NCBI RefSeq assembly: GCF_900108275.1
Contig: NZ_FNVD01000002.1
Location: forward strand, 124,001 to 188,000
From: Jhaorihella thermophila
GTDB taxonomy: Bacteria > Pseudomonadota > Alphaproteobacteria > Rhodobacterales > Rhodobacteraceae
Direction: 5' to 3'
DNA length: 64,000 bases
Shown here piece by piece: positions 1 to 64,000 of the stretch (its first letter is position 1; each line of letters starts with the position of its first letter). A program made the translations under genes and the position numbers. The notes beneath the pieces are model-generated. The model saw only the letters and a program-made list of their open reading frames with translations, had not been told where the DNA came from and made no database searches.

Positions 1-78
1 TTTCTGGTCCGAAATACCCCGGGGGGCGCGGGGGGCGGAGCCCCCCGCATCGGTCGGATCGCGCGAGCGATCCGAAAC
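1..78 (-). repeat. Intergenic hairpin element, copy 1 (downstream of dapA)
   Basis: Read on the minus strand, this stretch follows the dapA stop. It holds two strong hairpins: GATCGC/GCGATC, and a 9-bp arm GCGGGGGGC/GCCCCCCGC with loop TCC. These are followed by CCCCGGGGTATTT and then a GGACCAGAAA tail. Copies 2 and 3 (5692-5772 and 9090-9141) are close relatives, and copies 4 to 7 share the core CCGG(n)GG-GTATTT. The position after a stop codon and the T-rich end suggest a transcription-terminating or mRNA 3'-end role, which is inference. Confidence 0.6.
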
Positions 79-85
79 ACCTCTG

Positions 86-958
86 TCAGACGATCCCCGC
101 GTGCTCCATCGCCGCGTCGATCGCCGCCTTGGTGCCGTCCTGCAGCCCGGTCAGCGGCAGCCGGACCTCCTCGGAACACATCCCCAGCTTCGACAGCGCG
201 TATTTCGCGCCCACCAGTCCCGGCTCGAGGAAGATCGCCTCGTGCAGCGGCATCAACCGGTCCTGATATTCCAGCGCCTTGGCATAATCCCCCGCCAGGG
301 TCGCGTTCTGAAACTCGGCACACAGCCGCGGCGCAACGTTCGCGGTGACCGAAATGCACCCCACCCCGCCATGCGCGTTGAACCCCAGCGCCGAGGCATC
401 CTCGCCCGACAGCTGGATGAAATCCGCCCCGCAGGTCGCGCGCTGCTTGCTCACGCGGGTGATGTCTCCGGTGGCGTCCTTGACCCCGATGATCCGCGGC
501 AGCCTGGCGAGCTCGCCCATCGTCTCCGGCGTCATGTCGATCACCGACCGGCCGGGGATGTTGTAGATGAAGATTGGCAGCTCGCAGCAATCATGCAGCG
601 CCGTGAAATGCGCGATCAGCCCGCGCTGGGTCGGCTTGTTGTAATAGGGCGTGACCACCAGCGCCGCGTCGGCCCCCACCGCCTCTGCATGACGCATGAA
701 TCGAATCGCCTCCACCGTGTTGTTTGACCCCGCGCCCGCGATCACCGGCACGCGCCCGGCCGCGGCCCTGACCACCTCGGCCACCACGGTTTCGTGTTCC
801 TCATGCGTCAGCGTCGGGCTCTCGCCGGTCGTGCCCACCGGCACCAGCGCCGCCGTTCCTTCGCCGATCTGCCACTCGACCAGGCGTTTGAGCGTCTCCA
901 GGTCCAGCTCACCGTTGCGGAAAGGGGTGACGAGAGCCGTCATCGAGCCTTTGAACAT
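86..958 (-). CDS. dapA: 4-hydroxy-tetrahydrodipicolinate synthase
   Basis: The enzyme condenses pyruvate with aspartate semialdehyde in the cytoplasm, the first committed step to diaminopimelate and lysine. The 290-residue protein has the usual family length. Visible motifs are GTTGESPT near residues 42-49 (pyruvate-binding threonines), YYNKPTQ near 105-111, YNIPGR near 132-137 (catalytic Tyr and Arg) and the Schiff-base lysine in GVKDATGD at about residue 160. I chose the ATG at 958 because AGGAG lies just upstream and the homology begins at [13 protein letters not shown]; the longer frame to 1009 has no support. It is divergent from the lytic transglycosylase gene. Confidence 0.95.
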
Positions 959-1082
959 GGGTGCGCTCCTCTTGTCGTCGCAGTCATGCGGGCGAAAGCC
1001 CGCCGGCACAGGATCGTGATCCGTTTGCGGGTTGAACCCGGACGGTCACGGTTTATCGTCACAGCCTCTAGCCTTGGTTGAC

Positions 1083-3080
1083 ATGGGTTTGCAAGTGATG
1101 AGGCGCATCCTGTTCGGCGTGATCGGTCTGGTTCTGCTCTGCGCCACCCTGACAGGGCCCGCGCTTGCCAGTGACTCGGATGCTCTGAAACGCGCCCTCG
1201 CGGCGATGCGCGACGGCAAATGGACCGTCGCGCTGAACGTCGCTGGCCGGCGCGGGTCGATCGCGCGCGACATCATCGTCTGGCACTGGCTGCACGCCGG
1301 CGAAGGCAGCGACGGCGACGTTCTGGTGTTCCTGAACCGACGCCCGGACTGGCCGGGCCTGACCCGGCTGCGCCGCAAGAGCGAGCCATCCTTCACCAAT
1401 GCCGCCCCCGAACGCGTGCTGAAATTCCACGCCGGCCATCGCCCGCAGACCGCGGAAGGCGCGCTGAACTACGCCGTGGCGCTGGCCACGCAGGGGCGTG
1501 AAGGCGATGCTCAGGCCGAAATCGTGCTCGCCTGGCGCACCATGCCGATGGGCGAAGGGTTGCAGCGGACCTATCTTGAAAACTACGGCACGCTTCTGAA
1601 GCCGCATCACTGGGCGCGGCTGGACCGGATGCTGTGGGATGGGCACTACATCAGCGCGAAACGGATTCTGCCGCTGGTGGACGAAGGCCACCGCCGGCTG
1701 GCCGAGGCCCGCATCGCCCTGGCCGAGCGCAAACCGGGGGTCGATGCGCTGATCGCCAGGGTGCCGAAGGCGCTGAAGGACGACCCCGGCCTTGTCTACG
1801 CGCGGTTCGTCTGGCGCGATCGCAAGGATCTGGACGACAGCGCCATCACGCTGCTTCTGGCGCGCAGCACGAGCGCCGAGAGCCTCGGCGAGCCGGCGAA
1901 ATGGGCGCCGCGCCGGCGCAAGCTGGCCCGGCAGGAGATGCGCGACGGCGATCCGGCACGCGCCTACCGGATCGCGGCGACGCATCAGCTGACGCCCGAG
2001 GACGGCTATTCCTACGCTGATCTGGAATGGCTCGCCGGCTACATCGCGCTGCGCAAGCTGAACGATCCAGCGAGGGCGGTGGAACATTTCAAACGTTTCG
2101 GCGCGGCGGTGGCCTCCCCGATTTCCAAAAGCCGGGCAGGCTACTGGCTGGGTCGCGCCTACGCGGCGCTGGGCAATGCGGACAAGGCGCACGACGCCTA
2201 CGCAATGGCCGCCGATTTTCAGACCGCGTTCTACGGCCTTCTGGCGGCAGAGCGGATCGGGCGGCCCTTCGACCCGGCTCTGGCGAACCCCGAAACGCCG
2301 CCCGACTGGCGCAAGGCCGCCTTCCTGAAATCCTCGGTCGCGCAGGCCGCATTGCTGCTCATCAAGGCGGATGAACCGGGGCTTGCGCGCGTGTTTCTGA
2401 CCCATCTGGCCGACAGTCTGGACCCGCAAGAGGTCGCGCAGCTGGGCCAGATGGCCGTGGATCTGGGCCAGCCTTACCTCGCCGTGATGATCGCCAAGCA
2501 GGCGGCGCGGCGCGGCATCATTCTGCCCGGCGCCTATTACCCCCTGCACCCGGTGGCGAAGGAAAAGCTGCCCATGGCGCCCGAAATGGTCCTGGCCATC
2601 GCCCGGCGGGAAAGCGAGTTCAACCCCCTGGTCATCAGCGGCGCCGGCGCGCGCGGGCTGATGCAGGTGATGCCCGCCACGGCAAAGAAGGTGGCGCGCG
2701 ATCTGGGCATCCTCGCCGCCCACGCCACCAGCCGCCTGACCCGCGAATGGGACTACAACGCCAAACTGGGGGCGAACTACCTGTCCGGGTTGGCGGGGCG
2801 GTTCGACGGCAACGTGGTGCTGATGGCCGCTGGCTACAACGCAGGCCCCGGTCGCCCGGCGGAATGGATCGAGCGCTACGGCGACCCGCGTGCGCCCGCG
2901 GTGGACGTGGTTGACTGGATCGAGCACATCCCCTTCAGCGAAACCCGCAACTATGTGATGCGCGTGACCGAAAGCCTGCCGGTCTATCGCGCACGCCTGG
3001 GCAAGCCGGCGCTGCCGATACCGTTCAGCAGGGAACTCAAGGGCTCAACCCTTGCGGCGTTCGCGCCACAAGGTGAATAG
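1083..3080 (+). CDS. Soluble lytic murein transglycosylase (Slt70-like)
   Basis: This is a predicted periplasmic enzyme that cleaves peptidoglycan glycan strands to 1,6-anhydromuramyl products. A hydrophobic signal peptide ends near ALASDSD. A long helical-repeat region follows, and the C-terminal SLT domain contains ARRESEFNP (catalytic Glu near residue 510), GLMQVMPATA and the YNAGPGR motif, all typical of the Slt70/GH23 family. The start is uncertain: ATG codons at 1083 and 1098 are both possible and neither has a strong ribosome-binding site. The 3' end overlaps the convergent DMT transporter gene by 36 bases. It stands alone on its strand. Confidence 0.9.
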   Translation: MGLQVMRRILFGVIGLVLLCATLTGPALASDSDALKRALAAMRDGKWTVALNVAGRRGSIARDIIVWHWLHAGEGSDGDVLVFLNRRPDWPGLTRLRRKSEPSFTNAAPERVLKFHAGHRPQTAEGALNYAVALATQGREGDAQAEIVLAWRTMPMGEGLQRTYLENYGTLLKPHHWARLDRMLWDGHYISAKRILPLVDEGHRRLAEARIALAERKPGVDALIARVPKALKDDPGLVYARFVWRDRKDLDDSAITLLLARSTSAESLGEPAKWAPRRRKLARQEMRDGDPARAYRIAATHQLTPEDGYSYADLEWLAGYIALRKLNDPARAVEHFKRFGAAVASPISKSRAGYWLGRAYAALGNADKAHDAYAMAADFQTAFYGLLAAERIGRPFDPALANPETPPDWRKAAFLKSSVAQAALLLIKADEPGLARVFLTHLADSLDPQEVAQLGQMAVDLGQPYLAVMIAKQAARRGIILPGAYYPLHPVAKEKLPMAPEMVLAIARRESEFNPLVISGAGARGLMQVMPATAKKVARDLGILAAHATSRLTREWDYNAKLGANYLSGLAGRFDGNVVLMAAGYNAGPGRPAEWIERYGDPRAPAVDVVDWIEHIPFSETRNYVMRVTESLPVYRARLGKPALPIPFSRELKGSTLAAFAPQGE

Positions 3081-3929
3081 GCCCGCCCCGACCACCAGCG
3101 CCGCCCCCAGCGCCACGTTCAGGCGGATCGTCTCTCCGAACACCGTGATGCCAAGGATCGCCGCCCACACGAGGTGGAAATAGGCAAAGGGCTGCACCGC
3201 GCTGGCCTCGGCCACCTCGTAGCAGCGGATCAGCAGCCAGTGCCCGAAGGCCCCCGATACGCACAGCAGCACCATCCACCCCCAGTCCGGCGCGGTCATC
3301 GGCTGCCAGTGATAGAGTCCGAACCCGGTCAGGAACGCCGCCCCCACGACCCCGGTCCAGAAGAAACTGGTCGCGGTGCTGTCGCGGCGGGCGGCATAGC
3401 GGGTCAGAAGCCCGTAAAGCGCGAACATGAAGGCCGAAACCAACGGCACCACGGCGGCCGGATCGAACACCCCGCCGCTGGGCCGCAGGATGATCAGCAC
3501 GCCGACGAACCCCACGCCGATCGCCGCCCAGCGCCGCCAGCCGACCGATTCGCCCAGCACCGGCCCCGACAGCGCCGCCACCAGCAGCGGATAGCAGATG
3601 AACACGGCCAGACTGTCGATCAGCCCCAAGAGCGTGAAGCCGTAAACCGCCACGCAGATCTCGCCCGCCAGCAGCACGCCGCGAAACGCCTGCAGCAGCG
3701 GCTGCTCGGTCCGGGCCGCCGCGCGCAAGCCCCCCGGCGCGCGCGCGGCGACCGACAGCACGAAGGCGGCGAAGAACCAGTATCGGATCATCACCACCAT
3801 CCAGGTGTTGTAGCTGCCCGCCAGGTGGCGCGAGATCCCGTCCTGCAGGGCAAAGACGATCGTGGCCGCGATCATCAGCGCGATGCCGGCGGGGACGTTG
3901 TTGCTCTGCGCGGTCACGGCCCGCGTCAT
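3045..3929 (-). CDS. DMT superfamily transporter (EamA domain)
   Basis: This is a 294-residue integral membrane protein with about ten hydrophobic segments arranged as two EamA repeats, the usual architecture of drug/metabolite transporters in the inner membrane. The substrate cannot be read from sequence. The ATG at 3929 overlaps the mnmD stop by four bases (ATGA), so the two genes are probably translationally coupled; the longer upstream frame is only the shadow of mnmD. Its last 36 bases overlap the end of the transglycosylase gene on the other strand. Confidence 0.85.
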   Translation of the reverse strand: MTRAVTAQSNNVPAGIALMIAATIVFALQDGISRHLAGSYNTWMVVMIRYWFFAAFVLSVAARAPGGLRAAARTEQPLLQAFRGVLLAGEICVAVYGFTLLGLIDSLAVFICYPLLVAALSGPVLGESVGWRRWAAIGVGFVGVLIILRPSGGVFDPAAVVPLVSAFMFALYGLLTRYAARRDSTATSFFWTGVVGAAFLTGFGLYHWQPMTAPDWGWMVLLCVSGAFGHWLLIRCYEVAEASAVQPFAYFHLVWAAILGITVFGETIRLNVALGAALVVGAGLFTLWRERRKG

Positions 3930-4588
3930 GGCAGCCTCGCCCGCGTCATGTGCCGCTTGCGTCCATAGCCAGGGGCGCGTTCCACCTCGAACCCCGCCGC
4001 CGCCAGACCGCGACGGACGAAGCCGGCCGCTGTGTAGGTCGCCGCCGAGCCGCCGTGCCGCGTATGGCGGGCCACTTCGGCCAACAGCGGCTCTTCCCAC
4101 AGCTCGGGATTCTTCGCCGGCGCAAACCCGTCCAAGAACCACGCATCCGCGACCCCGGCCCAGGACGGCAGGGTTTCGCGCGCATCCCCCACGATCAGCT
4201 CGAACCGTAGACTGCCCAGATCGCACGCCCCGCCCTCCCAGGCCTCCAGGAACCGTCCGGCCCACGGCGCGAGTTCGGGAAAAGCCGCCAGCGCACGCGC
4301 CATCTCCTCGGGGGCCATCGGAAAAGCCTCGAAACTGGTGAACCGCAGCGAACCTTCCACCCCGGCCTGCTCCCACGCGGCCCAGGCCGCCAGCATGTTC
4401 AGCCCGGTGCCAAAGCCCAACTCGGCGATGTGGAACCCCGGCGCGAACCGCTCGGGCAAGCCATTGCCCGTCAGAAACACATGCCGCGTCTCGGCCAGCC
4501 CGTCCTGCAGTGAAAAATACGGATCGTCAAAGCGCGCCGACACCGGCACGCCATCGTCGTTCCAGTTCAGTTCCGCGCGCTGGCGCAT
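3926..4588 (-). CDS. mnmD: tRNA 5-methylaminomethyl-2-thiouridine methyltransferase (MnmD)
   Basis: The predicted role is S-adenosylmethionine-dependent methylation of 5-aminomethyl-2-thiouridine at the wobble position of tRNAs, the last step of mnm5s2U34 synthesis. The 220-residue protein matches the N-terminal half of bifunctional MnmC. It has YFSLQDGLAETRHVF near the N terminus, the SAM-binding ELGFGTGLN motif, and the WFLDGFAPAKNPELW block containing the conserved DGFAP(A)KNP signature. The ATG at 4588 begins the conserved sequence. The FAD oxidoreductase that could supply the other MnmC activity is encoded divergently 55 bases away, so the two MnmC halves appear to be separate genes here. 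Confidence 0.88.
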   Translation of the reverse strand: MRQRAELNWNDDGVPVSARFDDPYFSLQDGLAETRHVFLTGNGLPERFAPGFHIAELGFGTGLNMLAAWAAWEQAGVEGSLRFTSFEAFPMAPEEMARALAAFPELAPWAGRFLEAWEGGACDLGSLRFELIVGDARETLPSWAGVADAWFLDGFAPAKNPELWEEPLLAEVARHTRHGGSAATYTAAGFVRRGLAAAGFEVERAPGYGRKRHMTRARLP

Positions 4589-4643
4589 GGTCGCACAATC
4601 CCCTAGACCGTGGCATAACTGAACAATGACGGGGGCTTTGGCA

Positions 4644-5681
4644 ATGGTCGATGTGACGGTGCGCGGGGCGGGCATCTTCGGGCTCTCGATCGCATGGGAA
4701 TGCGCCTGCCGCGGCGCGCGGGTGCAGGTGGTGGATCCCGCCGGTCCCGGCACCGGCGCCTCCGGCGGGCTGGTCGGGGCGCTGGCGCCGCATGTGCCCG
4801 AAAACTGGAACGACAAGAAAGCCTTCCAGCTGGCCAGCCTGCTGATGGCCCGCGACTTCTGGGCGGGGGTCGAGGCGACCGGCGGCGTGTCGCCCGGCTA
4901 TGCCCGCACCGGGCGGCTGCAACCCATCGCGGACGACCGCGCGCTGGACCTTGCCCGCCGCCGCGAAGGCACGGCTCGCGCGCTCTGGTCCGATCACGCG
5001 ATCTGGCGCGTGCGCCCGGCCTCCGACCTGGGAGATTGGGCGCCGCCCAGCGCCACGGGCCTCGTCATCCACGACACGCTCAGCGCCCGCATGTCCCCCC
5101 GCCGCGCCTGCGCGGCGCTGGTCGCGGCACTCGCGGTGCGCGGGGTCGAGGTGCAGCCCGAGGCCCCGGATCGCGGCGCCGTGATCCACGCCACCGGCAT
5201 CGCCGGGCTGGAAGAGCTCAACCGCCATTTCGGCCGCACCATCGGCAGCGGGGTCAAGGGCCAGGCCGCGCTGCTGCGCTTCCACGCCCCCGAAAACGCC
5301 CCGCAGATCTTCGCGGACTCGATCCACATCATCCCGCACGCGGACGGCACCGTGGCGATCGGATCGACCAGCGAACGCGACTACGACGACCCCGCTGCCA
5401 CCGACGCCCGTCTCGACGCCGTGATCGACCGGGCCATGGCGGCAATGCCGGTACTGCACGGCGCCGAAGTCATCGAACGCTGGGCCGGAATCCGCCCTCG
5501 CGCCCGCTCCCGCGCGCCCATGCTTGGCCTCCACCCGATCCACAACGGCCATTTCATCGCCAATGGCGGCTTCAAGATCGGCTTCGGCATGGCCCCCAAA
5601 GTGGCACAAGTCATGGCCGACCTCGTCCTCGAAAACCGCGACGACATCCCCGAGGACTTCCGCCCCGAAGCTTCCCTCTGA
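4644..5681 (+). CDS. FAD-dependent oxidoreductase (DAO family), possible MnmC C-terminal-domain homologue
   Basis: The protein has a dinucleotide-binding GAGIFGLSIAWE motif at its N terminus and a C-terminal IANGGFKIGFGMAPKVA segment typical of the D-amino-acid-oxidase fold (glycine oxidase, ThiO, MnmC). The family oxidises secondary or tertiary amines with FAD. In bifunctional MnmC this domain removes the carboxymethyl group from cmnm5s2U. Its placement head-to-head with mnmD, sharing a short promoter region, suggests the same job here, but this is inference and a glycine oxidase-like role is possible. The ATG at 4644 has a GGGGG stretch upstream; an in-frame ATG at 4626 is the alternative. 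Confidence 0.75.
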   Translation: MVDVTVRGAGIFGLSIAWECACRGARVQVVDPAGPGTGASGGLVGALAPHVPENWNDKKAFQLASLLMARDFWAGVEATGGVSPGYARTGRLQPIADDRALDLARRREGTARALWSDHAIWRVRPASDLGDWAPPSATGLVIHDTLSARMSPRRACAALVAALAVRGVEVQPEAPDRGAVIHATGIAGLEELNRHFGRTIGSGVKGQAALLRFHAPENAPQIFADSIHIIPHADGTVAIGSTSERDYDDPAATDARLDAVIDRAMAAMPVLHGAEVIERWAGIRPRARSRAPMLGLHPIHNGHFIANGGFKIGFGMAPKVAQVMADLVLENRDDIPEDFRPEASL

Positions 5682-5691
5682 CCGATCCCGC

Positions 5692-5772
5692 TTCTTTCTG
5701 GTCGAAAATACCCCGGGGAGCGCGAGGGGCAGAGCCCCTCGCCCCGGTCGGATCGCGCCAGCGGTCCGAAAC
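5692..5772 (-). repeat. Intergenic hairpin element, copy 2
   Basis: This copy fills the gap between two convergent genes. On the minus strand it has GTTTCGGACC...GATCCGACC, then the arm GCGAGGGGC/GCCCCTCGC with loop TCT, then CCCCGGGGTATTTTCGACCAGAAAGAAG. The stem bases differ from copy 1, but pairing is kept. It lies downstream of the dehydratase-like gene in the sense orientation. Confidence 0.6.
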
Positions 5773-5774
5773 CC

Positions 5775-6599
5775 TCAGCCCGTCTCGGCCGCCGCCGTCA
5801 TGCACTGCCGCCCGTCCGGCCCGCGAACCCACAGCTCGCGCCCCTTGAGACACAGCTCGGCGGTATCGAAATGCATCAGCGGAGACGACGCCCGGAACGC
5901 GAACCCCGCGAGCGGCCCGATCGCCTCCTCTGCCAGCAGCATCAGCAGCTGCGCCAGAAGCGGTCCATGCACCACCAGCCCGTCATAGCCCTCCACCTGC
6001 CGTGCATAATCCAGGTCGTAATGAATTCTGTGCCCGTTGAAGGTCAACGCCGAATAGCGAAACAGAAGAGTCGTCGAAAACGATACTGTGCGCCTCTCGG
6101 TCTCGTCGCGCCGCGCCTCGGGCGGCGCCGGGCGCGCGGCGGACGGATCGGGATCTTCGCGATAGACCAGATCCTGCCACTCGGTCACGCAAACCCGCCT
6201 GCCTTGCGAAATCTCGTGGCGCAGCGTGACAAAGGCCAGCGGCCCGCTCCGTCCGGTCTTGCGCACCGCCTGCTCCAGATGGCTCACCCGCTCGGCCGGC
6301 ACCCCCGCCAGCAAAGGCGCGTGGAACGCAAGCCGCCCCCCGGCCCACATCCGCCGCGGCAGCCCCATGTCGGGGATGATGCCGTCCCCCACTCTGGGAT
6401 GGCCGTCCCGGCCCAGCGCACCCGGCGGTCGCGGGGCCCAGAAATAGAGCTGGTGAAAGAACGGCGGCAGGACCGACCCCGCCCCAATCGTCGGTTCCTG
6501 TCCCAGCGCCACCTGAAACGCCGCCGCGCGGGCAGGATCCATCAGGTCGGCCTGCCGCTCGGTGGTTTGACACCCGGTCCGCTTCTCGCCACCCTGCAT
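5775..6599 (-). CDS. MaoC/HTD2-type acyl-CoA dehydratase-like protein
   Basis: The sequence resembles the two-hotdog (R)-specific hydratases: an N-terminal FAS1-like dehydratase half with FFHQLYFW and RRMWAGGRL, and a C-terminal MaoC half with FRYSALTFNGHRIHYDLDYA, where NxHxIHxD holds the catalytic Asp/His pair. Family members hydrate enoyl-, mesaconyl- or itaconyl-type CoA thioesters; which one applies here is unknown. The ATG at 6599 is the best start (274 residues). The codon overlaps a chance ATG on the opposite strand. Its 3' end abuts hairpin element copy 2. Confidence 0.75.
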   Translation of the reverse strand: MQGGEKRTGCQTTERQADLMDPARAAAFQVALGQEPTIGAGSVLPPFFHQLYFWAPRPPGALGRDGHPRVGDGIIPDMGLPRRMWAGGRLAFHAPLLAGVPAERVSHLEQAVRKTGRSGPLAFVTLRHEISQGRRVCVTEWQDLVYREDPDPSAARPAPPEARRDETERRTVSFSTTLLFRYSALTFNGHRIHYDLDYARQVEGYDGLVVHGPLLAQLLMLLAEEAIGPLAGFAFRASSPLMHFDTAELCLKGRELWVRGPDGRQCMTAAAETG

Positions 6600-6641
6600 G
6601 GGCCGCACGCTAACCGCCCCCCGCGAAAAGGACAATCCCGG

Positions 6642-6941
6642 ATGCCCCCCTCGCGTCGCCAGCCTCGATCACCTGGTTCTGACCGTCGCCGACATCGAAG
6701 CCACGGTCGCCTTCTACACCCGCGCGCTCGGCATGACCGCCGAGATCTTCCACCCCGCCGACGGCTCGATCCGCCATGCGCTCCGCTTCGGCAACCAGAA
6801 GATCAACCTGCACCCCGCCGCCGCGCCCTTTGCGCCGCACGCCACGGCCCCCGCACCGGCGCCACCGGCCCGATCCTGTCGATCTACATCCGCGACCCCG
6901 ACAACAACCTTGTCGAAATCGCCACCCGCTTGCGGCGTTGA
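6642..6941 (+). pseudogene. VOC/glyoxalase-family protein, disrupted
   Basis: The N-terminal part of a VOC domain (SLDHLVLTVADIEATVAFYTR, GNQKINLH) and its C-terminal part (RTGATGPILSIYIRDPDNN) are both clear but lie in different frames, and about 30 residues expected between HATAP and RTGATG are missing. The probable original start is the ATG at 6642, which has AAGGA nine bases upstream. That ATG is also out of frame with the core because of an extra C in the run of six C after it. Two lesions (a C-tract shift and an internal deletion near 6855) therefore inactivate the gene. The core frame happens to run on into the sulfurtransferase frame without a stop. Confidence 0.8.
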
Positions 6942-7008
6942 CCCGGCTTGCGACTCCGGCCCGCAACGGTTACGCAGGGCCCGAAATGGGACGCAAGGGA
7001 AGGCGGCG

Positions 7009-7863
7009 ATGCAGGACGACCCGAAAACTCTGGTTTCAACCGACTGGCTGGCGCGCCACCTGAAGGATCCCGACCTGCGGATCCTCGACGCTTCCTGGTA
7101 TCTGCCGCAGCAGAACCGCGACGCGCGCGCCGAATACGAGGCCGCCCATATCCCCGGCGCCCGGTTCTTCGACATAGACGACATCGCCGACCATCGCTCG
7201 GATCTGCCGCACATGGCCCCGCCGCCGGAAAAGTTCATGTCGCGGCTGCGCGCGATGGGCGTGGGCGACGGCCATCAGGTCGTGGTCTATGACGGCGCCG
7301 GGCTGCAATCGGCCGCCCGCGTCTGGTGGCTGTTCAAGCTGATGGGCCAGGACAATGTCGCGGTGCTCGACGGCGGCCTGCCCAAATGGCAGGCCGAAGG
7401 CCGCGAGGTCGAAGACCTGCCCCCCGTGATCCGCGACCGGCACATGACCGCGCGCGTCCAGAACCACCTTGTGCGCGACGTCACCCAGGTATCCGCCGCG
7501 TCCAAGCTGGGCGATCACGAGATCGTCGATGCGCGCTCGGCCGGGCGCTTCCGCGGAGAAGAGCCCGAACCGCGCGAGGGGCTGCGCGGCGGCCACATTC
7601 CGGGCTCGAAGAACGTCCCCTACACCGCGCTTCTGAACGACGACGGAACGATGAGATCCCCCGAAGAGTGCCGCGCCGTGTTCGAGGCCGCCGGCGTGGA
7701 CCTCGGCAAACCGATCATCACCACCTGCGGCTCCGGCGTCACCGCCGCGATCCTGTGTCTTGCGCTTCAGCGCATGGGCAAGACCGATTACGCGCTCTAT
7801 GACGGCTCCTGGGCCGAATGGGGCGCCTTCTCCACCCTCCCCGTCGCCACCGGAGACGACTGA
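7009..7863 (+). CDS. sseA: 3-mercaptopyruvate/thiosulfate sulfurtransferase (two rhodanese domains)
   Basis: The enzyme transfers sulfur from 3-mercaptopyruvate or thiosulfate to a thiophilic acceptor through a cysteine persulfide. The 284-residue protein has two rhodanese domains, with the catalytic Cys at about residue 240 in TTCGSGVTA. This loop is of the mercaptopyruvate sulfurtransferase type (CG[ST]GVTA) rather than the thiosulfate type. The ATG at 7009 follows AAGGGAAGG. Its stop overlaps the start of the aminotransferase gene (TGATG), so the two are probably cotranscribed and coupled. Confidence 0.9.
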   Translation: MQDDPKTLVSTDWLARHLKDPDLRILDASWYLPQQNRDARAEYEAAHIPGARFFDIDDIADHRSDLPHMAPPPEKFMSRLRAMGVGDGHQVVVYDGAGLQSAARVWWLFKLMGQDNVAVLDGGLPKWQAEGREVEDLPPVIRDRHMTARVQNHLVRDVTQVSAASKLGDHEIVDARSAGRFRGEEPEPREGLRGGHIPGSKNVPYTALLNDDGTMRSPEECRAVFEAAGVDLGKPIITTCGSGVTAAILCLALQRMGKTDYALYDGSWAEWGAFSTLPVATGDD

Positions 7864-9047
7864 TGTTCGAGAACCTGAAGGAACAACCCGCCGACAAGAT
7901 TCTGATGCTGATGAAGATGTTCGCCGACGACCCGCGCGAACGGAAAATCGACCTTGGCGTCGGGGTGTACCGGAATGCGCAGGGCGTCACGCCAGTGATG
8001 CGCGCGGTCAAGTCCGCCGAAAGGACGCTGTGGGAGGAACAGACCACCAAGTCCTATACCGGCCTGATCGGCGACCCGGCCTTCGGCGATGCGATGATCG
8101 GCCTGGTGCTGGGCAATGCCGTCCCCCGCGAAACCGTGGCCGCCGCCGCGACCCCCGGCGGCACCGGCGCGGTGCGCCAGGCGTTAGAACTGATCCGCAT
8201 GGCGAACCCGCAGGCCAGGATATGGGTATCCGACCCGACCTGGCCCAACCATCTGTCGATCCTGAACTACCTCAAGATGGAGACGGTTCCCTACCGCTAT
8301 TTCGACGCCGAAACGCGCGGCGTCGATTTCACCGGCATGATGGAGGATCTGGGCCGCGCCGCCCCCGGCGACGTGGTGCTGCTGCACGGCTGCTGCCACA
8401 ACCCCACCGGCGCGAACCTCAACATGGTGGAATGGCAGGCGGTGATCGACCTGCTGAACCAACGCGGCCTGATGCCGATGATCGACATCGCCTACCAGGG
8501 CTTCGGCGACGGGCTCGAAGAGGACGCCGCCGCCACCCGACTCGTGGCCTCGTCGGTGCCCGAATGCCTGATCGCGGCGAGCTGTTCCAAGAACTTCGGC
8601 ATCTACCGCGAACGCACCGGCATCCTGATGGCAGTGGCGCAGGATGCCGCGCGCCAGCCGGTCAACCAGGGTACGCTGGCCTTCCTCAACCGCCAGAACT
8701 ATTCCTTCCCGCCCGATCACGGGGCGCGGCTGGTCACCATGATCCTGAACGACGACGCGCTGCGCGCCGAATGGACCGCCGAACTGGAAGAGATGCGCAC
8801 CGGCATGCTGGCGATCCGCCAGCAGCTTGCGGACGAGCTGCAGCGGCTGACTGGCTCGGACCGCTTCGCCTTTCTCGCCCAGCACCGCGGCATGTTCTCA
8901 CGGCTCGGCACCACCCCCGAGATGGTCGACAAACTGCGCACCGACTATGGGATCTACATGGTGGGCGACAGCCGGATGAACATTGCCGGGTTGAACGCGC
9001 AGACCGTTCCGATCCTTGCCCGCGCCATCGTCGACGCAGGGATCTGA
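7863..9047 (+). CDS. Aromatic/aspartate aminotransferase (class I, PLP)
   Basis: This PLP enzyme transfers amino groups between aromatic amino acids or aspartate and 2-oxoglutarate in the cytoplasm. The 394-residue protein has the class I-alpha features: TPGGTGAVRQ, the CHNPTG motif and the PLP lysine near residue 243 in SCSKNFGIYRERTG. The conserved C-terminal substrate-binding region DSRMNIAGL is present. TyrB-type and AspC-type specificity cannot be separated by eye. It is translationally coupled to sseA through the TGATG overlap, which suggests linked amino-acid and sulfur metabolism (inference). Confidence 0.87.
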   Translation: MFENLKEQPADKILMLMKMFADDPRERKIDLGVGVYRNAQGVTPVMRAVKSAERTLWEEQTTKSYTGLIGDPAFGDAMIGLVLGNAVPRETVAAAATPGGTGAVRQALELIRMANPQARIWVSDPTWPNHLSILNYLKMETVPYRYFDAETRGVDFTGMMEDLGRAAPGDVVLLHGCCHNPTGANLNMVEWQAVIDLLNQRGLMPMIDIAYQGFGDGLEEDAAATRLVASSVPECLIAASCSKNFGIYRERTGILMAVAQDAARQPVNQGTLAFLNRQNYSFPPDHGARLVTMILNDDALRAEWTAELEEMRTGMLAIRQQLADELQRLTGSDRFAFLAQHRGMFSRLGTTPEMVDKLRTDYGIYMVGDSRMNIAGLNAQTVPILARAIVDAGI

Positions 9048-9089
9048 CCTCGGAACGACTGCCTCTCCGACGACAGCACTCCAACCAGC

Positions 9090-9141
9090 TTCTTTCTGGT
9101 CCGAAATACCCCGGGGGGCGCGGGGGGCAGAGCCCCCCGCC
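9090..9141 (-). repeat. Intergenic hairpin element, copy 3
   Basis: On the minus strand this reads GCGGGGGGC-TCT-GCCCCCCGC followed by GCCCCCCGGGGTATTTCGGACC and AGAAAGAAG. It sits between the convergent aminotransferase and aioA genes, about 120 bases past the aioA stop and in the sense of aioA. It is nearly identical to the central part of copies 1 and 2. Confidence 0.6.
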
Positions 9142-9195
9142 CCGCGGCCACATTGCCCCTGCCATCCCCGGCACCAGACACCATGATCCCCGGCG

Positions 9196-9230
9196 CCAGA
9201 AAGAAACGGGCGGCACAAAGGCCGCCCGTT
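9196..9230 (-). terminator. Rho-independent terminator of aioBA
   Basis: On the minus strand a perfect 9-bp stem, ACGGGCGGC/GCCGCCCGT with a six-base loop (9206-9229), is followed by TTTCTTTCT. It lies 30 bases beyond the aioA stop and would end the aioBA transcript. Confidence 0.75.
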
Positions 9231-9259
9231 CCGTCGTTCTGCGCCTAGGGTTACGCCTT

Positions 9260-11707
9260 TTATTCCTTCGACTTGAAGGAAACGGCCCTGGACCGCGGCG
9301 TGGCGTCGGCCAGCTTGCGGATGTTGCCGAAGGTCAGCTTGTACTCGGGCGGGATGAGTTCGCTGACACCCGGGTTCACCACGTTGCCCCGGCTGCCCGC
9401 GGGCGAGCCGAACACCATCGCCACATGGCCGCGCTTGGCGGTGTCGGTGGGATAGGCCATGCCCTGGGTCGCCCCGTTCTCGTTCGTGATCTCGATGAGA
9501 TCGCCGGCGTTGATGCCCATTTCGGCCATGTCGTCGGGGTTCATCTCGATGAACGGATAGGGGAAGCGGTCCTGGATGAAGTCGTTGGCCTGATCCAGGA
9601 ACTGGTTCTGCCAGAAGATGTTGGCCCGCACGTTGTTGACGAAGAACTAGTGGTTCGCCGCCTCGCGCGCCTTGCCTTCGGCGGCATAACCGCGCCACTG
9701 GGCCGCACAGAACAGCGCCTTCTTGTCCTCGCGGCCATGCCGGTCGAACTTGCCGTCGGCATAGAGACGCGGCGTGCCGATCAGCTTGCCGTTCTCATAA
9801 CCCACGACCGGCTCCTGCACCCCGTTGTTGCCCATCGCGCGCAGGCGCTCATAGGTCACTTCCGGGTTGCCCTGATGGTAGCCGTCCATGAAGGCGTCTT
9901 CCTCGGTCTCCCAGTCGTAGCCCTTGAACTGATCGGCATATTCGTCGTTGCCCATCTCGTTCAGGACGCGCTCCATGTTCTGGGCGATGCCGTCCGCGAT
10001 CAGGCAGTCGGGCTTGGACTGGCCGTAGGGGTCCATGTATTTCTCGGAAAGACGCAGGCGCCGCTCGCCGTTCATCGAGGTGAGGTTCATCTCGTTGGCT
10101 TCGCAGGCGGGCAGGATCACATGCGCGTTCTGGCCGATCTGGCTGTGGATGATGTCCATGTCCACCACGAACAGACCGCCCGCGTTGACCGCCGCGACGA
10201 TCGCGTCCACCAGCTCCTCGCGGGTGCCGCCGGCGGCTGCGTCCATCGCCTCCTTGACCATGTCGGCGCGCTTCTTCAGCACGCGCTTGAACTCGGCCGC
10301 GTTCAGCGTGGTCTTGTAGTGGTCGCAGGCCCAGATATGATAGACCTTGCCGCCGCCGCGGATCAGGTGCCGGTCGAAATAGGTGGCCGGACGGCCCACA
10401 TGGGCGTCCGAGGGACGGTAGTAGCCTTCCTGGTGACCGCCCAGACGGCAGCACCCGCCGCCTTCGCGGCCGATATTGCCGGTGGCCAGCGAGATGTTCA
10501 CCAGCGCGCCGATGGTGCGGTAGTTGTCGTTGCCCCAGATGATGCCCTTTTCATAGGCGGTGACGCATTTGCGGCGCGACCCGTCATCATGCGGCTTGGC
10601 GATCCACTCGGCGACCTTGACGATGTCGTCCTTGGACACGCCGCAGATTTCCGCCGCCTCACCCAGCGAGGTGCGGCAGGTTTCCATGGCATAGTCGAGG
10701 CTGCCCAGACCCGCCGGCTGACCGGAATCTTCGGCCACGGCCTCTCCGCCCTGGAAAGTGGAGTTGGCGATGAACTCCTTGTCGATCCAGCCGTTGTCCA
10801 CGATATGCGTGAGCAGCGCGTTGAACAGCACCATGTCGGTGCCCGGCGTGATCGCCAGATGCAGCACGTTCTCCTTGCCGGCGACTTCCTCGGCGGCGTT
10901 CACCGTGACCGTCCGGCGCGGGTCCACCATGATGAACTTCGCCCCGTTCTGCATCCCCGGAACCATGTGGTTGAGGAACAGGTTGGTCTGCGTCTCCATC
11001 GGGTTGGCACCGACGACGAAGATGGTGTCGGTCACTTCGTAGTCCGAGTAGCTGTAGTTCAGCTCTCCCACGCCCATGTCGCGGGACGAATGCACCTCGG
11101 AGTTGTAGCCGGGGCGGTTGTGGATCCGGCAATTCTTGACCTTCATGCTCTGGAAGTAGAGCTTGCCGGTCGCCCAGGTATTTTCATAGCCGCCGGCCGA
11201 GCCGCCGTGGTCGAACATCGACACCAGAAGTTCGTCCTCGCCGTATTCGGCGAGGATTTTCGCCGTGACACGGGCCACCAGATCCAGCGCGTCATCCCAC
11301 GACGTCGGCTGCCACACGCCGTTGCGCCACACCATCGGGTCGGTCAGGCGCTGCTGCTGGGTGAGCGTGATCTCCGAAGGGCGGTTTTCCGCCATCCGCG
11401 CGCCGCGGATCGAGCCGAGCCCCGAGTTCACCACGCAGTCGTCATCGGGCACCACCATCAGGTGCACGTCCTTCCCGTCCTGCTTGACGATGTTATACAT
11501 CGACGGGTTGACCCAGGTGCCCATGGCACCCTGCTGTTCGTTCAGGTTCACGCCGAAGGCGTTGTTTTCCGGCGTACCCTGCTTGTTGCGCGGCCAGGTG
11601 TAGGCCTTGTAGCCGCAGCCGACGATGCAATAGTGGCAGGTCACGTTGTGAACCTTCGCGTCCGCGGGCGGGATCGGAAGGCGGTCGATCTGTCTCTTGT
11701 AAGCCAT
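9260..11707 (-). pseudogene. aioA: Arsenite oxidase large (molybdopterin) subunit, interrupted by an in-frame amber codon
   Basis: AioA oxidises arsenite to arsenate at a molybdenum bis-pyranopterin site and carries a 3Fe-4S cluster; with AioB it works in the periplasm. The frame begins MAYKRQIDRLPIPPADAKV, followed by CHYCIVGCGY (cluster cysteines at about 24, 27 and 31), and continues with clear similarity along its whole length. The reading frame is open from 11707 to 9260 (815 sense codons) except for one TAG at 9649-9647 (codon 687), just after the EAANH segment. The remaining 128 residues, from FFVNNVRANIFWQN to the end, still look conserved. A single base substitution explains the stop. 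Without suppression the product would lack its C-terminal 128 residues and probably not fold. aioB lies 15 bases upstream. Confidence 0.9.
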
Positions 11708-11722
11708 GTGTGATCCTCTCCC

Positions 11723-12247
11723 TTACAGCACGTTCGACATGCGGCCGTAGATCAGGTCGCTGCAGCCTTCGGCGTAGATGTCGCCCTTGTCATCGACGCG
11801 CAGGGTGAATTGCGGAACGTTCGACGTGGCGTGGCCCCAGGTCTGCTGGCCACCGGCCTCGACGTCGAAGCGCGAGAAGTGGCCAGGGCAGTTCAGGGTG
11901 TGATCCTCGCCGTTGTAGGACATGTTGAAACCCTTGTGCGGACAGAGCGTCGAGAAGGCGACGATGTCGCCGTCCGGGCCCACGCCGCCCTCGACCGACT
12001 GGCCCAACTTCAGCAGAACGCCGGGGCTGTCGGCGTCGGGATATTCGATGTCCACGGGTTCGTTGACCTTCAGGTCGGCCACGTTGGCCAGCCTGTTCGA
12101 CGGGTAGTCGATCTGCGCCAGCGCCGGGGCCGCCTTGGCCTCTTGCGCAGGGGCCACCGCCGCGACGGCTGCGCCAGCGGTTGCCATCGCACCGCCGCGC
12201 AGGAACTGGCGACGGCCGACATCGACCATGCCTTTGCATCTTTTCAT
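11723..12247 (-). CDS. aioB: Arsenite oxidase small (Rieske) subunit
   Basis: This is the electron-transfer subunit of arsenite oxidase and carries a Rieske 2Fe-2S cluster. The 174-residue protein has a twin-arginine signal (GRRQFLRGG, then an alanine-rich hydrophobic stretch to about residue 40) that would export the folded AioAB complex. Rieske ligands are C102-P-H104 and C120-P-G-H123. Phe107 and Gly122 stand where many Rieske proteins have a disulfide pair, the arrangement I recall for the alphaproteobacterial AioB of Rhizobium NT-26. The ATG at 12247 follows GGGAGGAAACTC. The gene looks intact, but its partner aioA is broken, so a working enzyme is unlikely. Confidence 0.9.
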   Translation of the reverse strand: MKRCKGMVDVGRRQFLRGGAMATAGAAVAAVAPAQEAKAAPALAQIDYPSNRLANVADLKVNEPVDIEYPDADSPGVLLKLGQSVEGGVGPDGDIVAFSTLCPHKGFNMSYNGEDHTLNCPGHFSRFDVEAGGQQTWGHATSNVPQFTLRVDDKGDIYAEGCSDLIYGRMSNVL

Positions 12248-12273
12248 GAGTTTCCTCCCAACTTGTGGTGACA

Positions 12274-12288
12274 GCAAAACTATCACCG
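12274..12288 (-). promoter_or_regulatory. Candidate sigma-54 (-24/-12) promoter of aioBA
   Basis: On the minus strand CGGTGATAGTTTTGC has the invariant GG and GC elements exactly ten bases apart, with TTTTGC matching the -12 box well and the -24 box matching only in GG. The predicted transcript start, near 12262, leaves a short leader containing the aioB ribosome-binding site. Known aio operons are RpoN-dependent. Confidence 0.55.
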
Positions 12289-12364
12289 CCAAGAAGGTCG
12301 ATGGGGCGCGCATTTCGGGAATTGGTTCAGGTTAAGACCTTGTAATTTCGAAATTAAATTGGGT

Positions 12365-12380
12365 GTTCGGATTTTCGAAC
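12365..12380. promoter_or_regulatory. Candidate AioR upstream activating sequence
   Basis: The dyad GTTCG-(6 bases)-CGAAC is perfectly symmetric. It fits the form GTYCG-N6-CGRAC that I recall being proposed for AioR enhancer sites in arsenite-oxidising alphaproteobacteria. It is centred about 110 bases upstream of the predicted aioBA start, a normal distance for a sigma-54 enhancer. A second dyad, AATTTCGAAATT, lies at 12344-12355. Confidence 0.5.
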
Positions 12381-12398
12381 ATGCCGCGGCGCAGAAGT

Positions 12399-13643
12399 TC
12401 AGGCCTGATCGGCTCCAGCGGACAGGCCCAGTTTCTGCATCTTTTCCCACAGAGTCGTCCGCGACACCTTCAGCAATTTCACCGCCTGCCCGATCTGGCC
12501 GCCCGTGCGTTCCAGCGCGGCGACGATCTGGCGGCGCTCGGCCTGTTCGCGGGCCTCGGCCAGCGTCAGGATGCGGTCGCCGTCGGCGATCCGTTCCGGG
12601 AACAGGTCCGTGGGCAGCAGCATCTCTCCCTGCGCGGTTTCAAGTCCGCGGGACAACCGCGCGCGCAGCTCGCGGCCGCCGCCCGGCCAGTCATGTGCGC
12701 GCACGGCCTGTTCGGCCAGACGGCTGATGTGTTTCAGCGGTCGGTCACGGCGGGGGTTGAGCCGGTCGAACAGGTGCTCCATCAACCAGACGGCATCCTC
12801 GGGGCGTTCCGACAGTGGCGGGACCGGCAGTTCCACCATGTCGAGTCGATAGAACAGATCGGCATCGAAGCCGCCGGACTGCACCACCTTGTCCATGTCA
12901 TGGCCACAGGCGGCAATGACCCGGCCGGCAAAGCGGCATCCAGAACGTCGGCCAGCGCCTGCTGCGCCTGCCCCGGCATCCGGCTGAGCGCCCGCAGGAA
13001 CAGGACGCCTTCGCCGGTGCGTTCGATGGCGCCGCCCGGCCCGAACATCGCCGCCTGCACGTCAGGCTCTCGTGCGAGGTTCACCACCACGAAAGGGGCC
13101 GCGCGGCGGTCGGATCGTTCGTGGATACGCCGGGCGACCAGTTCCTTGCCGGAGCCCGGCCCGCCTCGGATCAGAACCGCCCGATCGATCCGCGCGGCGC
13201 GTTCGGCCATCTCTTCGACCCGGCGGGCCGCCGGCGAGATGCCCAGAAGCGGCGGCATGTCCTGGTCGCCGCTGGCGTTCAGCAGCAATGTCAGCCGATC
13301 AAGGAACACGGCCATCTCGAACGGCTTGGTGATGTAATCGGCCGCGCCCGCCTGCATCAGCCGCACGGCCTTTTCGACGCCTCCATGCCCGGTGATGAAC
13401 AGAAACGGCGGCGGGGTGGTGGTTTCCATCAGCCGATTGAACAGATCCTCGCCGTCCCCATCAGGCAGGCGGATGTCGCAGATCACCGCGTCGATGGGCG
13501 CGCGGGGTGCGCAAGGCCCCGATGGCGCGCCCGACCTGCTTCATCCAGATCACCTCGGCCCCTTCGAGTTCCAGCCGCTGAACCAGCGAATGGCCCATGA
13601 TCTCGTCGTCTTCGACCAAAGCGATGCGGAACCCGTTCAGCAT
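12399..13643 (-). pseudogene. aioR: Sigma-54-type response regulator AioR, two frameshifts
   Basis: AioR would be the phosphorylated activator of aioBA. The receiver domain starts RIALVEDDEIMGHSLVQ. The frame then shifts near 13500, and the phosphoacceptor stretch AVICDIRLPDGDG and the YITKPF lysine follow in a second frame. An AAA+ region with Walker A GGPGSGKE follows in that frame. A second shift near 12928 moves the rest (RVIAACGHDMDKVV, DLFYRLDMVELPVPPL, and a C-terminal Fis-type helix-turn-helix with RTTLWEKM) into a third frame. The AAA+ region is compact and shows no GAFTGA loop and no acidic Walker B pair, which may be a family trait or further decay. The start overlaps the aioS stop by seven bases. 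Confidence 0.85.
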
Positions 13644-15064
13644 TGCGGATCTTCCTTGCCTTTCAGCGGCAACGATACCGCGATTTCGGTGCGCCCGTCG
13701 CGGCGATCGAGCTGAATCACTCCGCCCAGTTCTTCGACCAGATCATGCACCAGACGCAAGCCCACGCCCCCGCCCGGCGGAACCGGCCCCGAGGACAGAA
13801 GCCGCGTGCGGGCGCTTCCTGACAGACCGGGGCCGGTGTCGGCGACCATCATGTGCAGATGATCGCGGTCCGGCGCGACCCGAAACCACACGCGCCCCTG
13901 CCGACCCGCCGCTGCCGAAGCGTTCAGCAACAGGTTCAACGCGCTCTGGCGGACCGGACCCGCCGGCAACACCTCCAGCGCGGTCGGCGTCACCTCGACC
14001 TTCCAGCTCAGCCGTTGCGCCTGCCGGTTGATCTCGGGGCCGATCAGAAGGTGGATGTCCTCGAAGTCCTCTGCCGACAGCGCCGCGCCGGAGCGATCCA
14101 ACCGGTTCTGTTCCAGCATCGCCCGCGAGACGTCGCGCAGATGGTTGAGCCCGCGCGTCAGCAGCTCGGCCGACCGGCGCACCACTTCGGGCCGGTCGGC
14201 ATATTCGCGGATCGTGTCCGCGGCGTTCAGCAGCCCGCCCAAGGGATTGTTGATCTCGTGTGCCAGCGCAGACGACAACCGGCCCAGGCTGACAAAGCGC
14301 TCGCGCTCGGCCAGGCGGCGTTCGGCGTCCCGCTTGGCGACAAGCGTTCGGGCCATGGCGTTGTAGGTATGCACCAGCCGCGAAAGCTCGGTATCCCCGC
14401 GCGGGATCTCGGTTTCGGGCACCTGCTCGGGCTGGTCGCTGGTGTCGCGCATCCGCTGCGACAGCCGGGTGATCGGCCGCAGCATCCGGCGCATCAGAAA
14501 ATAGCCCAGCAGGGCCAGAACTCCGGTCGCCACCGCGTTTCCCAGCAAGAGCAGCCGCCCCGCCCGACGCCGTTCCGCAACCAGGTCGGCGACGTCAAGC
14601 TCAGTCACGACCTGCCCGACCTCGCGCCCTTGATAGACCAGTGGCGCGACAAGCCGCAGCGTCTCTTCGTCGCTGGGCACGGTGAGATTGGCGGGCGGCT
14701 GCGCGCCGTCCGATATCTCGGCGATGGAACTGTCCAGCGGCGCCCGGTCCGGCAGCGTGGCCGCGATCACGCGCCCGTCTTCGTCGGCAACGGCGGTGAA
14801 GATCATCCGCCGGCCCTCGCCCTCACCGGCGGCGCGTTGCAGCGTGTCATAGACCTCCCAGACATCGTCGCGCAGCACATGAGGCCCCAGCGCGACCGAC
14901 AGCGTTTCCACATGCAGCCGCGCGATTTCGCGGATGCGGGCATCCTGCAACCGGTCAAGCGCAGCCAGCACCTGCTGCGAAGCGACCACGCCCAGCGCCA
15001 CCATCAGCAGCGCCGTCAGCAACGGCACCCGGATGCTCAGCGGTATTCGCAGGATCGCCGACAT
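13637..15064 (-). CDS. aioS: Sensor histidine kinase AioS
   Basis: This is a predicted inner-membrane kinase that passes the arsenite signal from AioX to AioR. The 475-residue protein has an N-terminal membrane segment (about 12-32), a periplasmic sensor region, a second membrane segment (LLLLGNAVATGVLALLGYFL), a HAMP region, the H-box HEINNPLGG with phospho-His at about residue 269, and an ATPase domain with NLLLNASAAAG and DTGPGLSG. The ATG at 15064 overlaps the aioX stop by one base (TGATG). The frame is intact, but the partners on both sides are disrupted, so the pathway is probably dead. Confidence 0.87.
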   Translation of the reverse strand: MSAILRIPLSIRVPLLTALLMVALGVVASQQVLAALDRLQDARIREIARLHVETLSVALGPHVLRDDVWEVYDTLQRAAGEGEGRRMIFTAVADEDGRVIAATLPDRAPLDSSIAEISDGAQPPANLTVPSDEETLRLVAPLVYQGREVGQVVTELDVADLVAERRRAGRLLLLGNAVATGVLALLGYFLMRRMLRPITRLSQRMRDTSDQPEQVPETEIPRGDTELSRLVHTYNAMARTLVAKRDAERRLAERERFVSLGRLSSALAHEINNPLGGLLNAADTIREYADRPEVVRRSAELLTRGLNHLRDVSRAMLEQNRLDRSGAALSAEDFEDIHLLIGPEINRQAQRLSWKVEVTPTALEVLPAGPVRQSALNLLLNASAAAGRQGRVWFRVAPDRDHLHMMVADTGPGLSGSARTRLLSSGPVPPGGGVGLRLVHDLVEELGGVIQLDRRDGRTEIAVSLPLKGKEDPQC

Positions 15065-15929
15065 CAGCGCAACGAGGCCAGCAGCCGCATCCGCCGCGCG
15101 ATCCCGTCGAACAGCGACACATCGCCCGCCGTCATCCCGTCCAGCAGGAGCAGCCCCAGCGCGTGTCGCCCGGCCTCCGTCCTGTCCAGTCCCAGCAGTG
15201 CCTTTCGCAGGGCGGCAACGCCGGGATCGGCCAAGTGCCCTGCGCGGGTGCAGAAGGGCGGGAAACCCAGCCATTCGCTGCGCGTCACGACCCGGGTGCG
15301 GCCTGCCAGTTCCGGTTCCAGGGCCGCCAGCGATTCCCAGACATAGCCATCCACGCTGCCCGATCGCGCCAGCCCATCCGCCACCGCCCGCACCACGTTG
15401 CGATGCCCGTAGGTAAAGATCGTGCGGCGAAAGAAGTCCTCGGCCTTTTCGCCTTTCAGCGCCAGATCCGAAGCGGTGACAAGAAAACCCGAGTTCGAGT
15501 TCGGATCTGAAAAGGCATGCGTTCCGCCCCGCAGATCGGCCAACGATTTCGCATCATCCCCCTCCCGCACGATGACATAGGACTGATACATCGGCTTGCC
15601 GTGCCAGAGCGGTACCGCCATCAGCGCCAGCGTGGCGCGGTGTTGAAGAAAGGGGTAACCGCACAGCCACGCGGCCTCGATCGCCCCCTCCAGCAACATG
15701 CCGGTCACTTCTTCATAGGTGCGGCGTTGCTCGAACTGGACCCGTTGGCCGGCAGCCTCCTGCAAGGCAGAGCGCAGGGCGGTCAGGATTTCGGCGTCAT
15801 TGTCCAGAAATACCGGCGTGATGCCCAGGCGCAACTCGCGCGGCGCCCCTCTCACGATGGACGGCAGGGCGACTGGCCCAGCGCCGACAGGACAAGATCG
15901 CGTCGCGAGAACGATATGGTCATCAGCAT
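15064..15929 (-). pseudogene. aioX: Periplasmic arsenite-binding protein AioX, frameshift in the signal peptide
   Basis: AioX is the periplasmic oxyanion-binding component of the AioXSR signalling system. The mature part (ELRLGITPVFLDNDAEI, AFSDPNSNSGFLV, RTRVVTRSEWLGFPPF) matches the phosphonate/phosphite-binding PhnD-like fold. The natural start and signal peptide (MLMTISFSRRDLVLSALG, ATG at 15929) lie in another frame, which stops after 25 codons. The mature sequence has no good start codon in its own frame. A one-base change near 15880 joins the two frames. The protein would therefore not be exported as annotated. Confidence 0.78.
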
Positions 15930-16062
15930 GTTGCCTGGACTTGACGCCTCGTAAGGGTATGGCGAAGGCTCGACATGTCGCAAAGACTTTTTTGCACCCT
16001 GCATCCGGCTTTTTCGATGTCCCGGCGCTTGCCTCTTGAGCGCGCCGCCCGGCCAGGATTAG

Positions 16063-16096
16063 CCTGTCCCCGTTCTTGACCTGTCCCCGTTCTTGA
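16063..16096. repeat. 17-bp perfect tandem duplication
   Basis: CCTGTCCCCGTTCTTGA occurs twice back to back (16063-16079 and 16080-16096), ending 13 bases before the start of the transglycosylase gene. The second copy abuts the ribosome-binding site (GAGAAGGA). Confidence 0.9.
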
Positions 16097-16109
16097 GAAG
16101 GAATTTGCC

Positions 16110-16907
16110 ATGAAACGCATTGTGTCCCTGGGTCTGGGGTGGCTGATCTGGGCCGGGGCGGCCCTCGGCGCGCCTTGCGGCAATGACGCAAGCGGCTTTG
16201 AGGCGTGGAAGGCGGAGTTTGCGAAAGAGGCCCGCAAGGCCGGGGTTCGCGGCAAGGGACTGCGCGCATTGGCCCGGGCGCAATACGCCACCCGCACGAT
16301 CGCGGCGGACCGCCAGCAGAAATCCTTTCGCTACGGTCTTGAAAAGTTCATGCGGGTGCGCGGCGCCGATGCGATCGTGGCCCAGGGGCGCAAGCGCAAG
16401 TCCCGCACCCCCGAATTCTATGCCGCGCTGGAGCGCCGCTATGGCGTGTCGGCCGGTATCCTGATCGCAATTCACGGGATGGAGACCGGGTTCGGCTGGT
16501 TCATGGGCGACAGCCCGGTGGTTTCGGCCATCGCGACCCTGGCCTATGATTGCCGCAGGCCGGAACTGTTCCGCCCCCACGCCATCGGGGCGCTGAAACT
16601 GGTGGATCGGGGCAGTATCACCGCCACGACCCTGGGCGCGCGTCATGGCGAGCTGGGGCATACGCAATTCCTGCCCGGAAACGCGCTGCGTTATGGCGTG
16701 GACGGCAACGGGGACGGACGGGTCGATCTCTATGACGTGACTGACGCGCTCGCCTCGACCGCCAACTACCTGCGCAGGAAGGGCTGGAAACGGGGCAAGG
16801 GCTATCAGCCCGGCCAGCCAAATTTCGCCGTGCTCAAGGAATGGAACGCGGCAACGGTTTATCAACAGGCGCTGGCGATCATGGGGGCGAGAATCGACCG
16901 CCCGTGA
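16110..16907 (+). CDS. Lytic murein transglycosylase, MltB/SLT_2 family
   Basis: The predicted exported enzyme cleaves peptidoglycan glycan strands. The 265-residue protein has an N-terminal signal peptide ending near AALGAPCG. It has the family blocks GVSAGILIAIHGMETGFGWFMG, with the catalytic Glu in HGMETGFG, GHTQFLPGNALRYGVDGNGDG (substrate groove plus a DGNGDGRVDL calcium-loop-like segment) and STANYLRRKGW. It is a short, single-domain member without a peptidoglycan-binding domain. AGAAGGA precedes the ATG by eight bases. A 17-bp duplication lies directly upstream. Confidence 0.87.
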   Translation: MKRIVSLGLGWLIWAGAALGAPCGNDASGFEAWKAEFAKEARKAGVRGKGLRALARAQYATRTIAADRQQKSFRYGLEKFMRVRGADAIVAQGRKRKSRTPEFYAALERRYGVSAGILIAIHGMETGFGWFMGDSPVVSAIATLAYDCRRPELFRPHAIGALKLVDRGSITATTLGARHGELGHTQFLPGNALRYGVDGNGDGRVDLYDVTDALASTANYLRRKGWKRGKGYQPGQPNFAVLKEWNAATVYQQALAIMGARIDRP

Positions 16908-17026
16908 AAACCGACGGGACGGCACGCGGCCCGCCGCATGTCACCAAGTTTGACAAAACTTGCCAAAGTTCGACCACCTTTCGCCGATAGCGTCCGCTCA
17001 AGAGCAGCTTACTGGAGGGCGCAAAA

Positions 17027-17878
17027 GTGACTCGGACGTCCATTTATCACGGCGGGCTCGTCTTTCGTGACGACCATCCTGTTTCAATCGATCAGTTCTG
17101 CCGGATCGTGACGGCTACCCTCGAAGACTACGGCCAGCGCGTGGAGCGCCAGAGCGTGCGCGATTCGAACACGGCGGTGGTGGTGACCAGCCTTTACATG
17201 GTCGAACTGACGATGAACGCGCGGCATTTCTCAGACAAGGCCGAGGATCGCCCGCTTGGCGGTCAATGCCAGAGGCTGGAAATCTCGATGGTTCCGGCGG
17301 ACGACCAGTACGAGGATCGCGACATTTCCGAACTGATGATGGTCGTCATGCTCTACCGCATGGTGGACATCTGCAACGCCGAAAGCATCGAGTGGATGGA
17401 TCCCGGCACGGTCCTGACCGTCGAGCAGTTTCTCAGCGCCTTCACCAATGTGTCGCCGCATCGCGTGCGCGGTTGCAGATCGCGCCTGACCCCGGCCGAA
17501 CGCTTTGCGCCGGTGGATGAAACACTCGACCAGATTGACGATCACTACGACATTCACGCAAAGGCCGCCGAACAGGCTCATACCCTGAGCGAAGAGGAAA
17601 CCCTTGCGATGGCGTTCCGGTCGGACGACCCGCTGGACGAAGATTACCTGACGGATGTCGAGCGCGCGCAAAACGACATCCGCCGTCTAGCCGTATGGGG
17701 CATGACCGGGATGGTCGCGATTCTCTCCGCGCCGGTCGCCGCCTCGCTGGCCGCGGTCAACCTGGCGCGCGGCGAAGATCTGCGGCTGAATACGCAGGTG
17801 CTGTCCTTCACCGGGCTGGTCGCCGTGCTCAGCAGCACCGGGCTTCTGGCACAGATCATGCAGAACCTTCCGATCTGA
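17027..17878 (+). CDS. Conserved hypothetical protein with two C-terminal membrane segments
   Basis: I do not recognise a named family. The 283-residue protein starts at a GTG (17027) preceded by GGAGG. Residues 1 to about 215 are soluble, mixed and acidic, with MDICNAESIEWMDPGT-like segments. Two hydrophobic helices follow (about 224-246 and 258-280), so the protein is probably tail-anchored with its large domain in the cytoplasm. There is no signal peptide. A TTGACA box at 16950 could be a -35 element, but I see no convincing -10. A strong terminator follows at 17901, so it is probably a single-gene transcript. Confidence 0.7.
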   Translation: MTRTSIYHGGLVFRDDHPVSIDQFCRIVTATLEDYGQRVERQSVRDSNTAVVVTSLYMVELTMNARHFSDKAEDRPLGGQCQRLEISMVPADDQYEDRDISELMMVVMLYRMVDICNAESIEWMDPGTVLTVEQFLSAFTNVSPHRVRGCRSRLTPAERFAPVDETLDQIDDHYDIHAKAAEQAHTLSEEETLAMAFRSDDPLDEDYLTDVERAQNDIRRLAVWGMTGMVAILSAPVAASLAAVNLARGEDLRLNTQVLSFTGLVAVLSSTGLLAQIMQNLPI

Positions 17879-17900
17879 CCGCCGAAGCAGAAAAACTGCA

Positions 17901-17932
17901 AAGCTCGGCAGTTTTGCCGGGCTTTTTATTTG
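17901..17932 (+). terminator. Rho-independent terminator
   Basis: AAGCTCGGCA-GTTT-TGCCGGGCTT forms a ten-base stem with one G-T pair, followed by TTTATTT. It ends the gene at 17027-17878 just before the convergent HAD gene. Confidence 0.85.
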
Positions 17933-17938
17933 CGCAAA

Positions 17939-18634
17939 TCACCCGTCCAGCCAGCCTGGAATGTGCCCGATATCGGGCAGCACGACATCGGCATGAGGCG
18001 CGAGATCATCGTGCGTTGCCAAACCGGTGAGAACCGCAACCGTCACCATGCCCGCCGCCCGCCCGGCAACCAGGTCGTGCAGGCTGTCGCCGACCATGGC
18101 GATCCGGTTCGGGTTGGCCGCCACGTGATCGGCAAAGGCCAGCAGCGGCCCCGGTTCCGGTTTGGCCCCGTGTCCGCTGTCGAACCCGGCGACGAAATCG
18201 AACCGGTCCAGAACCCCGGCGCCCCGCAGATGCGCCCGCGCCGGCCCCTCCGAGTCGTTCGTCGCAACCCCCAGTCGCAGCCCCCGCCCGCGCAAGTCGT
18301 CCAGCAAAGGGACGAGCGGCACCGCCTCGGCCTGCGGCGCGCGGGCGGCCTCTTCGTTCAGGAGCGCGATCAATGCATGCCGCCCCATCTCGGGGAAATG
18401 GGGCAACAGCGCCTCGGCCGCCTCGGCGGTGGTGCCGGCGATCACGATGCTGGACGGGTCGAACCGGCCCGTGTCGAAATCATAGCCGATCTCAGCCCCG
18501 ACCAGCCGGCACCGCGCCGTGTCTCCGCCCGTTGCGCGCAGCAGGAAGGCCCGCGCCCACGCCCCCCAGGTGGTGGCGAAATCGAACAGCGTGCCGTCCT
18601 TGTCGAACAGGATCGCATCAACGCGCATCGTCAT
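17939..18634 (-). CDS. HAD-family hydrolase (phosphoglycolate phosphatase-like)
   Basis: This is a haloacid-dehalogenase phosphatase with the nucleophile motif FDKDGTLF (Asp11, Asp13), motif II GVATND, the motif III lysine in GHGAKPEPGP and motif IV MVGDSLHDLVAGRAAGM. The 231-residue length and the helical cap suit phosphoglycolate or similar small phosphate esters; the substrate is not certain. The ATG at 18634 overlaps the DUF3572 stop (ATGA), indicating coupling. An in-frame ATG at 18628 is an alternative start. Confidence 0.85.
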   Translation of the reverse strand: MTMRVDAILFDKDGTLFDFATTWGAWARAFLLRATGGDTARCRLVGAEIGYDFDTGRFDPSSIVIAGTTAEAAEALLPHFPEMGRHALIALLNEEAARAPQAEAVPLVPLLDDLRGRGLRLGVATNDSEGPARAHLRGAGVLDRFDFVAGFDSGHGAKPEPGPLLAFADHVAANPNRIAMVGDSLHDLVAGRAAGMVTVAVLTGLATHDDLAPHADVVLPDIGHIPGWLDG

Positions 18635-18921
18635 GTCCAATGCACCTGCGCCCCGCCGGGCAGCGCCGCGCGGGCCTGCATCGGCCGTTCGTAGGGTTCG
18701 CCCACCGTATCGCAGAACCCGATCACCCAAGCGTCATCCATCAGAAGAAAGTCCAGCACCGAAGCCAGAAACTCCGGCTCGCCCGCGCGTTCGCGCAAAT
18801 CGGCCTCGGACGCGCCCGATGCGCCCATGAAGACCGGGCGCAGATCGTCATTGGCGACCAGCCATGCCAGCGCCTGCAGCGCCAGCGTCTCGGCGGCTTG
18901 TTCGGAAAGGGTCATCGCCAT
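18631..18921 (-). CDS. DUF3572 family protein
   Basis: This is a small soluble alphaproteobacterial protein of 96 residues and unknown function. The conserved core includes ALQALAWLVANDDLRPVFMG, ASVLDFLLMDDAWV and a C-terminal GGAQVHW. The ATG at 18921 is used here; a second in-frame ATG two codons later is equally possible. It lies between bolA (22 bases upstream) and the HAD phosphatase (four-base overlap), forming a likely bolA-DUF3572-HAD operon. Confidence 0.8.
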   Translation of the reverse strand: MAMTLSEQAAETLALQALAWLVANDDLRPVFMGASGASEADLRERAGEPEFLASVLDFLLMDDAWVIGFCDTVGEPYERPMQARAALPGGAQVHWT

Positions 18922-18942
18922 GTCTCCTTCGGGCCGGGCGCG

Positions 18943-19200
18943 TCAGGCGCCGATGTCCAGCGCCAGCGCGTGGATGCGCCCGACCAGATCCTTGCCCAGC
19001 GCCGCGTGCACCGCGCGGTGACGTTCGATGCGCGACATGCCGGCAAAGGCCGCCGCCCGGATCGTCACGTTGAAATGGCTTTCCCCCCCTTCGCGATAGC
19101 CCGCATGGCCCCGGTGGCGTTCGCTGTCGTCCACGACCTCCAGCAGCGTGGGCCGGAACGCCTGTTCCAGCCGGTTGCGGATTTCCTCGGTCACACTCAT
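18943..19200 (-). CDS. BolA family protein
   Basis: The 85-residue protein has the BolA fold, with ESHFNVTIRAAAF and RIERHRAVHAAL, including the conserved HFxV strand and RHR segment. BolA proteins act with monothiol glutaredoxins in iron-sulfur cluster handling or as DNA-binding stress regulators; which role applies here is unknown. It is divergent from the J-domain gene across 120 bases, an arrangement common near cobS in this family of bacteria. Confidence 0.85.
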   Translation of the reverse strand: MSVTEEIRNRLEQAFRPTLLEVVDDSERHRGHAGYREGGESHFNVTIRAAAFAGMSRIERHRAVHAALGKDLVGRIHALALDIGA

Positions 19201-19320
19201 ATGATCCCTGCCCGTTTGTCTCGTCCGGCGAAAAATTTCCCGGACCCCTCTTCTATCTCCTGCGGCTTAGACTAAACTGCCGCTTCCGAGTCGAAAAGAT
19301 GCCGTCGAAGGAGCCCCGTC

Positions 19321-19941
19321 ATGCCCAGACCCGACCCCTTTGGTTTCGATATCTCCGTGTCTGCCGCGAAAAAGAAAAAGCCGCGCGGCCGGCGGGCGAT
19401 GTCGGGGGCGTCGGAAACCTCGACCCGCATCTGCGACCATGACGGCTGCCAGGAACCGGGCAAGTTCCGCGCGCCCAAGGCCCCCGACGTACTGGACGAC
19501 TATTACTGGTTCTGCCAGAAGCATGTGCGCGAATACAACCAGAAGTGGAATTTCTTCGAGGGCACGACCGAAGCCGAGATCAACGCGCAGATGTCCCGCG
19601 ACAAGGTGTGGGAGCGCAAGACGCGCCCCCTCAACGACCCCGAACGGCGGGCCTGGGCGCGGCTGGGAATCGAGGATCCGCACCAGGTTCTGGGCGACAA
19701 AGCCACCAAGAACCCGGGCCGGCAGGCCACCGGCCGCCGCCTGCCCCCGACCGAACGCCGCGCCATCGAGATCCTCGAAGCCGAGGACACCTGGACCAAG
19801 GCCGAGGTGCGCAAGGCCTACAAGAAGCTCATCAAGGTTCTGCATCCCGACCTGAACGGTGGCGACCGCAGCCAGGAAGAACAGCTGCAACAGGTCGTCT
19901 GGGCCTGGGAGCAGATCAAGGACAGCCGCCACTTCAAGTGA
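19321..19941 (+). CDS. J-domain protein (DnaJ-like, C-terminal J domain)
   Basis: This is a putative DnaK co-chaperone. The 206-residue protein has a basic N terminus (AAKKKKPRGRR), a CDHDGCQEPGKFRAP segment that could bind a metal, and a C-terminal J domain with VRKAYKKLIKVLHPDLNGGDR. The HPD tripeptide that stimulates DnaK ATPase is present. It lies about 1.1 kb upstream of cobS, with a broken sensor gene between. Confidence 0.85.
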   Translation: MPRPDPFGFDISVSAAKKKKPRGRRAMSGASETSTRICDHDGCQEPGKFRAPKAPDVLDDYYWFCQKHVREYNQKWNFFEGTTEAEINAQMSRDKVWERKTRPLNDPERRAWARLGIEDPHQVLGDKATKNPGRQATGRRLPPTERRAIEILEAEDTWTKAEVRKAYKKLIKVLHPDLNGGDRSQEEQLQQVVWAWEQIKDSRHFK

Positions 19942-20010
19942 CGGCAACCATGGCCCGCGGCCCGGTTTTGCGATAGAGGTCATATCCCACGGCCATACCG
20001 GAGGGGCGGC

Positions 20011-20932
20011 ATGGACTGCCTGAGCGACTGCCTGACCACCCCCCCGCGCATCCTGTTCTTCGTGGTCGCGCTGGCGCTGGTGATGCTGCCCGTCGCGGTC
20101 CGGCTGAATCTCGTCGCGCTGTCGGAACGCAACCTGTCCCGGCAGGCGTCCAACCTGAACGGGATCATCAACGGGTTCCGCGGCTATTATGCCGCGAACG
20201 TGGTCGCCCGCGCACGCGAGGCCGAGGGCAACGTGCAGACGCTGCACAACCATCATCAGGTCAAGGGCGCGATCCCGGTGCCCGCCACCCTGTCGATCGA
20301 GCTGGGGGAGACGGTGCACGATGCGCAGAACCATGTCGGCTATCGCTTCGTGTCGGACTATCCGTTCCTGGGCCAGCCGTCACATGACCTGCCCCCGTTG
20401 AAACGCGGGCGTTTGCTACTTTCCGCAGCGGCGACGCCCCTCCCGCTTCACTGACCGAAGCCACCGGCGACCTGTTGAACGACAGCCTGACCCTGACCAC
20501 TCCGGTTGTCATGTCCGACGCTTGCGTGTCCTGCCACGACACCCTCCCCGACAGCCCCGAGCGCAACTGGAAGGTGGGCGATGTGCGCGGGCTGCAACTG
20601 GTCTGCGTGACCCAGACGGTGGCGATCGCCTGACCTCGTTCAAGTTCGTGCTGGCCTATCTGGCGGTCGCGGGCACGTTCGGCTTTCTCTTCGCCGGCCA
20701 CCAACCGCGGCTTGCCGGCCGGTTACGACGGCTGAACCGGGAGCTGGCGGCCGATAACGACCTTCTCGCCGGCATTTCGCACGAGATCATCCCCTACGAG
20801 GTCACCGACATCAAGCACGCGCAGGCCCAGCCCGTCGAGGTTCCGACTGACGATGGCGGCGTCGTGCGCATCGACGCCGCGCGGCTCAATCCGGCCACGC
20901 GCGCCCGGCTCAGGGCGGCGCTGGACGACTGA
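20011..20932 (+). pseudogene. Tll0287-like (DUF3365) heme-sensor membrane protein, frameshifted and truncated
   Basis: The first frame (20011-20454) encodes an N-terminal membrane helix and a DUF3365-type sensor domain (RQASNLNGIINGFRGYYAANVV, YRFVSDYPFLGQPSHDL). Near 20405 the coding sense moves to a second frame, which holds the c-type heme motif CVSCH and ends at a TGA at 20631. The sense then moves to a third frame with a second membrane helix (FKFVLAYLAVAGTFGFLFAG) and a short tail to 20932. In relatives this helix is commonly followed by an adenylate cyclase or other output domain; none is seen. Two frameshifts and the missing output domain indicate a dead gene. Confidence 0.75.
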
Positions 20933-21067
20933 CACCCATTGAATATTGACGTGACGTTTCCCAAATGACGCCTCGACAGGTCGCTTTTCGCCCTGCCCCT
21001 TGTGATCGGCGCCGATATGTTGCACCACGAGCCGAAGCAGAATTATCCGTAGAAAAAGGACCACGAG

Positions 21068-22054
21068 ATGGCTGAAGTCGCCCTCGATCCCAATGCGAGA
21101 CCCACCGAGGATTTTCCGGTCCGCGAGGTGTTCGGGATCGATACCAACATGATCGTGCGCGGCTTTGCCGAGCGCAACGACCGCGTGCCCGAAATCGACC
21201 CGACCTACAAGTTCGACCCCGACACCACGTTGGCGATTCTCGCGGGCTTCAGCCACAACCGCCGCGTCATGATTCAGGGCTATCACGGCACCGGCAAATC
21301 GACCCATATCGAACAGGTCGCCGCGCGGCTCAACTGGCCCTGCGTGCGCGTGAACCTCGACAGCCATATCAGCCGGATCGACCTGATCGGCAAGGACGCG
21401 ATCAAACTGCGCGACGGCAAGCAAGTGACCGAATTCCACGAAGGCATCCTGCCCTGGGCGCTGCGCAACCCCACCGCGATCGTGTTCGACGAATACGACG
21501 CCGGACGCGCCGACGTGATGTTCGTGATCCAGCGCGTGCTGGAACATGACGGCAAGCTGACGCTGCTCGATCAGAACGAGATCATCACGCCCCACCCCTA
21601 TTTCCGCCTGTTTGCCACCGCGAATACGGTGGGCCTGGGCGACACGACGGGCCTTTACCACGGCGTGCAGCAGATCAACCAGGCGCAGATGGACCGCTGG
21701 AGCCTTGTCGCCACGCTGAATTATCTCAGCCATGACGCGGAATGCGCGATCGTGCTGTCCAAGGCCCCGCATTACAACACAGAGAAGGGCCGCAAGACCG
21801 TCAGCCAGATGGTCACCGTGGCCGACCTGACCCGCACGGCCTTCATGAACGGGGAACTGTCCACGGTGATGTCGCCCCGGACGGTCATCACCTGGGCGCA
21901 GAACGCCGAGATCTTTCGCGACATCGGCTATGCCTTCCGCGTGACCTTCCTCAACAAATGCGACGAACTGGAACGCCAGACCGTGGCGGAATTCTACCAG
22001 CGCTGCTTTGATGAGGAACTGCCCGAAAGCGCCGCCAACGTCAGCGTCGGCTGA
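21068..22054 (+). CDS. cobS: Cobaltochelatase subunit CobS (AAA+ ATPase)
   Basis: CobS is the AAA+ motor of the aerobic cobaltochelatase CobNST, which inserts Co2+ into hydrogenobyrinic acid a,c-diamide in cobalamin synthesis. The 328-residue protein has Walker [10 protein letters not shown] at residues 71-79, Walker [11 protein letters not shown], and the MoxR-like sensor region [12 protein letters not shown]. The start follows AAAAAGGACCACGAG. It is followed two bases later by a racemase-like gene and then by cobT, so the three may be cotranscribed. cobN is not in the window. Confidence 0.95.
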
Positions 22055-22055
22055 C

Positions 22056-22742
22056 ATGCATGTCGGCCTGATCGGCGGCATCGGCGTCGCGGCGACGGTG
22101 GTCTATTATCAGCGCCTGACCGCGGCGGTCGAACGCCTCGGCGGCGGGCTCGAGTTGACCATCGTCCATGCCGACGTGCAGACGCTGATCCGCAACAACC
22201 TGGCCGACAACAGGGTCGAACAGGCGCAGATCTATGCCCGCCTGATCGACCGGCTGCGGGCGGCGGGCTGCGACTGCGCGGCGATCACCTCGCTGGGTGG
22301 ACATTTCTGCTTTGACGAAACCGTGCAACGCGCCTCCCTGCCGCTGGTCTCGGCCGTGGCACCGCTCGACGACTTCTTCGTCAGCCAAGGCATCGGCTGC
22401 GTGGGGCTCCTCGGCACCCGTGCCGTGATGCGCACGCGCCTTTACGGCCAGCTCCGCCGAACCCGCGCGGTGACCCTTGACGACGACATGGAAAGGCTCG
22501 GCCAAAGCTATCAGGACATGGCCGTGACGGGGGCCTGCACCGCGGAACAACGCGCCCTCTTTCTCGACGCCGGCGCCCGCATGATCCGCGACCTGGGCGC
22601 CGACGCCGTGGTGCTCGCCGGCACCGACCTGAACCTCGCCTTCGACGGGCAGGATCCCGGCTATCCGGTGATCGACGCGCTCGACGTGCATGTGGACCTT
22701 CTGGCCCGGCTCGCCACCGGCAAAGCGCCGCTGCCGGCGTGA
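22056..22742 (+). CDS. Aspartate/glutamate racemase-family protein lacking canonical catalytic cysteines
   Basis: The fold is recognisable from the N-terminal [21 protein letters not shown] and from family length (228 residues). Active racemases use one Cys in each half, usually in a CNT-type and a GCTE-type motif. Here the first position reads [12 protein letters not shown] and the second [10 protein letters not shown], so the second cysteine is absent and the first is displaced. The protein may be inactive as a racemase or use different chemistry. The ATG at 22056 lies two bases after the cobS stop. It separates cobS from cobT, and no link to cobalamin is known to me. Confidence 0.75.
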
Positions 22743-22750
22743 CCGCCCCG

Positions 22751-22804
22751 TTCTTCATCTTGCCGAAAATACTCCCGCCGGAGGCATCGCGGCGCAGCCG
22801 CGAT
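22751..22804 (-). repeat. Intergenic hairpin element, copy 4
   Basis: On the minus strand a perfect stem ATCGCGGC-TGC-GCCGCGAT (22786-22804) is followed by GCCTCCGGCGGGAGTATTTT and a CGGCAAGATGAAGAA tail. It lies between two plus-strand genes, so it is antisense to both. The stem differs from copy 7 by paired changes while the loop is the same. Confidence 0.65.
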
Positions 22805-22908
22805 CCCGCTCCGGCCGCCTCGCGTCTTGTCATTTGCCATGGCATGACCGAAATAAGTTGCAACACGCTTTGCCACGCGGGGCGGACCGCCCCGAACGAG
22901 GACCGGAC

Positions 22909-24774
22909 ATGAAGAAATCCGACAATCCCGCCGATCCGTTCAAGAAGGCGCTGGCCGAGGCCGCCAAAGTCATGGCCGACGACCCGGAGCTGACGGTCAG
23001 CTACACGGTCGATCCCTCGGGGCTGAGCGGCGAGACCATGCGCCTGCCGCAGGTCAGCCGACGCATGGACCGCGAAGAGGTGCTGCTTGCGCGCGGCACG
23101 GCGGACGCGCTGGCGCTGCGTCGGCGCTATCACGACGATGCGCTGCACAACCGCTATGTCCCGCGCGGAGACATGGCCCGCGACCTCTACGAGGCAATGG
23201 AAACCGCCCGGTGCGAGGCCGTCGGCGCCCGCCACATGCCCGGAACGGCCAGCAATATCGACGTCAAGATCACCCACGAAACCCTGCGCAAAGGGTTCGA
23301 CCGGCTGAAGGATCCCGCCGAGGCGCCGCTGGCGGACGCGGCGGGCTTTCTGATCAGGCATCTGGCCACCGGGCGCGACCTGCCCGGCCCGGCGGCGAAC
23401 GTGATGAATCTGTGGCGGGGATATATCGAACAGCATGCCGGCGAGACCTTGGCCGATCTCGATTCGGTGCTCGAGGATCAGGCGGCCTTTGCCAGGCTCG
23501 CGCGCCGGATCATCGAGGATCTGGGCTATGGCGACCAGCTGGGCGAGGATCCCGACAACCAGGACGACCAGTCCGAAGAAGAGGCCAGCCAGGACGAGGA
23601 GCAGTCCGAACCCGACAGCAGCGGCGACCAGGACCAGGACGACTCGGAGGCCGAGATGGACCCCGACGCCGAACAGCAGGACCAGCCGGATCAGATGCAG
23701 GTCACCGCCGACGAGATGTCGGACGAAGACATGCATGACGAGGTGGACATGCCCGAGGCCGACGCGCCGCTCGAGCCGCCCCCGCCGCCTCCGCCGTCCG
23801 AGGCCGACCCGAACTACAAGGTCTATCTGGACGCCCATGACGAAGAGGTCGCCGCCGAGGATCTGGCCGAGCCGGCCGAGCTGGAGCGCCTGCGCGCCTA
23901 TCTGGACCAGCAGCTGGAGCCGCTCAAGGGCGCGGTCAGCCGGCTGGCCAACAAGCTGCAGCGCCGCCTTCAGGCGCAGCAGAACCGCAGCTGGGAGTTC
24001 GACCGTGACGAGGGGATCCTGGATGCCGGTCGGCTGGCGCGGGTGGTGGCGAACCCCACGACGCCCTTGAGCTTCAAGGTCGAGAAGGACACCGAGTTCC
24101 GCGACACCGTGGTGACGCTCTTGCTGGACAACTCGGGTTCGATGCGCGGCCGGCCGATTTCGATCGCTGCGATCTGCGCCGACGTGCTGGCGCGGACGCT
24201 GGAGCGCTGCAACGTGAAGGTCGAGATTCTCGGCTTTACCACCCGCGCCTGGAAGGGCGGGCAGGCGCGCGAGGCCTGGCTGAACGACGGGCGCCCGCAA
24301 CAGCCGGGGCGGCTCAACGACCTGCGCCACATCATCTACAAGAGCGCCGACGCCCCGTGGCGGCGGACCCGGGACAATCTTGGCCTGATGATGAAGGAGG
24401 GGTTGCTGAAGGAGAACATCGACGGCGAGGCGCTGGAATGGGCGCATCGGCGGATGATGTTGCGGCCCGAGGCGCGCAAGATCCTGATGGTAATTTCCGA
24501 CGGCGCGCCGGTGGACGATTCGACGCTCAGCGTCAACCCCGCCAACTATCTGGAAAAGCACCTGCGCGACGTGATCGACATGGTCGAGCGCAAGAAGATG
24601 GTCGAACTGCTGGCAATCGGTATCGGCCATGACGTGACCCGCTATTACGAACGCGCGGTGACGATCACCGACGCCGAGCAGCTGGCCGGCGCCATCACCG
24701 AGCAACTGGCCGCGCTGTTCGACAAGGATCCGCGGGCGCGCGCGCGGGTGATGGGGATCAGGAAGGCGAGCTGA
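22909..24774 (+). CDS. cobT: Cobaltochelatase subunit CobT
   Basis: CobT partners CobS in the ATP-dependent chaperone part of cobaltochelatase. The 621-residue protein has an N-terminal helical domain, a long acidic linker (about residues 215-300, rich in Asp, Glu and Gln, then a proline run), and a C-terminal von Willebrand A domain with the MIDAS motif DNSGSMRG and DGAPVDDST. The ATG at 22909 is supported by the conserved [18 protein letters not shown] start. The large antiparallel frame over this gene is a codon-bias shadow. Confidence 0.95.
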
Positions 24775-24783
24775 CGCTCGCCT

Positions 24784-24816
24784 GCCTCCGGCGGGAGTAT
24801 TTTTCGCAAGATGAAG
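24784..24816 (+). repeat. Intergenic hairpin element, copy 5 (core only)
   Basis: The core GCCTCCGGCGGGAGTATTTT and TCGCAAGATGAAGGGG lacks the large upstream hairpin of other copies. A small CTCC-GGCG-GGAG hairpin with TATTTTT remains. It fills the cobT-pepP gap in the sense direction, and its purine-rich end (AAGGGGAGG) provides the pepP ribosome-binding site. Confidence 0.6.
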
Positions 24817-24824
24817 GGGAGGCG

Positions 24825-26615
24825 ATGTTCCAGACATTCGAGGTGACCGCCCGGCCCGAGCAGGGGCCGCCGCGGCTGGCGGCATTGCGGCAGGAGATGA
24901 CGCGCGAGGGGCTGGACGGGTTCCTGGTGCCGCGGTCGGATGCCCATCAGGGCGAATATGTCGCGCCGCATGACGAGCGGCTGGCCTGGCTGACCGGGTT
25001 TACCGGCTCGGCGGGGTTCTGCGCGGTGCTGCGGGATGTCGCGGGCGTTTTCGTGGACGGCCGCTATCGCACCCAGGTCAAGGCGCAGGTGGCCGAAGTG
25101 TTCACGCCGGTGCCCTGGCCCGAGGTGAAGCTGTCGGGCTGGCTGCGCGAGAAGCTGCCGCGGGGCGGGCGCGTGGGCTTTGATCCCTGGCTGCATTCCG
25201 CGGGCGAGATCCGCAAGCTGACAAAGGAACTGGACGGGTCGGGGATCGAGCTGTCGGCCTGCGAGAACCTGGTGGACCGGATCTGGGAGGATCAGCCTCC
25301 GCCGCCGATGAATCCGGTGCGGGCGCATCCGATCGCGTTTGCCGGCGAATCCTCGACGTCGAAACGGGCGCGGCTGGCCGAGGGGCTGCGCAAGGCGGGG
25401 CAGCGCGCGGCGGTGCTGACGCTGCCGGATTCGATCATGTGGCTGCTGAACATTCGCGGATCGGACGTGGCGCACAACCCGGTGGCGCACGGATTCGCCG
25501 TTCTGCATGACACGGGCGCGGTCGATCTTTTCATGGCCGAGGCCAAGCTGCGGGGACTGGGAGATCATCTCGGCCCCGAGGTCACGGTGCGCGCGCCGGA
25601 TGACTTTCTAGGCGCTCTGGCGGTGCTCGAGGGACCGGTGCTGGTGGATGAGGATACCGTTCCGCAGATCGTGGCGCAGGCGCTGGGCGATCGGGCGGTG
25701 TTTGGCGCCGACCCCTGCCTGCTGCCCAAGGCGCGCAAGAACGCCGCCGAGATCGCAGGCAGCGCCGAGGCGCATCTGCGCGACGGGGCGGCCATGGTCG
25801 AGTTTCTGTGCTGGCTGGACGCGCAGGCGCCTGGGTCGCTCACCGAGATCGACGTGGTGAAACGGCTCGAAGAGCTCCGGCGCCGCGACGATCGGCTGAT
25901 GGAAATCAGCTTCGACACGATCGCGGGCACGGGGCCGAACGGCGCGGTGATCCACTACCGCGTGACCGAGGACAGCAATGCCGTGCTGGAGGACGGGCAT
26001 CTGCTGGTGCTGGACAGCGGCGGGCAATACCTGGACGGCACCACCGACGTCACCCGCACCATCGCCATCGGTGCGCCTGGCGAGCAAGAGCGCCGCGCCT
26101 TTACCCGCGTGATGCAGGGCATGATCGCCATGAGCCGCCTGCGCTGGCCGCGCGGGCTGGCCGGGTGCCATATCGAGGCGATCGCGCGCGTGCCGCTCTG
26201 GCAGGCGGGGCAGGATTTCAACCACGGGCTGGGCCACGGCGTCGGCGCCTATCTGAGCGTGCACGAGGGACCGCAGCGGCTGAGCCGGCTGAGCGACGTC
26301 CCCCTGGAGCCCGGCATGATTCTGTCGAACGAACCGGGTTACTACCGCGAGGGCGCGTTCGGCATCCGCATCGAGAACCTCGTGGTGGTCGAACCGGCCC
26401 CCGACCTGCCCGAAGGCGACGCGGGGCGCGAGATGCTGTGCTGGCGCACGCTGACCCATGTGCCGATCGACCGCCGCCTGATCGTTGCCGACATGCTGAC
26501 GGCGGCCGAGCGAGACTGGCTCAACGCCTATCACGCGACGGTGGCCGAACGGATCGGCCCGCTCGTGGGTGGCGCGGCGGAACTGTGGCTGAACGCCGCG
26601 ACCGCGCCGCTTTGA
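24825..26615 (+). CDS. Xaa-Pro aminopeptidase (M24B), PepP type
   Basis: This metallopeptidase releases N-terminal residues next to proline. The 596-residue protein has two creatinase-like N-terminal domains and a C-terminal pita-bread catalytic domain. The metal ligands can be read in LLVLDSGGQYLDGTTDVTRT (two Asp), NHGLGHGVGAYLSVHEGP (His), LSNEPGYY (Glu) and GIRIENLVVVE (Glu). Its length matches the three-domain eukaryotic-like aminopeptidase P1 group rather than the 440-residue E. coli PepP. The ribosome-binding site is formed by the end of repeat copy 5. Confidence 0.9.
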   Translation: MFQTFEVTARPEQGPPRLAALRQEMTREGLDGFLVPRSDAHQGEYVAPHDERLAWLTGFTGSAGFCAVLRDVAGVFVDGRYRTQVKAQVAEVFTPVPWPEVKLSGWLREKLPRGGRVGFDPWLHSAGEIRKLTKELDGSGIELSACENLVDRIWEDQPPPPMNPVRAHPIAFAGESSTSKRARLAEGLRKAGQRAAVLTLPDSIMWLLNIRGSDVAHNPVAHGFAVLHDTGAVDLFMAEAKLRGLGDHLGPEVTVRAPDDFLGALAVLEGPVLVDEDTVPQIVAQALGDRAVFGADPCLLPKARKNAAEIAGSAEAHLRDGAAMVEFLCWLDAQAPGSLTEIDVVKRLEELRRRDDRLMEISFDTIAGTGPNGAVIHYRVTEDSNAVLEDGHLLVLDSGGQYLDGTTDVTRTIAIGAPGEQERRAFTRVMQGMIAMSRLRWPRGLAGCHIEAIARVPLWQAGQDFNHGLGHGVGAYLSVHEGPQRLSRLSDVPLEPGMILSNEPGYYREGAFGIRIENLVVVEPAPDLPEGDAGREMLCWRTLTHVPIDRRLIVADMLTAAERDWLNAYHATVAERIGPLVGGAAELWLNAATAPL

Positions 26616-26678
26616 CTTGGGGCCGGCGGCGCGGGGGCCTATCCTGCGCCGCAACAGCCAACAGGGAAAGGAGGCGGA

Positions 26679-27023
26679 ATGACAGCCAAGATCATCATTC
26701 GCAAGCTGGACGGGGTCTGGACGGTCAGGTCGGGCGGGGCGGTTCTGGCCGAAACACGCGATGCGATCGAGCTGTGCGAGGACAACCTGCCGCCGGTCGT
26801 CTATTTCCCGCGACAGGATGTGGCGATGGCCTTTCTCGACCGAACCGACAAGGTGACCCATTGCCCGCACAAGGGCGATGCCAACTACTATTCCATCGTC
26901 AACAAGTCGGCGACGCTGGAAAACGCGGTCTGGACCTATGAAGACCCGCTGCCCCAAGTGGCCGAGATCAAGGACCGGCTGGCCTTTGCCACCGGCGACA
27001 ATGTGACGGTAGAGCGGATCTGA
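26679..27023 (+). CDS. DUF427 domain protein
   Basis: This is a small cytoplasmic protein of 114 residues and unknown function. It shows the DUF427 hallmarks: PPVVYFPRQDV, THCPHKGDANYYSI and ENAVWTYEDPLP. The CPHKG segment resembles a Rieske ligand motif, but there is no second ligand pair. AGGGAAAGGAGG lies upstream of the ATG. It ends seven bases before the convergent ClC gene, leaving no room for a separate terminator. Confidence 0.85.
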   Translation: MTAKIIIRKLDGVWTVRSGGAVLAETRDAIELCEDNLPPVVYFPRQDVAMAFLDRTDKVTHCPHKGDANYYSIVNKSATLENAVWTYEDPLPQVAEIKDRLAFATGDNVTVERI

Positions 27024-27030
27024 CCGCGTC

Positions 27031-28716
27031 TCAGGAATGCTCCTCGGCCGCGGTTGCGGCCAGCAGGCGGTTGTAGGCGCGCAGGGCGTCCACCTCGTGC
27101 AAGAGGCCGATGAGTCGAAGGTCGCCCTTGTCCGTTTCGACCGCGACCGGGAGAAAGGGCAGCTCCCGCGCCTCGAAGACGGGCATCGCCGCCTCCAGAG
27201 TGTCGGCCGGCGAGACATGCAGACCGCGCGCCATCAGATCGCGGGCGGCTGCCTCGTCGCTCGGCAATGCCTGCTCCAGCGGCCGCATCACCGATCCCAC
27301 CCGCAGCATTGCCAGCAGATAGGCCTGCGGCCCGGCGGCCAGATGCAGGCCGCGCCGTTCGATCTGGGTGAGAAAGAACGACCGGTCCACCAGGCGCGAG
27401 GCCAGCGCGGTGGACATCGACACAGCGACCATGACCGCGATCCCGATCTGCCAGTCTCCGGTCAGCTCGAACACGATCATCGTGGTGGAAATCGGCGCAC
27501 CCAGCACCGCCGCCGCGACCGCGCCCATGCCTGCAAAGGCATAGAGGTTGGGCGCGCCGGAATAGTCCGGCAGGAACCCGGTCGCGATATGGCCGAAGGC
27601 CAACCCCGTCAGCGCCCCGATCATCAGCGAGGGCGAGAACACCCCGCCCCCCATGCGCCCGCCCATGGTGATCGCCAGCGCCGCGGTCTTGACGATGGCA
27701 AAGACGATCGCCTCGCGCAGCAGCAGTTCACCCTTCAGCGACAGCAGCGTCGTTTCGTAGCCGACCCCGATGATGTGCGGGAACCAGATCGCGATCGCGC
27801 CCAGCAGCAGCCCCGCCAGCGCCGGGCGCACCCAGCGCGGCAGGCGCAGGTTCTCCTGGATGTTGCTGCCCAAGTCATCGGCCCAGAACAGCGCCCGCAT
27901 CTGGATCACCGCCACCAGACCGCACACCAGCCCCAAGAGCAGGAAGGCCGGCAATTCGACATAGAATTGCAGCGCGCCGGGCGTGACCAGAGAAAACTCG
28001 GCCACATCGCCGAATTCAAGCCGGTTGATGACGGCCCCGGCGACCGCGGCAATGACGATGGGAGCAAAGGCATGGACCGCGAAATGCCGCAGCACCACCT
28101 CGAGCGCGAAAAGCGCGCCGGCAATGGGCGCGTTGAAGCTGGCCGCGACCGCCGCGGCCACGGCACAGCCCAGCAGGTCGCGCCCGGTGATGCCGTCGGC
28201 GTGTATCCGATTCGACACCCAGGTCGAGATCACGCCGGCCATGTGCACCACCGGCCCTTCGCGCCCCGTCGAACCACCCGAACTCAGCGTGATCAGCGAT
28301 GCCAGCATCGAGGCGATCCCGGCGCGGGTTTCGACCCGGCCGTCGCGGATCGCCGCGCCCTCGATCACGTCGGCCACCGATCGGACGCGACCGTCGGGGG
28401 TGAAGAAATGCAGGATCAACCCCACCGCCAGCCCGCCCGCGACCGGAATCGCCAGAACCCAGAACCAAGGCAGCCGTTCCGCATGGGAATGCAGGAATTG
28501 TGGCGTCTCGGTGCCGTAGAGCGTCGATTGCAGCCAGACGATGCCCAGTCGAAAGCCCAGCGCGGCGAAACCGGCGGCGACACCGATGCCCAGCGCGATG
28601 AACCAGAACTGGATCTGGTTCGGCCCGCGCTGGCGCACCACATGCAGCCCGTGCCGGAAAGCCGCGACGGCCTGCCGGAGCTGCTCGGACAGGAATGCGC
28701 CTGTTGACTTGGGCAT
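27031..28716 (-). CDS. ClC-family chloride channel/antiporter with C-terminal CBS region
   Basis: This integral membrane protein moves chloride, probably exchanging Cl- for H+. The 561-residue protein has about ten to twelve hydrophobic helices. It has the ClC signature SGGSTGREGPVVHMAG, including the gating glutamate in GREGP, and GGGVFSPSLMIGA. The C-terminal 120 residues (VGSVMRPLEQ to DALRAYN) look like CBS domains, which may sense nucleotides. The ATG at 28716 starts the conserved part; the frame upstream to 28785 has no support. It lies downstream of recN on the same strand with 171 bases between. Confidence 0.88.
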   Translation of the reverse strand: MPKSTGAFLSEQLRQAVAAFRHGLHVVRQRGPNQIQFWFIALGIGVAAGFAALGFRLGIVWLQSTLYGTETPQFLHSHAERLPWFWVLAIPVAGGLAVGLILHFFTPDGRVRSVADVIEGAAIRDGRVETRAGIASMLASLITLSSGGSTGREGPVVHMAGVISTWVSNRIHADGITGRDLLGCAVAAAVAASFNAPIAGALFALEVVLRHFAVHAFAPIVIAAVAGAVINRLEFGDVAEFSLVTPGALQFYVELPAFLLLGLVCGLVAVIQMRALFWADDLGSNIQENLRLPRWVRPALAGLLLGAIAIWFPHIIGVGYETTLLSLKGELLLREAIVFAIVKTAALAITMGGRMGGGVFSPSLMIGALTGLAFGHIATGFLPDYSGAPNLYAFAGMGAVAAAVLGAPISTTMIVFELTGDWQIGIAVMVAVSMSTALASRLVDRSFFLTQIERRGLHLAAGPQAYLLAMLRVGSVMRPLEQALPSDEAAARDLMARGLHVSPADTLEAAMPVFEARELPFLPVAVETDKGDLRLIGLLHEVDALRAYNRLLAATAAEEHS

Positions 28717-28887
28717 GTGCGCCTCGGTTTCGGTTCGCCCCTCTTTACGGCAGCCCCGCAGGACTGGAAAGCCGGTTCCCGGCACGGGCGGCCTGCCCTG
28801 TGGTATCCGCGCGACGTGTACCGCGACATGGAAATTCCGCGCTTCCCGGCGGTCGGCACGGAGTCCTTTCCGATCCGTCCCCTTCGC

Positions 28888-30537
28888 TCAGCCCGCCAAA
28901 AGCGCCCGGGCCGCGGCGCGGGCCTCGTCGGTGATCGTGTCACCGGCCAGCATCCGGGCAATCTCGTCCACCCGATCCTCCGGCGCCAGCGGCGTGACGG
29001 TGGACAGGGTCGCCCCGTCGGCCACCTTCTTTTCCACCCGCCAGTGATGCGCGCCGCGGGCGGCCACCTGCGGCGAATGGGTCACCACCAGCACCTGCCC
29101 ACCCTGTGCCAGCGCCGCCAGCCGCCGGCCCACCGCATCCGCCGTGGCCCCGCCCACGCCGCGGTCGATCTCGTCAAAGATCATGGTCAGGCCGCTGTCA
29201 TTGCCCCGCAGGCAGACCTTCAGCGCCAGCAGAAACCGGCTGAGTTCCCCGCCCGAGGCGATCCGGTTCAGGGGCCCCGCCGGCGCGCCGGGATTGGTGG
29301 CGACGGTGAAGGTCACCGCGTCGTGCCCTTCGGGGCCCGGCTCGGCCGGCTCGATCCGGGTTTCGAACACCGCGCGTTCCATCTTCAGCGGCGCAAGCTC
29401 CGCCATGACCGCCGCATCCAGCCGCCCGGCAGCCAGACGGCGGGCCGCGCTCAGATCCTCCGCGGCACTGGAATAGCCCGCCTCGGCCTTGGCCAGTGCC
29501 GTTCGGCGCGCCTCAAGGTCGGCGTCGCCCGCATCCAACGCCGCAAGCCGCTCGCGCAGCGTTTCGGCGAAGCCCGGCAGATCGTCCGGCACGATCCCGT
29601 GCTTGCGCGCCAGCGCCCGCAGCGCGAACAGCCGCTCCTCGACCTGCTCCAGCTCGGCCGGGTTGAAATCCAGCGCCTCAAGGCACCGCTCTACCCCCTC
29701 TTGCGCCTCGCCCAGCTCGATCAGAGCGCGCCCCAGCGCCGCGATGGGTTCCTCCAGCATCCCCTCGGCCCGGTCCCCCACCCCTTCGAGCCAGCGCAGC
29801 GCATCGCCCGCGGCGCCCTCGGCCCCGTCGCGGCCCAGCGCGGCCAGCGCGCGGGCGACATCCTCGCGGATCCGCTCGGCCGCCTGCATCATGCGGCGGC
29901 GGGCGTCCAGTTCGGCATCCTCCCCCGGCTGCGGATCCAGCGCGTCGAGTTCCGCCACCGCGTGCCGCAGGTAATCCTCCTCGGACCGGACCCGCGCCAG
30001 CGCCTCTTCGAGCTCGTCCACCGCCTTGCGCGCCTCGACCATGCCGCGCCAGGCGGCGCGCACCGCGTCCAGTTGCGGCTGCAAACCGCCAAAGGCATCC
30101 AGCATCGCCCGGTGCCCGCGTGGGTTCAGAAGCCCCTTGTCGTCATGCTGTCCGTGCAGTTCCACCAGTGTTTCGCTCAGCGCCCGCAGCACCTCTCCCG
30201 AACAGCGGCGGTCATTGACCCAGGCGGTCTTGCGCCCCTCGGCGGTGTTCATCCGGCGCAGGATCAGTTCGTCGCCCGCCGGGATCCCGGCGCGCTCCAG
30301 CACGGCGCGCGCGGGATGATCCGGCGGAAGGTCGAATTCGGCCACCACTTCGCCCTGCCCGGCGCCCTGCCGCACCAGATCCGCCCGCCCGCGCCAGCCC
30401 AGCACGAAACCCAGCGAATCGAGCAGGATCGACTTGCCCGCCCCGGTTTCGCCTGTCAGCACGTTGAGCCCCGGCCGGAATTCGATTTCCAGCCGGTCGA
30501 TGATCAGAATGTCGCGGATATCAAGCGCGCGCAGCAT
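28888..30537 (-). CDS. recN: DNA repair protein RecN
   Basis: RecN is an SMC-like ATPase that acts in double-strand-break repair. The 549-residue protein has the Walker A GETGAGKS near residues 29-36, a central coiled-coil region rich in Glu, Ala and Arg (about 150-340), the ABC signature ASGGELSRFLLALK, and Walker B LTMIFDEIDRGVGG. It follows bamD by 38 bases and is probably in the same transcript; the lpxC-bamD-recN order is typical of this group. Confidence 0.95.
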   Translation of the reverse strand: MLRALDIRDILIIDRLEIEFRPGLNVLTGETGAGKSILLDSLGFVLGWRGRADLVRQGAGQGEVVAEFDLPPDHPARAVLERAGIPAGDELILRRMNTAEGRKTAWVNDRRCSGEVLRALSETLVELHGQHDDKGLLNPRGHRAMLDAFGGLQPQLDAVRAAWRGMVEARKAVDELEEALARVRSEEDYLRHAVAELDALDPQPGEDAELDARRRMMQAAERIREDVARALAALGRDGAEGAAGDALRWLEGVGDRAEGMLEEPIAALGRALIELGEAQEGVERCLEALDFNPAELEQVEERLFALRALARKHGIVPDDLPGFAETLRERLAALDAGDADLEARRTALAKAEAGYSSAAEDLSAARRLAAGRLDAAVMAELAPLKMERAVFETRIEPAEPGPEGHDAVTFTVATNPGAPAGPLNRIASGGELSRFLLALKVCLRGNDSGLTMIFDEIDRGVGGATADAVGRRLAALAQGGQVLVVTHSPQVAARGAHHWRVEKKVADGATLSTVTPLAPEDRVDEIARMLAGDTITDEARAAARALLAG

Positions 30538-30575
30538 CCCTCTATCCTGTCAGGCGCGGCCCACCGGTCCCGCCG

Positions 30576-31430
30576 TTACAGCCATTCGCCCTTGACCGAC
30601 TGCCGGTAGATCTGGCTCAGCCAGTTGTTGCCGCGCGACTTGAGCTCCAGCCCCTTGGCCGTCAGCAGCTTGTAGGCTTCCTGATACCATTCGCTGGACT
30701 GGTAGTTGTAGCCCAGGATCGCGCCGGCGGTCTGCGCCTCGTCGAGCAGCCCCAGAGACAGATAGGCCTCGACCAGCCGATACAGCGCCTCGGCGGTGTG
30801 CGAGGTGGTCTGGTAGTCCTCGACCACGGATCGGAAACGGTTGATGGCCGCGGTGTATTGCTTGCGCCTGAGATAGTAGCGCCCGACCTCCATCTCCTTG
30901 GCTGCGAGATGGTCGAAGGCCAGGTCGAATTTGAGCGTGGCGGCGGTGGCGTATTCGCTGTCGGGGTAGACCTCGATCACCGTGCGCAGCGCCTGCAGCG
31001 CCTGAAAGGTCAGCCCCTGGTCGCGGCCCACCTCGTCGATCTGGTCGTAATAGCTCAGCGCCAGCAGGTATTGCGCATAGGCTGCGTCCTCGTCCGCGGG
31101 GTAGAAGTCGATATAGCGCTGGGCCGCGGCGCGGCTGTTTTCGTAATCGGTGCCCTTGTGATAGGCATAGGCCTGCATGATCAGCGCCCGCTTGGCCCAG
31201 TCGGAATAAGGGTAGAGCCGCTCGATCTCGGAAAAGAAATAGGCCGCGTCGTTGGTTCGGCCGCGATTCAGTTCGTATTCGGCGCGCTGATAGATCTGTT
31301 CGGGCGTGTAGCCATCCAGCCTGACCGACCGATCCGCCGCCGGCCCGCCGCCGATGCCGGAGCAGCCGGCGAGAAACACTGCCAGAAGGACTGCGCCAAA
31401 CACCCTGCCCATCGCTCTGCCGCCGATCAT
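30576..31430 (-). CDS. bamD: Outer membrane protein assembly lipoprotein BamD
   Basis: BamD is an essential lipoprotein of the BAM complex that inserts beta-barrel proteins in the outer membrane. It has a lipoprotein signal with lipobox LAGC at about residues 20-23, followed by tetratricopeptide-like repeats (RAEYELNRGRTNDAAYFFSE, ALIMQAYAYHKGTDYENSR, VGRYYLRRKQYTAAINRF). The ATG at 31430 gives 284 residues; an in-frame ATG at 31412 would give a shorter but equally good signal peptide. It sits between lpxC and recN. Confidence 0.93.
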   Translation of the reverse strand: MIGGRAMGRVFGAVLLAVFLAGCSGIGGGPAADRSVRLDGYTPEQIYQRAEYELNRGRTNDAAYFFSEIERLYPYSDWAKRALIMQAYAYHKGTDYENSRAAAQRYIDFYPADEDAAYAQYLLALSYYDQIDEVGRDQGLTFQALQALRTVIEVYPDSEYATAATLKFDLAFDHLAAKEMEVGRYYLRRKQYTAAINRFRSVVEDYQTTSHTAEALYRLVEAYLSLGLLDEAQTAGAILGYNYQSSEWYQEAYKLLTAKGLELKSRGNNWLSQIYRQSVKGEWL

Positions 31431-31581
31431 GCTTGCTTGCCCACCTTGGTCGAACGCGGGGCCTCTCGCCCGCTTGCAGGTCGGTCTAGCACACTATTTC
31501 GCGCTGCAAAACGCCTGAAACGCATGGGTGCCCGGGACGATGGCGGCAACAACCGTGTCACGCAGACCGGAGGCCGCGCGG

Positions 31582-32502
31582 TCACGCGACCGCGGGAATT
31601 TCGTCCCGGACCAGCCCCTTGCCCGGCAGGCGCGCCGCGACTTCGGCGTCGCAAGTCACCGGCCGGACAGCCCCCGGCGTGGCAAAGGCCGCGCGCAGCA
31701 GCGTATTCGTCATCACATGCCCCGCGCGTTCGCCGATATAATGGCCAAGGATCGGCCCGCCGGCCAGCGCGAGATCTCCCAGCGCATCAAGCATCTTGTG
31801 GCGCACGGGTTCATCGTGGTGACGGAAACCGCCGGGGGTCAGGACGCGCTCGCCATCCACCACCACCGCATTGTCCAGCGACCCGCCCAGCGCCAGGCCA
31901 TTTTTCTGCATCGTGTCCACGTCGGCCAGCCGGCAGAAGGTGCGGCTGTCACACAACTCGCGGGCAAAGGCGCCGTTGGCCATGTCCAGCACCTTGCTTT
32001 GCCGCCCGATGGCCGCATCCGCAAAGTCGATGTGGAATTCGATCCGCAGCCGATCCGCAGGCAACAGAGTCGCCCGCGCCCCTTCGCGTTCCACGGTCAC
32101 GGGCTTCATCACCTGCCAGGCGGTGATCGGTGCGTTCAGCTGCCGAATGCCGCGTGCCATGATCCCCCGCACGAAGGGCACGGACGACCCGTCAAGGATC
32201 GGAACTTCGGGACCGTCGATCTCGATCAGGGCGTTGTGCACGCCGGTCCCCGCCAGCGCCGCCATGACATGTTCGATCGTCGAGACCGATGCGCCGCTGT
32301 CGTTGACGATCCGCGTGCAAAGCGGCGTCCGGTCCACCGCGTCATAAAGCGCGGGGATCATGGCATCGCCCAGTTCGATGTCGGTGCGCCGGAACCAGAT
32401 GCCGTGGCCGGCGGCGGCGGGGCGGATCGCCATGCGAACGGTTTTGCCTGTGTGCAGTCCAACACCTGCAAAGACGACGGGCGACTTCAGTGTATTCTGC
32501 AA
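31582..32502 (-). CDS. lpxC: UDP-3-O-acyl-N-acetylglucosamine deacetylase LpxC (TTG start)
   Basis: LpxC is the zinc deacetylase that commits precursors to lipid A. Translation must start at the TTG at 32502 (MQNTLKSPVVFAGVGLHTG), which has AAGAGG at a good distance and gives the normal 306 residues; no ATG or GTG fits. Zinc ligands are His78 (STIEHVMAAL), His235 and Asp239 (HKMLDALGDL), with the catalytic His262 (ERAGH). The weak start codon may limit LpxC, whose level is tightly controlled in many bacteria (inference). ftsZ lies upstream behind a terminator. Confidence 0.95.
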   Translation of the reverse strand: MQNTLKSPVVFAGVGLHTGKTVRMAIRPAAAGHGIWFRRTDIELGDAMIPALYDAVDRTPLCTRIVNDSGASVSTIEHVMAALAGTGVHNALIEIDGPEVPILDGSSVPFVRGIMARGIRQLNAPITAWQVMKPVTVEREGARATLLPADRLRIEFHIDFADAAIGRQSKVLDMANGAFARELCDSRTFCRLADVDTMQKNGLALGGSLDNAVVVDGERVLTPGGFRHHDEPVRHKMLDALGDLALAGGPILGHYIGERAGHVMTNTLLRAAFATPGAVRPVTCDAEVAARLPGKGLVRDEIPAVA

Positions 32503-32659
32503 AACGAACCTCTTGTGGCAGTGGCCAGCCTCGGCGGGCTGTGTTGTCACGACAGGTAGATGCGGCCCGAAAATGTCACAACTCACGCTTTGCAACGAAA
32601 TGAAACACGGGCGAACCAACTTGGCAAATCCTCGCCAATATTCGCCCAATGCGCTGATT

Positions 32660-32691
32660 TACAAAGAAAATGAGCGGCCTCGCGGCCGCTC
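32660..32691 (-). terminator. Terminator downstream of ftsZ
   Basis: On the minus strand GAGCGGCC-GCGA-GGCCGCTC (32672-32691) is a perfect 8-bp stem followed by ATTTTCTTTG. It lies 25 bases after the ftsZ stop and separates the fts transcript from lpxC, which would need its own promoter in 32503-32659. Confidence 0.8.
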
Positions 32692-32715
32692 ACCAGAGTC
32701 AGATTGTGACGTGGA

Positions 32716-34311
32716 TCAGTTCGCCTGGCGCCGCAGGAACGCGGGAATCTCGATCCGTTCCTGATCCGGATCGACCGATTCCTCGGGCTGCGGAGCCGCC
32801 GAAGGCTGCGTCACCGGGGGCTGCCGGCGCGCGGCCTGGGCCGCCGGCGTGTCCGAGGCATGGCCCGTCATCCGGTTGATGAGCGAGTTGATGCCGAAGC
32901 GCGGCCGCTCTTCGCGGCGGGCAGCCGGTTGCGCGGGCGCCCCATCGCTGCGCGGCTGGTTCTGGACCGCGGCGCGCAGCCGTTCCATCGTCTGCGGCGA
33001 GGCCGTGCCCGCGGCCGCCGGACGCGGCGCGACAAAGCTTTCGACGCTCTCGTCAACGGCGGCATCGTCGAACTGCCCAAACTCGCGCTCGGGGCGGTAG
33101 GCCGGAGGTGGCAGATCGTCGTCCGTCTCCTGGAGGCCCTCATCCTCGAACAGATCCTCGGCCATGTCCTCGGCGGCGGCCTTTTCGACCTCGAAGCCTT
33201 CGAACAGGGTCGGCTCTTCGGCGGCCTCGGCCGCGACCGGCTGATCCAGTTCCAGCGGCTCGGACGCGGCTTCTTCGACCGAAACGGTCTGCTTGAGCGG
33301 CTGCGACAGCGGACGGCGCGGCACCGGAACCTCGCTGTGGACATCCGAGGCGTCGATGCCGGTGGCGACCACGCTGACGCGCATGACGCCCTGCATGTCG
33401 GTGTCCAGCGTGCTGCCGACGATGATGTTGGCATCCGGGTCCACCTCTTCGCGGATCCGGTTGGCGGCCTCGTCGAGTTCGAACAGAGTCAGGTCGTGGC
33501 TGCCGGTGATGTTGATGAGAACGCCCTTGGCGCCCTTGAGGCTGATCTCGTCCAGCAGCGGGTTGGCGATTGCCTTTTCGGCGGCCTGGATGGCGCGATC
33601 CTCGCCTTCGGCTTCGCCCGTGCCCATCATGGCCTTGCCCATCTCGTCCATCACCGACCGGACGTCGGCAAAGTCGAGGTTGATGAGGCCCGGCTTGACC
33701 ATCAGGTCGGTCACGCCCTTGACGCCCTGATACAGCACGTCGTCGGCCATGGCGAAGGCTTCGGTAAAGGTGGTCTTTTCGTTGGCCAGGCGGAACAGGT
33801 TCTGATTGGGAATGATGATGAGCGTATCCACCATCTTCTGCAGCTGTTCCACGCCTTCCTCGGCCTGGCGCATCCGCTTGGCGCCCTCGAACTGGAAAGG
33901 CTTGGTCACCACGCCCACGGTCAGCACGCCCAGTTCACGCGCCGCCTGCGCGATGATCGGGGCCGCGCCGGTGCCGGTGCCGCCGCCCATGCCGGCGGTG
34001 ATGAAGCACATATGCGCCCCGGCCAGATGATCGACGATCTGTTCGATGCTTTCCTCGGCCGCCTTGGCGCCCACGCTGGGCCGCGCCCCGGCGCCCAGCC
34101 CTTCGGTCACCTTCACGCCCATCTGGATCCGGCTTTGCGCCTTGGACTGCTGCAGCGCCTGGGCGTCGGTGTTGGCCACCACGAAATCCACGCCCTCGAG
34201 CTGTTTCTCGATCATGTTGTTGACGGCGTTGCCGCCGGCGCCGCCCACGCCGAAAACGGTGATCCGGGGCTTGAGCTCCTCGTGTCCGGGCATCGAAAGG
34301 TTCAAAGTCAT
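32716..34311 (-). CDS. ftsZ: Cell division GTPase FtsZ
   Basis: FtsZ polymerises into the cytokinetic ring. The 531-residue protein has the tubulin-like core with [14 protein letters not shown], the GTP-binding signature [10 protein letters not shown] and the T7 loop [12 protein letters not shown] long, low-complexity acidic and proline-rich linker (about residues 320-500) follows, and a C-terminal conserved peptide ends in [14 protein letters not shown], the site that binds FtsA. The length reflects the extended alphaproteobacterial linker. The ATG at 34311 begins [17 protein letters not shown]. Confidence 0.97.
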
Positions 34312-34486
34312 GTTACTGGTCCGCCTGTCATGCCGCCCATTGAGCGGGCGGTCTTTCCTACCTGTCACCGACAACCCTACCGGCAAGCGGTCCGGTCGTC
34401 ACGCAAAAAACGAAAAATTGCCGCAAAATATGGGCGATTTTCCGCTGTTTTCCGCCGGATTTCGGCATTAACGCCATATCTGGCGG

Positions 34487-35821
34487 TTACCAGTTGTCTC
34501 GCAACCATTTGACCACCCGCCGCAGCGGGCGGGCACTGTAGCGATCGACCGGAATCTCGAAATCCCACCATTCGTCCTGCGGGTGCGCCGCGAACAGCGC
34601 CAGCCCCACGGCGCTGGAAAAGCCCGGATTGGTGGCCGATTGCGGCAGCCCGTGCACGCGCAAGGGCCGGCCCAGCCGCACCTGCTGGCCCAGGATCCGG
34701 CTGGCCAGACCGTCAAGCCCCGTTACCTGGCTGGCACCGCCGGTCAGGACGATCTGCTGGCTGGGCATCTGGTCGAAGCCGGCCGCATCCAGCCGCACGC
34801 GCACCTCTTCGAGGATCTCCTCGACCCGCGGGCGCATGATGCCGATCAGCTCGGTGCGGCTGACGGTCCGGCGGTCGCGCTCCCAATCGCCCGTGTCTCC
34901 TCCGATATCGATCATGTCGCGGTCGTCCGCGCCGGTGGCCTGCACGCCGCCGCAGACGGTCTTGATCCGCTCGGCATTGGCCATGGGCACCTGCAGCCCC
35001 ATCGAGATGTCCTTGGTCACATGATCGCCGCCCATCCGCACGCAATCGGCATAGATCATGTGCTTTTTCATGAAGATCGAGATCGAGGTCGTGCCGCCGC
35101 CCATGTCGATGCACGCCGCGCCCAGTTCCTGTTCGTCCTCGACCAGCGCGGAAATTCCCGACACATAGGCCGAGGAGGCGATCCCCGCGAGTTCCAGATC
35201 GCAGCGGCGAATGCAGTGGATCAGCGTCTGGATCGGCGCCTCGTCCACGGTCAGCATGTGCATGTCCACCTCGAGCGACTGGCCCAGCTGGCCACGCGGG
35301 TCGGTCAGCCCGGTGCGATGGTCCAGTGTGAAGTTCACCGGCTGAGCATGCAGAACCTCGCGGCCTGCGCCGTATTCGGGCACCTCGCATTCGGCCAGAA
35401 CGCGCGCGATTTCGTGTTCCGTCACGACCTGGCCTTCCAGGTCGATCCGGGCGTTGAGCCCATAGGACCGCGGATTGGCGCCCGAAAAACAGGCGATCAC
35501 ATGGTCCACACGAACTTCGGCCATCTTCTGGGCGGCCTGCACGGCAGTGCGGATGGCCCGTTCGGTTTCGTGCATGACATCGACTTCGCCGAACTTGACC
35601 CCGCGCGAGCGCGTGGTGGCCGCGCCGATCACGCGAAAGCCGCTCTGCCCCGCGAGCGAGCCGATCGAATTGTCGTCGCTCAGCCGGCCCGTGCCGTCGA
35701 ACCGCAGCACGAGGCAGGCCACCTTGGTCGTGCCGACATCGAGAATGGCGATCACGCCGCGTTGCAGCGCCTGCTGGCGCATCTGCCGCATTGCCCGCTG
35801 AGCCTGATACAGGTCCTTCAT
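34487..35821 (-). CDS. ftsA: Cell division protein FtsA
   Basis: FtsA is an actin-like ATPase that tethers FtsZ to the membrane. The 444-residue protein has the phosphate-1 motif GVIAILDVGTTKVACLV near residues 22-38, the second phosphate motif AACIDMGGGTTSISI and the adenosine motif QIVLTGGASQVTGLD. The C-terminal amphipathic tail (RRVVKWLRDNW) is the usual membrane anchor. It starts six bases after ftsQ. The gap to ftsZ (175 bases) is AT-richer than the surroundings and could carry an ftsZ promoter. Confidence 0.96.
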   Translation of the reverse strand: MKDLYQAQRAMRQMRQQALQRGVIAILDVGTTKVACLVLRFDGTGRLSDDNSIGSLAGQSGFRVIGAATTRSRGVKFGEVDVMHETERAIRTAVQAAQKMAEVRVDHVIACFSGANPRSYGLNARIDLEGQVVTEHEIARVLAECEVPEYGAGREVLHAQPVNFTLDHRTGLTDPRGQLGQSLEVDMHMLTVDEAPIQTLIHCIRRCDLELAGIASSAYVSGISALVEDEQELGAACIDMGGGTTSISIFMKKHMIYADCVRMGGDHVTKDISMGLQVPMANAERIKTVCGGVQATGADDRDMIDIGGDTGDWERDRRTVSRTELIGIMRPRVEEILEEVRVRLDAAGFDQMPSQQIVLTGGASQVTGLDGLASRILGQQVRLGRPLRVHGLPQSATNPGFSSAVGLALFAAHPQDEWWDFEIPVDRYSARPLRRVVKWLRDNW

Positions 35822-35827
35822 GGTCGT

Positions 35828-36721
35828 CTACTGCCCGTTCTCGTTCGTCATTCTTATCCGCGTCAGTTCCGCGACGGCGTTCTCGTTCAGCCGAACCGTT
35901 GGCCGGGCGTCGATACGCATGTCCACCACCGCCACATCGCGTTCCAGCAGATCCTGAACCTCGTTCAGCGCAATCACCCGTTCCAGCGCCTGCACCGGCC
36001 GCTCGGCCGGCAGCATGATCCGTTGCCCGCGATCCAACACCACGTCCCAGCGCCGTTCGCCCACGCGCACCAGCCCGCGCAGGCGACTCTCGATCGGCCG
36101 GGCCGCCGCAAAGAGGTCCAGCGCCTCGTCCACGGCCCGGTCCGCGCCTTCGCCCGCGATCAGCGGCAGGTCGGCGCGTGCCAGCCGGTTGGGCAAATCG
36201 TGAATGTGGGCGCCGGTTTCGTCCAGCGTCTCGATCCCCTCCCGGTTGCGCCAGACCACCACGGGGACGCGTTCGACCACGTCCACCTGCAGGATGCCGC
36301 CGGGGCGCACGCGCAGGGCGGCCGACTTCACCGGGTCCAGCCCGGTGATGATCTCGCGCAACTGATCGAGGTCGAGATCGAACTTGCTGACCGGAAAATC
36401 CAGCGCCACGGCTTCGCGGATGTCCTCGGCGAGGCTGTCGTCGGCGCCGTCGATGGCCATGAGATTGATCATGAATTCGGGTCGCTCCTCGATCGAGGCG
36501 CGGGTTTCGGCCACGAACAGCAGCAGCGCATCGCGGCGCTTTTCGTTGGCCAGAAATGCGCTGGTCAGGCCGAAGATCAGCAGAAACGGCAGGCCGATCC
36601 GCAGCGACAGGCGAACCCCCGGCGTCAGCATCAGGCGCTGGAGCCGATAGGCCAGGCGCGACGGCGCCGGATCGCGGCACGGCTTGCGCCCGCCTCTGGC
36701 GCCGCGCATCACCGATCGCAT
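35828..36721 (-). CDS. ftsQ: Cell division protein FtsQ
   Basis: FtsQ is a bitopic divisome protein linking early and late division proteins. The 297-residue protein has a basic cytoplasmic N terminus, one membrane helix ([20 protein letters not shown], about 42-61) and a periplasmic part with a POTRA-like region ([32 protein letters not shown]) and the FtsQ domain ([21 protein letters not shown]). Its start codon at 36721 lies inside the ddlB 3' end (13-base overlap), indicating coupled translation. Confidence 0.93.
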
Positions 36722-37629
36722 GAGGCATCCTCCACCAGCCAGCGGCACAGCTTTCCGAACCCCAGCCCCGACACCGCCGCCTGTTCGGGGCTGAGCGAGG
36801 TGGGCGTCATGCCCGGCTGCGTGTTGGTCTCCAGAAGCACCAGCCCTTCGGTGCCACGGGTTTCGTCCCAGCGGAAATCGGTGCGGCTGAGCCCCCGGCA
36901 GCCCAGCGCCCGGTGCGCGCGCAGGGCGTAGTCGAGGCACAGGTCGTAGACATCCGGCGGGATCCGTGCCGGCACCACATGCCGCGACCCGCCCGGGGTG
37001 TATTTCGCGTCGTAGTCATACCAGCCCTCGGTGATGATGTCGGTCACCGCCAGCGGCCGGTCGCCCATCACCGAAACCGTCAGCTCTCGCCCCGGCGCGA
37101 AGGCCTCGACCATCACCAGTTCCGGCATTTCCGGCCCCAGCGCGGGCGGGGCTTCGGTGGCCTCATGCACGATGTGGATTCCGACCGAGGAACCTTCGTT
37201 GTTGGGCTTGACCACATAGGGCGGCGCCATCACGTGGCGGGCGGACACCTCGTCGCGGCGGTAAAGCCCGCTGTCGGCCACCGGCAGACCGGCGGCACGG
37301 TAGACGTCCTTGCAGCGCTGCTTGTCCATCGCCAGCGCCGAGGCCAGAACGCCCGAATGGGTATAGGGCAGCCGCAGCCATTCCAGCATGCCCTGCACGC
37401 AGCCGTCTTCGCCCCAGCGGCCATGCAGGGCATTGAACACCACGTCCGGCGAAATCTCGCGCAACCGTTCGGACAGGTCGGGGCCTGCGTCCAGCTCGAC
37501 CACCTCGTAGCCTTCCCCGCGCAGGGCGGCGGCGCATTCGCGCCCCGAACTGAGCGACACTTCGCGTTCCGCGGAAGGTCCGCCCATCAATACCGCCACC
37601 TTGGGGATCGTCCTGCCCGACTGATCCAC
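36709..37629 (-). CDS. ddlB: D-alanine--D-alanine ligase
   Basis: The enzyme joins two D-alanines with ATP for peptidoglycan precursors. The 306-residue protein shows [15 protein letters not shown] near the N terminus, [12 protein letters not shown], the ATP-grasp block [15 protein letters not shown], and the metal-binding [19 protein letters not shown] motif. It precedes ftsQ with a 13-base overlap and follows murB after 99 bases in which I see no gene. It is of the DdlB length class. Confidence 0.95.
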
Positions 37630-37728
37630 GTCAAGTGCCTCGTTACCGCCGGGTTTTCTGCTTGCCCGGTCCTGTTGTCGTTCTTGGTCCCGCCCGTCCG
37701 GTGAAATGCCTGTCCGGATCGGTCGGGG

Positions 37729-38655
37729 TCAGTCCGCGCGCGGTTCGCCCACGCGCATGATTTCCCATTCTAGCCTGATGCCGCTTGAATCGTAAACCTT
37801 TTTTCGCACCTCTTCGCCCAGACCTTCGAGGTCGGCGGCCGTGGCGCCCCCTGCATTCGTCAGAAAGTTGGCGTGCTTTTCGTTCATGACCGCCCCGCCC
37901 CGGCGCGCCCCGCGCATGCCGGCATCGTCGATCAACTTCCACGCCTTCAGGTCGTGCACGTCGTCGGCGCGCCCGGTCGAGGAAAACCCCGCGGGGTTGC
38001 GAAAGGTCGATCCCGCCGTGCGGTCCCTTGTCGGTTGAGTTGCGTCGCGCTTCTCAAGCTGCGCCTGCATCCGCGCGGCAAGCCTTTCGGGATCGCCCCG
38101 CGGTGCCTCGAAAGTCGCATCGACCAGCACCGCGCCATCGGGGAGGTCGGCCTGACGATAGCGGAAATCGAGATCCTCCGGCCCGAGGGTCACGATCTCT
38201 CCGCTGCGCAGCACGGCCCGGGCCGAGACGAACACGTCGGCGACATAAGTGCCATAGCAGCCCGCGTTCATCCGCACCGCCCCGCCGATGCTGCCGGGGA
38301 TGGTGCGCAGAAAGGTCAGGTCCAGCCCGCCCTCGGCCGCGCGGCGGGCCACATGGGCATCCAGCGCCGCCGCGCCCGCGGTGACGCGGGGGCCCTCGAT
38401 CGTGATGGCGTTGAACCCGCGGCCCAGCCGGATCACGACGCCCCGGATGCCGCCATCGCGGACGATGAGATTGGAGCCAACGCCCATCGGGAAAACCGGG
38501 ATCGCAGGATCCAGGTCGCGCAAAAAGGCAGCGAGATCGTCGAGATCGGCCGGCTGGAACAGCCAGTCGGCGGGACCGCCGACCCGCAGCCAGGTCAGGT
38601 CGGACAGCGGGCGGTTCGAGGTCAGGCGCCCTCTGGGTGTGGGAAGATCGCTCAT
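37729..38655 (-). CDS. murB: UDP-N-acetylenolpyruvoylglucosamine reductase
   Basis: MurB reduces UDP-GlcNAc-enolpyruvate to UDP-MurNAc with FAD and NADPH. The 308-residue protein has the FAD-binding motifs [17 protein letters not shown] and [17 protein letters not shown], and the type IIa catalytic region GSTFRNP and [18 protein letters not shown]. Upstream, the neighbour is nadK rather than murC/murG, unlike the usual division cluster; hairpin element copy 6 marks that boundary. Confidence 0.94.
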
Positions 38656-38713
38656 GGGGGCGGTCTAACGAAAAGCGCGCGCCGTGGGAACCGGGTTGTC
38701 GGGCGGGCGGGGA

Positions 38714-38783
38714 AGGGAGGGGGCGCTGCCCCCTCGGCCCTTGCGGGCCTCACCCCCGGAGTATTTGCCGGCAAGATGAAGAA
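38714..38783 (+). repeat. Intergenic hairpin element, copy 6
   Basis: GGGGGC-GCT-GCCCCC and GGCCC-TTGC-GGGCC hairpins are followed by CACCCCCGGAGTATTTGCCG and GCAAGATGAAG. It lies between murB and nadK, both on the minus strand, in antisense orientation. The tail matches copies 4 and 5. Confidence 0.6.
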
Positions 38784-38790
38784 ATGGGAC

Positions 38791-39561
38791 TCAGGTGAAC
38801 TGTTCCGCGATCAGGCGCTCTTCGAGCCCGTGGCCGGGATCGAACAGCAGACGGTGGCGGATGCTGTCCTCGGAGCGGATTTCGACCCAGTCCACATCGG
38901 CGATCGCGATGGAGTCGGCGTCGGCCATGACGGGGCGTTTGTCGGCCTCGAGCACATCGAAGCGGACCACCGCCGTTTTGGGCAGCAGCGCGCCGCGCCA
39001 GCGCCGGGGGCGGAAGGCGGCGAGCGCGGTGAGCGCCAGCACGTCCGAGCCGATGGGCAGGATCGGGCCGTGGGCGGAGTAGTTGTAGGCGGTCGAGCCC
39101 GCCGGCGTTGCGAGAATCGCGCCGTCGCAGACCAGTTCCGCCAGGCGCAGGCGGCCGTCGACGGTGATGCGCAGCTTGGCCGCCTGGGGGCCGGCGCGCA
39201 GGAGCGACACCTCGTTGATCGCCAGCGCGTGGTGCAGCCTGCCCTTGCGGTCGCAGGCGGTCATGGCCAGCGGGTTCAGGACCACTTCCTCGGCCGCCTC
39301 CAGCCGCTGGGGCAGATCGGTTTCGGAATACTCGTTCATCAGAAAGCCGATGGTGCCCCGGTTCATGCCATAGACCGGCACGTCGAGATGCTGGTAGGCG
39401 TGCAGCGTGCGCAGCATGAACCCGTCGCCGCCCAGCGCCACGATCACGTCGGCCTCTTCGGGGGGGACGTTGCCATAGCGGCCGATCAGCGCGGCGCGCG
39501 CGGTCTGTGCCACCGGGGCATCACTGGCGACAAAGGCGATCTTTTCGAAACGGCGGGCCAT
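38791..39561 (-). CDS. nadK: NAD kinase
   Basis: NadK phosphorylates NAD to NADP with ATP. The 256-residue protein has the diacylglycerol-kinase-like GGDG motif in [16 protein letters not shown], the NE/D motif AINEVSLLR, and the conserved [17 protein letters not shown]. The ATG at 39561 begins the homology; an in-frame ATG at 39582 is possible. It is divergent from glyA. Confidence 0.93.
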
Positions 39562-39676
39562 GGTGTTTCCGGTCCTGTTCATCCGGTTCCGAAACAATCA
39601 CAGCTTTCCGGTCAGCGCCAGCCATGCCGCGAGATTTCAGCGATGCGTCGCATTGGAGCCTTTTCCGGGGGCGGGG

Positions 39677-39690
39677 TTTCCTATAGGAAA
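39677..39690. promoter_or_regulatory. 14-bp palindrome upstream of glyA
   Basis: TTTCCTATAGGAAA is a perfect dyad 33 bases before the glyA start, where a -10 region would be expected (TATAGG). It could be an operator or part of the promoter. No regulator is identified. Confidence 0.4.
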
Positions 39691-39723
39691 GCCGCCATTC
39701 GACCGCTGACCATCGGAGCAGAC

Positions 39724-41019
39724 ATGAACGCGCCCAACCGTGACACCGGTTTCTTTACCGAAACCCTGGAAACCCGCGACCCCGAGATCTTTGACGCCAT
39801 CCGAAAGGAGCTTGGCCGCCAACGCGACGAGATCGAACTGATCGCGTCGGAAAACATCGTCTCTGCCGCCGTGATGGAGGCGCAAGGTTCGATCATGACC
39901 AACAAATACGCCGAAGGCTATCCCGGTCGGCGTTACTATGGCGGCTGCCAGTTCGTGGACATCGCCGAAGAACTGGCGATCGAGCGCGCCAAAAAACTGT
40001 TCAACTGCGGCTTTGCCAACGTACAGCCGCATTCGGGCAGCCAGGCCAACCAGGGCGTGTTCCAGGCCCTGCTCAAGCCGGGCGACACGATTCTGGGAAT
40101 GAGCCTGGCCGCCGGCGGCCACCTGACCCACGGCGCCGCGCCGAACCAGTCGGGCAAGTGGTTCAACGCCGTGCAATACGGCGTGCGCAAACAGGACAAC
40201 ATGCTGGACTATGACGAGGTCGAGCGGCTGGCCAGGGAGCATCAGCCCAAGCTCATCATCGCCGGCGGCTCGGCCATCCCGCGGCAGATCGACTTTGCCC
40301 GCATGCGCGAGATCGCCGACATGGTGGGCGCGTATCTGCATGTGGACATGGCACATTTCGCCGGGTTGGTGGCGGCAGGCGAGCATCCATCGCCGTTTCC
40401 ACACGCCCACGTGGTGACGACCACGACCCACAAGACCCTGCGCGGCCCGCGCGGCGGCATGATCCTGACCAATGACGAAGACATCGCCAAGAAGGTCAAC
40501 AGCGCGATTTTCCCCGGTATTCAAGGCGGGCCGCTGATGCATGTGATCGCCGCCAAGGCCGTGGCCTTTGGCGAGGCGCTGCGGCCGGAGTTCAAGACCT
40601 ACATCCGGAACGTGGTGAAAAACGCCCAGGCGCTGAGCGACCAACTGATCAAGGGCGGGCTGGACACGGTGACGCATGGCACCGACACCCATGTCGTGCT
40701 GGTGGACCTGCGACCCAAGGGGGTGAAGGGCAATGCCACCGAAAAGGCGCTGGGCCGGGCCCACATCACCTGCAACAAGAACGGCGTGCCGTTCGACCCC
40801 GAAAAGCCGACCGTGACCAGCGGCATCCGGCTGGGGTCGCCCGCCGGCACCACCCGCGGCTTCATGGAAACCGAGTTCCGCCAGATCGCCGACTGGATCA
40901 TCGAAGTGGTGGACGGGCTCGCTGCCAATGGCGAGGATGGCAACGGCGCGGTCGAGGCCAAGGTCAAGGCCGAAGTGGCCGAGCTTTGCGCGCGTTTCCC
41001 GATCTACCCGAATCTCTGA
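39724..41019 (+). CDS. glyA: Serine hydroxymethyltransferase
   Basis: GlyA interconverts serine and glycine, charging tetrahydrofolate with a one-carbon unit, using PLP. The 431-residue protein has the conserved [35 protein letters not shown] and the PLP-lysine motif [16 protein letters not shown] (Lys about residue 237). The ATG at 39724 follows CGGAGCAGAC. A long open frame in phase upstream (from 37873) is not coding. A GC-rich hairpin follows the stop. Confidence 0.96.
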
Positions 41020-41044
41020 CGGCACGAATCCGCTGACATCCGGT

Positions 41045-41073
41045 GAACGGGCGCCGCACATGGGCGCCCGTTC
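41045..41073 (+). terminator. Strong hairpin downstream of glyA, no T-tract
   Basis: GAACGGGCGCC and GGCGCCCGTTC form a perfect 11-bp stem with a seven-base loop, 25 bases after the glyA stop. There is no U-run after it, so termination is only presumed; it may protect the mRNA 3' end. Confidence 0.5.
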
Positions 41074-41196
41074 GCGCATTGACGCCCTGCACATGGCAAG
41101 TTTCTGCCGACCGGAAAAGATTCGCCGCAGATGCGCTTGATCCTCGCGTGAGGTTCCGAGCACTCGTTCATGAACACTCACGAGGGATGGTTCATC

Positions 41197-42084
41197 ATGT
41201 TGCGTTTTCCGTTGAACCGGCGTTTCGCCGGGATGGTATCCGTGATGCTCACGGCGCTGACACTCCCCCTGGCCGCACAGGCCTCCGCCGAGCTCTGCTC
41301 CGAATCGCTGGTTCGCGAGATCCCGCATCGCCCGCTGACGGCCCCCGCCGGCAGCCGGGTGATGCAGCGGCTGATGGACCGCAGCGGCCCGGAACGCGAC
41401 GCGGCGGTGGTGGATCAGATCCTGTCGGGCAATGTGCCGGATTTCCTGCGCCGACTGACTCCGGTTTCGTTGACCGGCAGGCTGGGCAATGGCCGCAAGG
41501 TTCAGGTCACGCTATGCGTGACGCCCGATTATCTGGCTGTCGGCAATGACCGCGATTTCGTGCGGGTTCCGATGGGGCTGGCGGCGGCGGCGCGGGTGGC
41601 CGACAGCCTTGGCTTCATCCTGCCCACGCCGAAAATGGTGGATGCAATCTATCAGCAGGCCAAGGTCCGCCTGGCGCCGCGCCCGATGAAGCCGGGGCGG
41701 ATGATGAGCTCCACCCCCTATCTGCTGCAGCATGACGAAACGCTGGACGCCCAGCGGCGCAGGACCGGTGGCAAGCTGACCGAACTGACTGCGGGGCAAA
41801 AAAAGGACATCGTGCTGACCACGCGCCTGCTGAGCCATCCCGGCCGGGTGGCGATCTATGGCTGGCACCGCCCGAACGGCCGTCCGATCCAGCCGCTCAG
41901 CACCGTGCACGGCGCCTTTTACGCCGATTACAGCCACGGGGTGCGGCTGGTCAGCCGGACGGCTTTCGTCAACGGCAAGCCGGTGCCGCTGGACGAGATC
42001 ATGCGCGACCGGCAGTTGGCCCCCATCGTCAGCCGCGAAGGGCCGATCCCGGACGCGACGCGCCTGATGGCGAGCCTTTACTGA
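41197..42084 (+). CDS. Secreted protein of unknown function
   Basis: I do not recognise the family. With the ATG at 41197 (GAGGGA upstream) it has 295 residues and a clear Sec signal peptide ending near LAAQASAEL. The upstream ATG at 41170 would add nine residues. The mature part includes a FLRRLTPVSLTGRLGNGRKVQVTLCVTPDYLAVG segment, and near the C terminus AIYGWHRPNGRPIQPLSTVH and FYADYSHGVRLVSR, with several His, Asp and Tyr residues that might be catalytic. It stands alone between glyA and two convergent secreted-protein genes. The location is probably periplasmic. Confidence 0.7.
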   Translation: MLRFPLNRRFAGMVSVMLTALTLPLAAQASAELCSESLVREIPHRPLTAPAGSRVMQRLMDRSGPERDAAVVDQILSGNVPDFLRRLTPVSLTGRLGNGRKVQVTLCVTPDYLAVGNDRDFVRVPMGLAAAARVADSLGFILPTPKMVDAIYQQAKVRLAPRPMKPGRMMSSTPYLLQHDETLDAQRRRTGGKLTELTAGQKKDIVLTTRLLSHPGRVAIYGWHRPNGRPIQPLSTVHGAFYADYSHGVRLVSRTAFVNGKPVPLDEIMRDRQLAPIVSREGPIPDATRLMASLY

Positions 42085-42138
42085 CCGCGACCGTCATCCA
42101 GATCGAACCGCCGCGCCCCCCGCGCGGCGGTTTCGCGT

Positions 42139-43107
42139 TCAGTCGATCGTCTTGCAGCAGCGAAAACCGAGGTGGTAATTCTCGTGGCTGGCGGGGCTCA
42201 TCACGCGGGTGCCATGCCAGAACGGCGCGCGCCACCGGCACCAGTCGGGATGGGCGCGATACTTGTCCCAGATGAACCAGCTGCCTTTCATTTCCGTCAC
42301 GCCCAGCTTTCGGCTGCCCCGGCTGGCCATCTGATCCGGCGCCATCGGCAGGTTCATGTGTTCCGCCGCGTTGCCGTGCAGATCATAGACGCCCAACTTG
42401 CTCACGCATTTCGGAAACGCGCCGGTAGGATAGGTGTTCGACCCGCAGCGATTGTATCCGCCGCCGTTGCAGGTGGGGCTTTTCGTGCTGTTCTGAGCGC
42501 AGATGCCGCGCTGGAAGGCGGGACCATAGGCCCAGCTCTTCGTGGGTTCGTATTTCCGGTTGTGGATCGCCCGCATCGCGGCCACGGACCCCGCACCAAA
42601 GGGGTAATCGGGCGGCTCGAGCGCCCCGGCGCAGGCGCCTTCCCATTCATGAGCGTCGCACAGCCGCTTGCCCATGGCCGCGCAGATCTCGGCAGCCTCC
42701 TTGGCCTTGACCCAGACCACCGGGTAGGTGCAGGGAATGTCGGGAAACTCGAACTGGTCGATGCAAGCCTTGGCGTCCTCGGGGCGTTCCTTGCGCGGAT
42801 CGTAGAGCGGCGCCATGTATTTCGCCCCACAGATCCGCTCGAACCGCTTGTTGGCATAGTCGGGTGCGCGCCTGCGGCACTGTTCGGGCGTCATCGGGTG
42901 CTTGCTGATCGCCGGGTTGCCCTGTCCGATCACCGCCGAACGGGCAAAGATGCGGCGGATCTCCTTCATCTGCGCTTCGCTCAGCCGGTGCACCTTCTGC
43001 AACTGCTGAAACAACGCCTCATTGGCCTGTTGCCGCGTCGTCTGCGCCGTGGCCGGGGCGGCCAGAACCGCGCCCGCCAAGGCCAGGCCGGTCAGGATCC
43101 GTCTCAT
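42139..43107 (-). CDS. Secreted formylglycine-generating-enzyme (SUMF1)-like protein
   Basis: The 322-residue protein has a Sec signal peptide (LALAGAVLAAPATAQ). Its mature part resembles the FGE/SUMF1 C-lectin-like fold: CIDQFEFPDIPCTYPVVWVKAKEAAEICAAMGKRLCDAHEWEGAC, YDLHGNAAEHMN and a C-terminal HLGFRCC. Many bacterial members are not sulfatase activators but are structural or ergothioneine-type enzymes, so activity is unknown. At least ten cysteines suggest disulfides. The ATG overlaps the stop of the upstream gene by four bases, so the two exported proteins are made together. Confidence 0.7.
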   Translation of the reverse strand: MRRILTGLALAGAVLAAPATAQTTRQQANEALFQQLQKVHRLSEAQMKEIRRIFARSAVIGQGNPAISKHPMTPEQCRRRAPDYANKRFERICGAKYMAPLYDPRKERPEDAKACIDQFEFPDIPCTYPVVWVKAKEAAEICAAMGKRLCDAHEWEGACAGALEPPDYPFGAGSVAAMRAIHNRKYEPTKSWAYGPAFQRGICAQNSTKSPTCNGGGYNRCGSNTYPTGAFPKCVSKLGVYDLHGNAAEHMNLPMAPDQMASRGSRKLGVTEMKGSWFIWDKYRAHPDWCRWRAPFWHGTRVMSPASHENYHLGFRCCKTID

Positions 43108-44858
43108 CCGGGGGCCTCCTTTCGCGTCACATAGAAGAAATCGCGATTGTCCGCAAAACCGATGAAGCGCGGCAGAATCCGCCCGCCGCCCATCTTCTTG
43201 TCGATCAGGGACATGCCGGGCACCATATGTGCCACATGCGTGCGCCCCCCCTGCGGCACGTAGAGCGCCAGATAGGTGTGTTCGAGCGCGTTCATGTCCA
43301 GCAACATCGCATAGTCGCAGCCATAGGCCTGAAAGGTCCGCGCCATGGCCGAAGGCGTGGCGGTCGAGAAATAGCCGTAGATCAGCCAGGTCGTCCCGGC
43401 CGACCGGGCCATGCAGGCCCCGGCGCGCAGGGTGCGCAGTTCGGCCTTGGCCGACCCCGACCAGTTCCCCGGCCCCCAGCGCGCCACCCGATCACCCGGC
43501 ACGCCCTGCCCGGTCACCGGATCGGTTTCCAGCAGCGGCACGCCGTTCTGGCGGGCAAAGTCGATGCGCGGCAAAAGCGCGTTGTCCGCCTCCGTCCACG
43601 TCTTCATGCCGATCGTGCCGTCGGTCAGGCGATAGAGCGTGGACAGCCCCGGCTGCAGCTTGCTGAAAATGGTGCCCTTTTCGATGAACCCGTAATGGTG
43701 GCCATGGTTGTAGGTGGCCATGTCGCCATACTTGAACGCCCCGTGTTCGCGCTTGAACCCGCCGGTAAAGGTGGCAACCGTCCGATTTGCGATCACCGGA
43801 TTGACCATGCCCAGCCGCACCAGCGGCGCAGCGCTGCGCACACCGTCCGGCCCCGGCATCCCGCGCGGCCGCACCGACCCCGGCGGGCGCGGCGACCAGC
43901 CCAGCGCCGGATGATCGGTGCCGACCGCATAGCCCATGTCGAGCCGGCCCAGATCAAAGGCGACCATATAGCCGGTGGCCTTGGCCTCCACCGAATCCAG
44001 CCGGTTCGTCCTACCCGGCCCCTGCAACACCTCCGGCGCGATGGCCCGCGGCTGAAAGGCGCTGGCATAGATGCCCGGCAGCCCCTTGACCGGATACCAC
44101 AGCCCGACCGCCATGCGCCCATGCGGCGTGCCCTCGAGCGCGATGTCCAGCAGCGTCGAGATCACCGGGCGCTGATCCGGCGGCGTGCTGGCCCGCATGG
44201 GCGCGGGGCCCTGTTCGGCGCGCCCGCCGCCGATCCCCAGCTCGCGGCTGGTCTCCAGCTGCGAATCCTTGAAGAACGTGTCGCGCACAAAGCGCACGAT
44301 GTCCTCGCCGCCCCAGATGTTGTCGCGCAGGAACTCCGCCGTGGCCTCGAGCGTGGTGCGCGAGCCGGTCACCTTGTTGCGCAGAAACAGCCTGCCATTG
44401 CAGACCGGCGCATAGGGCAGCGCGGTCCTGCGCGCCTCGGCCAGTTCGCGGGCGCCGTCCGCCCAGGGCCGACAGAAGGTTTCCGCACCGACCCTGCCGC
44501 GGATCACCACCGTCGGCGACGGGGTTGTTTCGAACCGAACCGATTGCGCCGCCGGGTCGGGGTTTTCAAGGTGATAGCTGTGCACCCGCCCCCTGGCGTC
44601 CGTAGCCTGCAACAGAAACCACGCATCCACCGCCGGATTCAGCGCCACGAAATGCAGCCGCAGCCCCTGCGCGGCGTCCTCGGCGTCCCATTCGGCGCGA
44701 AAGGGTTGCAGTTCGATGATGGATTTGGGGCGAACCTCTTCATAGGCCGCCCACTGGCGGGCCAGAGCCTGCGGGTCCCTTTGCGCCTCGCCGCCGGTTG
44801 CAGCCGCCCCGGTCACGGCGGCGGCAGCGATCAGAAATGCGGTTGCCAGTCGTCCCAT
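43104..44858 (-). CDS. Secreted protein with NAGPA/phosphodiester-glycosidase-like C-terminal region
   Basis: The 584-residue exported protein has a signal peptide (LATAFLIAAAAVTGAAATGG). The C-terminal third resembles phosphodiester glycosidase (NAGPA) domains: WLIYGYFSTATPSAMARTFQAYGCDYAMLLDMNALEHTYLALY, where the family often has a LDGGGS-type motif; the glycines are not kept here. The rest is not recognised. It is coupled (ATGA) to the SUMF1-like gene and follows the epimerase gene. A role in processing an envelope glycan is a guess from context. Confidence 0.6.
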   Translation of the reverse strand: MGRLATAFLIAAAAVTGAAATGGEAQRDPQALARQWAAYEEVRPKSIIELQPFRAEWDAEDAAQGLRLHFVALNPAVDAWFLLQATDARGRVHSYHLENPDPAAQSVRFETTPSPTVVIRGRVGAETFCRPWADGARELAEARRTALPYAPVCNGRLFLRNKVTGSRTTLEATAEFLRDNIWGGEDIVRFVRDTFFKDSQLETSRELGIGGGRAEQGPAPMRASTPPDQRPVISTLLDIALEGTPHGRMAVGLWYPVKGLPGIYASAFQPRAIAPEVLQGPGRTNRLDSVEAKATGYMVAFDLGRLDMGYAVGTDHPALGWSPRPPGSVRPRGMPGPDGVRSAAPLVRLGMVNPVIANRTVATFTGGFKREHGAFKYGDMATYNHGHHYGFIEKGTIFSKLQPGLSTLYRLTDGTIGMKTWTEADNALLPRIDFARQNGVPLLETDPVTGQGVPGDRVARWGPGNWSGSAKAELRTLRAGACMARSAGTTWLIYGYFSTATPSAMARTFQAYGCDYAMLLDMNALEHTYLALYVPQGGRTHVAHMVPGMSLIDKKMGGGRILPRFIGFADNRDFFYVTRKEAPG

Positions 44859-44882
44859 GCTCCTCCTTCGGGGCGCGCGTCC

Positions 44883-45926
44883 CTAGAACACCAGCCTCGC
44901 AAGCGCAAGCGCCCCCTTTTTCCACGGCACCCGATGGGTAACGCCCGAAGCCCCCGCGAAACGGTCGCGGTTGGCCACATACCAGTCGTAGTTGCGGATC
45001 AGCGCGTCCTCGTTGGAATATTTCGGCGCGAACCCCAGCCGCTGTGTGATCTTGTCGATGCTGACATAGCTGTCCGTGCCGGCAGTTTCATAGACCCACT
45101 TGTAGAGCGGCGAGAGATGCAGCGCCTCGAGCACGCGCAGGGTCCAGATCGCGGGCGCCTCTGGCAGGCCGATCACCCGCTTGCCGTGGCCTGCGCGGTC
45201 CAGCACCGCCTGAAAGCTTTCGCGCAGCGTGCCGAAGCGCGCCGCGCCCACGTTGAACGTGTCGTTGGCGACCGCTTCGTCCGCCGTGGCGGCCAGCAGA
45301 ACGGCCTGGCTCAGATCCTCGACATCCAGCAGCTGATAGAGGTTGTTGCCCGACCCCAGCACCGGGAAATTGTGGCCGGTATAGGCGAAATCGTAGAGCA
45401 GTTCGAACACGCCCAGCCGTTCGGGCCCGACAAAGGACTTGGGCCGCAGCACCGGCACGCACATGCCCCTGTCGCGGAACCGTTCGCAGATGCCTTCGGC
45501 CACCACCTTGGCCGAGCCATAGGGGCCGACCCCGTGCAGCGGGTCGTCCTCGACCAGCGGATGGTGGTCGGGGATGCCGTAGACCGCCGTGCTGGAGGTG
45601 TGGACAAAGCGCGTGATCCCCCGCGCCCGCGCGCTTTCCAGCAGGGCCGTCGTGCCATCGACGATGGACGAGGTGATCTCGTCATGATCGGCCAGCGGCA
45701 GCGCGGCTGCGCAGTGCACGACGATATCCACATCGGCAAGGGCCGCGTCGTGCAGCCGCGTGTCGCGAATGTCGCCGGTGACGATACGAACCCGGTCGGC
45801 TTCGGGGTAATCAAATGGGGCGAGGTCATAGCTGGTCACGTCATGTCCGCGCTCCAGCAGATAGCGGATCAGGTTGATCCCCATGAAGCCGGCCCCGCCG
45901 GTAACAAGAAAACGCGCTTTGGTCAT
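44883..45926 (-). CDS. NAD-dependent epimerase/dehydratase (extended SDR)
   Basis: This is a nucleotide-sugar epimerase or dehydratase-type enzyme. The 347-residue protein has the Rossmann motif VTGGAGFMGINLIRYLL, the catalytic HTSSTAVYG and the YGSAK pair (Tyr and Lys of the SDR active site). The sugar substrate is unknown. The ATG at 45926 begins MTKARFLVTGG. It is divergent from the HAD-UbiA fusion gene and 24 bases upstream of the NAGPA-like gene on the same strand, which suggests one envelope-glycan locus. Confidence 0.83.
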   Translation of the reverse strand: MTKARFLVTGGAGFMGINLIRYLLERGHDVTSYDLAPFDYPEADRVRIVTGDIRDTRLHDAALADVDIVVHCAAALPLADHDEITSSIVDGTTALLESARARGITRFVHTSSTAVYGIPDHHPLVEDDPLHGVGPYGSAKVVAEGICERFRDRGMCVPVLRPKSFVGPERLGVFELLYDFAYTGHNFPVLGSGNNLYQLLDVEDLSQAVLLAATADEAVANDTFNVGAARFGTLRESFQAVLDRAGHGKRVIGLPEAPAIWTLRVLEALHLSPLYKWVYETAGTDSYVSIDKITQRLGFAPKYSNEDALIRNYDWYVANRDRFAGASGVTHRVPWKKGALALARLVF

Positions 45927-46143
45927 GCGAAATGCCGCTGCCTCCTGTTCCTTCAGACATAGGGCCGCGCCGCCTTTCATTCCAGCGCATCCCGTGATCG
46001 GGCTTGATGCTGCCCCCTTGCGCAGGAAGGGTAAATGACCTGCATCAACAGGCTCTTGCACGGCGCCCGCAGTGACGAAAGTTTCAGGAAACTGTGTTGC
46101 CCGCGCACTTGTCGCGGCGCTTACAGCATCCCAGAGTGAAGGC

Positions 46144-47613
46144 ATGGAAGATTCCCGCGCGGTTTCGCCGGCACCCGCCGGCACGGATCCGACCCACCCT
46201 GACGGGGACGGCGCGCTGCCATTGGTGCTGGATGTCGATGGCACCCTGTTACGCACCGATCTGTTGCACGAAACCTTCTGGGCGGCACTGGGGCGGCGCC
46301 CGTTCGCCACGTTGCGGGCGACTTTTGCCAATCTGCGACGGCCCGCCCGGCTCAAGGCCCGCCTGCGCGAGATCGCCATGCCCGAGGTCGAGACGCTTCC
46401 CGTCAATGACGCGGTGCTGGAGCTTGCCGTTCGTGCCCTGGACGAAGGGCGCCCGGTGCATCTGGCTTCGGCCGCCGATCAGGTTCTTGTCGATGCGGTC
46501 GGCGAACGGTTCGGGCTGGAGGGGCCACATTTCGGATCGGACGGAAACCGAAACCTGAAAGGGTCGGCCAAGGCGCAGCTGCTGACGGAACGGTTCGGGC
46601 GGGGCGGTTATGTCTATGGGGGGGATTCGCAGGCGGATCTGCCCTGTTGGGAAGGCGCGGCCAGGGCCGTCGCCGTTGCGCCGCGCCCTGCGTTGCGCCG
46701 CCGGATCGAAGCCCTGGGCGTGCCCCTGGACCTGCTGCCCCGCCACCGCGCCGCCGGCGCCCTGCTCAAGGAGATGCGCCCGCATCAGTGGATCAAGAAC
46801 CTTCTGTTGCTTCTTCCGGCGCTGGCCGCGCACGACGTCTCGCCCGCGACGCTGCTGCCGGTGATGGTGGCGATCCTCGCCTTCAGCCTGGGCGCGTCGT
46901 CGATCTATATCGTCAACGATCTGCTGGATCTCGCCGCGGATCGCCGCCATCCGGAAAAGAGCCGCCGCCCGGTGGCCGCGGGCGCCCTGCCGATCCCCAG
47001 GGCGCTGGCCGCAAGCGTGGTGCTGTCGCTGGTCGCGCTGGCGCTTGCCCTGGCGGTGAGCCCGGCCGTGGCGGGGATCACGCTGATCTACATGACAGGG
47101 AGCCTGGTCTATTCCCTGTGGCTGAAGCGCTGGCGCTGGGTGGATGTGCTGGCCTTGGTCGGGTTCTTCCTTCTGCGTGTGCTGGCCGGCGCGGCTGCGG
47201 CGCAGGTTGCGGTGTCGGGCTGGCTGTTCGCCTTTGTCTTTGCCGTTTTTCTGGTGCTGGCCTGCACCAAGCGGCTGACCGAACTGGCTCGCGCCCTGCG
47301 ACGGGGACAGCTGCCGGGACGGGGCTATTCGCGCCAGGATTTCAACCGGCTCAGGGCGCTGGCCTATGCCGCAACGCTTGGCGCGGCGGGGGTGTTTCTG
47401 GCCCATGCCTTCAGCCCCGCCGCGCAGACGCAGTATGACGCCCCGCATGTCCTTGCCCTGGTCGCGGTGCTCATCGCGATCTGGCTTGGGCGGATGGTGC
47501 ATTTCGCCTCGCGCGGCGAAGAGGACTACGATCCGGTGCGCGCCGTCACGCGCGACCCGATCGGCCTGGCCATCGCGGCGACGGGAATCGTGATCGGCCT
47601 GCTGGCGGTCTGA
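46144..47613 (+). CDS. HAD phosphatase-UbiA prenyltransferase fusion, DPPR-synthase-like
   Basis: The N-terminal 200 residues form a HAD domain with LVLDVDGTLLRTDLLH (nucleophile Asp) and YGGDSQADLPCW. The C-terminal 280 residues are a membrane UbiA domain of about eight helices with IYIVNDLLDLAADRRHPEK and RRPVAAG. This NDxxDxxxDxxHPxKxxRPxAxG motif is characteristic of decaprenyl-phosphate 5-phosphoribose synthases, which transfer phosphoribose to polyprenyl phosphate. A fused phosphatase could then remove the 5-phosphate to give polyprenyl-phosphoribose (inference). The ATG at 46144 follows GAAGG; a GTG at 46072 is an unlikely alternative. Confidence 0.8.
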   Translation: MEDSRAVSPAPAGTDPTHPDGDGALPLVLDVDGTLLRTDLLHETFWAALGRRPFATLRATFANLRRPARLKARLREIAMPEVETLPVNDAVLELAVRALDEGRPVHLASAADQVLVDAVGERFGLEGPHFGSDGNRNLKGSAKAQLLTERFGRGGYVYGGDSQADLPCWEGAARAVAVAPRPALRRRIEALGVPLDLLPRHRAAGALLKEMRPHQWIKNLLLLLPALAAHDVSPATLLPVMVAILAFSLGASSIYIVNDLLDLAADRRHPEKSRRPVAAGALPIPRALAASVVLSLVALALALAVSPAVAGITLIYMTGSLVYSLWLKRWRWVDVLALVGFFLLRVLAGAAAAQVAVSGWLFAFVFAVFLVLACTKRLTELARALRRGQLPGRGYSRQDFNRLRALAYAATLGAAGVFLAHAFSPAAQTQYDAPHVLALVAVLIAIWLGRMVHFASRGEEDYDPVRAVTRDPIGLAIAATGIVIGLLAV

Positions 47614-47646
47614 CAGGCACACCGGGGGCGTCCCCCACGGCCCCGG

Positions 47647-48498
47647 TCAGTCAAGCAGCTTGTCCCCGCGGCACCCCGCCCACCTGTAGTGCACCGGCAG
47701 CACCCGGCCATAGAGCTGCCGCGTGCGCTCGACGCTGCCGCACATGCCCGCGCGTTCGACAAATGAGAAAATGCCCACATGCCGCGCCCGGGCCCCCGCC
47801 AGAGGCGCGACCCGGTGCAAGGCATACCGTCCACGAAAGATCTGCAGGTCGCCCGGTTGCAACTCCAGCACCCGAACCCGCGACCGGTCGCCCTTCAGAA
47901 CCTTGGCAACTTCGGCGAAATTCTCGTCCTCGGGCGTGCGCAGGTGGGGGACGTATTCAAAGGCGCCGCCCTCTTCGGCGTTCTGGATCGCCAGCGTGAC
48001 GGTATAGTTGTTGGTGTCGAAATGCCACGGAAAGCCCGGTCCCGCCTCCGCCGTATTGATGATAACATCAGCCAGCGGATCGTCATAACGAAAGAAACGG
48101 TCTTCGGGCTCGCCCAGGGCCTCGCGGATGAACGGCATGAAACCGGGGTATTCATAGATCCGCCGCAACGGGCCGTCTGCGGCAAAATTGTCCGCCGGGA
48201 CAAAGGCGTTGGAGCGGTCGTGAAACCAGCGCACCGGATGATCCGGCGGCAGATCCGGATCGTCCTTGCCAAAATACGGGTTGGTGCGGCCAAAGGAGCG
48301 ATGCGCCCTGGGGGCCACGCGGCTGGCCTCGGCCAACAGCTGTTTCAGCCCCTCCGCATGAACGAAGCCCGGCAGCACGGCGCAGCCGTCCCGCTCCAGT
48401 TCGCGCCGCAGATCCGCAATCAGGCGCCGGAAGGCCGGCGAATTCGGCCGGTCTATGGGGTATTTTCCCATGTCCACGAGATCGTGCAGAACCGTCAT
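47647..48498 (-). CDS. 2-oxoglutarate/Fe(II)-dependent dioxygenase-like protein
   Basis: The 283-residue protein shows a double-stranded beta-helix with the facial triad HxD in PGFPWHFDTNNYTVTL and a distal His in FRGRYALHRVAPLAG. The Asp in HFD argues for hydroxylation rather than halogenation, since related halogenases replace it with Gly. The substrate is unknown; relatives act on free amino acids or small molecules. The ATG at 48498 has GGGGAGGA upstream; an in-frame ATG at 48570 lacks a ribosome-binding site. The much longer frame running on to 50550 is a shadow of ilvI. Confidence 0.78.
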   Translation of the reverse strand: MTVLHDLVDMGKYPIDRPNSPAFRRLIADLRRELERDGCAVLPGFVHAEGLKQLLAEASRVAPRAHRSFGRTNPYFGKDDPDLPPDHPVRWFHDRSNAFVPADNFAADGPLRRIYEYPGFMPFIREALGEPEDRFFRYDDPLADVIINTAEAGPGFPWHFDTNNYTVTLAIQNAEEGGAFEYVPHLRTPEDENFAEVAKVLKGDRSRVRVLELQPGDLQIFRGRYALHRVAPLAGARARHVGIFSFVERAGMCGSVERTRQLYGRVLPVHYRWAGCRGDKLLD

Positions 48499-48705
48499 GG
48501 CGTCCTCCCCGGCCTGACCTGGGTCCAGCCTGTCCGCCGCGCCGCGCGGATTCTTGTCCGTTTGGGACATGCGCGCGCCGCTTTCCGGCCCTTCGGGACG
48601 AAAATTGCCAAGACGGACCCGACGGTTTTCGCGGATATTTCGTCGCACCCGCCCCCTGACGCAAGAAAATGACCCGTTTCGGCCCGATTCGGGCATGATT
48701 GGCGG

Positions 48706-48732
48706 TTGACGCCCCTGCCCCCCGCCCATAAT
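48706..48732 (+). promoter_or_regulatory. Candidate promoter of the ilvIH leader
   Basis: TTGACG at 48706-48711 is followed by CATAAT at 48727-48732 (15-base spacer), or by TAATGT at 48729 with a 17-base spacer. Transcription would start near 48740, just before the leader ribosome-binding site. Confidence 0.55.
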
Positions 48733-48763
48733 GTCCCGCCCGAACGGAAAGGAGTCCCGGGGC

Positions 48764-48811
48764 ATGATGACCCTAGTCGTAATCGTAGGATCAACGCGCA
48801 TGGGCCGGTGA
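48764..48811 (+). CDS. ilv leader peptide (branched-chain amino-acid attenuator)
   Basis: A 15-codon frame encodes MMTLVVIVGSTRMGR and stops at TGA (48809). It is preceded at ideal distance by AAAGGAG (48748-48753). Leu, Val, Val, Ile and Val are consecutive, exactly the end products of the IlvI pathway. They use CTA and GTA codons, which look rare in this GC-rich genome. A hairpin and a rho-independent terminator follow before ilvI. This is the standard layout of a ribosome-mediated attenuator that responds to charged Leu, Val and Ile tRNA. Confidence 0.85.
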   Translation: MMTLVVIVGSTRMGR

Positions 48812-48865
48812 CGGTTGCCATACCTCTCCCCATGCGCCCTCGTGTCTGACCGGGGGCTTTTTTTT
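48796..48865 (+). terminator. ilvIH transcription attenuator (alternative hairpins and terminator)
   Basis: GCGCATGGG (48796-48804) pairs perfectly with CCCATGCGC (48829-48837), and GCCCTCG (48836-48842) pairs with CGGGGGC (48851-48857), followed by eight T. The first hairpin overlaps the end of the leader frame and shares two bases with the terminator stem. A ribosome finishing the leader would block the first hairpin and allow termination. One stalled at the Leu/Val/Ile codons would leave it free to form and weaken the terminator. The mechanism is inferred from layout. Confidence 0.8.
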
Positions 48866-48906
48866 GTTCGGACGAAACCAGCGATGTCGCCAATGGAGCA
48901 AGGCAG

Positions 48907-50658
48907 ATGAAACGTGAGATGACCGGCGCGAAGATGGTGGTTCAGGCCCTGAAGGACCAGGGCGTGGACACGGTATTCGGATATCCCGGCGGCGCCGTCC
49001 TTCCGATCTATGACGAAATCTTCCTGCAGAATGACATCCGGCACATCCTGGTGCGTCACGAACAGGGTGCCGTGCACGCCGCCGAGGGTTACGCCCGGTC
49101 CACCGGCAAGCCCGGCGTGGTGCTGGTGACGTCGGGCCCCGGCGCGACCAACGCAGTGACCGGCATCACCGACGCGCTGATGGATTCGATTCCCATAATC
49201 GTGCTCACCGGGCAGGTGCCGACCTTCATGATCGGCTCTGACGCGTTTCAGGAGGCCGATACCGTCGGCATCACCCGCCCCTGCACCAAGCACAACTGGC
49301 TGGTGAAGGACACCGACAAGCTGGCCGAAACCATCCACGAGGCATTCCACGTCGCCACCTCGGGCCGTCCCGGCCCGGTGCTGATCGACATTCCCAAGGA
49401 CGTGCAGTTCGCCACCGGCACCTATGTGCCGCCAAAGCCCTCGACCTCGCATTACCAGCCCAAGGTCAAGGGCGACATTGAAGAGATCACCGAACTGGTC
49501 GCGGCCATCGAAAAGGCGAAAAAGCCCGTGTTCTATACCGGCGGCGGCGTCATCAACTCCGGTCCCGGCGCCAGCCAGCTGCTGCGTGAACTGGTGGACG
49601 CGACGGGCTTTCCCATCACCTCGACGCTGATGGGTCTCGGCGCCTATCCGGCGAGCGGCGCAAACTGGTTGGGCATGCTGGGGATGCACGGGCTCTACGA
49701 GGCCAACATGGCCATGCATGACTGCGACCTCCTGATCGCCGTTGGCGCGCGGTTCGACGACCGGATCACCGGCCGTATCGACGCCTTCAGCCCCAATTCG
49801 ATCAAGGCGCATATCGACATCGACCCCTCGTCCATCAACAAGGTGATCAAGACCGACATCCCGATCGTCGGCGACGTGGCCCATGTGCTCGAGGATGTGC
49901 TCAAGATCTGGAAGTCGCGCGGGCGCAAGACCCAGGCCGAGGCGGTGCAGAAGTGGCACGCACAGATCGACGAATGGCGCAAGGTGAACTGCCTTGCCTA
50001 CCGGCCCAGCGAAAAGACCATCCAGCCGCAATACGCGCTGCAGCGGCTCGAAGCGCTGACCAAGGGGCATGACCGCTATGTCACCACCGAGGTCGGCCAG
50101 CATCAGATGTGGGCGGCCCAGTTCATGGGCTTCGAGGATCCCAACCGCTGGATGACGTCGGGGGGGCTGGGCACCATGGGCTATGGGTTCCCGGCCTCGA
50201 TCGGCGTGCAGATCGCGCATCCCGAGGCGCTGGTCATCAACGTGGCGGGCGATGCCTCGTGGCTGATGAACATGCAGGAAATGGGCACGGCGGCGCAGTA
50301 TGACCTGCCGGTGAAGCAGTTCATACTGAACAACGAACGGCTCGGCATGGTCCGGCAATGGCAGGAACTGCTGCACGGGTCGCGCTATTCGCATTCCTGG
50401 TCGGAATCGCTGCCCGATTTCGTGAAACTGGCCGAGGCCTTCGGCGCCAAGGGCATCCATTGCGACGACCCGGCCAAGCTGGACGATGCGATCATGGAGA
50501 TGATCGAACATCCCGGCCCGGTGATCTTTGACTGCGTGGTGGAGAAACATGCCAACTGCTTCCCGATGATCCCGTCAGGCAAGGCACATAACGAAATGCT
50601 GCTGGGCGACGCCTCGACCGAGGGCGCGATCGAATCCGGCGGCGCGGTGCTGGTGTAA
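48907..50658 (+). CDS. ilvI: Acetolactate synthase large (catalytic) subunit
   Basis: This ThDP and FAD enzyme makes acetolactate or acetohydroxybutyrate, the first common step to valine, leucine and isoleucine. The 583-residue protein has GYPGGAVLPIYDE, the catalytic Glu in RHEQGAVHAAEGYARSTG, and the ThDP-Mg motif VAGDASWLMNMQEMGTAAQYDLPVKQFILNN. It is preceded by the attenuator and followed after 42 bases by its regulatory subunit. Naming as ilvI or ilvB is a matter of convention. Confidence 0.96.
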   Translation: MKREMTGAKMVVQALKDQGVDTVFGYPGGAVLPIYDEIFLQNDIRHILVRHEQGAVHAAEGYARSTGKPGVVLVTSGPGATNAVTGITDALMDSIPIIVLTGQVPTFMIGSDAFQEADTVGITRPCTKHNWLVKDTDKLAETIHEAFHVATSGRPGPVLIDIPKDVQFATGTYVPPKPSTSHYQPKVKGDIEEITELVAAIEKAKKPVFYTGGGVINSGPGASQLLRELVDATGFPITSTLMGLGAYPASGANWLGMLGMHGLYEANMAMHDCDLLIAVGARFDDRITGRIDAFSPNSIKAHIDIDPSSINKVIKTDIPIVGDVAHVLEDVLKIWKSRGRKTQAEAVQKWHAQIDEWRKVNCLAYRPSEKTIQPQYALQRLEALTKGHDRYVTTEVGQHQMWAAQFMGFEDPNRWMTSGGLGTMGYGFPASIGVQIAHPEALVINVAGDASWLMNMQEMGTAAQYDLPVKQFILNNERLGMVRQWQELLHGSRYSHSWSESLPDFVKLAEAFGAKGIHCDDPAKLDDAIMEMIEHPGPVIFDCVVEKHANCFPMIPSGKAHNEMLLGDASTEGAIESGGAVLV

Positions 50659-50700
50659 TCGTCAGGCCGGAACGCGAACAAGGATCGAGGAACAAAGACA

Positions 50701-51261
50701 ATGTCAGCCCTGCACATCAAGAAAGGCTCCACCCGCCATTCCGCCTACAATCTGCGCCCGACCTTTTCGGACGTGGAGGAACGCCACACCATCGCCGTTC
50801 TGGTCGAGAACGAACCCGGCGTGCTGGCCCGCGTGATCGGGCTCTTTTCGGGGCGTGGCTACAACATCGAAAGCCTGACCGTGGCCGAGGTGGACCACAC
50901 GGGCCACCTGTCCCGCATCACCATCGTCACCACCGGCACGCCGCAGGTGATCGAACAGATCAAGGCCCAGCTGGGCCGGATCGTGCCGGTCCATGACGTG
51001 CACGACCTGACCGTCGAGGGCCCGGCCGTGGAACGGGAACTGGCCATTCTGAAAGTGGTGGGTCAGGGCGACAAGCGGGTCGAGGCGCTGCGGCTGGCGG
51101 ACATTTTCCGCGCCAACGTAGTGGACAGCACGCTGAACAGCTTCGTCTTCGAGATCACCGGCGCGCCGGACAAGATCGACGCCTTTGCCGATCTGATGCG
51201 GCCGCTGGGCCTGACCGAGATCGCCAGAACGGGCGTTGCCGCGCTGTTGCGCGGCGACTAG
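50701..51261 (+). CDS. ilvH: Acetolactate synthase small (regulatory) subunit
   Basis: This subunit stimulates IlvI and confers feedback inhibition by valine. The 186-residue protein has an N-terminal ACT domain (HTIAVLVENEPGVLARVIGLFSGRGYNIESLTVAEVD) and the ALS_ss C-terminal domain (ILKVVGQGDKRVEALRLADIFRANVVD). It is cotranscribed with ilvI under the attenuator. GGATCGAGGAAC lies upstream of the ATG. A terminator follows 26 bases after the stop. Confidence 0.95.
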   Translation: MSALHIKKGSTRHSAYNLRPTFSDVEERHTIAVLVENEPGVLARVIGLFSGRGYNIESLTVAEVDHTGHLSRITIVTTGTPQVIEQIKAQLGRIVPVHDVHDLTVEGPAVERELAILKVVGQGDKRVEALRLADIFRANVVDSTLNSFVFEITGAPDKIDAFADLMRPLGLTEIARTGVAALLRGD

Positions 51262-51274
51262 GAACCTGACCGCT

Positions 51275-51643
51275 TCAGGCCAGCATGGGGTGCGCCGAGG
51301 ACGCGCCCCTTTTTGTTCGGGACCGTACCGGGCGGAACGGAATGACCTCGGCCACGCCGTCCCGCCCGTGAGTGGTGGTGGTATCTGTCGTGTCCCCCTC
51401 GCCCCGGCCCAGCACGTCCGCGATCCCGGCATAGGCCCCTTCGGCCACCAACCGCGGATTGTGAGCTAAGCGCATGTCGCGTTCCGTGGTCAGGTCGAAC
51501 TGGACCCAATCCCCGGTATCCAGCGAAACACCCGCCTCTTCGCAGCAAGGCCGGTAAAAGGCCAGATCACCGTGGTCCTCGCACCAGATGACCGCCTTGT
51601 TGTCCTTTCTGTCGCTCCAGAGAACTACTCCGAACATGTCCAT
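51275..51643 (-). CDS. Small hypothetical protein
   Basis: I do not recognise a family. The 122-residue soluble protein begins MDMFGVVLWSDRKDNKAVIWCEDHGDLAFY and contains GDWVQFDLTTERDMRLAHNPRLVAEG, then a threonine-rich, probably disordered stretch. The N-terminal 80 residues look like a compact beta domain, perhaps of the cold-shock/S1 type, but this is not secure. The last 40 bases of the gene overlap the convergent ilvIH terminator. Confidence 0.65.
   Translation of the reverse strand: MDMFGVVLWSDRKDNKAVIWCEDHGDLAFYRPCCEEAGVSLDTGDWVQFDLTTERDMRLAHNPRLVAEGAYAGIADVLGRGEGDTTDTTTTHGRDGVAEVIPFRPVRSRTKRGASSAHPMLA
51287..51314 (+). terminator. Terminator of ilvIH
   Basis: GGGGTGCG and CGCGCCCC (eight pairs with one G-T) enclose a seven-base loop and are followed by TTTTT. 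The site lies within the 3' coding end of the convergent small gene. Confidence 0.8.
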
Positions 51644-51757
51644 CCCGTCCCAACTCGTTGTTTTTCTTATAGTTGCTCCGAATCGTTGCGTTCAAACATG
51701 GTTAATTTCGCGTCGAAGGCTTGCAATTTGTGTCGGCTCACATAGCCTCCCGACATG

Positions 51758-51783
51758 ATTTGGCGTCATGCATGACGCCAAAT
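51758..51783. promoter_or_regulatory. 26-bp perfect palindrome, probable operator
   Basis: The half-site ATTTGGCGTCATG is followed immediately by its exact reverse complement. A partial third half-site (TAGCGTCA) follows at 51783. It lies in the gap between the small hypothetical gene and the divergent XRE regulator gene, 73 bases before the regulator start, so it may be that regulator's own operator. Confidence 0.65.
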
Positions 51784-51855
51784 AGCGTCACTCGACAAGA
51801 ATTGGAGACAACACCCGGAATGTGGCGCTTTGGGGATGGGAGCGAGGAACAATAA

Positions 51856-52653
51856 ATGAAAAAGGAAAAACGATCGCCGGCCGAATTGCGCAACATGTTC
51901 GGAGCAAACCTGCGGGAACTGTCCAGGCAGTACCCGTCGATTTCCGAACTGACGCGCCAACTTGGCATCAACCGGACGCAGTTCAACCGTTACCTGTCAG
52001 GAGAGAGCTTTCCGCGCCCGGACGTTCTGGACCGGATCTGCACCTTCTTCGGGGTGGACGCGCGGATCCTTCTGGAGCCGGTAGGCGAAATCGAAACGCC
52101 CAACGCCGCCCTGAGCAACCCGTTTCTAAAGGACTTTCTGGGCGAAGGGATCAACACCCTGACCGAAGACCAGTTTCCCAGCGGCTTCTACAGGTTCTTT
52201 CGCCAGAGCTTTCTCAACGCCGACCGGTTCATCACCGGACTTGTCTTCGTTTTTCGCGAAGGCGGCGCGACCTATGTCCGCGGCTATGAACCGAAAAGCG
52301 GTATGCGGCTTCAGGGTCTGCCCACGACTCCGGAGGCGCGCGAATTCCGGGGCTTCGTCATGCGGCTCGAGGATGGCGTGGCCCTGATGATTTCCCACCG
52401 CAAGGCGATGACGTGTTCGTTCAACTATCTCAGCCGGGCGGCCTCGTTCGACAACAATTACTGGGTCGGCTACGTCACGCGCACCGTCCGCGAAAGCGTG
52501 TCGAGCACGCGGGTGACGCGGATGGTCTATGAACATCTCGGTCACGACCTTGGCCAGGCGCTGGCAGCGGCCCACGACGCCGGCTTCAAGTCGGCCGAGG
52601 ATCTGACCCTTTACGTGCGCGGACAGTTGCAGGTGGGGGAACCGTTCCGCTGA
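51856..52653 (+). CDS. XRE-family transcriptional regulator
   Basis: The 265-residue protein has an N-terminal helix-turn-helix (about residues 12-65): NLRELSRQYPSISELTRQLGINRTQFNRYLSGESFPRPDVLDRICTFFGV-like segments with the XRE pattern. A C-terminal domain of about 190 residues is not recognised and could bind a ligand (TGLVFVFREGGATYVRGYEP, VALMISHRKAMTCSFNYLS). The perfect dyad at 51758 is a likely autoregulatory site. It is convergent with the DUF2189 gene; a nine-base-pair hairpin spans the junction. Confidence 0.85.
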   Translation: MKKEKRSPAELRNMFGANLRELSRQYPSISELTRQLGINRTQFNRYLSGESFPRPDVLDRICTFFGVDARILLEPVGEIETPNAALSNPFLKDFLGEGINTLTEDQFPSGFYRFFRQSFLNADRFITGLVFVFREGGATYVRGYEPKSGMRLQGLPTTPEAREFRGFVMRLEDGVALMISHRKAMTCSFNYLSRAASFDNNYWVGYVTRTVRESVSSTRVTRMVYEHLGHDLGQALAAAHDAGFKSAEDLTLYVRGQLQVGEPFR

Positions 52654-52672
52654 ACGACCGGCCCCGCCGGGG

Positions 52673-53449
52673 TCAACCCGGCGGGCGCGACACGATCCGG
52701 TAAAGGTGCCAGGACGCATGGCCCAGAACCGGCAGGACCACCAGCAACCCCAGAAAGGCGGGGATCATCGCCAGAAAGGTCGCGCCGGCCAGCAACACCG
52801 CCCAGGCCAGCATCGGCACGGGGTTGTTCAGCACATACTGAAAGCTGGCGATCATCGCGGTGACGAAATCCACCTCGCGATCCAGCAACAGCGGCACCGC
52901 CATGACGGTTATCATGTAAAGCAGCAGCGCGAATCCCGCGCCGACGGCCCCGCCCACGACCAGCATCAACAGGCCGTTCATCGTCAGGAACACCTCGAAG
53001 GACGAAGAAATGTTGGTCATGGTCGCAAGACCCAGGAACAGCGCAAAGATCATGTGGCCGAGGAAAAACCAAAACAGGAACACCACCCCGATCACTGCCG
53101 ACAGCGACGGCAGCTGGCGCTTGCTCTGCCGGAACACGCAGCCCATGATCTCGGAAAACCGCGTATCCTCGCCCCATTCGAGACGGCGCGACACCTCATA
53201 CATGCCCACCGCCGCAAACGGGCCGATCAGCGGAAAGCCGATCGCCGCAAGAACCAGCCAGAAGGTCGTGCTGGTCTGCACCGTGATCCAGGTCATCGCC
53301 CAACCAGCCAGAACGTAGAACGCCGAAAACACCAGCCCGCAGCGCGGCTGGCGGCGGAAATCGCGCCACCCCTGACGCAGCGCCTCTCCCAGAATTGAAA
53401 AGGTCATGGGGCGCAGATCGGGCACCCCGAACTCCCTCTGTCTAGCCAT
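52673..53449 (-). CDS. DUF2189 integral membrane protein
   Basis: The 258-residue inner-membrane protein has about six hydrophobic helices and starts with a soluble segment containing [24 protein letters not shown], typical of DUF2189. Its function is unknown; relatives often sit near cytochrome oxidase genes, but not here. Its stop lies inside a perfect inverted repeat (52663-52685, CCCGCCGGG/CCCGGCGGG) at the convergent junction with the XRE gene. The amidase gene is 27 bases upstream on the same strand. Confidence 0.8.
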
Positions 53450-53476
53450 CCTGTCGTCTCCTTCCTATTGTCGCGG

Positions 53477-54880
53477 CTACATCGCCGGCCTCCGCTGCGG
53501 CCAGCCCGTCGCTTCGTGCCAAGCCGCCCCGATCGCCAGAAGATCGGCGTCGCTCCCCCGGCGGCCGAACATCTGGACGCCCATCGGCAGCCCGTTCTTC
53601 CCGAACCCGGCAGGCGCGGCCAGGCATGGCAGACCGATCAGGCTGACCGGCACCACGACCTGCATCCAGCGGTGATAGGTATCCATCGCCCGTCCAGCGA
53701 TCTCTGTCGGCCAGGGCAGATCCACGTCGAACGGCCACACCTGTGCGGCGGGCAGGACCAGCGCATCGAACGCATCGAACAACTCCGCCGCGCGCCGGAA
53801 CCAGTCCGACCGGATCACCGAGGCACGATGCACCTCCATCGCGCTCATCGCCAGCCCCCGGTCCAGTTCCCACCGCGCGCTGTCCTTCAACTGATCCCGC
53901 CTGTCCGCCAGCGGCGCGAGCCCCGCCGCCACGGACCAGGACCGCAGCGTGATCCAGCTCTCCCACATGGCCTCGGCGTCAAAGGGCGGCTCGACCGGTT
54001 CGACCACCCAGCCCAGTTCCTCCATCACCCGCAGCGCGCCCAGGCATTGATCGAGGATCCCCGCTTCCATGGGAAACGCCCCGCCCCAATCGCCCAGCCA
54101 GCCGATCCGTCTGCCCCGCAGGTCCGCAGGCCGCACCGGCGCGACAGGCGCGGCCTCGATCCCATGCGGCTGACGCGGGTCGGGCCCCGAGATCACGTCC
54201 AGCAGAATCCCCAGATCCTCCGGGCTGCGCGCCATGGGCCCCAATGTCGCCAGCTGATGCAGAAAGGTATCGCCCATCGGCTCGGACGGCACCCGGCCCC
54301 AGCTTGGACGGAACCCATAGACGTTGTTCCACGCCGCCGGATTGCGCAGGCTGCCCATCATGTCCGATCCATCCGCCAGCGCCACCATCCCCGTGGCCAG
54401 CGCCACCGCCGCGCCCCCGGACGATCCCCCGCAGGACAGTGGCGGATCGTACGGATTGCGCGTGGCGCCATAGACCGGGTTGAACGTGTGCGACCCCAAC
54501 CCGAACTCCGGCACGTTGGTCTTGCCGATCAGGATCGCGCCCGCCGCCCGCATCCGCGCCGCGATCAGATCGTCACGCCCGGGCACGAAATCCCGCAGGA
54601 TCGGGGACCCTTGGGTGGACCGAATCCCGGCCACGTTGACCAGATCCTTCACCGCAATCGGAAGCCCATGCAACGGCCCGCGCACAGGCCCGTCGTCCGC
54701 CGCGCGCGCCTCCTCCATCAGCACCTCTGGATCGCGAAGGGCCACGACCGCGTTGACCGCGCCATTGACCGCCTCGATGCGCGCCAGCGTAGCCTGCATC
54801 ATCTCCGCCGCGCTCAATTGCCGCGCGGACAGATCCGCCAGCAACTCCGCCGCGGACTTCCGCGTCAGTTCCTCGGACAT
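53477..54880 (-). CDS. Amidase (amidase-signature family)
   Basis: This serine hydrolase acts on amide bonds of unknown small substrates. The 467-residue protein has the Ser-cisSer-Lys triad: Lys78 in LPIAVKDL, cis-Ser153 in SCGGSSGGAA and nucleophile Ser177 in GSDMMGSLRNPA. The family usually has GGSIRxPA in the last motif; the Met residues are a mild deviation. It is not part of gatCAB. It lies upstream of the DUF2189 gene on the same strand and may share its transcript. Confidence 0.88.
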   Translation of the reverse strand: MSEELTRKSAAELLADLSARQLSAAEMMQATLARIEAVNGAVNAVVALRDPEVLMEEARAADDGPVRGPLHGLPIAVKDLVNVAGIRSTQGSPILRDFVPGRDDLIAARMRAAGAILIGKTNVPEFGLGSHTFNPVYGATRNPYDPPLSCGGSSGGAAVALATGMVALADGSDMMGSLRNPAAWNNVYGFRPSWGRVPSEPMGDTFLHQLATLGPMARSPEDLGILLDVISGPDPRQPHGIEAAPVAPVRPADLRGRRIGWLGDWGGAFPMEAGILDQCLGALRVMEELGWVVEPVEPPFDAEAMWESWITLRSWSVAAGLAPLADRRDQLKDSARWELDRGLAMSAMEVHRASVIRSDWFRRAAELFDAFDALVLPAAQVWPFDVDLPWPTEIAGRAMDTYHRWMQVVVPVSLIGLPCLAAPAGFGKNGLPMGVQMFGRRGSDADLLAIGAAWHEATGWPQRRPAM

Positions 54881-54983
54881 GGGGCCTCCCGTTGCTCCTC
54901 GAAAAGCAGCCTAACGGCCTCATCTTTTCAGGAAAAGCAACGATTCGCCGCTGTGCCCGTGGCGCCGCCACCCCGCGCCCTTG

Positions 54984-55036
54984 CTTCTTTCTGGTCGCAA
55001 ATACCCCCGCCGGAGGCATCGGCGCGCAGCGCCGAT
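54984..55036 (-). repeat. Intergenic hairpin element, copy 7
   Basis: On the minus strand ATCGGCGC-TGC-GCGCCGAT is followed by GCCTCCGGCGGGGGTATTTG and CGACCAGAAAGAAG. It begins ten bases after the prfB stop, in its sense orientation. It combines the core of copies 4 to 6 with the tail of copies 1 to 3. Confidence 0.65.
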
Positions 55037-55046
55037 TCGGGGCCAC

Positions 55047-56174
55047 CTATTCCTCGGCCTGCGCCTCGGCCCGGCTCTTGCCCGATACCTGCATCGCCAG
55101 CGTCGCAGCCATGAACCCGTCGAGATCCCCATCAAGAACGCCCTTGGTGTCCGAGGTCTCATAGCCGGTGCGCAGATCCTTCACCATCTGATAGGGCTGC
55201 AGCACATAGGACCGGATCTGGTTGCCCCAGCCGGCTTCACCCTTGGCCTCGTGCTGGGCGTTGATTTCCGCGTTCCGCTTGTCCAGCTCCAGCTGATACA
55301 GCCGCGACTTCAGCGCCTTCATGGCGATGTCGCGGTTCTGGTGCTGCGACTTCTCGGAACTGGTGACGACGATACCCGTGGGCAGGTGCGTGATCCGCAC
55401 CGCCGAATCGGTGGTGTTCACGTGCTGCCCGCCCGCGCCCGAAGACCGGTACGTGTCGATGCGTATATCCGCCGGGTTCACCTCGATCTCGATATTGTCG
55501 TCCACCACCGGATAGACCCAGACCGAAGAAAACGACGTGTGCCGCCGGGCCGAACTGTCATAGGGCGAGATCCGCACCAGCCGATGCACGCCGCTTTCCG
55601 ACTTCAACCAGCCATAGGCGTTGTGGCCGGAAACCTTGTAGGTCGCCGATTTGATCCCGGCCTCTTCGCCGGGGGTTTCTTCCTGAAGCTCGACCTTGTA
55701 GCCGTGCTTCTCGGCCCAGCGCACATACATGCGCGCCAGCATCGCCGCCCAGTCGCAGCTTTCGGTGCCGCCCGCCCCGGCATGGATCTCCAGATAGGCG
55801 TCGTTGGCGTCCGCCTCGCCGTCCAGCAGCGCCTCCAGCTCCTTCTGCGCGGCCTTCTCCTTCAGCGCGGCCAGCGCCGCCTCAGCCTCGGCCACGACCT
55901 CGTCGTCGCCCTCCATCTCGCCCAGTTCGATCAGCTCGACATTGTCGCGCAGCTCGCGCTCGATCGAATCGTAGGTCTCGATGGCATCCACCAGGGCTTG
56001 GCGTTCGCGCATCAGCTTCTGCGCCGCCTCCGGGTCGTCCCAGAGCCCCGGATCCTCGACCCGCGCGTTGAACTCCTCAAGCCGGTGCTGCGCCGTCTCG
56101 CGATTCATGCGCTGCGCCAGAAGGCTCAGCGATTTCTCGATCTCGGCAACGATGTTCTGCGTCTCGGCGCGCAT
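55047..56174 (-). CDS. prfB: Peptide chain release factor 2
   Basis: RF2 ends translation at UAA and UGA. The 375-residue protein has the GGQ motif in [18 protein letters not shown] and the stop-recognition loop region [17 protein letters not shown], with SPY where E. coli has SPF. The frame from the ATG at 56174 is continuous, so there is no programmed +1 frameshift with an early UGA as in E. coli. The order amiC-mrcA-prfB is typical of related genomes. Confidence 0.95.
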
Positions 56175-56263
56175 GGGATATCCTGCAAATCGGGTTCGTG
56201 TTGCGTCTGATAGACCAGCCCGCCGCAACCGGCAAGCGGCTGCGGCCCGGCCGGGGAAAACGG

Positions 56264-58834
56264 TCAGTAGAGCCCGCCCGAACTGACGGTTCCGAAATTC
56301 GCCTTGGGACCGACGGTCGTGGTCTCGCCAGTGGACTTACGCACCTGCTGCCCCGAGGTCGTCACCTCTTCGAACAACGGCAGGTTCGAGCCCATGGCAA
56401 AGCCGCCATCCACGGTCAGGCCGAAGATCGGCTCTTCGCCGGCGCGGAAATATTCCGCCACCACGTTGGGACCAGAGGCATCGTCCGGCAGCCGCGCGCC
56501 GGTGAACCGGTCGATCTTGATGAACTGCCCGCCGGGCGGCACCCGGAACGGCCCGCCGCCATATTTCGCCACCGCCTTTTCCATGAAGCTCTGGAACACC
56601 GGGCCGCACATCGACGCGCCATAGGCCCCCCGCCCCAGCGGCCGCGGCTGGTCATAGCCCATGTAGCAGGTCGCCACGATGTTCGAGGTGAACCCGGTAA
56701 ACCACACGTCGCGTGCATCGTTGGTGGTTCCGGTCTTGCCGGCCACGGGAACCGGCAGGTTGATCCGCCCCGCCGCCGTGCCGCGCTTGATCACCCCCTC
56801 CATCATCGAGGTGATCTGGTAGGCGGTGATGGCGTCGATGACCCGTTCGCGGTGGCTCTCGATCCGGGGCAACTGGCGCGGCCCCAGCGTTTCGGACTCG
56901 CAGTCCAGACACTTGCGCCTGTCGTGGCGATAGACAGTGCGGCCATAGCGGTCCTGGATCCGGTCGATCAGCGTGGGATGGACCCGCTCGCCGCCATTGG
57001 CGAACATGGCATAGGCGGACACGATCCGATAGGGCGTGGTTTCCTGCGCCCCCAGTGCATTGGCCAGATAGGGGCCAAGGTGGTCATAGACGCCGAACCG
57101 CTCGGCATAGCCCGCGATCACCGGCATGCCGACCTCCTGCGCCAGTCGGATCGTCATCACGTTGCGCGACTGTTCGATGCCCGTCCGCAGCGGCGTGGGG
57201 CCGTAAAACTTGTTCGACGCATTCTGCGGCCGCCACAGGCCCTGCGGCGTGTCGATCTCGATCGGCGCGTCGATCACGATGGTCGCGGGCGAATAGCCGC
57301 TGTCCAGCGCCGCGGCATAGACGAAGGGCTTGAAGTTCGACCCCGGCTGCCGCTTGGCCTGGGTGGCGCGGTTGAACACCGACGCCTGGTAGGAAAAGCC
57401 ACCCTGCATCGCCAGCACGCGGCCGGTATGCACGTCCATCGCAACAAAGGCGCCCTGGATTTCGGGGATCTGCCGCAGGCTCCACCGGATGAAAGAGCCG
57501 TCCTTGTCGCTGGTCACCTTGCGCACAAGCACCACGTCGCCCACCGACAGCAGATCGCCGGCCACGCGGGCCTTTTTGCCCGGCTTGCCGTCGGGGCCGA
57601 CCTTGCGTGCCCATTGCACGTCCTTGGCCGGGATCCAGTGGCCGTCGGCATCCTCGGGCACGTCCTCGATGCCGATGCGGGCATCGTTCTTGCCGACCTC
57701 CAGAACAACGGCAGGATACCACCGTGTCGGCAGCACCACGTCCCGCGGCACGTCCACCTCAGCCAGCGCCTTACGCCAGCTTTCCTCGGAGATCAGCTTG
57801 TCGGCCGGGATCGTCTTGCCCGTGCCGCGCCAGCGCCCCTGCTTGCGGTCATAGGCCTCAAGCTGCCTGCGCAGCGCCAGCGCGGCGGCGGCCTGCATCT
57901 CCTCGTCGATGGTGGCGCGGACGGTGTAGCCGCCGGTAAAGAACCCCTCCTCACCCTTCTGCCCGATATATTCGTCCGACTGCGCCAGCTGACGGCGGAT
58001 CTCGTCGGTGAAATAGTCGCGCGGCGGCAGAGAGGCGCGGAATGACGGATAGTCACCGTTCTGAACGGTCTTCAGCGGCGCCTGGATTTCCTTTTCATAC
58101 ACCTCCTTGGAGAGGTAGCCGTTCTGATACATCTCGCGCAGCACGTAGTTGCGCCGCGCCAGCAGCCGATCCTTGCGACGCACCGGGTGATAGTCCGACG
58201 GCGCCTTGGGCAACGAGGCCAGCGTCGCTGCCTCGTGCGGGGCCAGTTCGTCCAGCGTCTTGTTGAAATAGGTCTGTGCGGCGGCCGTCACGCCATAGGA
58301 GTTCTGACCCAGAAAGATCTCGTTCAGATAGAGTTCGAGGATCTTTTCCTTGGGCAACGTTTCCTCCAGCCGCGCGGCCAGGATGATTTCCTTGATCTTG
58401 CGCTCGATCTTGCGGTCGCCCGACAGCAGGAAGTTCTTCATCACCTGCTGCGTGATGGTCGATGCCCCCCGCACGTTGCGCCCGCGCGATCGGACCGCCT
58501 CGTAGATCGCGGCGGCAATGCCGCGCGTGTCATAGCCGTGGTGCTGGTAGAAGTTCTTGTCCTCGGCCGAGATGAACGCGTGCTTGACCAGATCGGGGAT
58601 TTCCTCGGTCGGCGTAAACAGGCGGCGTTCCTTGGCGAATTCGTCCATCAGGTGGCCTTCGCCGGAAAACACCCGGCTGATCATCGGCGGCTGATACTGG
58701 GCCAGCGATTCGTGGCTGGGCAGGTCGCGGCTGTACATCCAGAAGATGCCGCCGATCAGCACGGCCACCATGAAGATGCTCAGCGTGACAAAGCTGAAAA
58801 TCGCCCCGAAGATGTTGAGGATGAACCGGATCAA
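56264..58834 (-). CDS. mrcA: Penicillin-binding protein 1A (bifunctional)
   Basis: This class A PBP polymerises and cross-links peptidoglycan on the outer face of the inner membrane. The 856-residue protein has an N-terminal membrane helix, the GT51 glycosyltransferase domain with catalytic Glu91 in [13 protein letters not shown] and [12 protein letters not shown], an OB-type insert (about 330-460), and the transpeptidase domain with the SxxK motif in QPGSNFKPF (Ser about 499), SxN in QSRNVMT and KTGT in [10 protein letters not shown]. It is downstream of amiC on the same strand. Confidence 0.95.
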
Positions 58835-58936
58835 CTGGCACTGGCCTCTGCTGGTGTGGTGCGGGCTATATAGGGGCAGCGGCGGCGATGGTCAAAACAC
58901 GAAACCGCGCCGCGCGGGATGCCGCCAGCCAGCCAG

Positions 58937-60160
58937 TTATTTCCGCACCAGAGGTTTGCGCCCCAGATCGTCCTCGCGCCAGGCGATCAGACCGTTGCGG
59001 ATGCCGCGTGCCAGCCGAGCCCGCCATTCGGCATCCTGCAGGTTCTTCAGGTCGCGCGGGCTGGACATGAACCCGATCTCGATCAGGACCGAGGGAATGT
59101 CGGCGGCCTTGAGCACCGAGAACGCCGCCCAGCGCAGCGGTTTGCGGTTGATCGGCCCGCCCACCTGGGTCATGCCGTCGATCAGCGCGCGGGCCAGGGC
59201 CTCGGTCCGGGGCTGGGTTTCCTGCCGGGCAAGATCCAGCAGCACGTCGGTCACACGGTCGTCCGCGCCGCTCAGATCCGCGCCGGCCAGCAGGTCGTCG
59301 CGGTCGTGACGCTCGGCGAGCCTGGCACTGGCCGCATCGGACGCCTCATGCGCCAGCACATGCACCGTGGCGCCGTGCGCCAGCCCTTCGGACAGCGAAT
59401 CGGCGTGGATCGACAGAAAGACGTCCGCCCCGGCCTGATGCGCGATCTCGACCCGTCGTTCGAGCGAAACGAAATAGTCGGCGTCCCGCGTCAGCACCAC
59501 CTCGAACCGGTCGTCGCGCAGCAGCTCTTCGCGCAGCTGCCGGGCAAAGGCCAACGTCAGCGCCTTTTCGGCGATCGCGCCCCTTTCCGCGCCCGGATCG
59601 ATACCGCCATGACCGGGATCGATCACGACCCGCAACGGGCCGTCCGGGCCGCGGTCCGCATACCCGCGCGGGATCGCCGCGGGCTCGGGCAGATCCCATC
59701 GCGGATCGCGAGGGGCGCCGGCCTCGGCGGCAAACTCCTGCGCCGAGCGCGGCGATAGATCGATGGCCAGCCGCGCCGCGCCGGTCACCGGGTCCACCCG
59801 CATTCCCGCCTGATCGACGCCCAGCGGCGCGGCCAGTTCGATGACCATCCGCGACCATCCCGGCCGGTAGGCGCCGAATTGCACCGACTTCACCCGCTCG
59901 GCCCGCGCCAGACGCTCCGCGTCCAGCCCGGTCCAGTCCACCTCCTGAAAGTCCATCACCAGCCGCGGCGGCCCGTCCAGCGTGAACAGGCGCCAGGGCA
60001 CGCCGACGCTCAGCCCCAGTTCGACCCGCAGGCCTTTGTCCAGATCGGCAATCCGGCTGCCGTCGGCATCGATCCGCGCAAGACCGCTGAAGCCCTGCGC
60101 CGTCGCCGCCGGCGCGACCAGGAGCAGAACCAGAAGAAAAAGAAGCCTGCGCATTGCCAT
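58937..60160 (-). CDS. amiC: N-acetylmuramoyl-L-alanine amidase (AMIN plus amidase_3)
   Basis: This exported amidase cuts the stem peptide from muramic acid during cell separation. The 407-residue protein has a signal peptide (LLFLLVLLLVAPAATAQ), an N-terminal AMIN domain (about 25-140) that targets septal wall, and the zinc amidase_3 domain with VVIDPGHGGIDPGA (His), AIAEKALTLAFA (Glu), LSIHADS (His) and a C-terminal LIEIGFMSS (Glu). It heads the amiC-mrcA-prfB string. Confidence 0.92.
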   Translation of the reverse strand: MAMRRLLFLLVLLLVAPAATAQGFSGLARIDADGSRIADLDKGLRVELGLSVGVPWRLFTLDGPPRLVMDFQEVDWTGLDAERLARAERVKSVQFGAYRPGWSRMVIELAAPLGVDQAGMRVDPVTGAARLAIDLSPRSAQEFAAEAGAPRDPRWDLPEPAAIPRGYADRGPDGPLRVVIDPGHGGIDPGAERGAIAEKALTLAFARQLREELLRDDRFEVVLTRDADYFVSLERRVEIAHQAGADVFLSIHADSLSEGLAHGATVHVLAHEASDAASARLAERHDRDDLLAGADLSGADDRVTDVLLDLARQETQPRTEALARALIDGMTQVGGPINRKPLRWAAFSVLKAADIPSVLIEIGFMSSPRDLKNLQDAEWRARLARGIRNGLIAWREDDLGRKPLVRK

Positions 60161-60246
60161 GAATCCTGCCTCAGCGGCCTTTAGTCGGCGGCCTTGTCCG
60201 CGGCCCTTTGCGGCAAGGATACCGGGCGCGGCGGGCGATGCAAGCC

Positions 60247-61392
60247 TCAGCCCCGCGCCTGCATGAAACGCGCGAGCCGTTGCAGACCTTCCTCGATGTC
60301 CTCGGTCGAGCGGGCATAGGAAAACCGCAGCGTGGTGTGGCCGCGCGCGGGGTCGAAATCGAGCCCCGGCGTCACCGCCACGCCGGCCTGTTCGAGGATC
60401 TCGGCGGCAAAGGCGCGGCTGTCATCGGTCAGGTCCGACACGTCTGCATAGACATAGAACGCCCCGTCGGGCGGCGCAATCCTGCCGAAGCCGGCCTTGG
60501 GCAGCCCCTCCAGCATCAATTCGCGGTTGCGGCGGTAGACCTCGACATTGGCCTGCAGTTCGTCGGCGCAGTCCATCGCCGCCAGCGCCGCCACCTGCCC
60601 CACATGGGGGGCGCAGATGAACATGTTCTGCGCCAGCCGCTCGACGATGCGGACGTGGTCCTCGGGCACCACCATCCACCCCACGCGCCAGCCGGTCATG
60701 CTGAAATACTTGGAGAACGAGTTGATCACATAGCAGTCGTCGGTGATCTCGAGCGCCGTCACCGCCTTTTTTCCGTATTCCAGCCCGTGATAGATCTCGT
60801 CGCTGATGAAGGCGGTGCCGGCATCGGCGCAGGCCTCGACCAGTGCGCGCATGGCGTCACGGTCCAGCATCGTGCCGGTGGGGTTGGCGGGCGAGGCGAC
60901 CATCAGCCCCGCCAGATCCAGCCCGGCGAAATCCTCCGGCACCGGCTGATAGCGGTTCTCGGGCGCTGTGGGCAGATCCACCGGGGTCAGCCCCAGCGCC
61001 CTGAGGATCTGGCGGTAGGAGGGATAGCCCGGCGCGCCGATCCCCACCCGGTCGCCGGTATCGAACAGCGCGGTGAAGGCCAGCAGGAAGGCCCCCGAAG
61101 AGCCCGACGTGACGATCACCCGCTCGGGGTTCAGGTCCACACCATACCAGTCAGCATAAAGCCGCGCGATGCGCCTGCGCAGGGCGGGCAGGCCCAGCGC
61201 GACCGTATAGCCCAGCGCGTCGGCGTCCAGCGCCTCGCGCACCGCCTGCACCGCTCCCTTCGGCGCGCCGGTTCCGGGCTGGCCGACCTCCATGTGGATG
61301 ATCCGGCGGCCAGATTCCTCGGCGCGGCACGCGGCCTCCATCACGTCCATCACAATGAAGGGATCGACTTCGGACCGGGTTGAGTTTCGCAT
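60247..61392 (-). CDS. PLP-dependent aminotransferase, class I/II
   Basis: This aminotransferase of unknown specificity has 381 residues, with VGQPGTGAPKGA, the SPANPTGTMLD motif, the internal aldimine lysine in INSFSKYFSMTGWRVGW and the C-terminal FSYARS arginine. It is of the aspartate/alanine aminotransferase-like group common in Rhodobacterales. The ATG at 61392 follows GGGAGATCAAT. It is divergent from the M48 protease gene with only 22 bases between start codons, so the two promoters must overlap the opposite coding regions. Confidence 0.85.
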   Translation of the reverse strand: MRNSTRSEVDPFIVMDVMEAACRAEESGRRIIHMEVGQPGTGAPKGAVQAVREALDADALGYTVALGLPALRRRIARLYADWYGVDLNPERVIVTSGSSGAFLLAFTALFDTGDRVGIGAPGYPSYRQILRALGLTPVDLPTAPENRYQPVPEDFAGLDLAGLMVASPANPTGTMLDRDAMRALVEACADAGTAFISDEIYHGLEYGKKAVTALEITDDCYVINSFSKYFSMTGWRVGWMVVPEDHVRIVERLAQNMFICAPHVGQVAALAAMDCADELQANVEVYRRNRELMLEGLPKAGFGRIAPPDGAFYVYADVSDLTDDSRAFAAEILEQAGVAVTPGLDFDPARGHTTLRFSYARSTEDIEEGLQRLARFMQARG

Positions 61393-61414
61393 ATTGATCT
61401 CCCATGGTGCGCGC

Positions 61415-62767
61415 ATGGCTTTTGTGCCCATCCGTAGCCCGGCGTCAATCCCAGGCGTGATCCTTGCCTTCGTCGCGTGGGCGGCCTCGGCCGTGCCTTC
61501 GGCGGCGGTCACCATGCTGCGGGATGCCGACATCGAACACGGGCTGACGCAACTGGCCAGCGGCGTGTTGCAGGCGTCGGGGCTTAACCCGCGCCGTGTG
61601 CGGGTGCTGGTAATCGACGACAGCTCGCTCAACGCCTTCGTGGTGGACAACAGGGCGATCTACCTGCATTCGGGCCTGATCCTGAAGGTCAGGGATCCCG
61701 CCACTCTTCAGGCGGTGATCGCGCACGAGGCAGCGCATATCGCGAACGGCCACATCGTGCGGCGCCTGAACAACCTGCGCGCCGCGCGCGGCATGGCGGG
61801 GCTGGGCATGGCGCTGGCGGTCGCGGCGGCCGCGGCCGGGGGCGGGCAGGCGGCCGGCGGGATCGCAGTGGGCACGTCCTCCTCGGCGCTGCGGTCCTTT
61901 CTGATGCACACCCGGGCCGAGGAAGCCTCGGCCGACCGTTCGGCGCTTGCCTACATGCGATCGGCCGGCGCCGATCCCCGCGGCATGGCGCGCCTGCACG
62001 AGTTGTTCCACGGTCAGGAGGTTTTGAACGTCAGCCGCCAGGATCCCTACATGCAGTCGCACCCCCTGACCCGCGACCGGATCCGCGCCGCGCAGGCCTA
62101 TGTCGCGGCGAACGGCGACGCGCCCGCCGCGAACCCCGACGCGGATTACTGGTTCGCGCGGGTGCAGGGGAAGCTTTCGGCCTTTCGCAGATCGCCAAAA
62201 TGGACCATGCGGCGGGTCGAGCAGGAGCGCTTTACCGATGTCCGTGCGATGCGTCTTGCGGTGGCCCATCACCGCCAGCGCGATCTGTCCGCCGCCCTGC
62301 GCGGGGTCGACGCGGCGATCGCGGCGCGGCCCGAGGATCCGTTCTATTTCGACCTCAAGGGCCAGATCCTGATGGAGCACCGGAAATGGGCCGAGGCGCT
62401 GGCCGCCTACCGGACGGCGCAGACGCTCGCGCCGGGCAACCCGCAGATCCTTGCCGGGTTCGGGCGGGCGCTGCTGGCGGCGGGGCATCCGCGCGATGCT
62501 CTGGAGGTCATGGAAAAGGCCCGCCTGCGCGACGGGCGCGATCCGCGGCTGCTGCGCGACATGTCGATTGCCTATGCAAGGACCGGCCAGACCGGCATGG
62601 CGGCCGCAGTCACGGCGGAACGCTATGCATCGCAGGGCCGGCTGGAAGATGCCGGCATCCACGCCCGCCGGGCGGTTGCGCTGCTGCCCGAAGGCTCGGC
62701 CGGTTGGCAACGGGCCAATGATGTGCTTTTGGCTTCTGAACGATACGGGAAAAGGAAGAAACGATGA
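61415..62767 (+). CDS. M48-family metalloprotease with TPR repeats (BepA-like)
   Basis: The 450-residue protein has a hydrophobic N-terminal export signal, the zinc motif VIAHEAAHIANGH (HEXXH at about residue 104) and the third-ligand region EEASADRSALAYM. A glycine/alanine-rich segment lies between them. The C-terminal third has TPR-like repeats. E. coli BepA (YfgC), of the same plan, is a periplasmic protease and chaperone for outer-membrane proteins. The start is uncertain because the ATG at 61415 lacks a clear ribosome-binding site. Its stop overlaps the DsbA-like start (ATGA). Confidence 0.87.
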   Translation: MAFVPIRSPASIPGVILAFVAWAASAVPSAAVTMLRDADIEHGLTQLASGVLQASGLNPRRVRVLVIDDSSLNAFVVDNRAIYLHSGLILKVRDPATLQAVIAHEAAHIANGHIVRRLNNLRAARGMAGLGMALAVAAAAAGGGQAAGGIAVGTSSSALRSFLMHTRAEEASADRSALAYMRSAGADPRGMARLHELFHGQEVLNVSRQDPYMQSHPLTRDRIRAAQAYVAANGDAPAANPDADYWFARVQGKLSAFRRSPKWTMRRVEQERFTDVRAMRLAVAHHRQRDLSAALRGVDAAIAARPEDPFYFDLKGQILMEHRKWAEALAAYRTAQTLAPGNPQILAGFGRALLAAGHPRDALEVMEKARLRDGRDPRLLRDMSIAYARTGQTGMAAAVTAERYASQGRLEDAGIHARRAVALLPEGSAGWQRANDVLLASERYGKRKKR

Positions 62768-63516
62768 TCCGTCTTGCCTCTGCCGCCGCTCTGGCGCTGG
62801 CGCTCGCGACCGGCCCGGTTGCCGCGCTGGACCTGACCAACATGACCGATGCCGAGCGGCAGGCCTTCCGCGACGAGGTGCGCGCCTATCTGCTGGACAA
62901 CCCCGAGGTGCTGATCGAGGCGATCAACCTGCTGGAACAGAAACAGGCCGCGGCCGAGGCCCATGCCGACCGCGAGATGATCAAGGGCTACGCCGACGCG
63001 ATCTTCAACGACGGCTATTCCTGGGTCGGCGGCAATCCCGAAGGCGACGTCACGCTGGTCGAGTTCATGGATTACCGCTGCGGCTATTGCCGCAAGGCCG
63101 CGTCCGAAGTCGATGCGCTGCTGTCGTCGGACGGGAACATCCGGCTGATCGTCAAGGAGTATCCGATCCTCGGCGACGCTTCGGTCAAGTCCTCGCGCTT
63201 TGCCATCGCCGCCCATCAGCTGCTGGGATACGAAGCCTATCAACAGGTCCACGAGGCGCTGATCGCGTTCAAGGGCGAGGTGACCGATGTCGCCCTGCGC
63301 CGGCTGGGCGACGGGCTGGGGCTGGATACCGACGCGATCATGGAACACATGGACAGCGACGAGGTCACGCAGGTGATCGCCAAGAACCACGCGCTGGCCC
63401 GCGCGCTCAAGATCTCGGGCACGCCGACCTTCATCCTGGGCGACCAGATCCTGCGCGGCTATCTTCCCGCGGAACAGATGCAGGAACTGGTGGATGAGGT
63501 CCGCGCCGGCGGCTGA
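62764..63516 (+). CDS. DsbA-family periplasmic thiol oxidoreductase (ScsC/Com1-like)
   Basis: The 250-residue exported protein has a signal peptide ending near PVAALDL and an N-terminal helical extension of the ScsC/BdbD type. The thioredoxin fold has CGYC at residues 106-109, in EFMDYRCGYCRKA, and the cis-Pro in SGTPTFILG. It probably forms or isomerises disulfides in envelope proteins. It is translationally coupled (ATGA) to the M48 protease, suggesting joint periplasmic quality control. Confidence 0.9.
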   Translation: MIRLASAAALALALATGPVAALDLTNMTDAERQAFRDEVRAYLLDNPEVLIEAINLLEQKQAAAEAHADREMIKGYADAIFNDGYSWVGGNPEGDVTLVEFMDYRCGYCRKAASEVDALLSSDGNIRLIVKEYPILGDASVKSSRFAIAAHQLLGYEAYQQVHEALIAFKGEVTDVALRRLGDGLGLDTDAIMEHMDSDEVTQVIAKNHALARALKISGTPTFILGDQILRGYLPAEQMQELVDEVRAGG

Positions 63517-63543
63517 GCCGCCCGCGCCGGCCGCGCGGCCGGC

Positions 63544-64000
63544 CTATGCGTCCTTCTCTTTGGCCGCTTCGATTTCGGCGGCCTTTTTCTCGACCTGTTC
63601 GACGATGTGTTCGATCATCTCGGCATTGGAAATCTTGTGGCTCTGCTTGCCGGCCAGATAGACCATGCCGGCCCCGGCCCCGCCGCCGGTAAAGCCCACA
63701 TCGGTCATCAGAGCTTCGCCCGGGCCGTTCACCACGCAGCCGATGATGCTCAGGCTCATCGGCGTGTGGATATGCGCCAGCCGGCGTTCCAGTTCTTCGA
63801 CGGTGGCGATCACGTCGAAGCCCTGCCGCGCACAGGATGGGCACGAGATGATGTTGACCCCGCGATGCCGCAGGCCCAGCGACTTCAGGATCTCGAAGCC
63901 GACCTTGACCTCTTCCACCGGATCGGCGCTGAGAGACACGCGGATCGTGTCACCGATCCCGGCCCAGAGCAGGCTGCCCAGGCCGATCGCGCTCTTGATC
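63544..64000 (-). CDS. ispG: 4-hydroxy-3-methylbut-2-enyl-diphosphate synthase (3' part)
   Basis: IspG is the 4Fe-4S enzyme that makes HMBPP in the non-mevalonate isoprenoid pathway. Only the C-terminal 151 codons are in the window; the start lies beyond 64000. The cluster region is visible: [15 protein letters not shown] (two Cys), [13 protein letters not shown] (third Cys, with GPGEA) and [18 protein letters not shown]. An apparent internal start at 63939 is not real, because the frame continues upstream with [19 protein letters not shown]. Confidence 0.93.

Follow-up and report, generated by a model that had tools for sequence, protein, structure and literature searches.

When all genes of a metabolic locus can be recognised, does the organism still have the trait? 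Detection of aio genes in genomes and amplicons serves as a proxy for arsenite oxidation, and a stretch of 64,000 nucleotides, hereafter the window (G000:C29:124001-188000), puts this proxy in question. It belongs to a Rhodobacterales-type genome of 3.77 Mb in 69 contigs, 99.95% complete, and its minus strand codes at 9260-15929 for aioX-S-R-B-A, the sole aio locus of the genome (Table 1). Gene families were checked with NCBIfam and Pfam profiles. AioB is well above the cut-off of its profile (95.65 bits), and AioA matches TIGR02693 before its stop with 923 bits (profile 1-691, cut-off 359) and after it with 127.5 bits (profile 701-806). AioR contains the Pfam domains receiver, Sigma54_activat, AAA lid and Fis-type HTH, and AioS is about 60% identical to its Rhodobacterales-type relatives. 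The nearest named aio relatives (Marimonas, Aliiruegeria and Roseovarius) belong to the Rhodobacterales, and aioX-aioS-aioR upstream of aioBA is the gene order in most relatives. Profiles and gene order thus agree with the first-pass annotation, which had read five aio genes in canonical order on one strand. No second aioA was found in the genome, where the remaining matches are about 30% identical and belong to the wider molybdopterin family. As to the surroundings, a convergent aminotransferase gene directly follows aioA in the window, and the moeA-like gene that L026 and L083, the closest relatives, carry behind aioA is missing at window 9047-9260.

Table 1. Features of the aio locus (window positions) and lesions found elsewhere in the genome (genome, contig and position)
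Feature	Position	Strand	Evidence or remark
aioX, periplasmic arsenite-binding sensor, read as pseudogene	15064..15929	-	Pfam Phosphonate-bd; 46-67% identity to relatives' AioX
aioS, sensor histidine kinase, open	13637..15064	-	HAMP/HisKA/HATPase_c; no internal stop
aioR, NtrC-family response regulator without GAFTGA loop, read as pseudogene	12399..13643	-	two frameshifts, about 13503 and 12934
AioR box GTTCGAAAATCCGAAC, conserved	12365..12380	-	133 nt before aioB start; motif discovery, position
aioB, Rieske small subunit, twin-arginine signal, open	11723..12247	-	TIGR02694, 192.6 bits
aioA, molybdopterin large subunit, amber-interrupted, read as pseudogene	9260..11707	-	TIGR02693 on both sides of stop
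amber codon TAG, aioA codon 687	9647..9649	-	comparison with relatives
DUF1194 gene, split	G000:C29:72832		halves match successive stretches of a single Pfam domain
HlyD gene, stop and shift	G000:C29:257601-257857		
Omp85-like protein, split	G000:C44:38921		weaker case
OMPP1/FadL porin, split	G000:C44:86206		halves match successive stretches of a single Pfam domain
DAO/GCV_T protein, split	G000:C44:461567		
MscS channel, stop	G000:C44:544547		halves match successive stretches of a single Pfam domain
LigB, split	G000:C44:593369		halves match successive stretches of a single Pfam domain
vWA NorD-like gene, split	G000:C33:93357		weaker case
luxR-type regulator, split	G000:C19:166441		weaker case
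pqqC, frameshift	G000:C44:253232-253943		halves match successive stretches of a single Pfam domain
PQQ-dependent alcohol dehydrogenase, in-frame stop	G000:C44:270359-272072		only one in genome; 17 kb from pqqC
moxR and DUF58 gene, neighbours in MoxR/vWA cluster, one frameshift each	G000:C42:219219-221211		DUF58 halves consecutive on Pfam domain

Which genes are broken, and how? The first-pass annotation had named a frameshift between signal peptide and mature part of aioX, two frameshifts in aioR and an amber codon in aioA, with aioS and aioB open, and all of these were recovered. The frame of the aioX signal peptide (MLMTISFSRRDLVLSALG) and that of the mature domain differ at about 15880; since the signal region aligns poorly with relatives, this lesion is read from frame and anatomy. 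Compared with its relatives, aioR is two bases short at about 13503, within a GC-alternating tract, and a further base short at about 12934. The deficits add up to three bases, so that about 190 codons are out of frame before the frame is regained. The amber codon occupies a site in aioA that is variable among 84 relatives (R/K/A/E/D and others) and a stop in none of them, and the Molydop_binding domain falls after it. The reading frames of aioS and aioB are uninterrupted. What is found is therefore a frameshifted sensor gene and a frameshifted response regulator gene in place of an intact AioX and AioR, and an AioA interrupted ahead of its molybdopterin-binding C-terminus.

The relatives used for comparison were 80 loci from one scan of genome contigs and a few more from a genome search, including the same-genus genome G001, so that lesions in one strain of this species were set against the loci of other taxa. 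About 80 of the related loci are intact: where there is enough sequence, aioA, aioX and aioS have no internal stop and aioR runs in one frame. Apparent aioR stops in L050 and L056 (residues 408 and 412) were rejected as lesions because the alignment there runs beyond the gene's own end. In G001, aioX, aioS, aioR and aioB are intact, and the contig stops at the start of aioA, which leaves aioA out of the same-genus comparison. Alignment with intact loci, a check that the first-pass annotation had proposed, thus finds the lesions to be particular to the window.

What would these breaks do to the pathway? AioX severed from its signal peptide would not be exported, and arsenite would not be sensed; AioR with its middle out of frame would not activate; AioA ending ahead of the molybdopterin-binding C-terminal domain would give no enzyme; and AioS and AioB would remain as leftovers. 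On this reading of the genes no active AioBA would be made, and the strain would be unable to oxidise arsenite via the aio route. With four recent breaks in three genes, the trait is in all likelihood lost even though every aio gene is recognisable. We hold it very probable, judging from the sequence, that this is a canonical arsenite-oxidation locus which was functional until recently and has since become a cluster of pseudogenes. That the strain is a recent loser of arsenite oxidation, as had been proposed, is supported by four lesions in three co-functional genes, a single copy, intact homologues, and conserved coding sequence around the lesions.

Might the locus nevertheless still work? 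That would take readthrough of the stop or an AioA made in two pieces, together with expression independent of AioR. The amber codon does lie at a variable residue, a GTG 16 nt downstream of it could start a C-terminal piece, and AioB and AioS are unbroken. However, a scan of 1.72 Mb (under half of the genome) found no suppressor tRNA, AioX and AioR are broken independently, and what lies beyond the stop is the molybdopterin-binding domain, a part fused to AioA in every relative. A working locus is therefore highly improbable. Programmed frameshifting or recoding was also considered and rejected, because none of the relatives depends on it and the aioR shifts cancel each other out only beyond the long out-of-frame stretch.

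Another question is whether the lesions exist in the organism at all. They could be sequencing or assembly errors in a locus that is intact, since three of the four are indels of one or two bases in G+C-rich sequence and the assembly is a draft of 69 contigs. A six-frame Markov/Viterbi scan of codon usage, covering 1.72 Mb of the genome, was run for frame changes and in-frame stops. In simulation it found 200 of 250 internal one-base indels, and in the locus it re-detects the 12934 shift and the aioA stop. Within the window the scan found no broken gene apart from the aio genes. The earlier statement that surrounding genes are free of frameshifts thus stands for the window and fails beyond it, where about 14 lesions in 13 genes were found across 1.66 Mb. 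The 6.67 kb of aio hold 4 lesions and the 1.66 Mb outside about 14, a density more than 60-fold higher in aio (Poisson P about 6e-7, from a rate of 16 per 1.716 Mb; the final outside count is 14). The kind of lesion also argues against error: that in aioA is a nonsense substitution, and the 13503 shift amounts to two bases within a dinucleotide tract, which is no homopolymer miscall. Moreover, the split genes outside the window all look dispensable and housekeeping genes are spared, unlike in G014:C1:1-400000, where carB-, leuA- and gcvP-like genes are affected. Random errors would not group by function either, while the outside lesions include two co-functional pairs, pqqC with the PQQ alcohol dehydrogenase and moxR with DUF58. 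Error is therefore an unlikely explanation, in line with the first-pass annotation, and clustering, nonsense changes and the sparing of housekeeping genes favour a real and recent loss.

Note that the G014 sequence, nominally a single contig, looks error-rich with its frame breaks, and it serves here solely as a picture of sequencing error. As a control, 400 kb of genome G024 were scanned from the own-genome model, which yielded 5 candidates, the majority at natural boundaries of genes; by this control the genome-wide pseudogene load of the window genome is not shown to be unusual. Within that load, pqqC and the PQQ alcohol dehydrogenase are both single-copy and both broken, so PQQ-linked alcohol oxidation was probably lost too. 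Arsenite oxidation is probably one among several dispensable functions that this genome is losing. In itself, the decay of an aio locus is an ordinary event with precedent in Thiomonas, where CB1 and CB6 have a frameshifted aioA, likewise a small lesion in a recognisable aio cluster (PMC4589449). The difference is that Thiomonas keeps a second, intact aio copy, while in the window genome the only copy is broken, in four places and three genes.

How long ago did selection lapse? Fitted to 20 loci (2118 codons), a codon model gives the window branch an omega of 0.116, compared with 0.087 over the tree as a whole (2dlnL 8.3). Two intact loci exceed the window branch, L029 with 0.144 and L107 with 0.134. 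A long period of relaxed selection is not supported, because the rise in omega is mild and is matched in intact relatives; the dN/dS comparison suggested in the first-pass annotation thus gives no sign of long relaxation. Changes at near-invariant sites are somewhat more frequent in the window than in most relatives (5 in AioA against a median of 1, 4 in AioS against 2). Even if all the excess in omega were neutral time, it would amount to a few percent of the branch, which points to a loss that is recent relative to genus-level divergence. Conservation persists in the codons around the lesions, in AioS and AioB and in the AioR box, and this too suggests that selection lapsed recently.

The new lesions aside, AioR of the window has no GAFTGA loop (L1) and no Walker-B acids (LFLRALS vs LFLDEIG). 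Is this also decay? In the alignment 46 relatives likewise have neither, and the loop is present in 16 others; Rhizobiales-type AioR retains both. In a tree that omits the loop and Walker-B columns, the 47 loop-less AioR proteins (window 12365-13643 and loci drawn from L026-L105 and L107) fall on one side of a branch with SH-aLRT 100. Five AioR proteins with degenerate loops form two further groups, L065/L067/L103 and L081/L082. The AioR of the Rhodobacterales-type branch would thus have lost its sigma-54 activation features before the aio genes decayed. As for the sigma factor itself, all 10 loop-bearing genomes tested have rpoN (PF04552), while it is missing in 12 of 21 loop-less genomes tested, including the incomplete G001 and the window genome, where PF04552 gives only a 20.3-bit match over 40 positions, below the cut-off of 22.8. 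The aio locus of the window would be a decayed member of a sigma-54-less AioR branch, in a genome without a convincing rpoN.

Do the promoters follow the regulator? Motif discovery, run for the loop-less group on 41 non-redundant loci, found the palindrome GTTCGGAnnTCCGAAC before aioB in both loop-bearing and loop-less groups, and the window has its own copy at 12365-12380. Two copies of this AioR box are present in 14 of 16 loop-bearing loci, and exactly one in all 47 loop-less loci. The -24/-12 element, searched as TGGCN7TTGC at 20-90 nt before aioB, occurs in 16/16 loop-bearing loci vs 1/52 loop-less or loop-degenerate loci (Fisher P 1e-14, with loci counted without regard to relatedness). 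It was not found in that interval before aioB of the window, nor in the degenerate-loop loci L065/L067/L103 and L081/L082.

The published view is that aioXSR operons are sigma-54 dependent. RACE and rpoN mutants tied the Herminiimonas operon to RpoN (PMC2848651), and -24/-12 elements were seen in all 12 aioXSR-bearing operons examined (PMC3834237). The Rhodobacterales-type loci seen here, in contrast, have no parts of the kind that such control needs. The loci of Agrobacterium tumefaciens 5A, Rhizobium sp. NT-26 and Herminiimonas arsenicoxydans (PMC7533571, PMC3834237, PMC2848651) resemble the window in gene content, X-S-R-B-A order, three-component sensing and palindromic AioR boxes before aioB. 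They differ from it in that the window has three broken genes, an AioR without GAFTGA loop and Walker-B acids, one box and not two, no -24/-12 element, no rpoN in its genome and no moeA-like gene behind aioA. Because the loop, the Walker-B acids, the -24/-12 element and one of two boxes are missing together, and because two smaller degenerate-loop lineages are independently without the -24/-12 element, it is likely that in the Rhodobacterales-type AioR branch arsenite oxidase has left sigma-54 control and come under a different sigma factor, presumably sigma-70. A natural model may be the loop-less NtrC of Rhodobacter capsulatus and Caulobacter, an NtrC-family activator in which the L1 GAFTGA loop is likewise deleted and for which activity at sigma-70 promoters has been reported (PMC10274813). 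Regulator and target differ between the two, arsenite oxidase being the target of AioR, for which use of sigma-70 would follow by analogy. The loop-less AioR group is large and apparently undescribed: we found no paper on it in the open-access literature, to which the search was confined, subscription papers lying outside it. With it, the joint departure of an enhancer-binding protein and its promoter from sigma-54 can be tested concretely and at low cost.

Two observations on the aioB promoters of the loop-less loci may be added. Downstream of the AioR box there is only weak conservation. The sole loop-less locus with a -24/-12-like element is L064, whose genome has rpoN; the element, TGGCTCATCACTTGC, lies 35 nt before aioB and is either a chance match or a relic.
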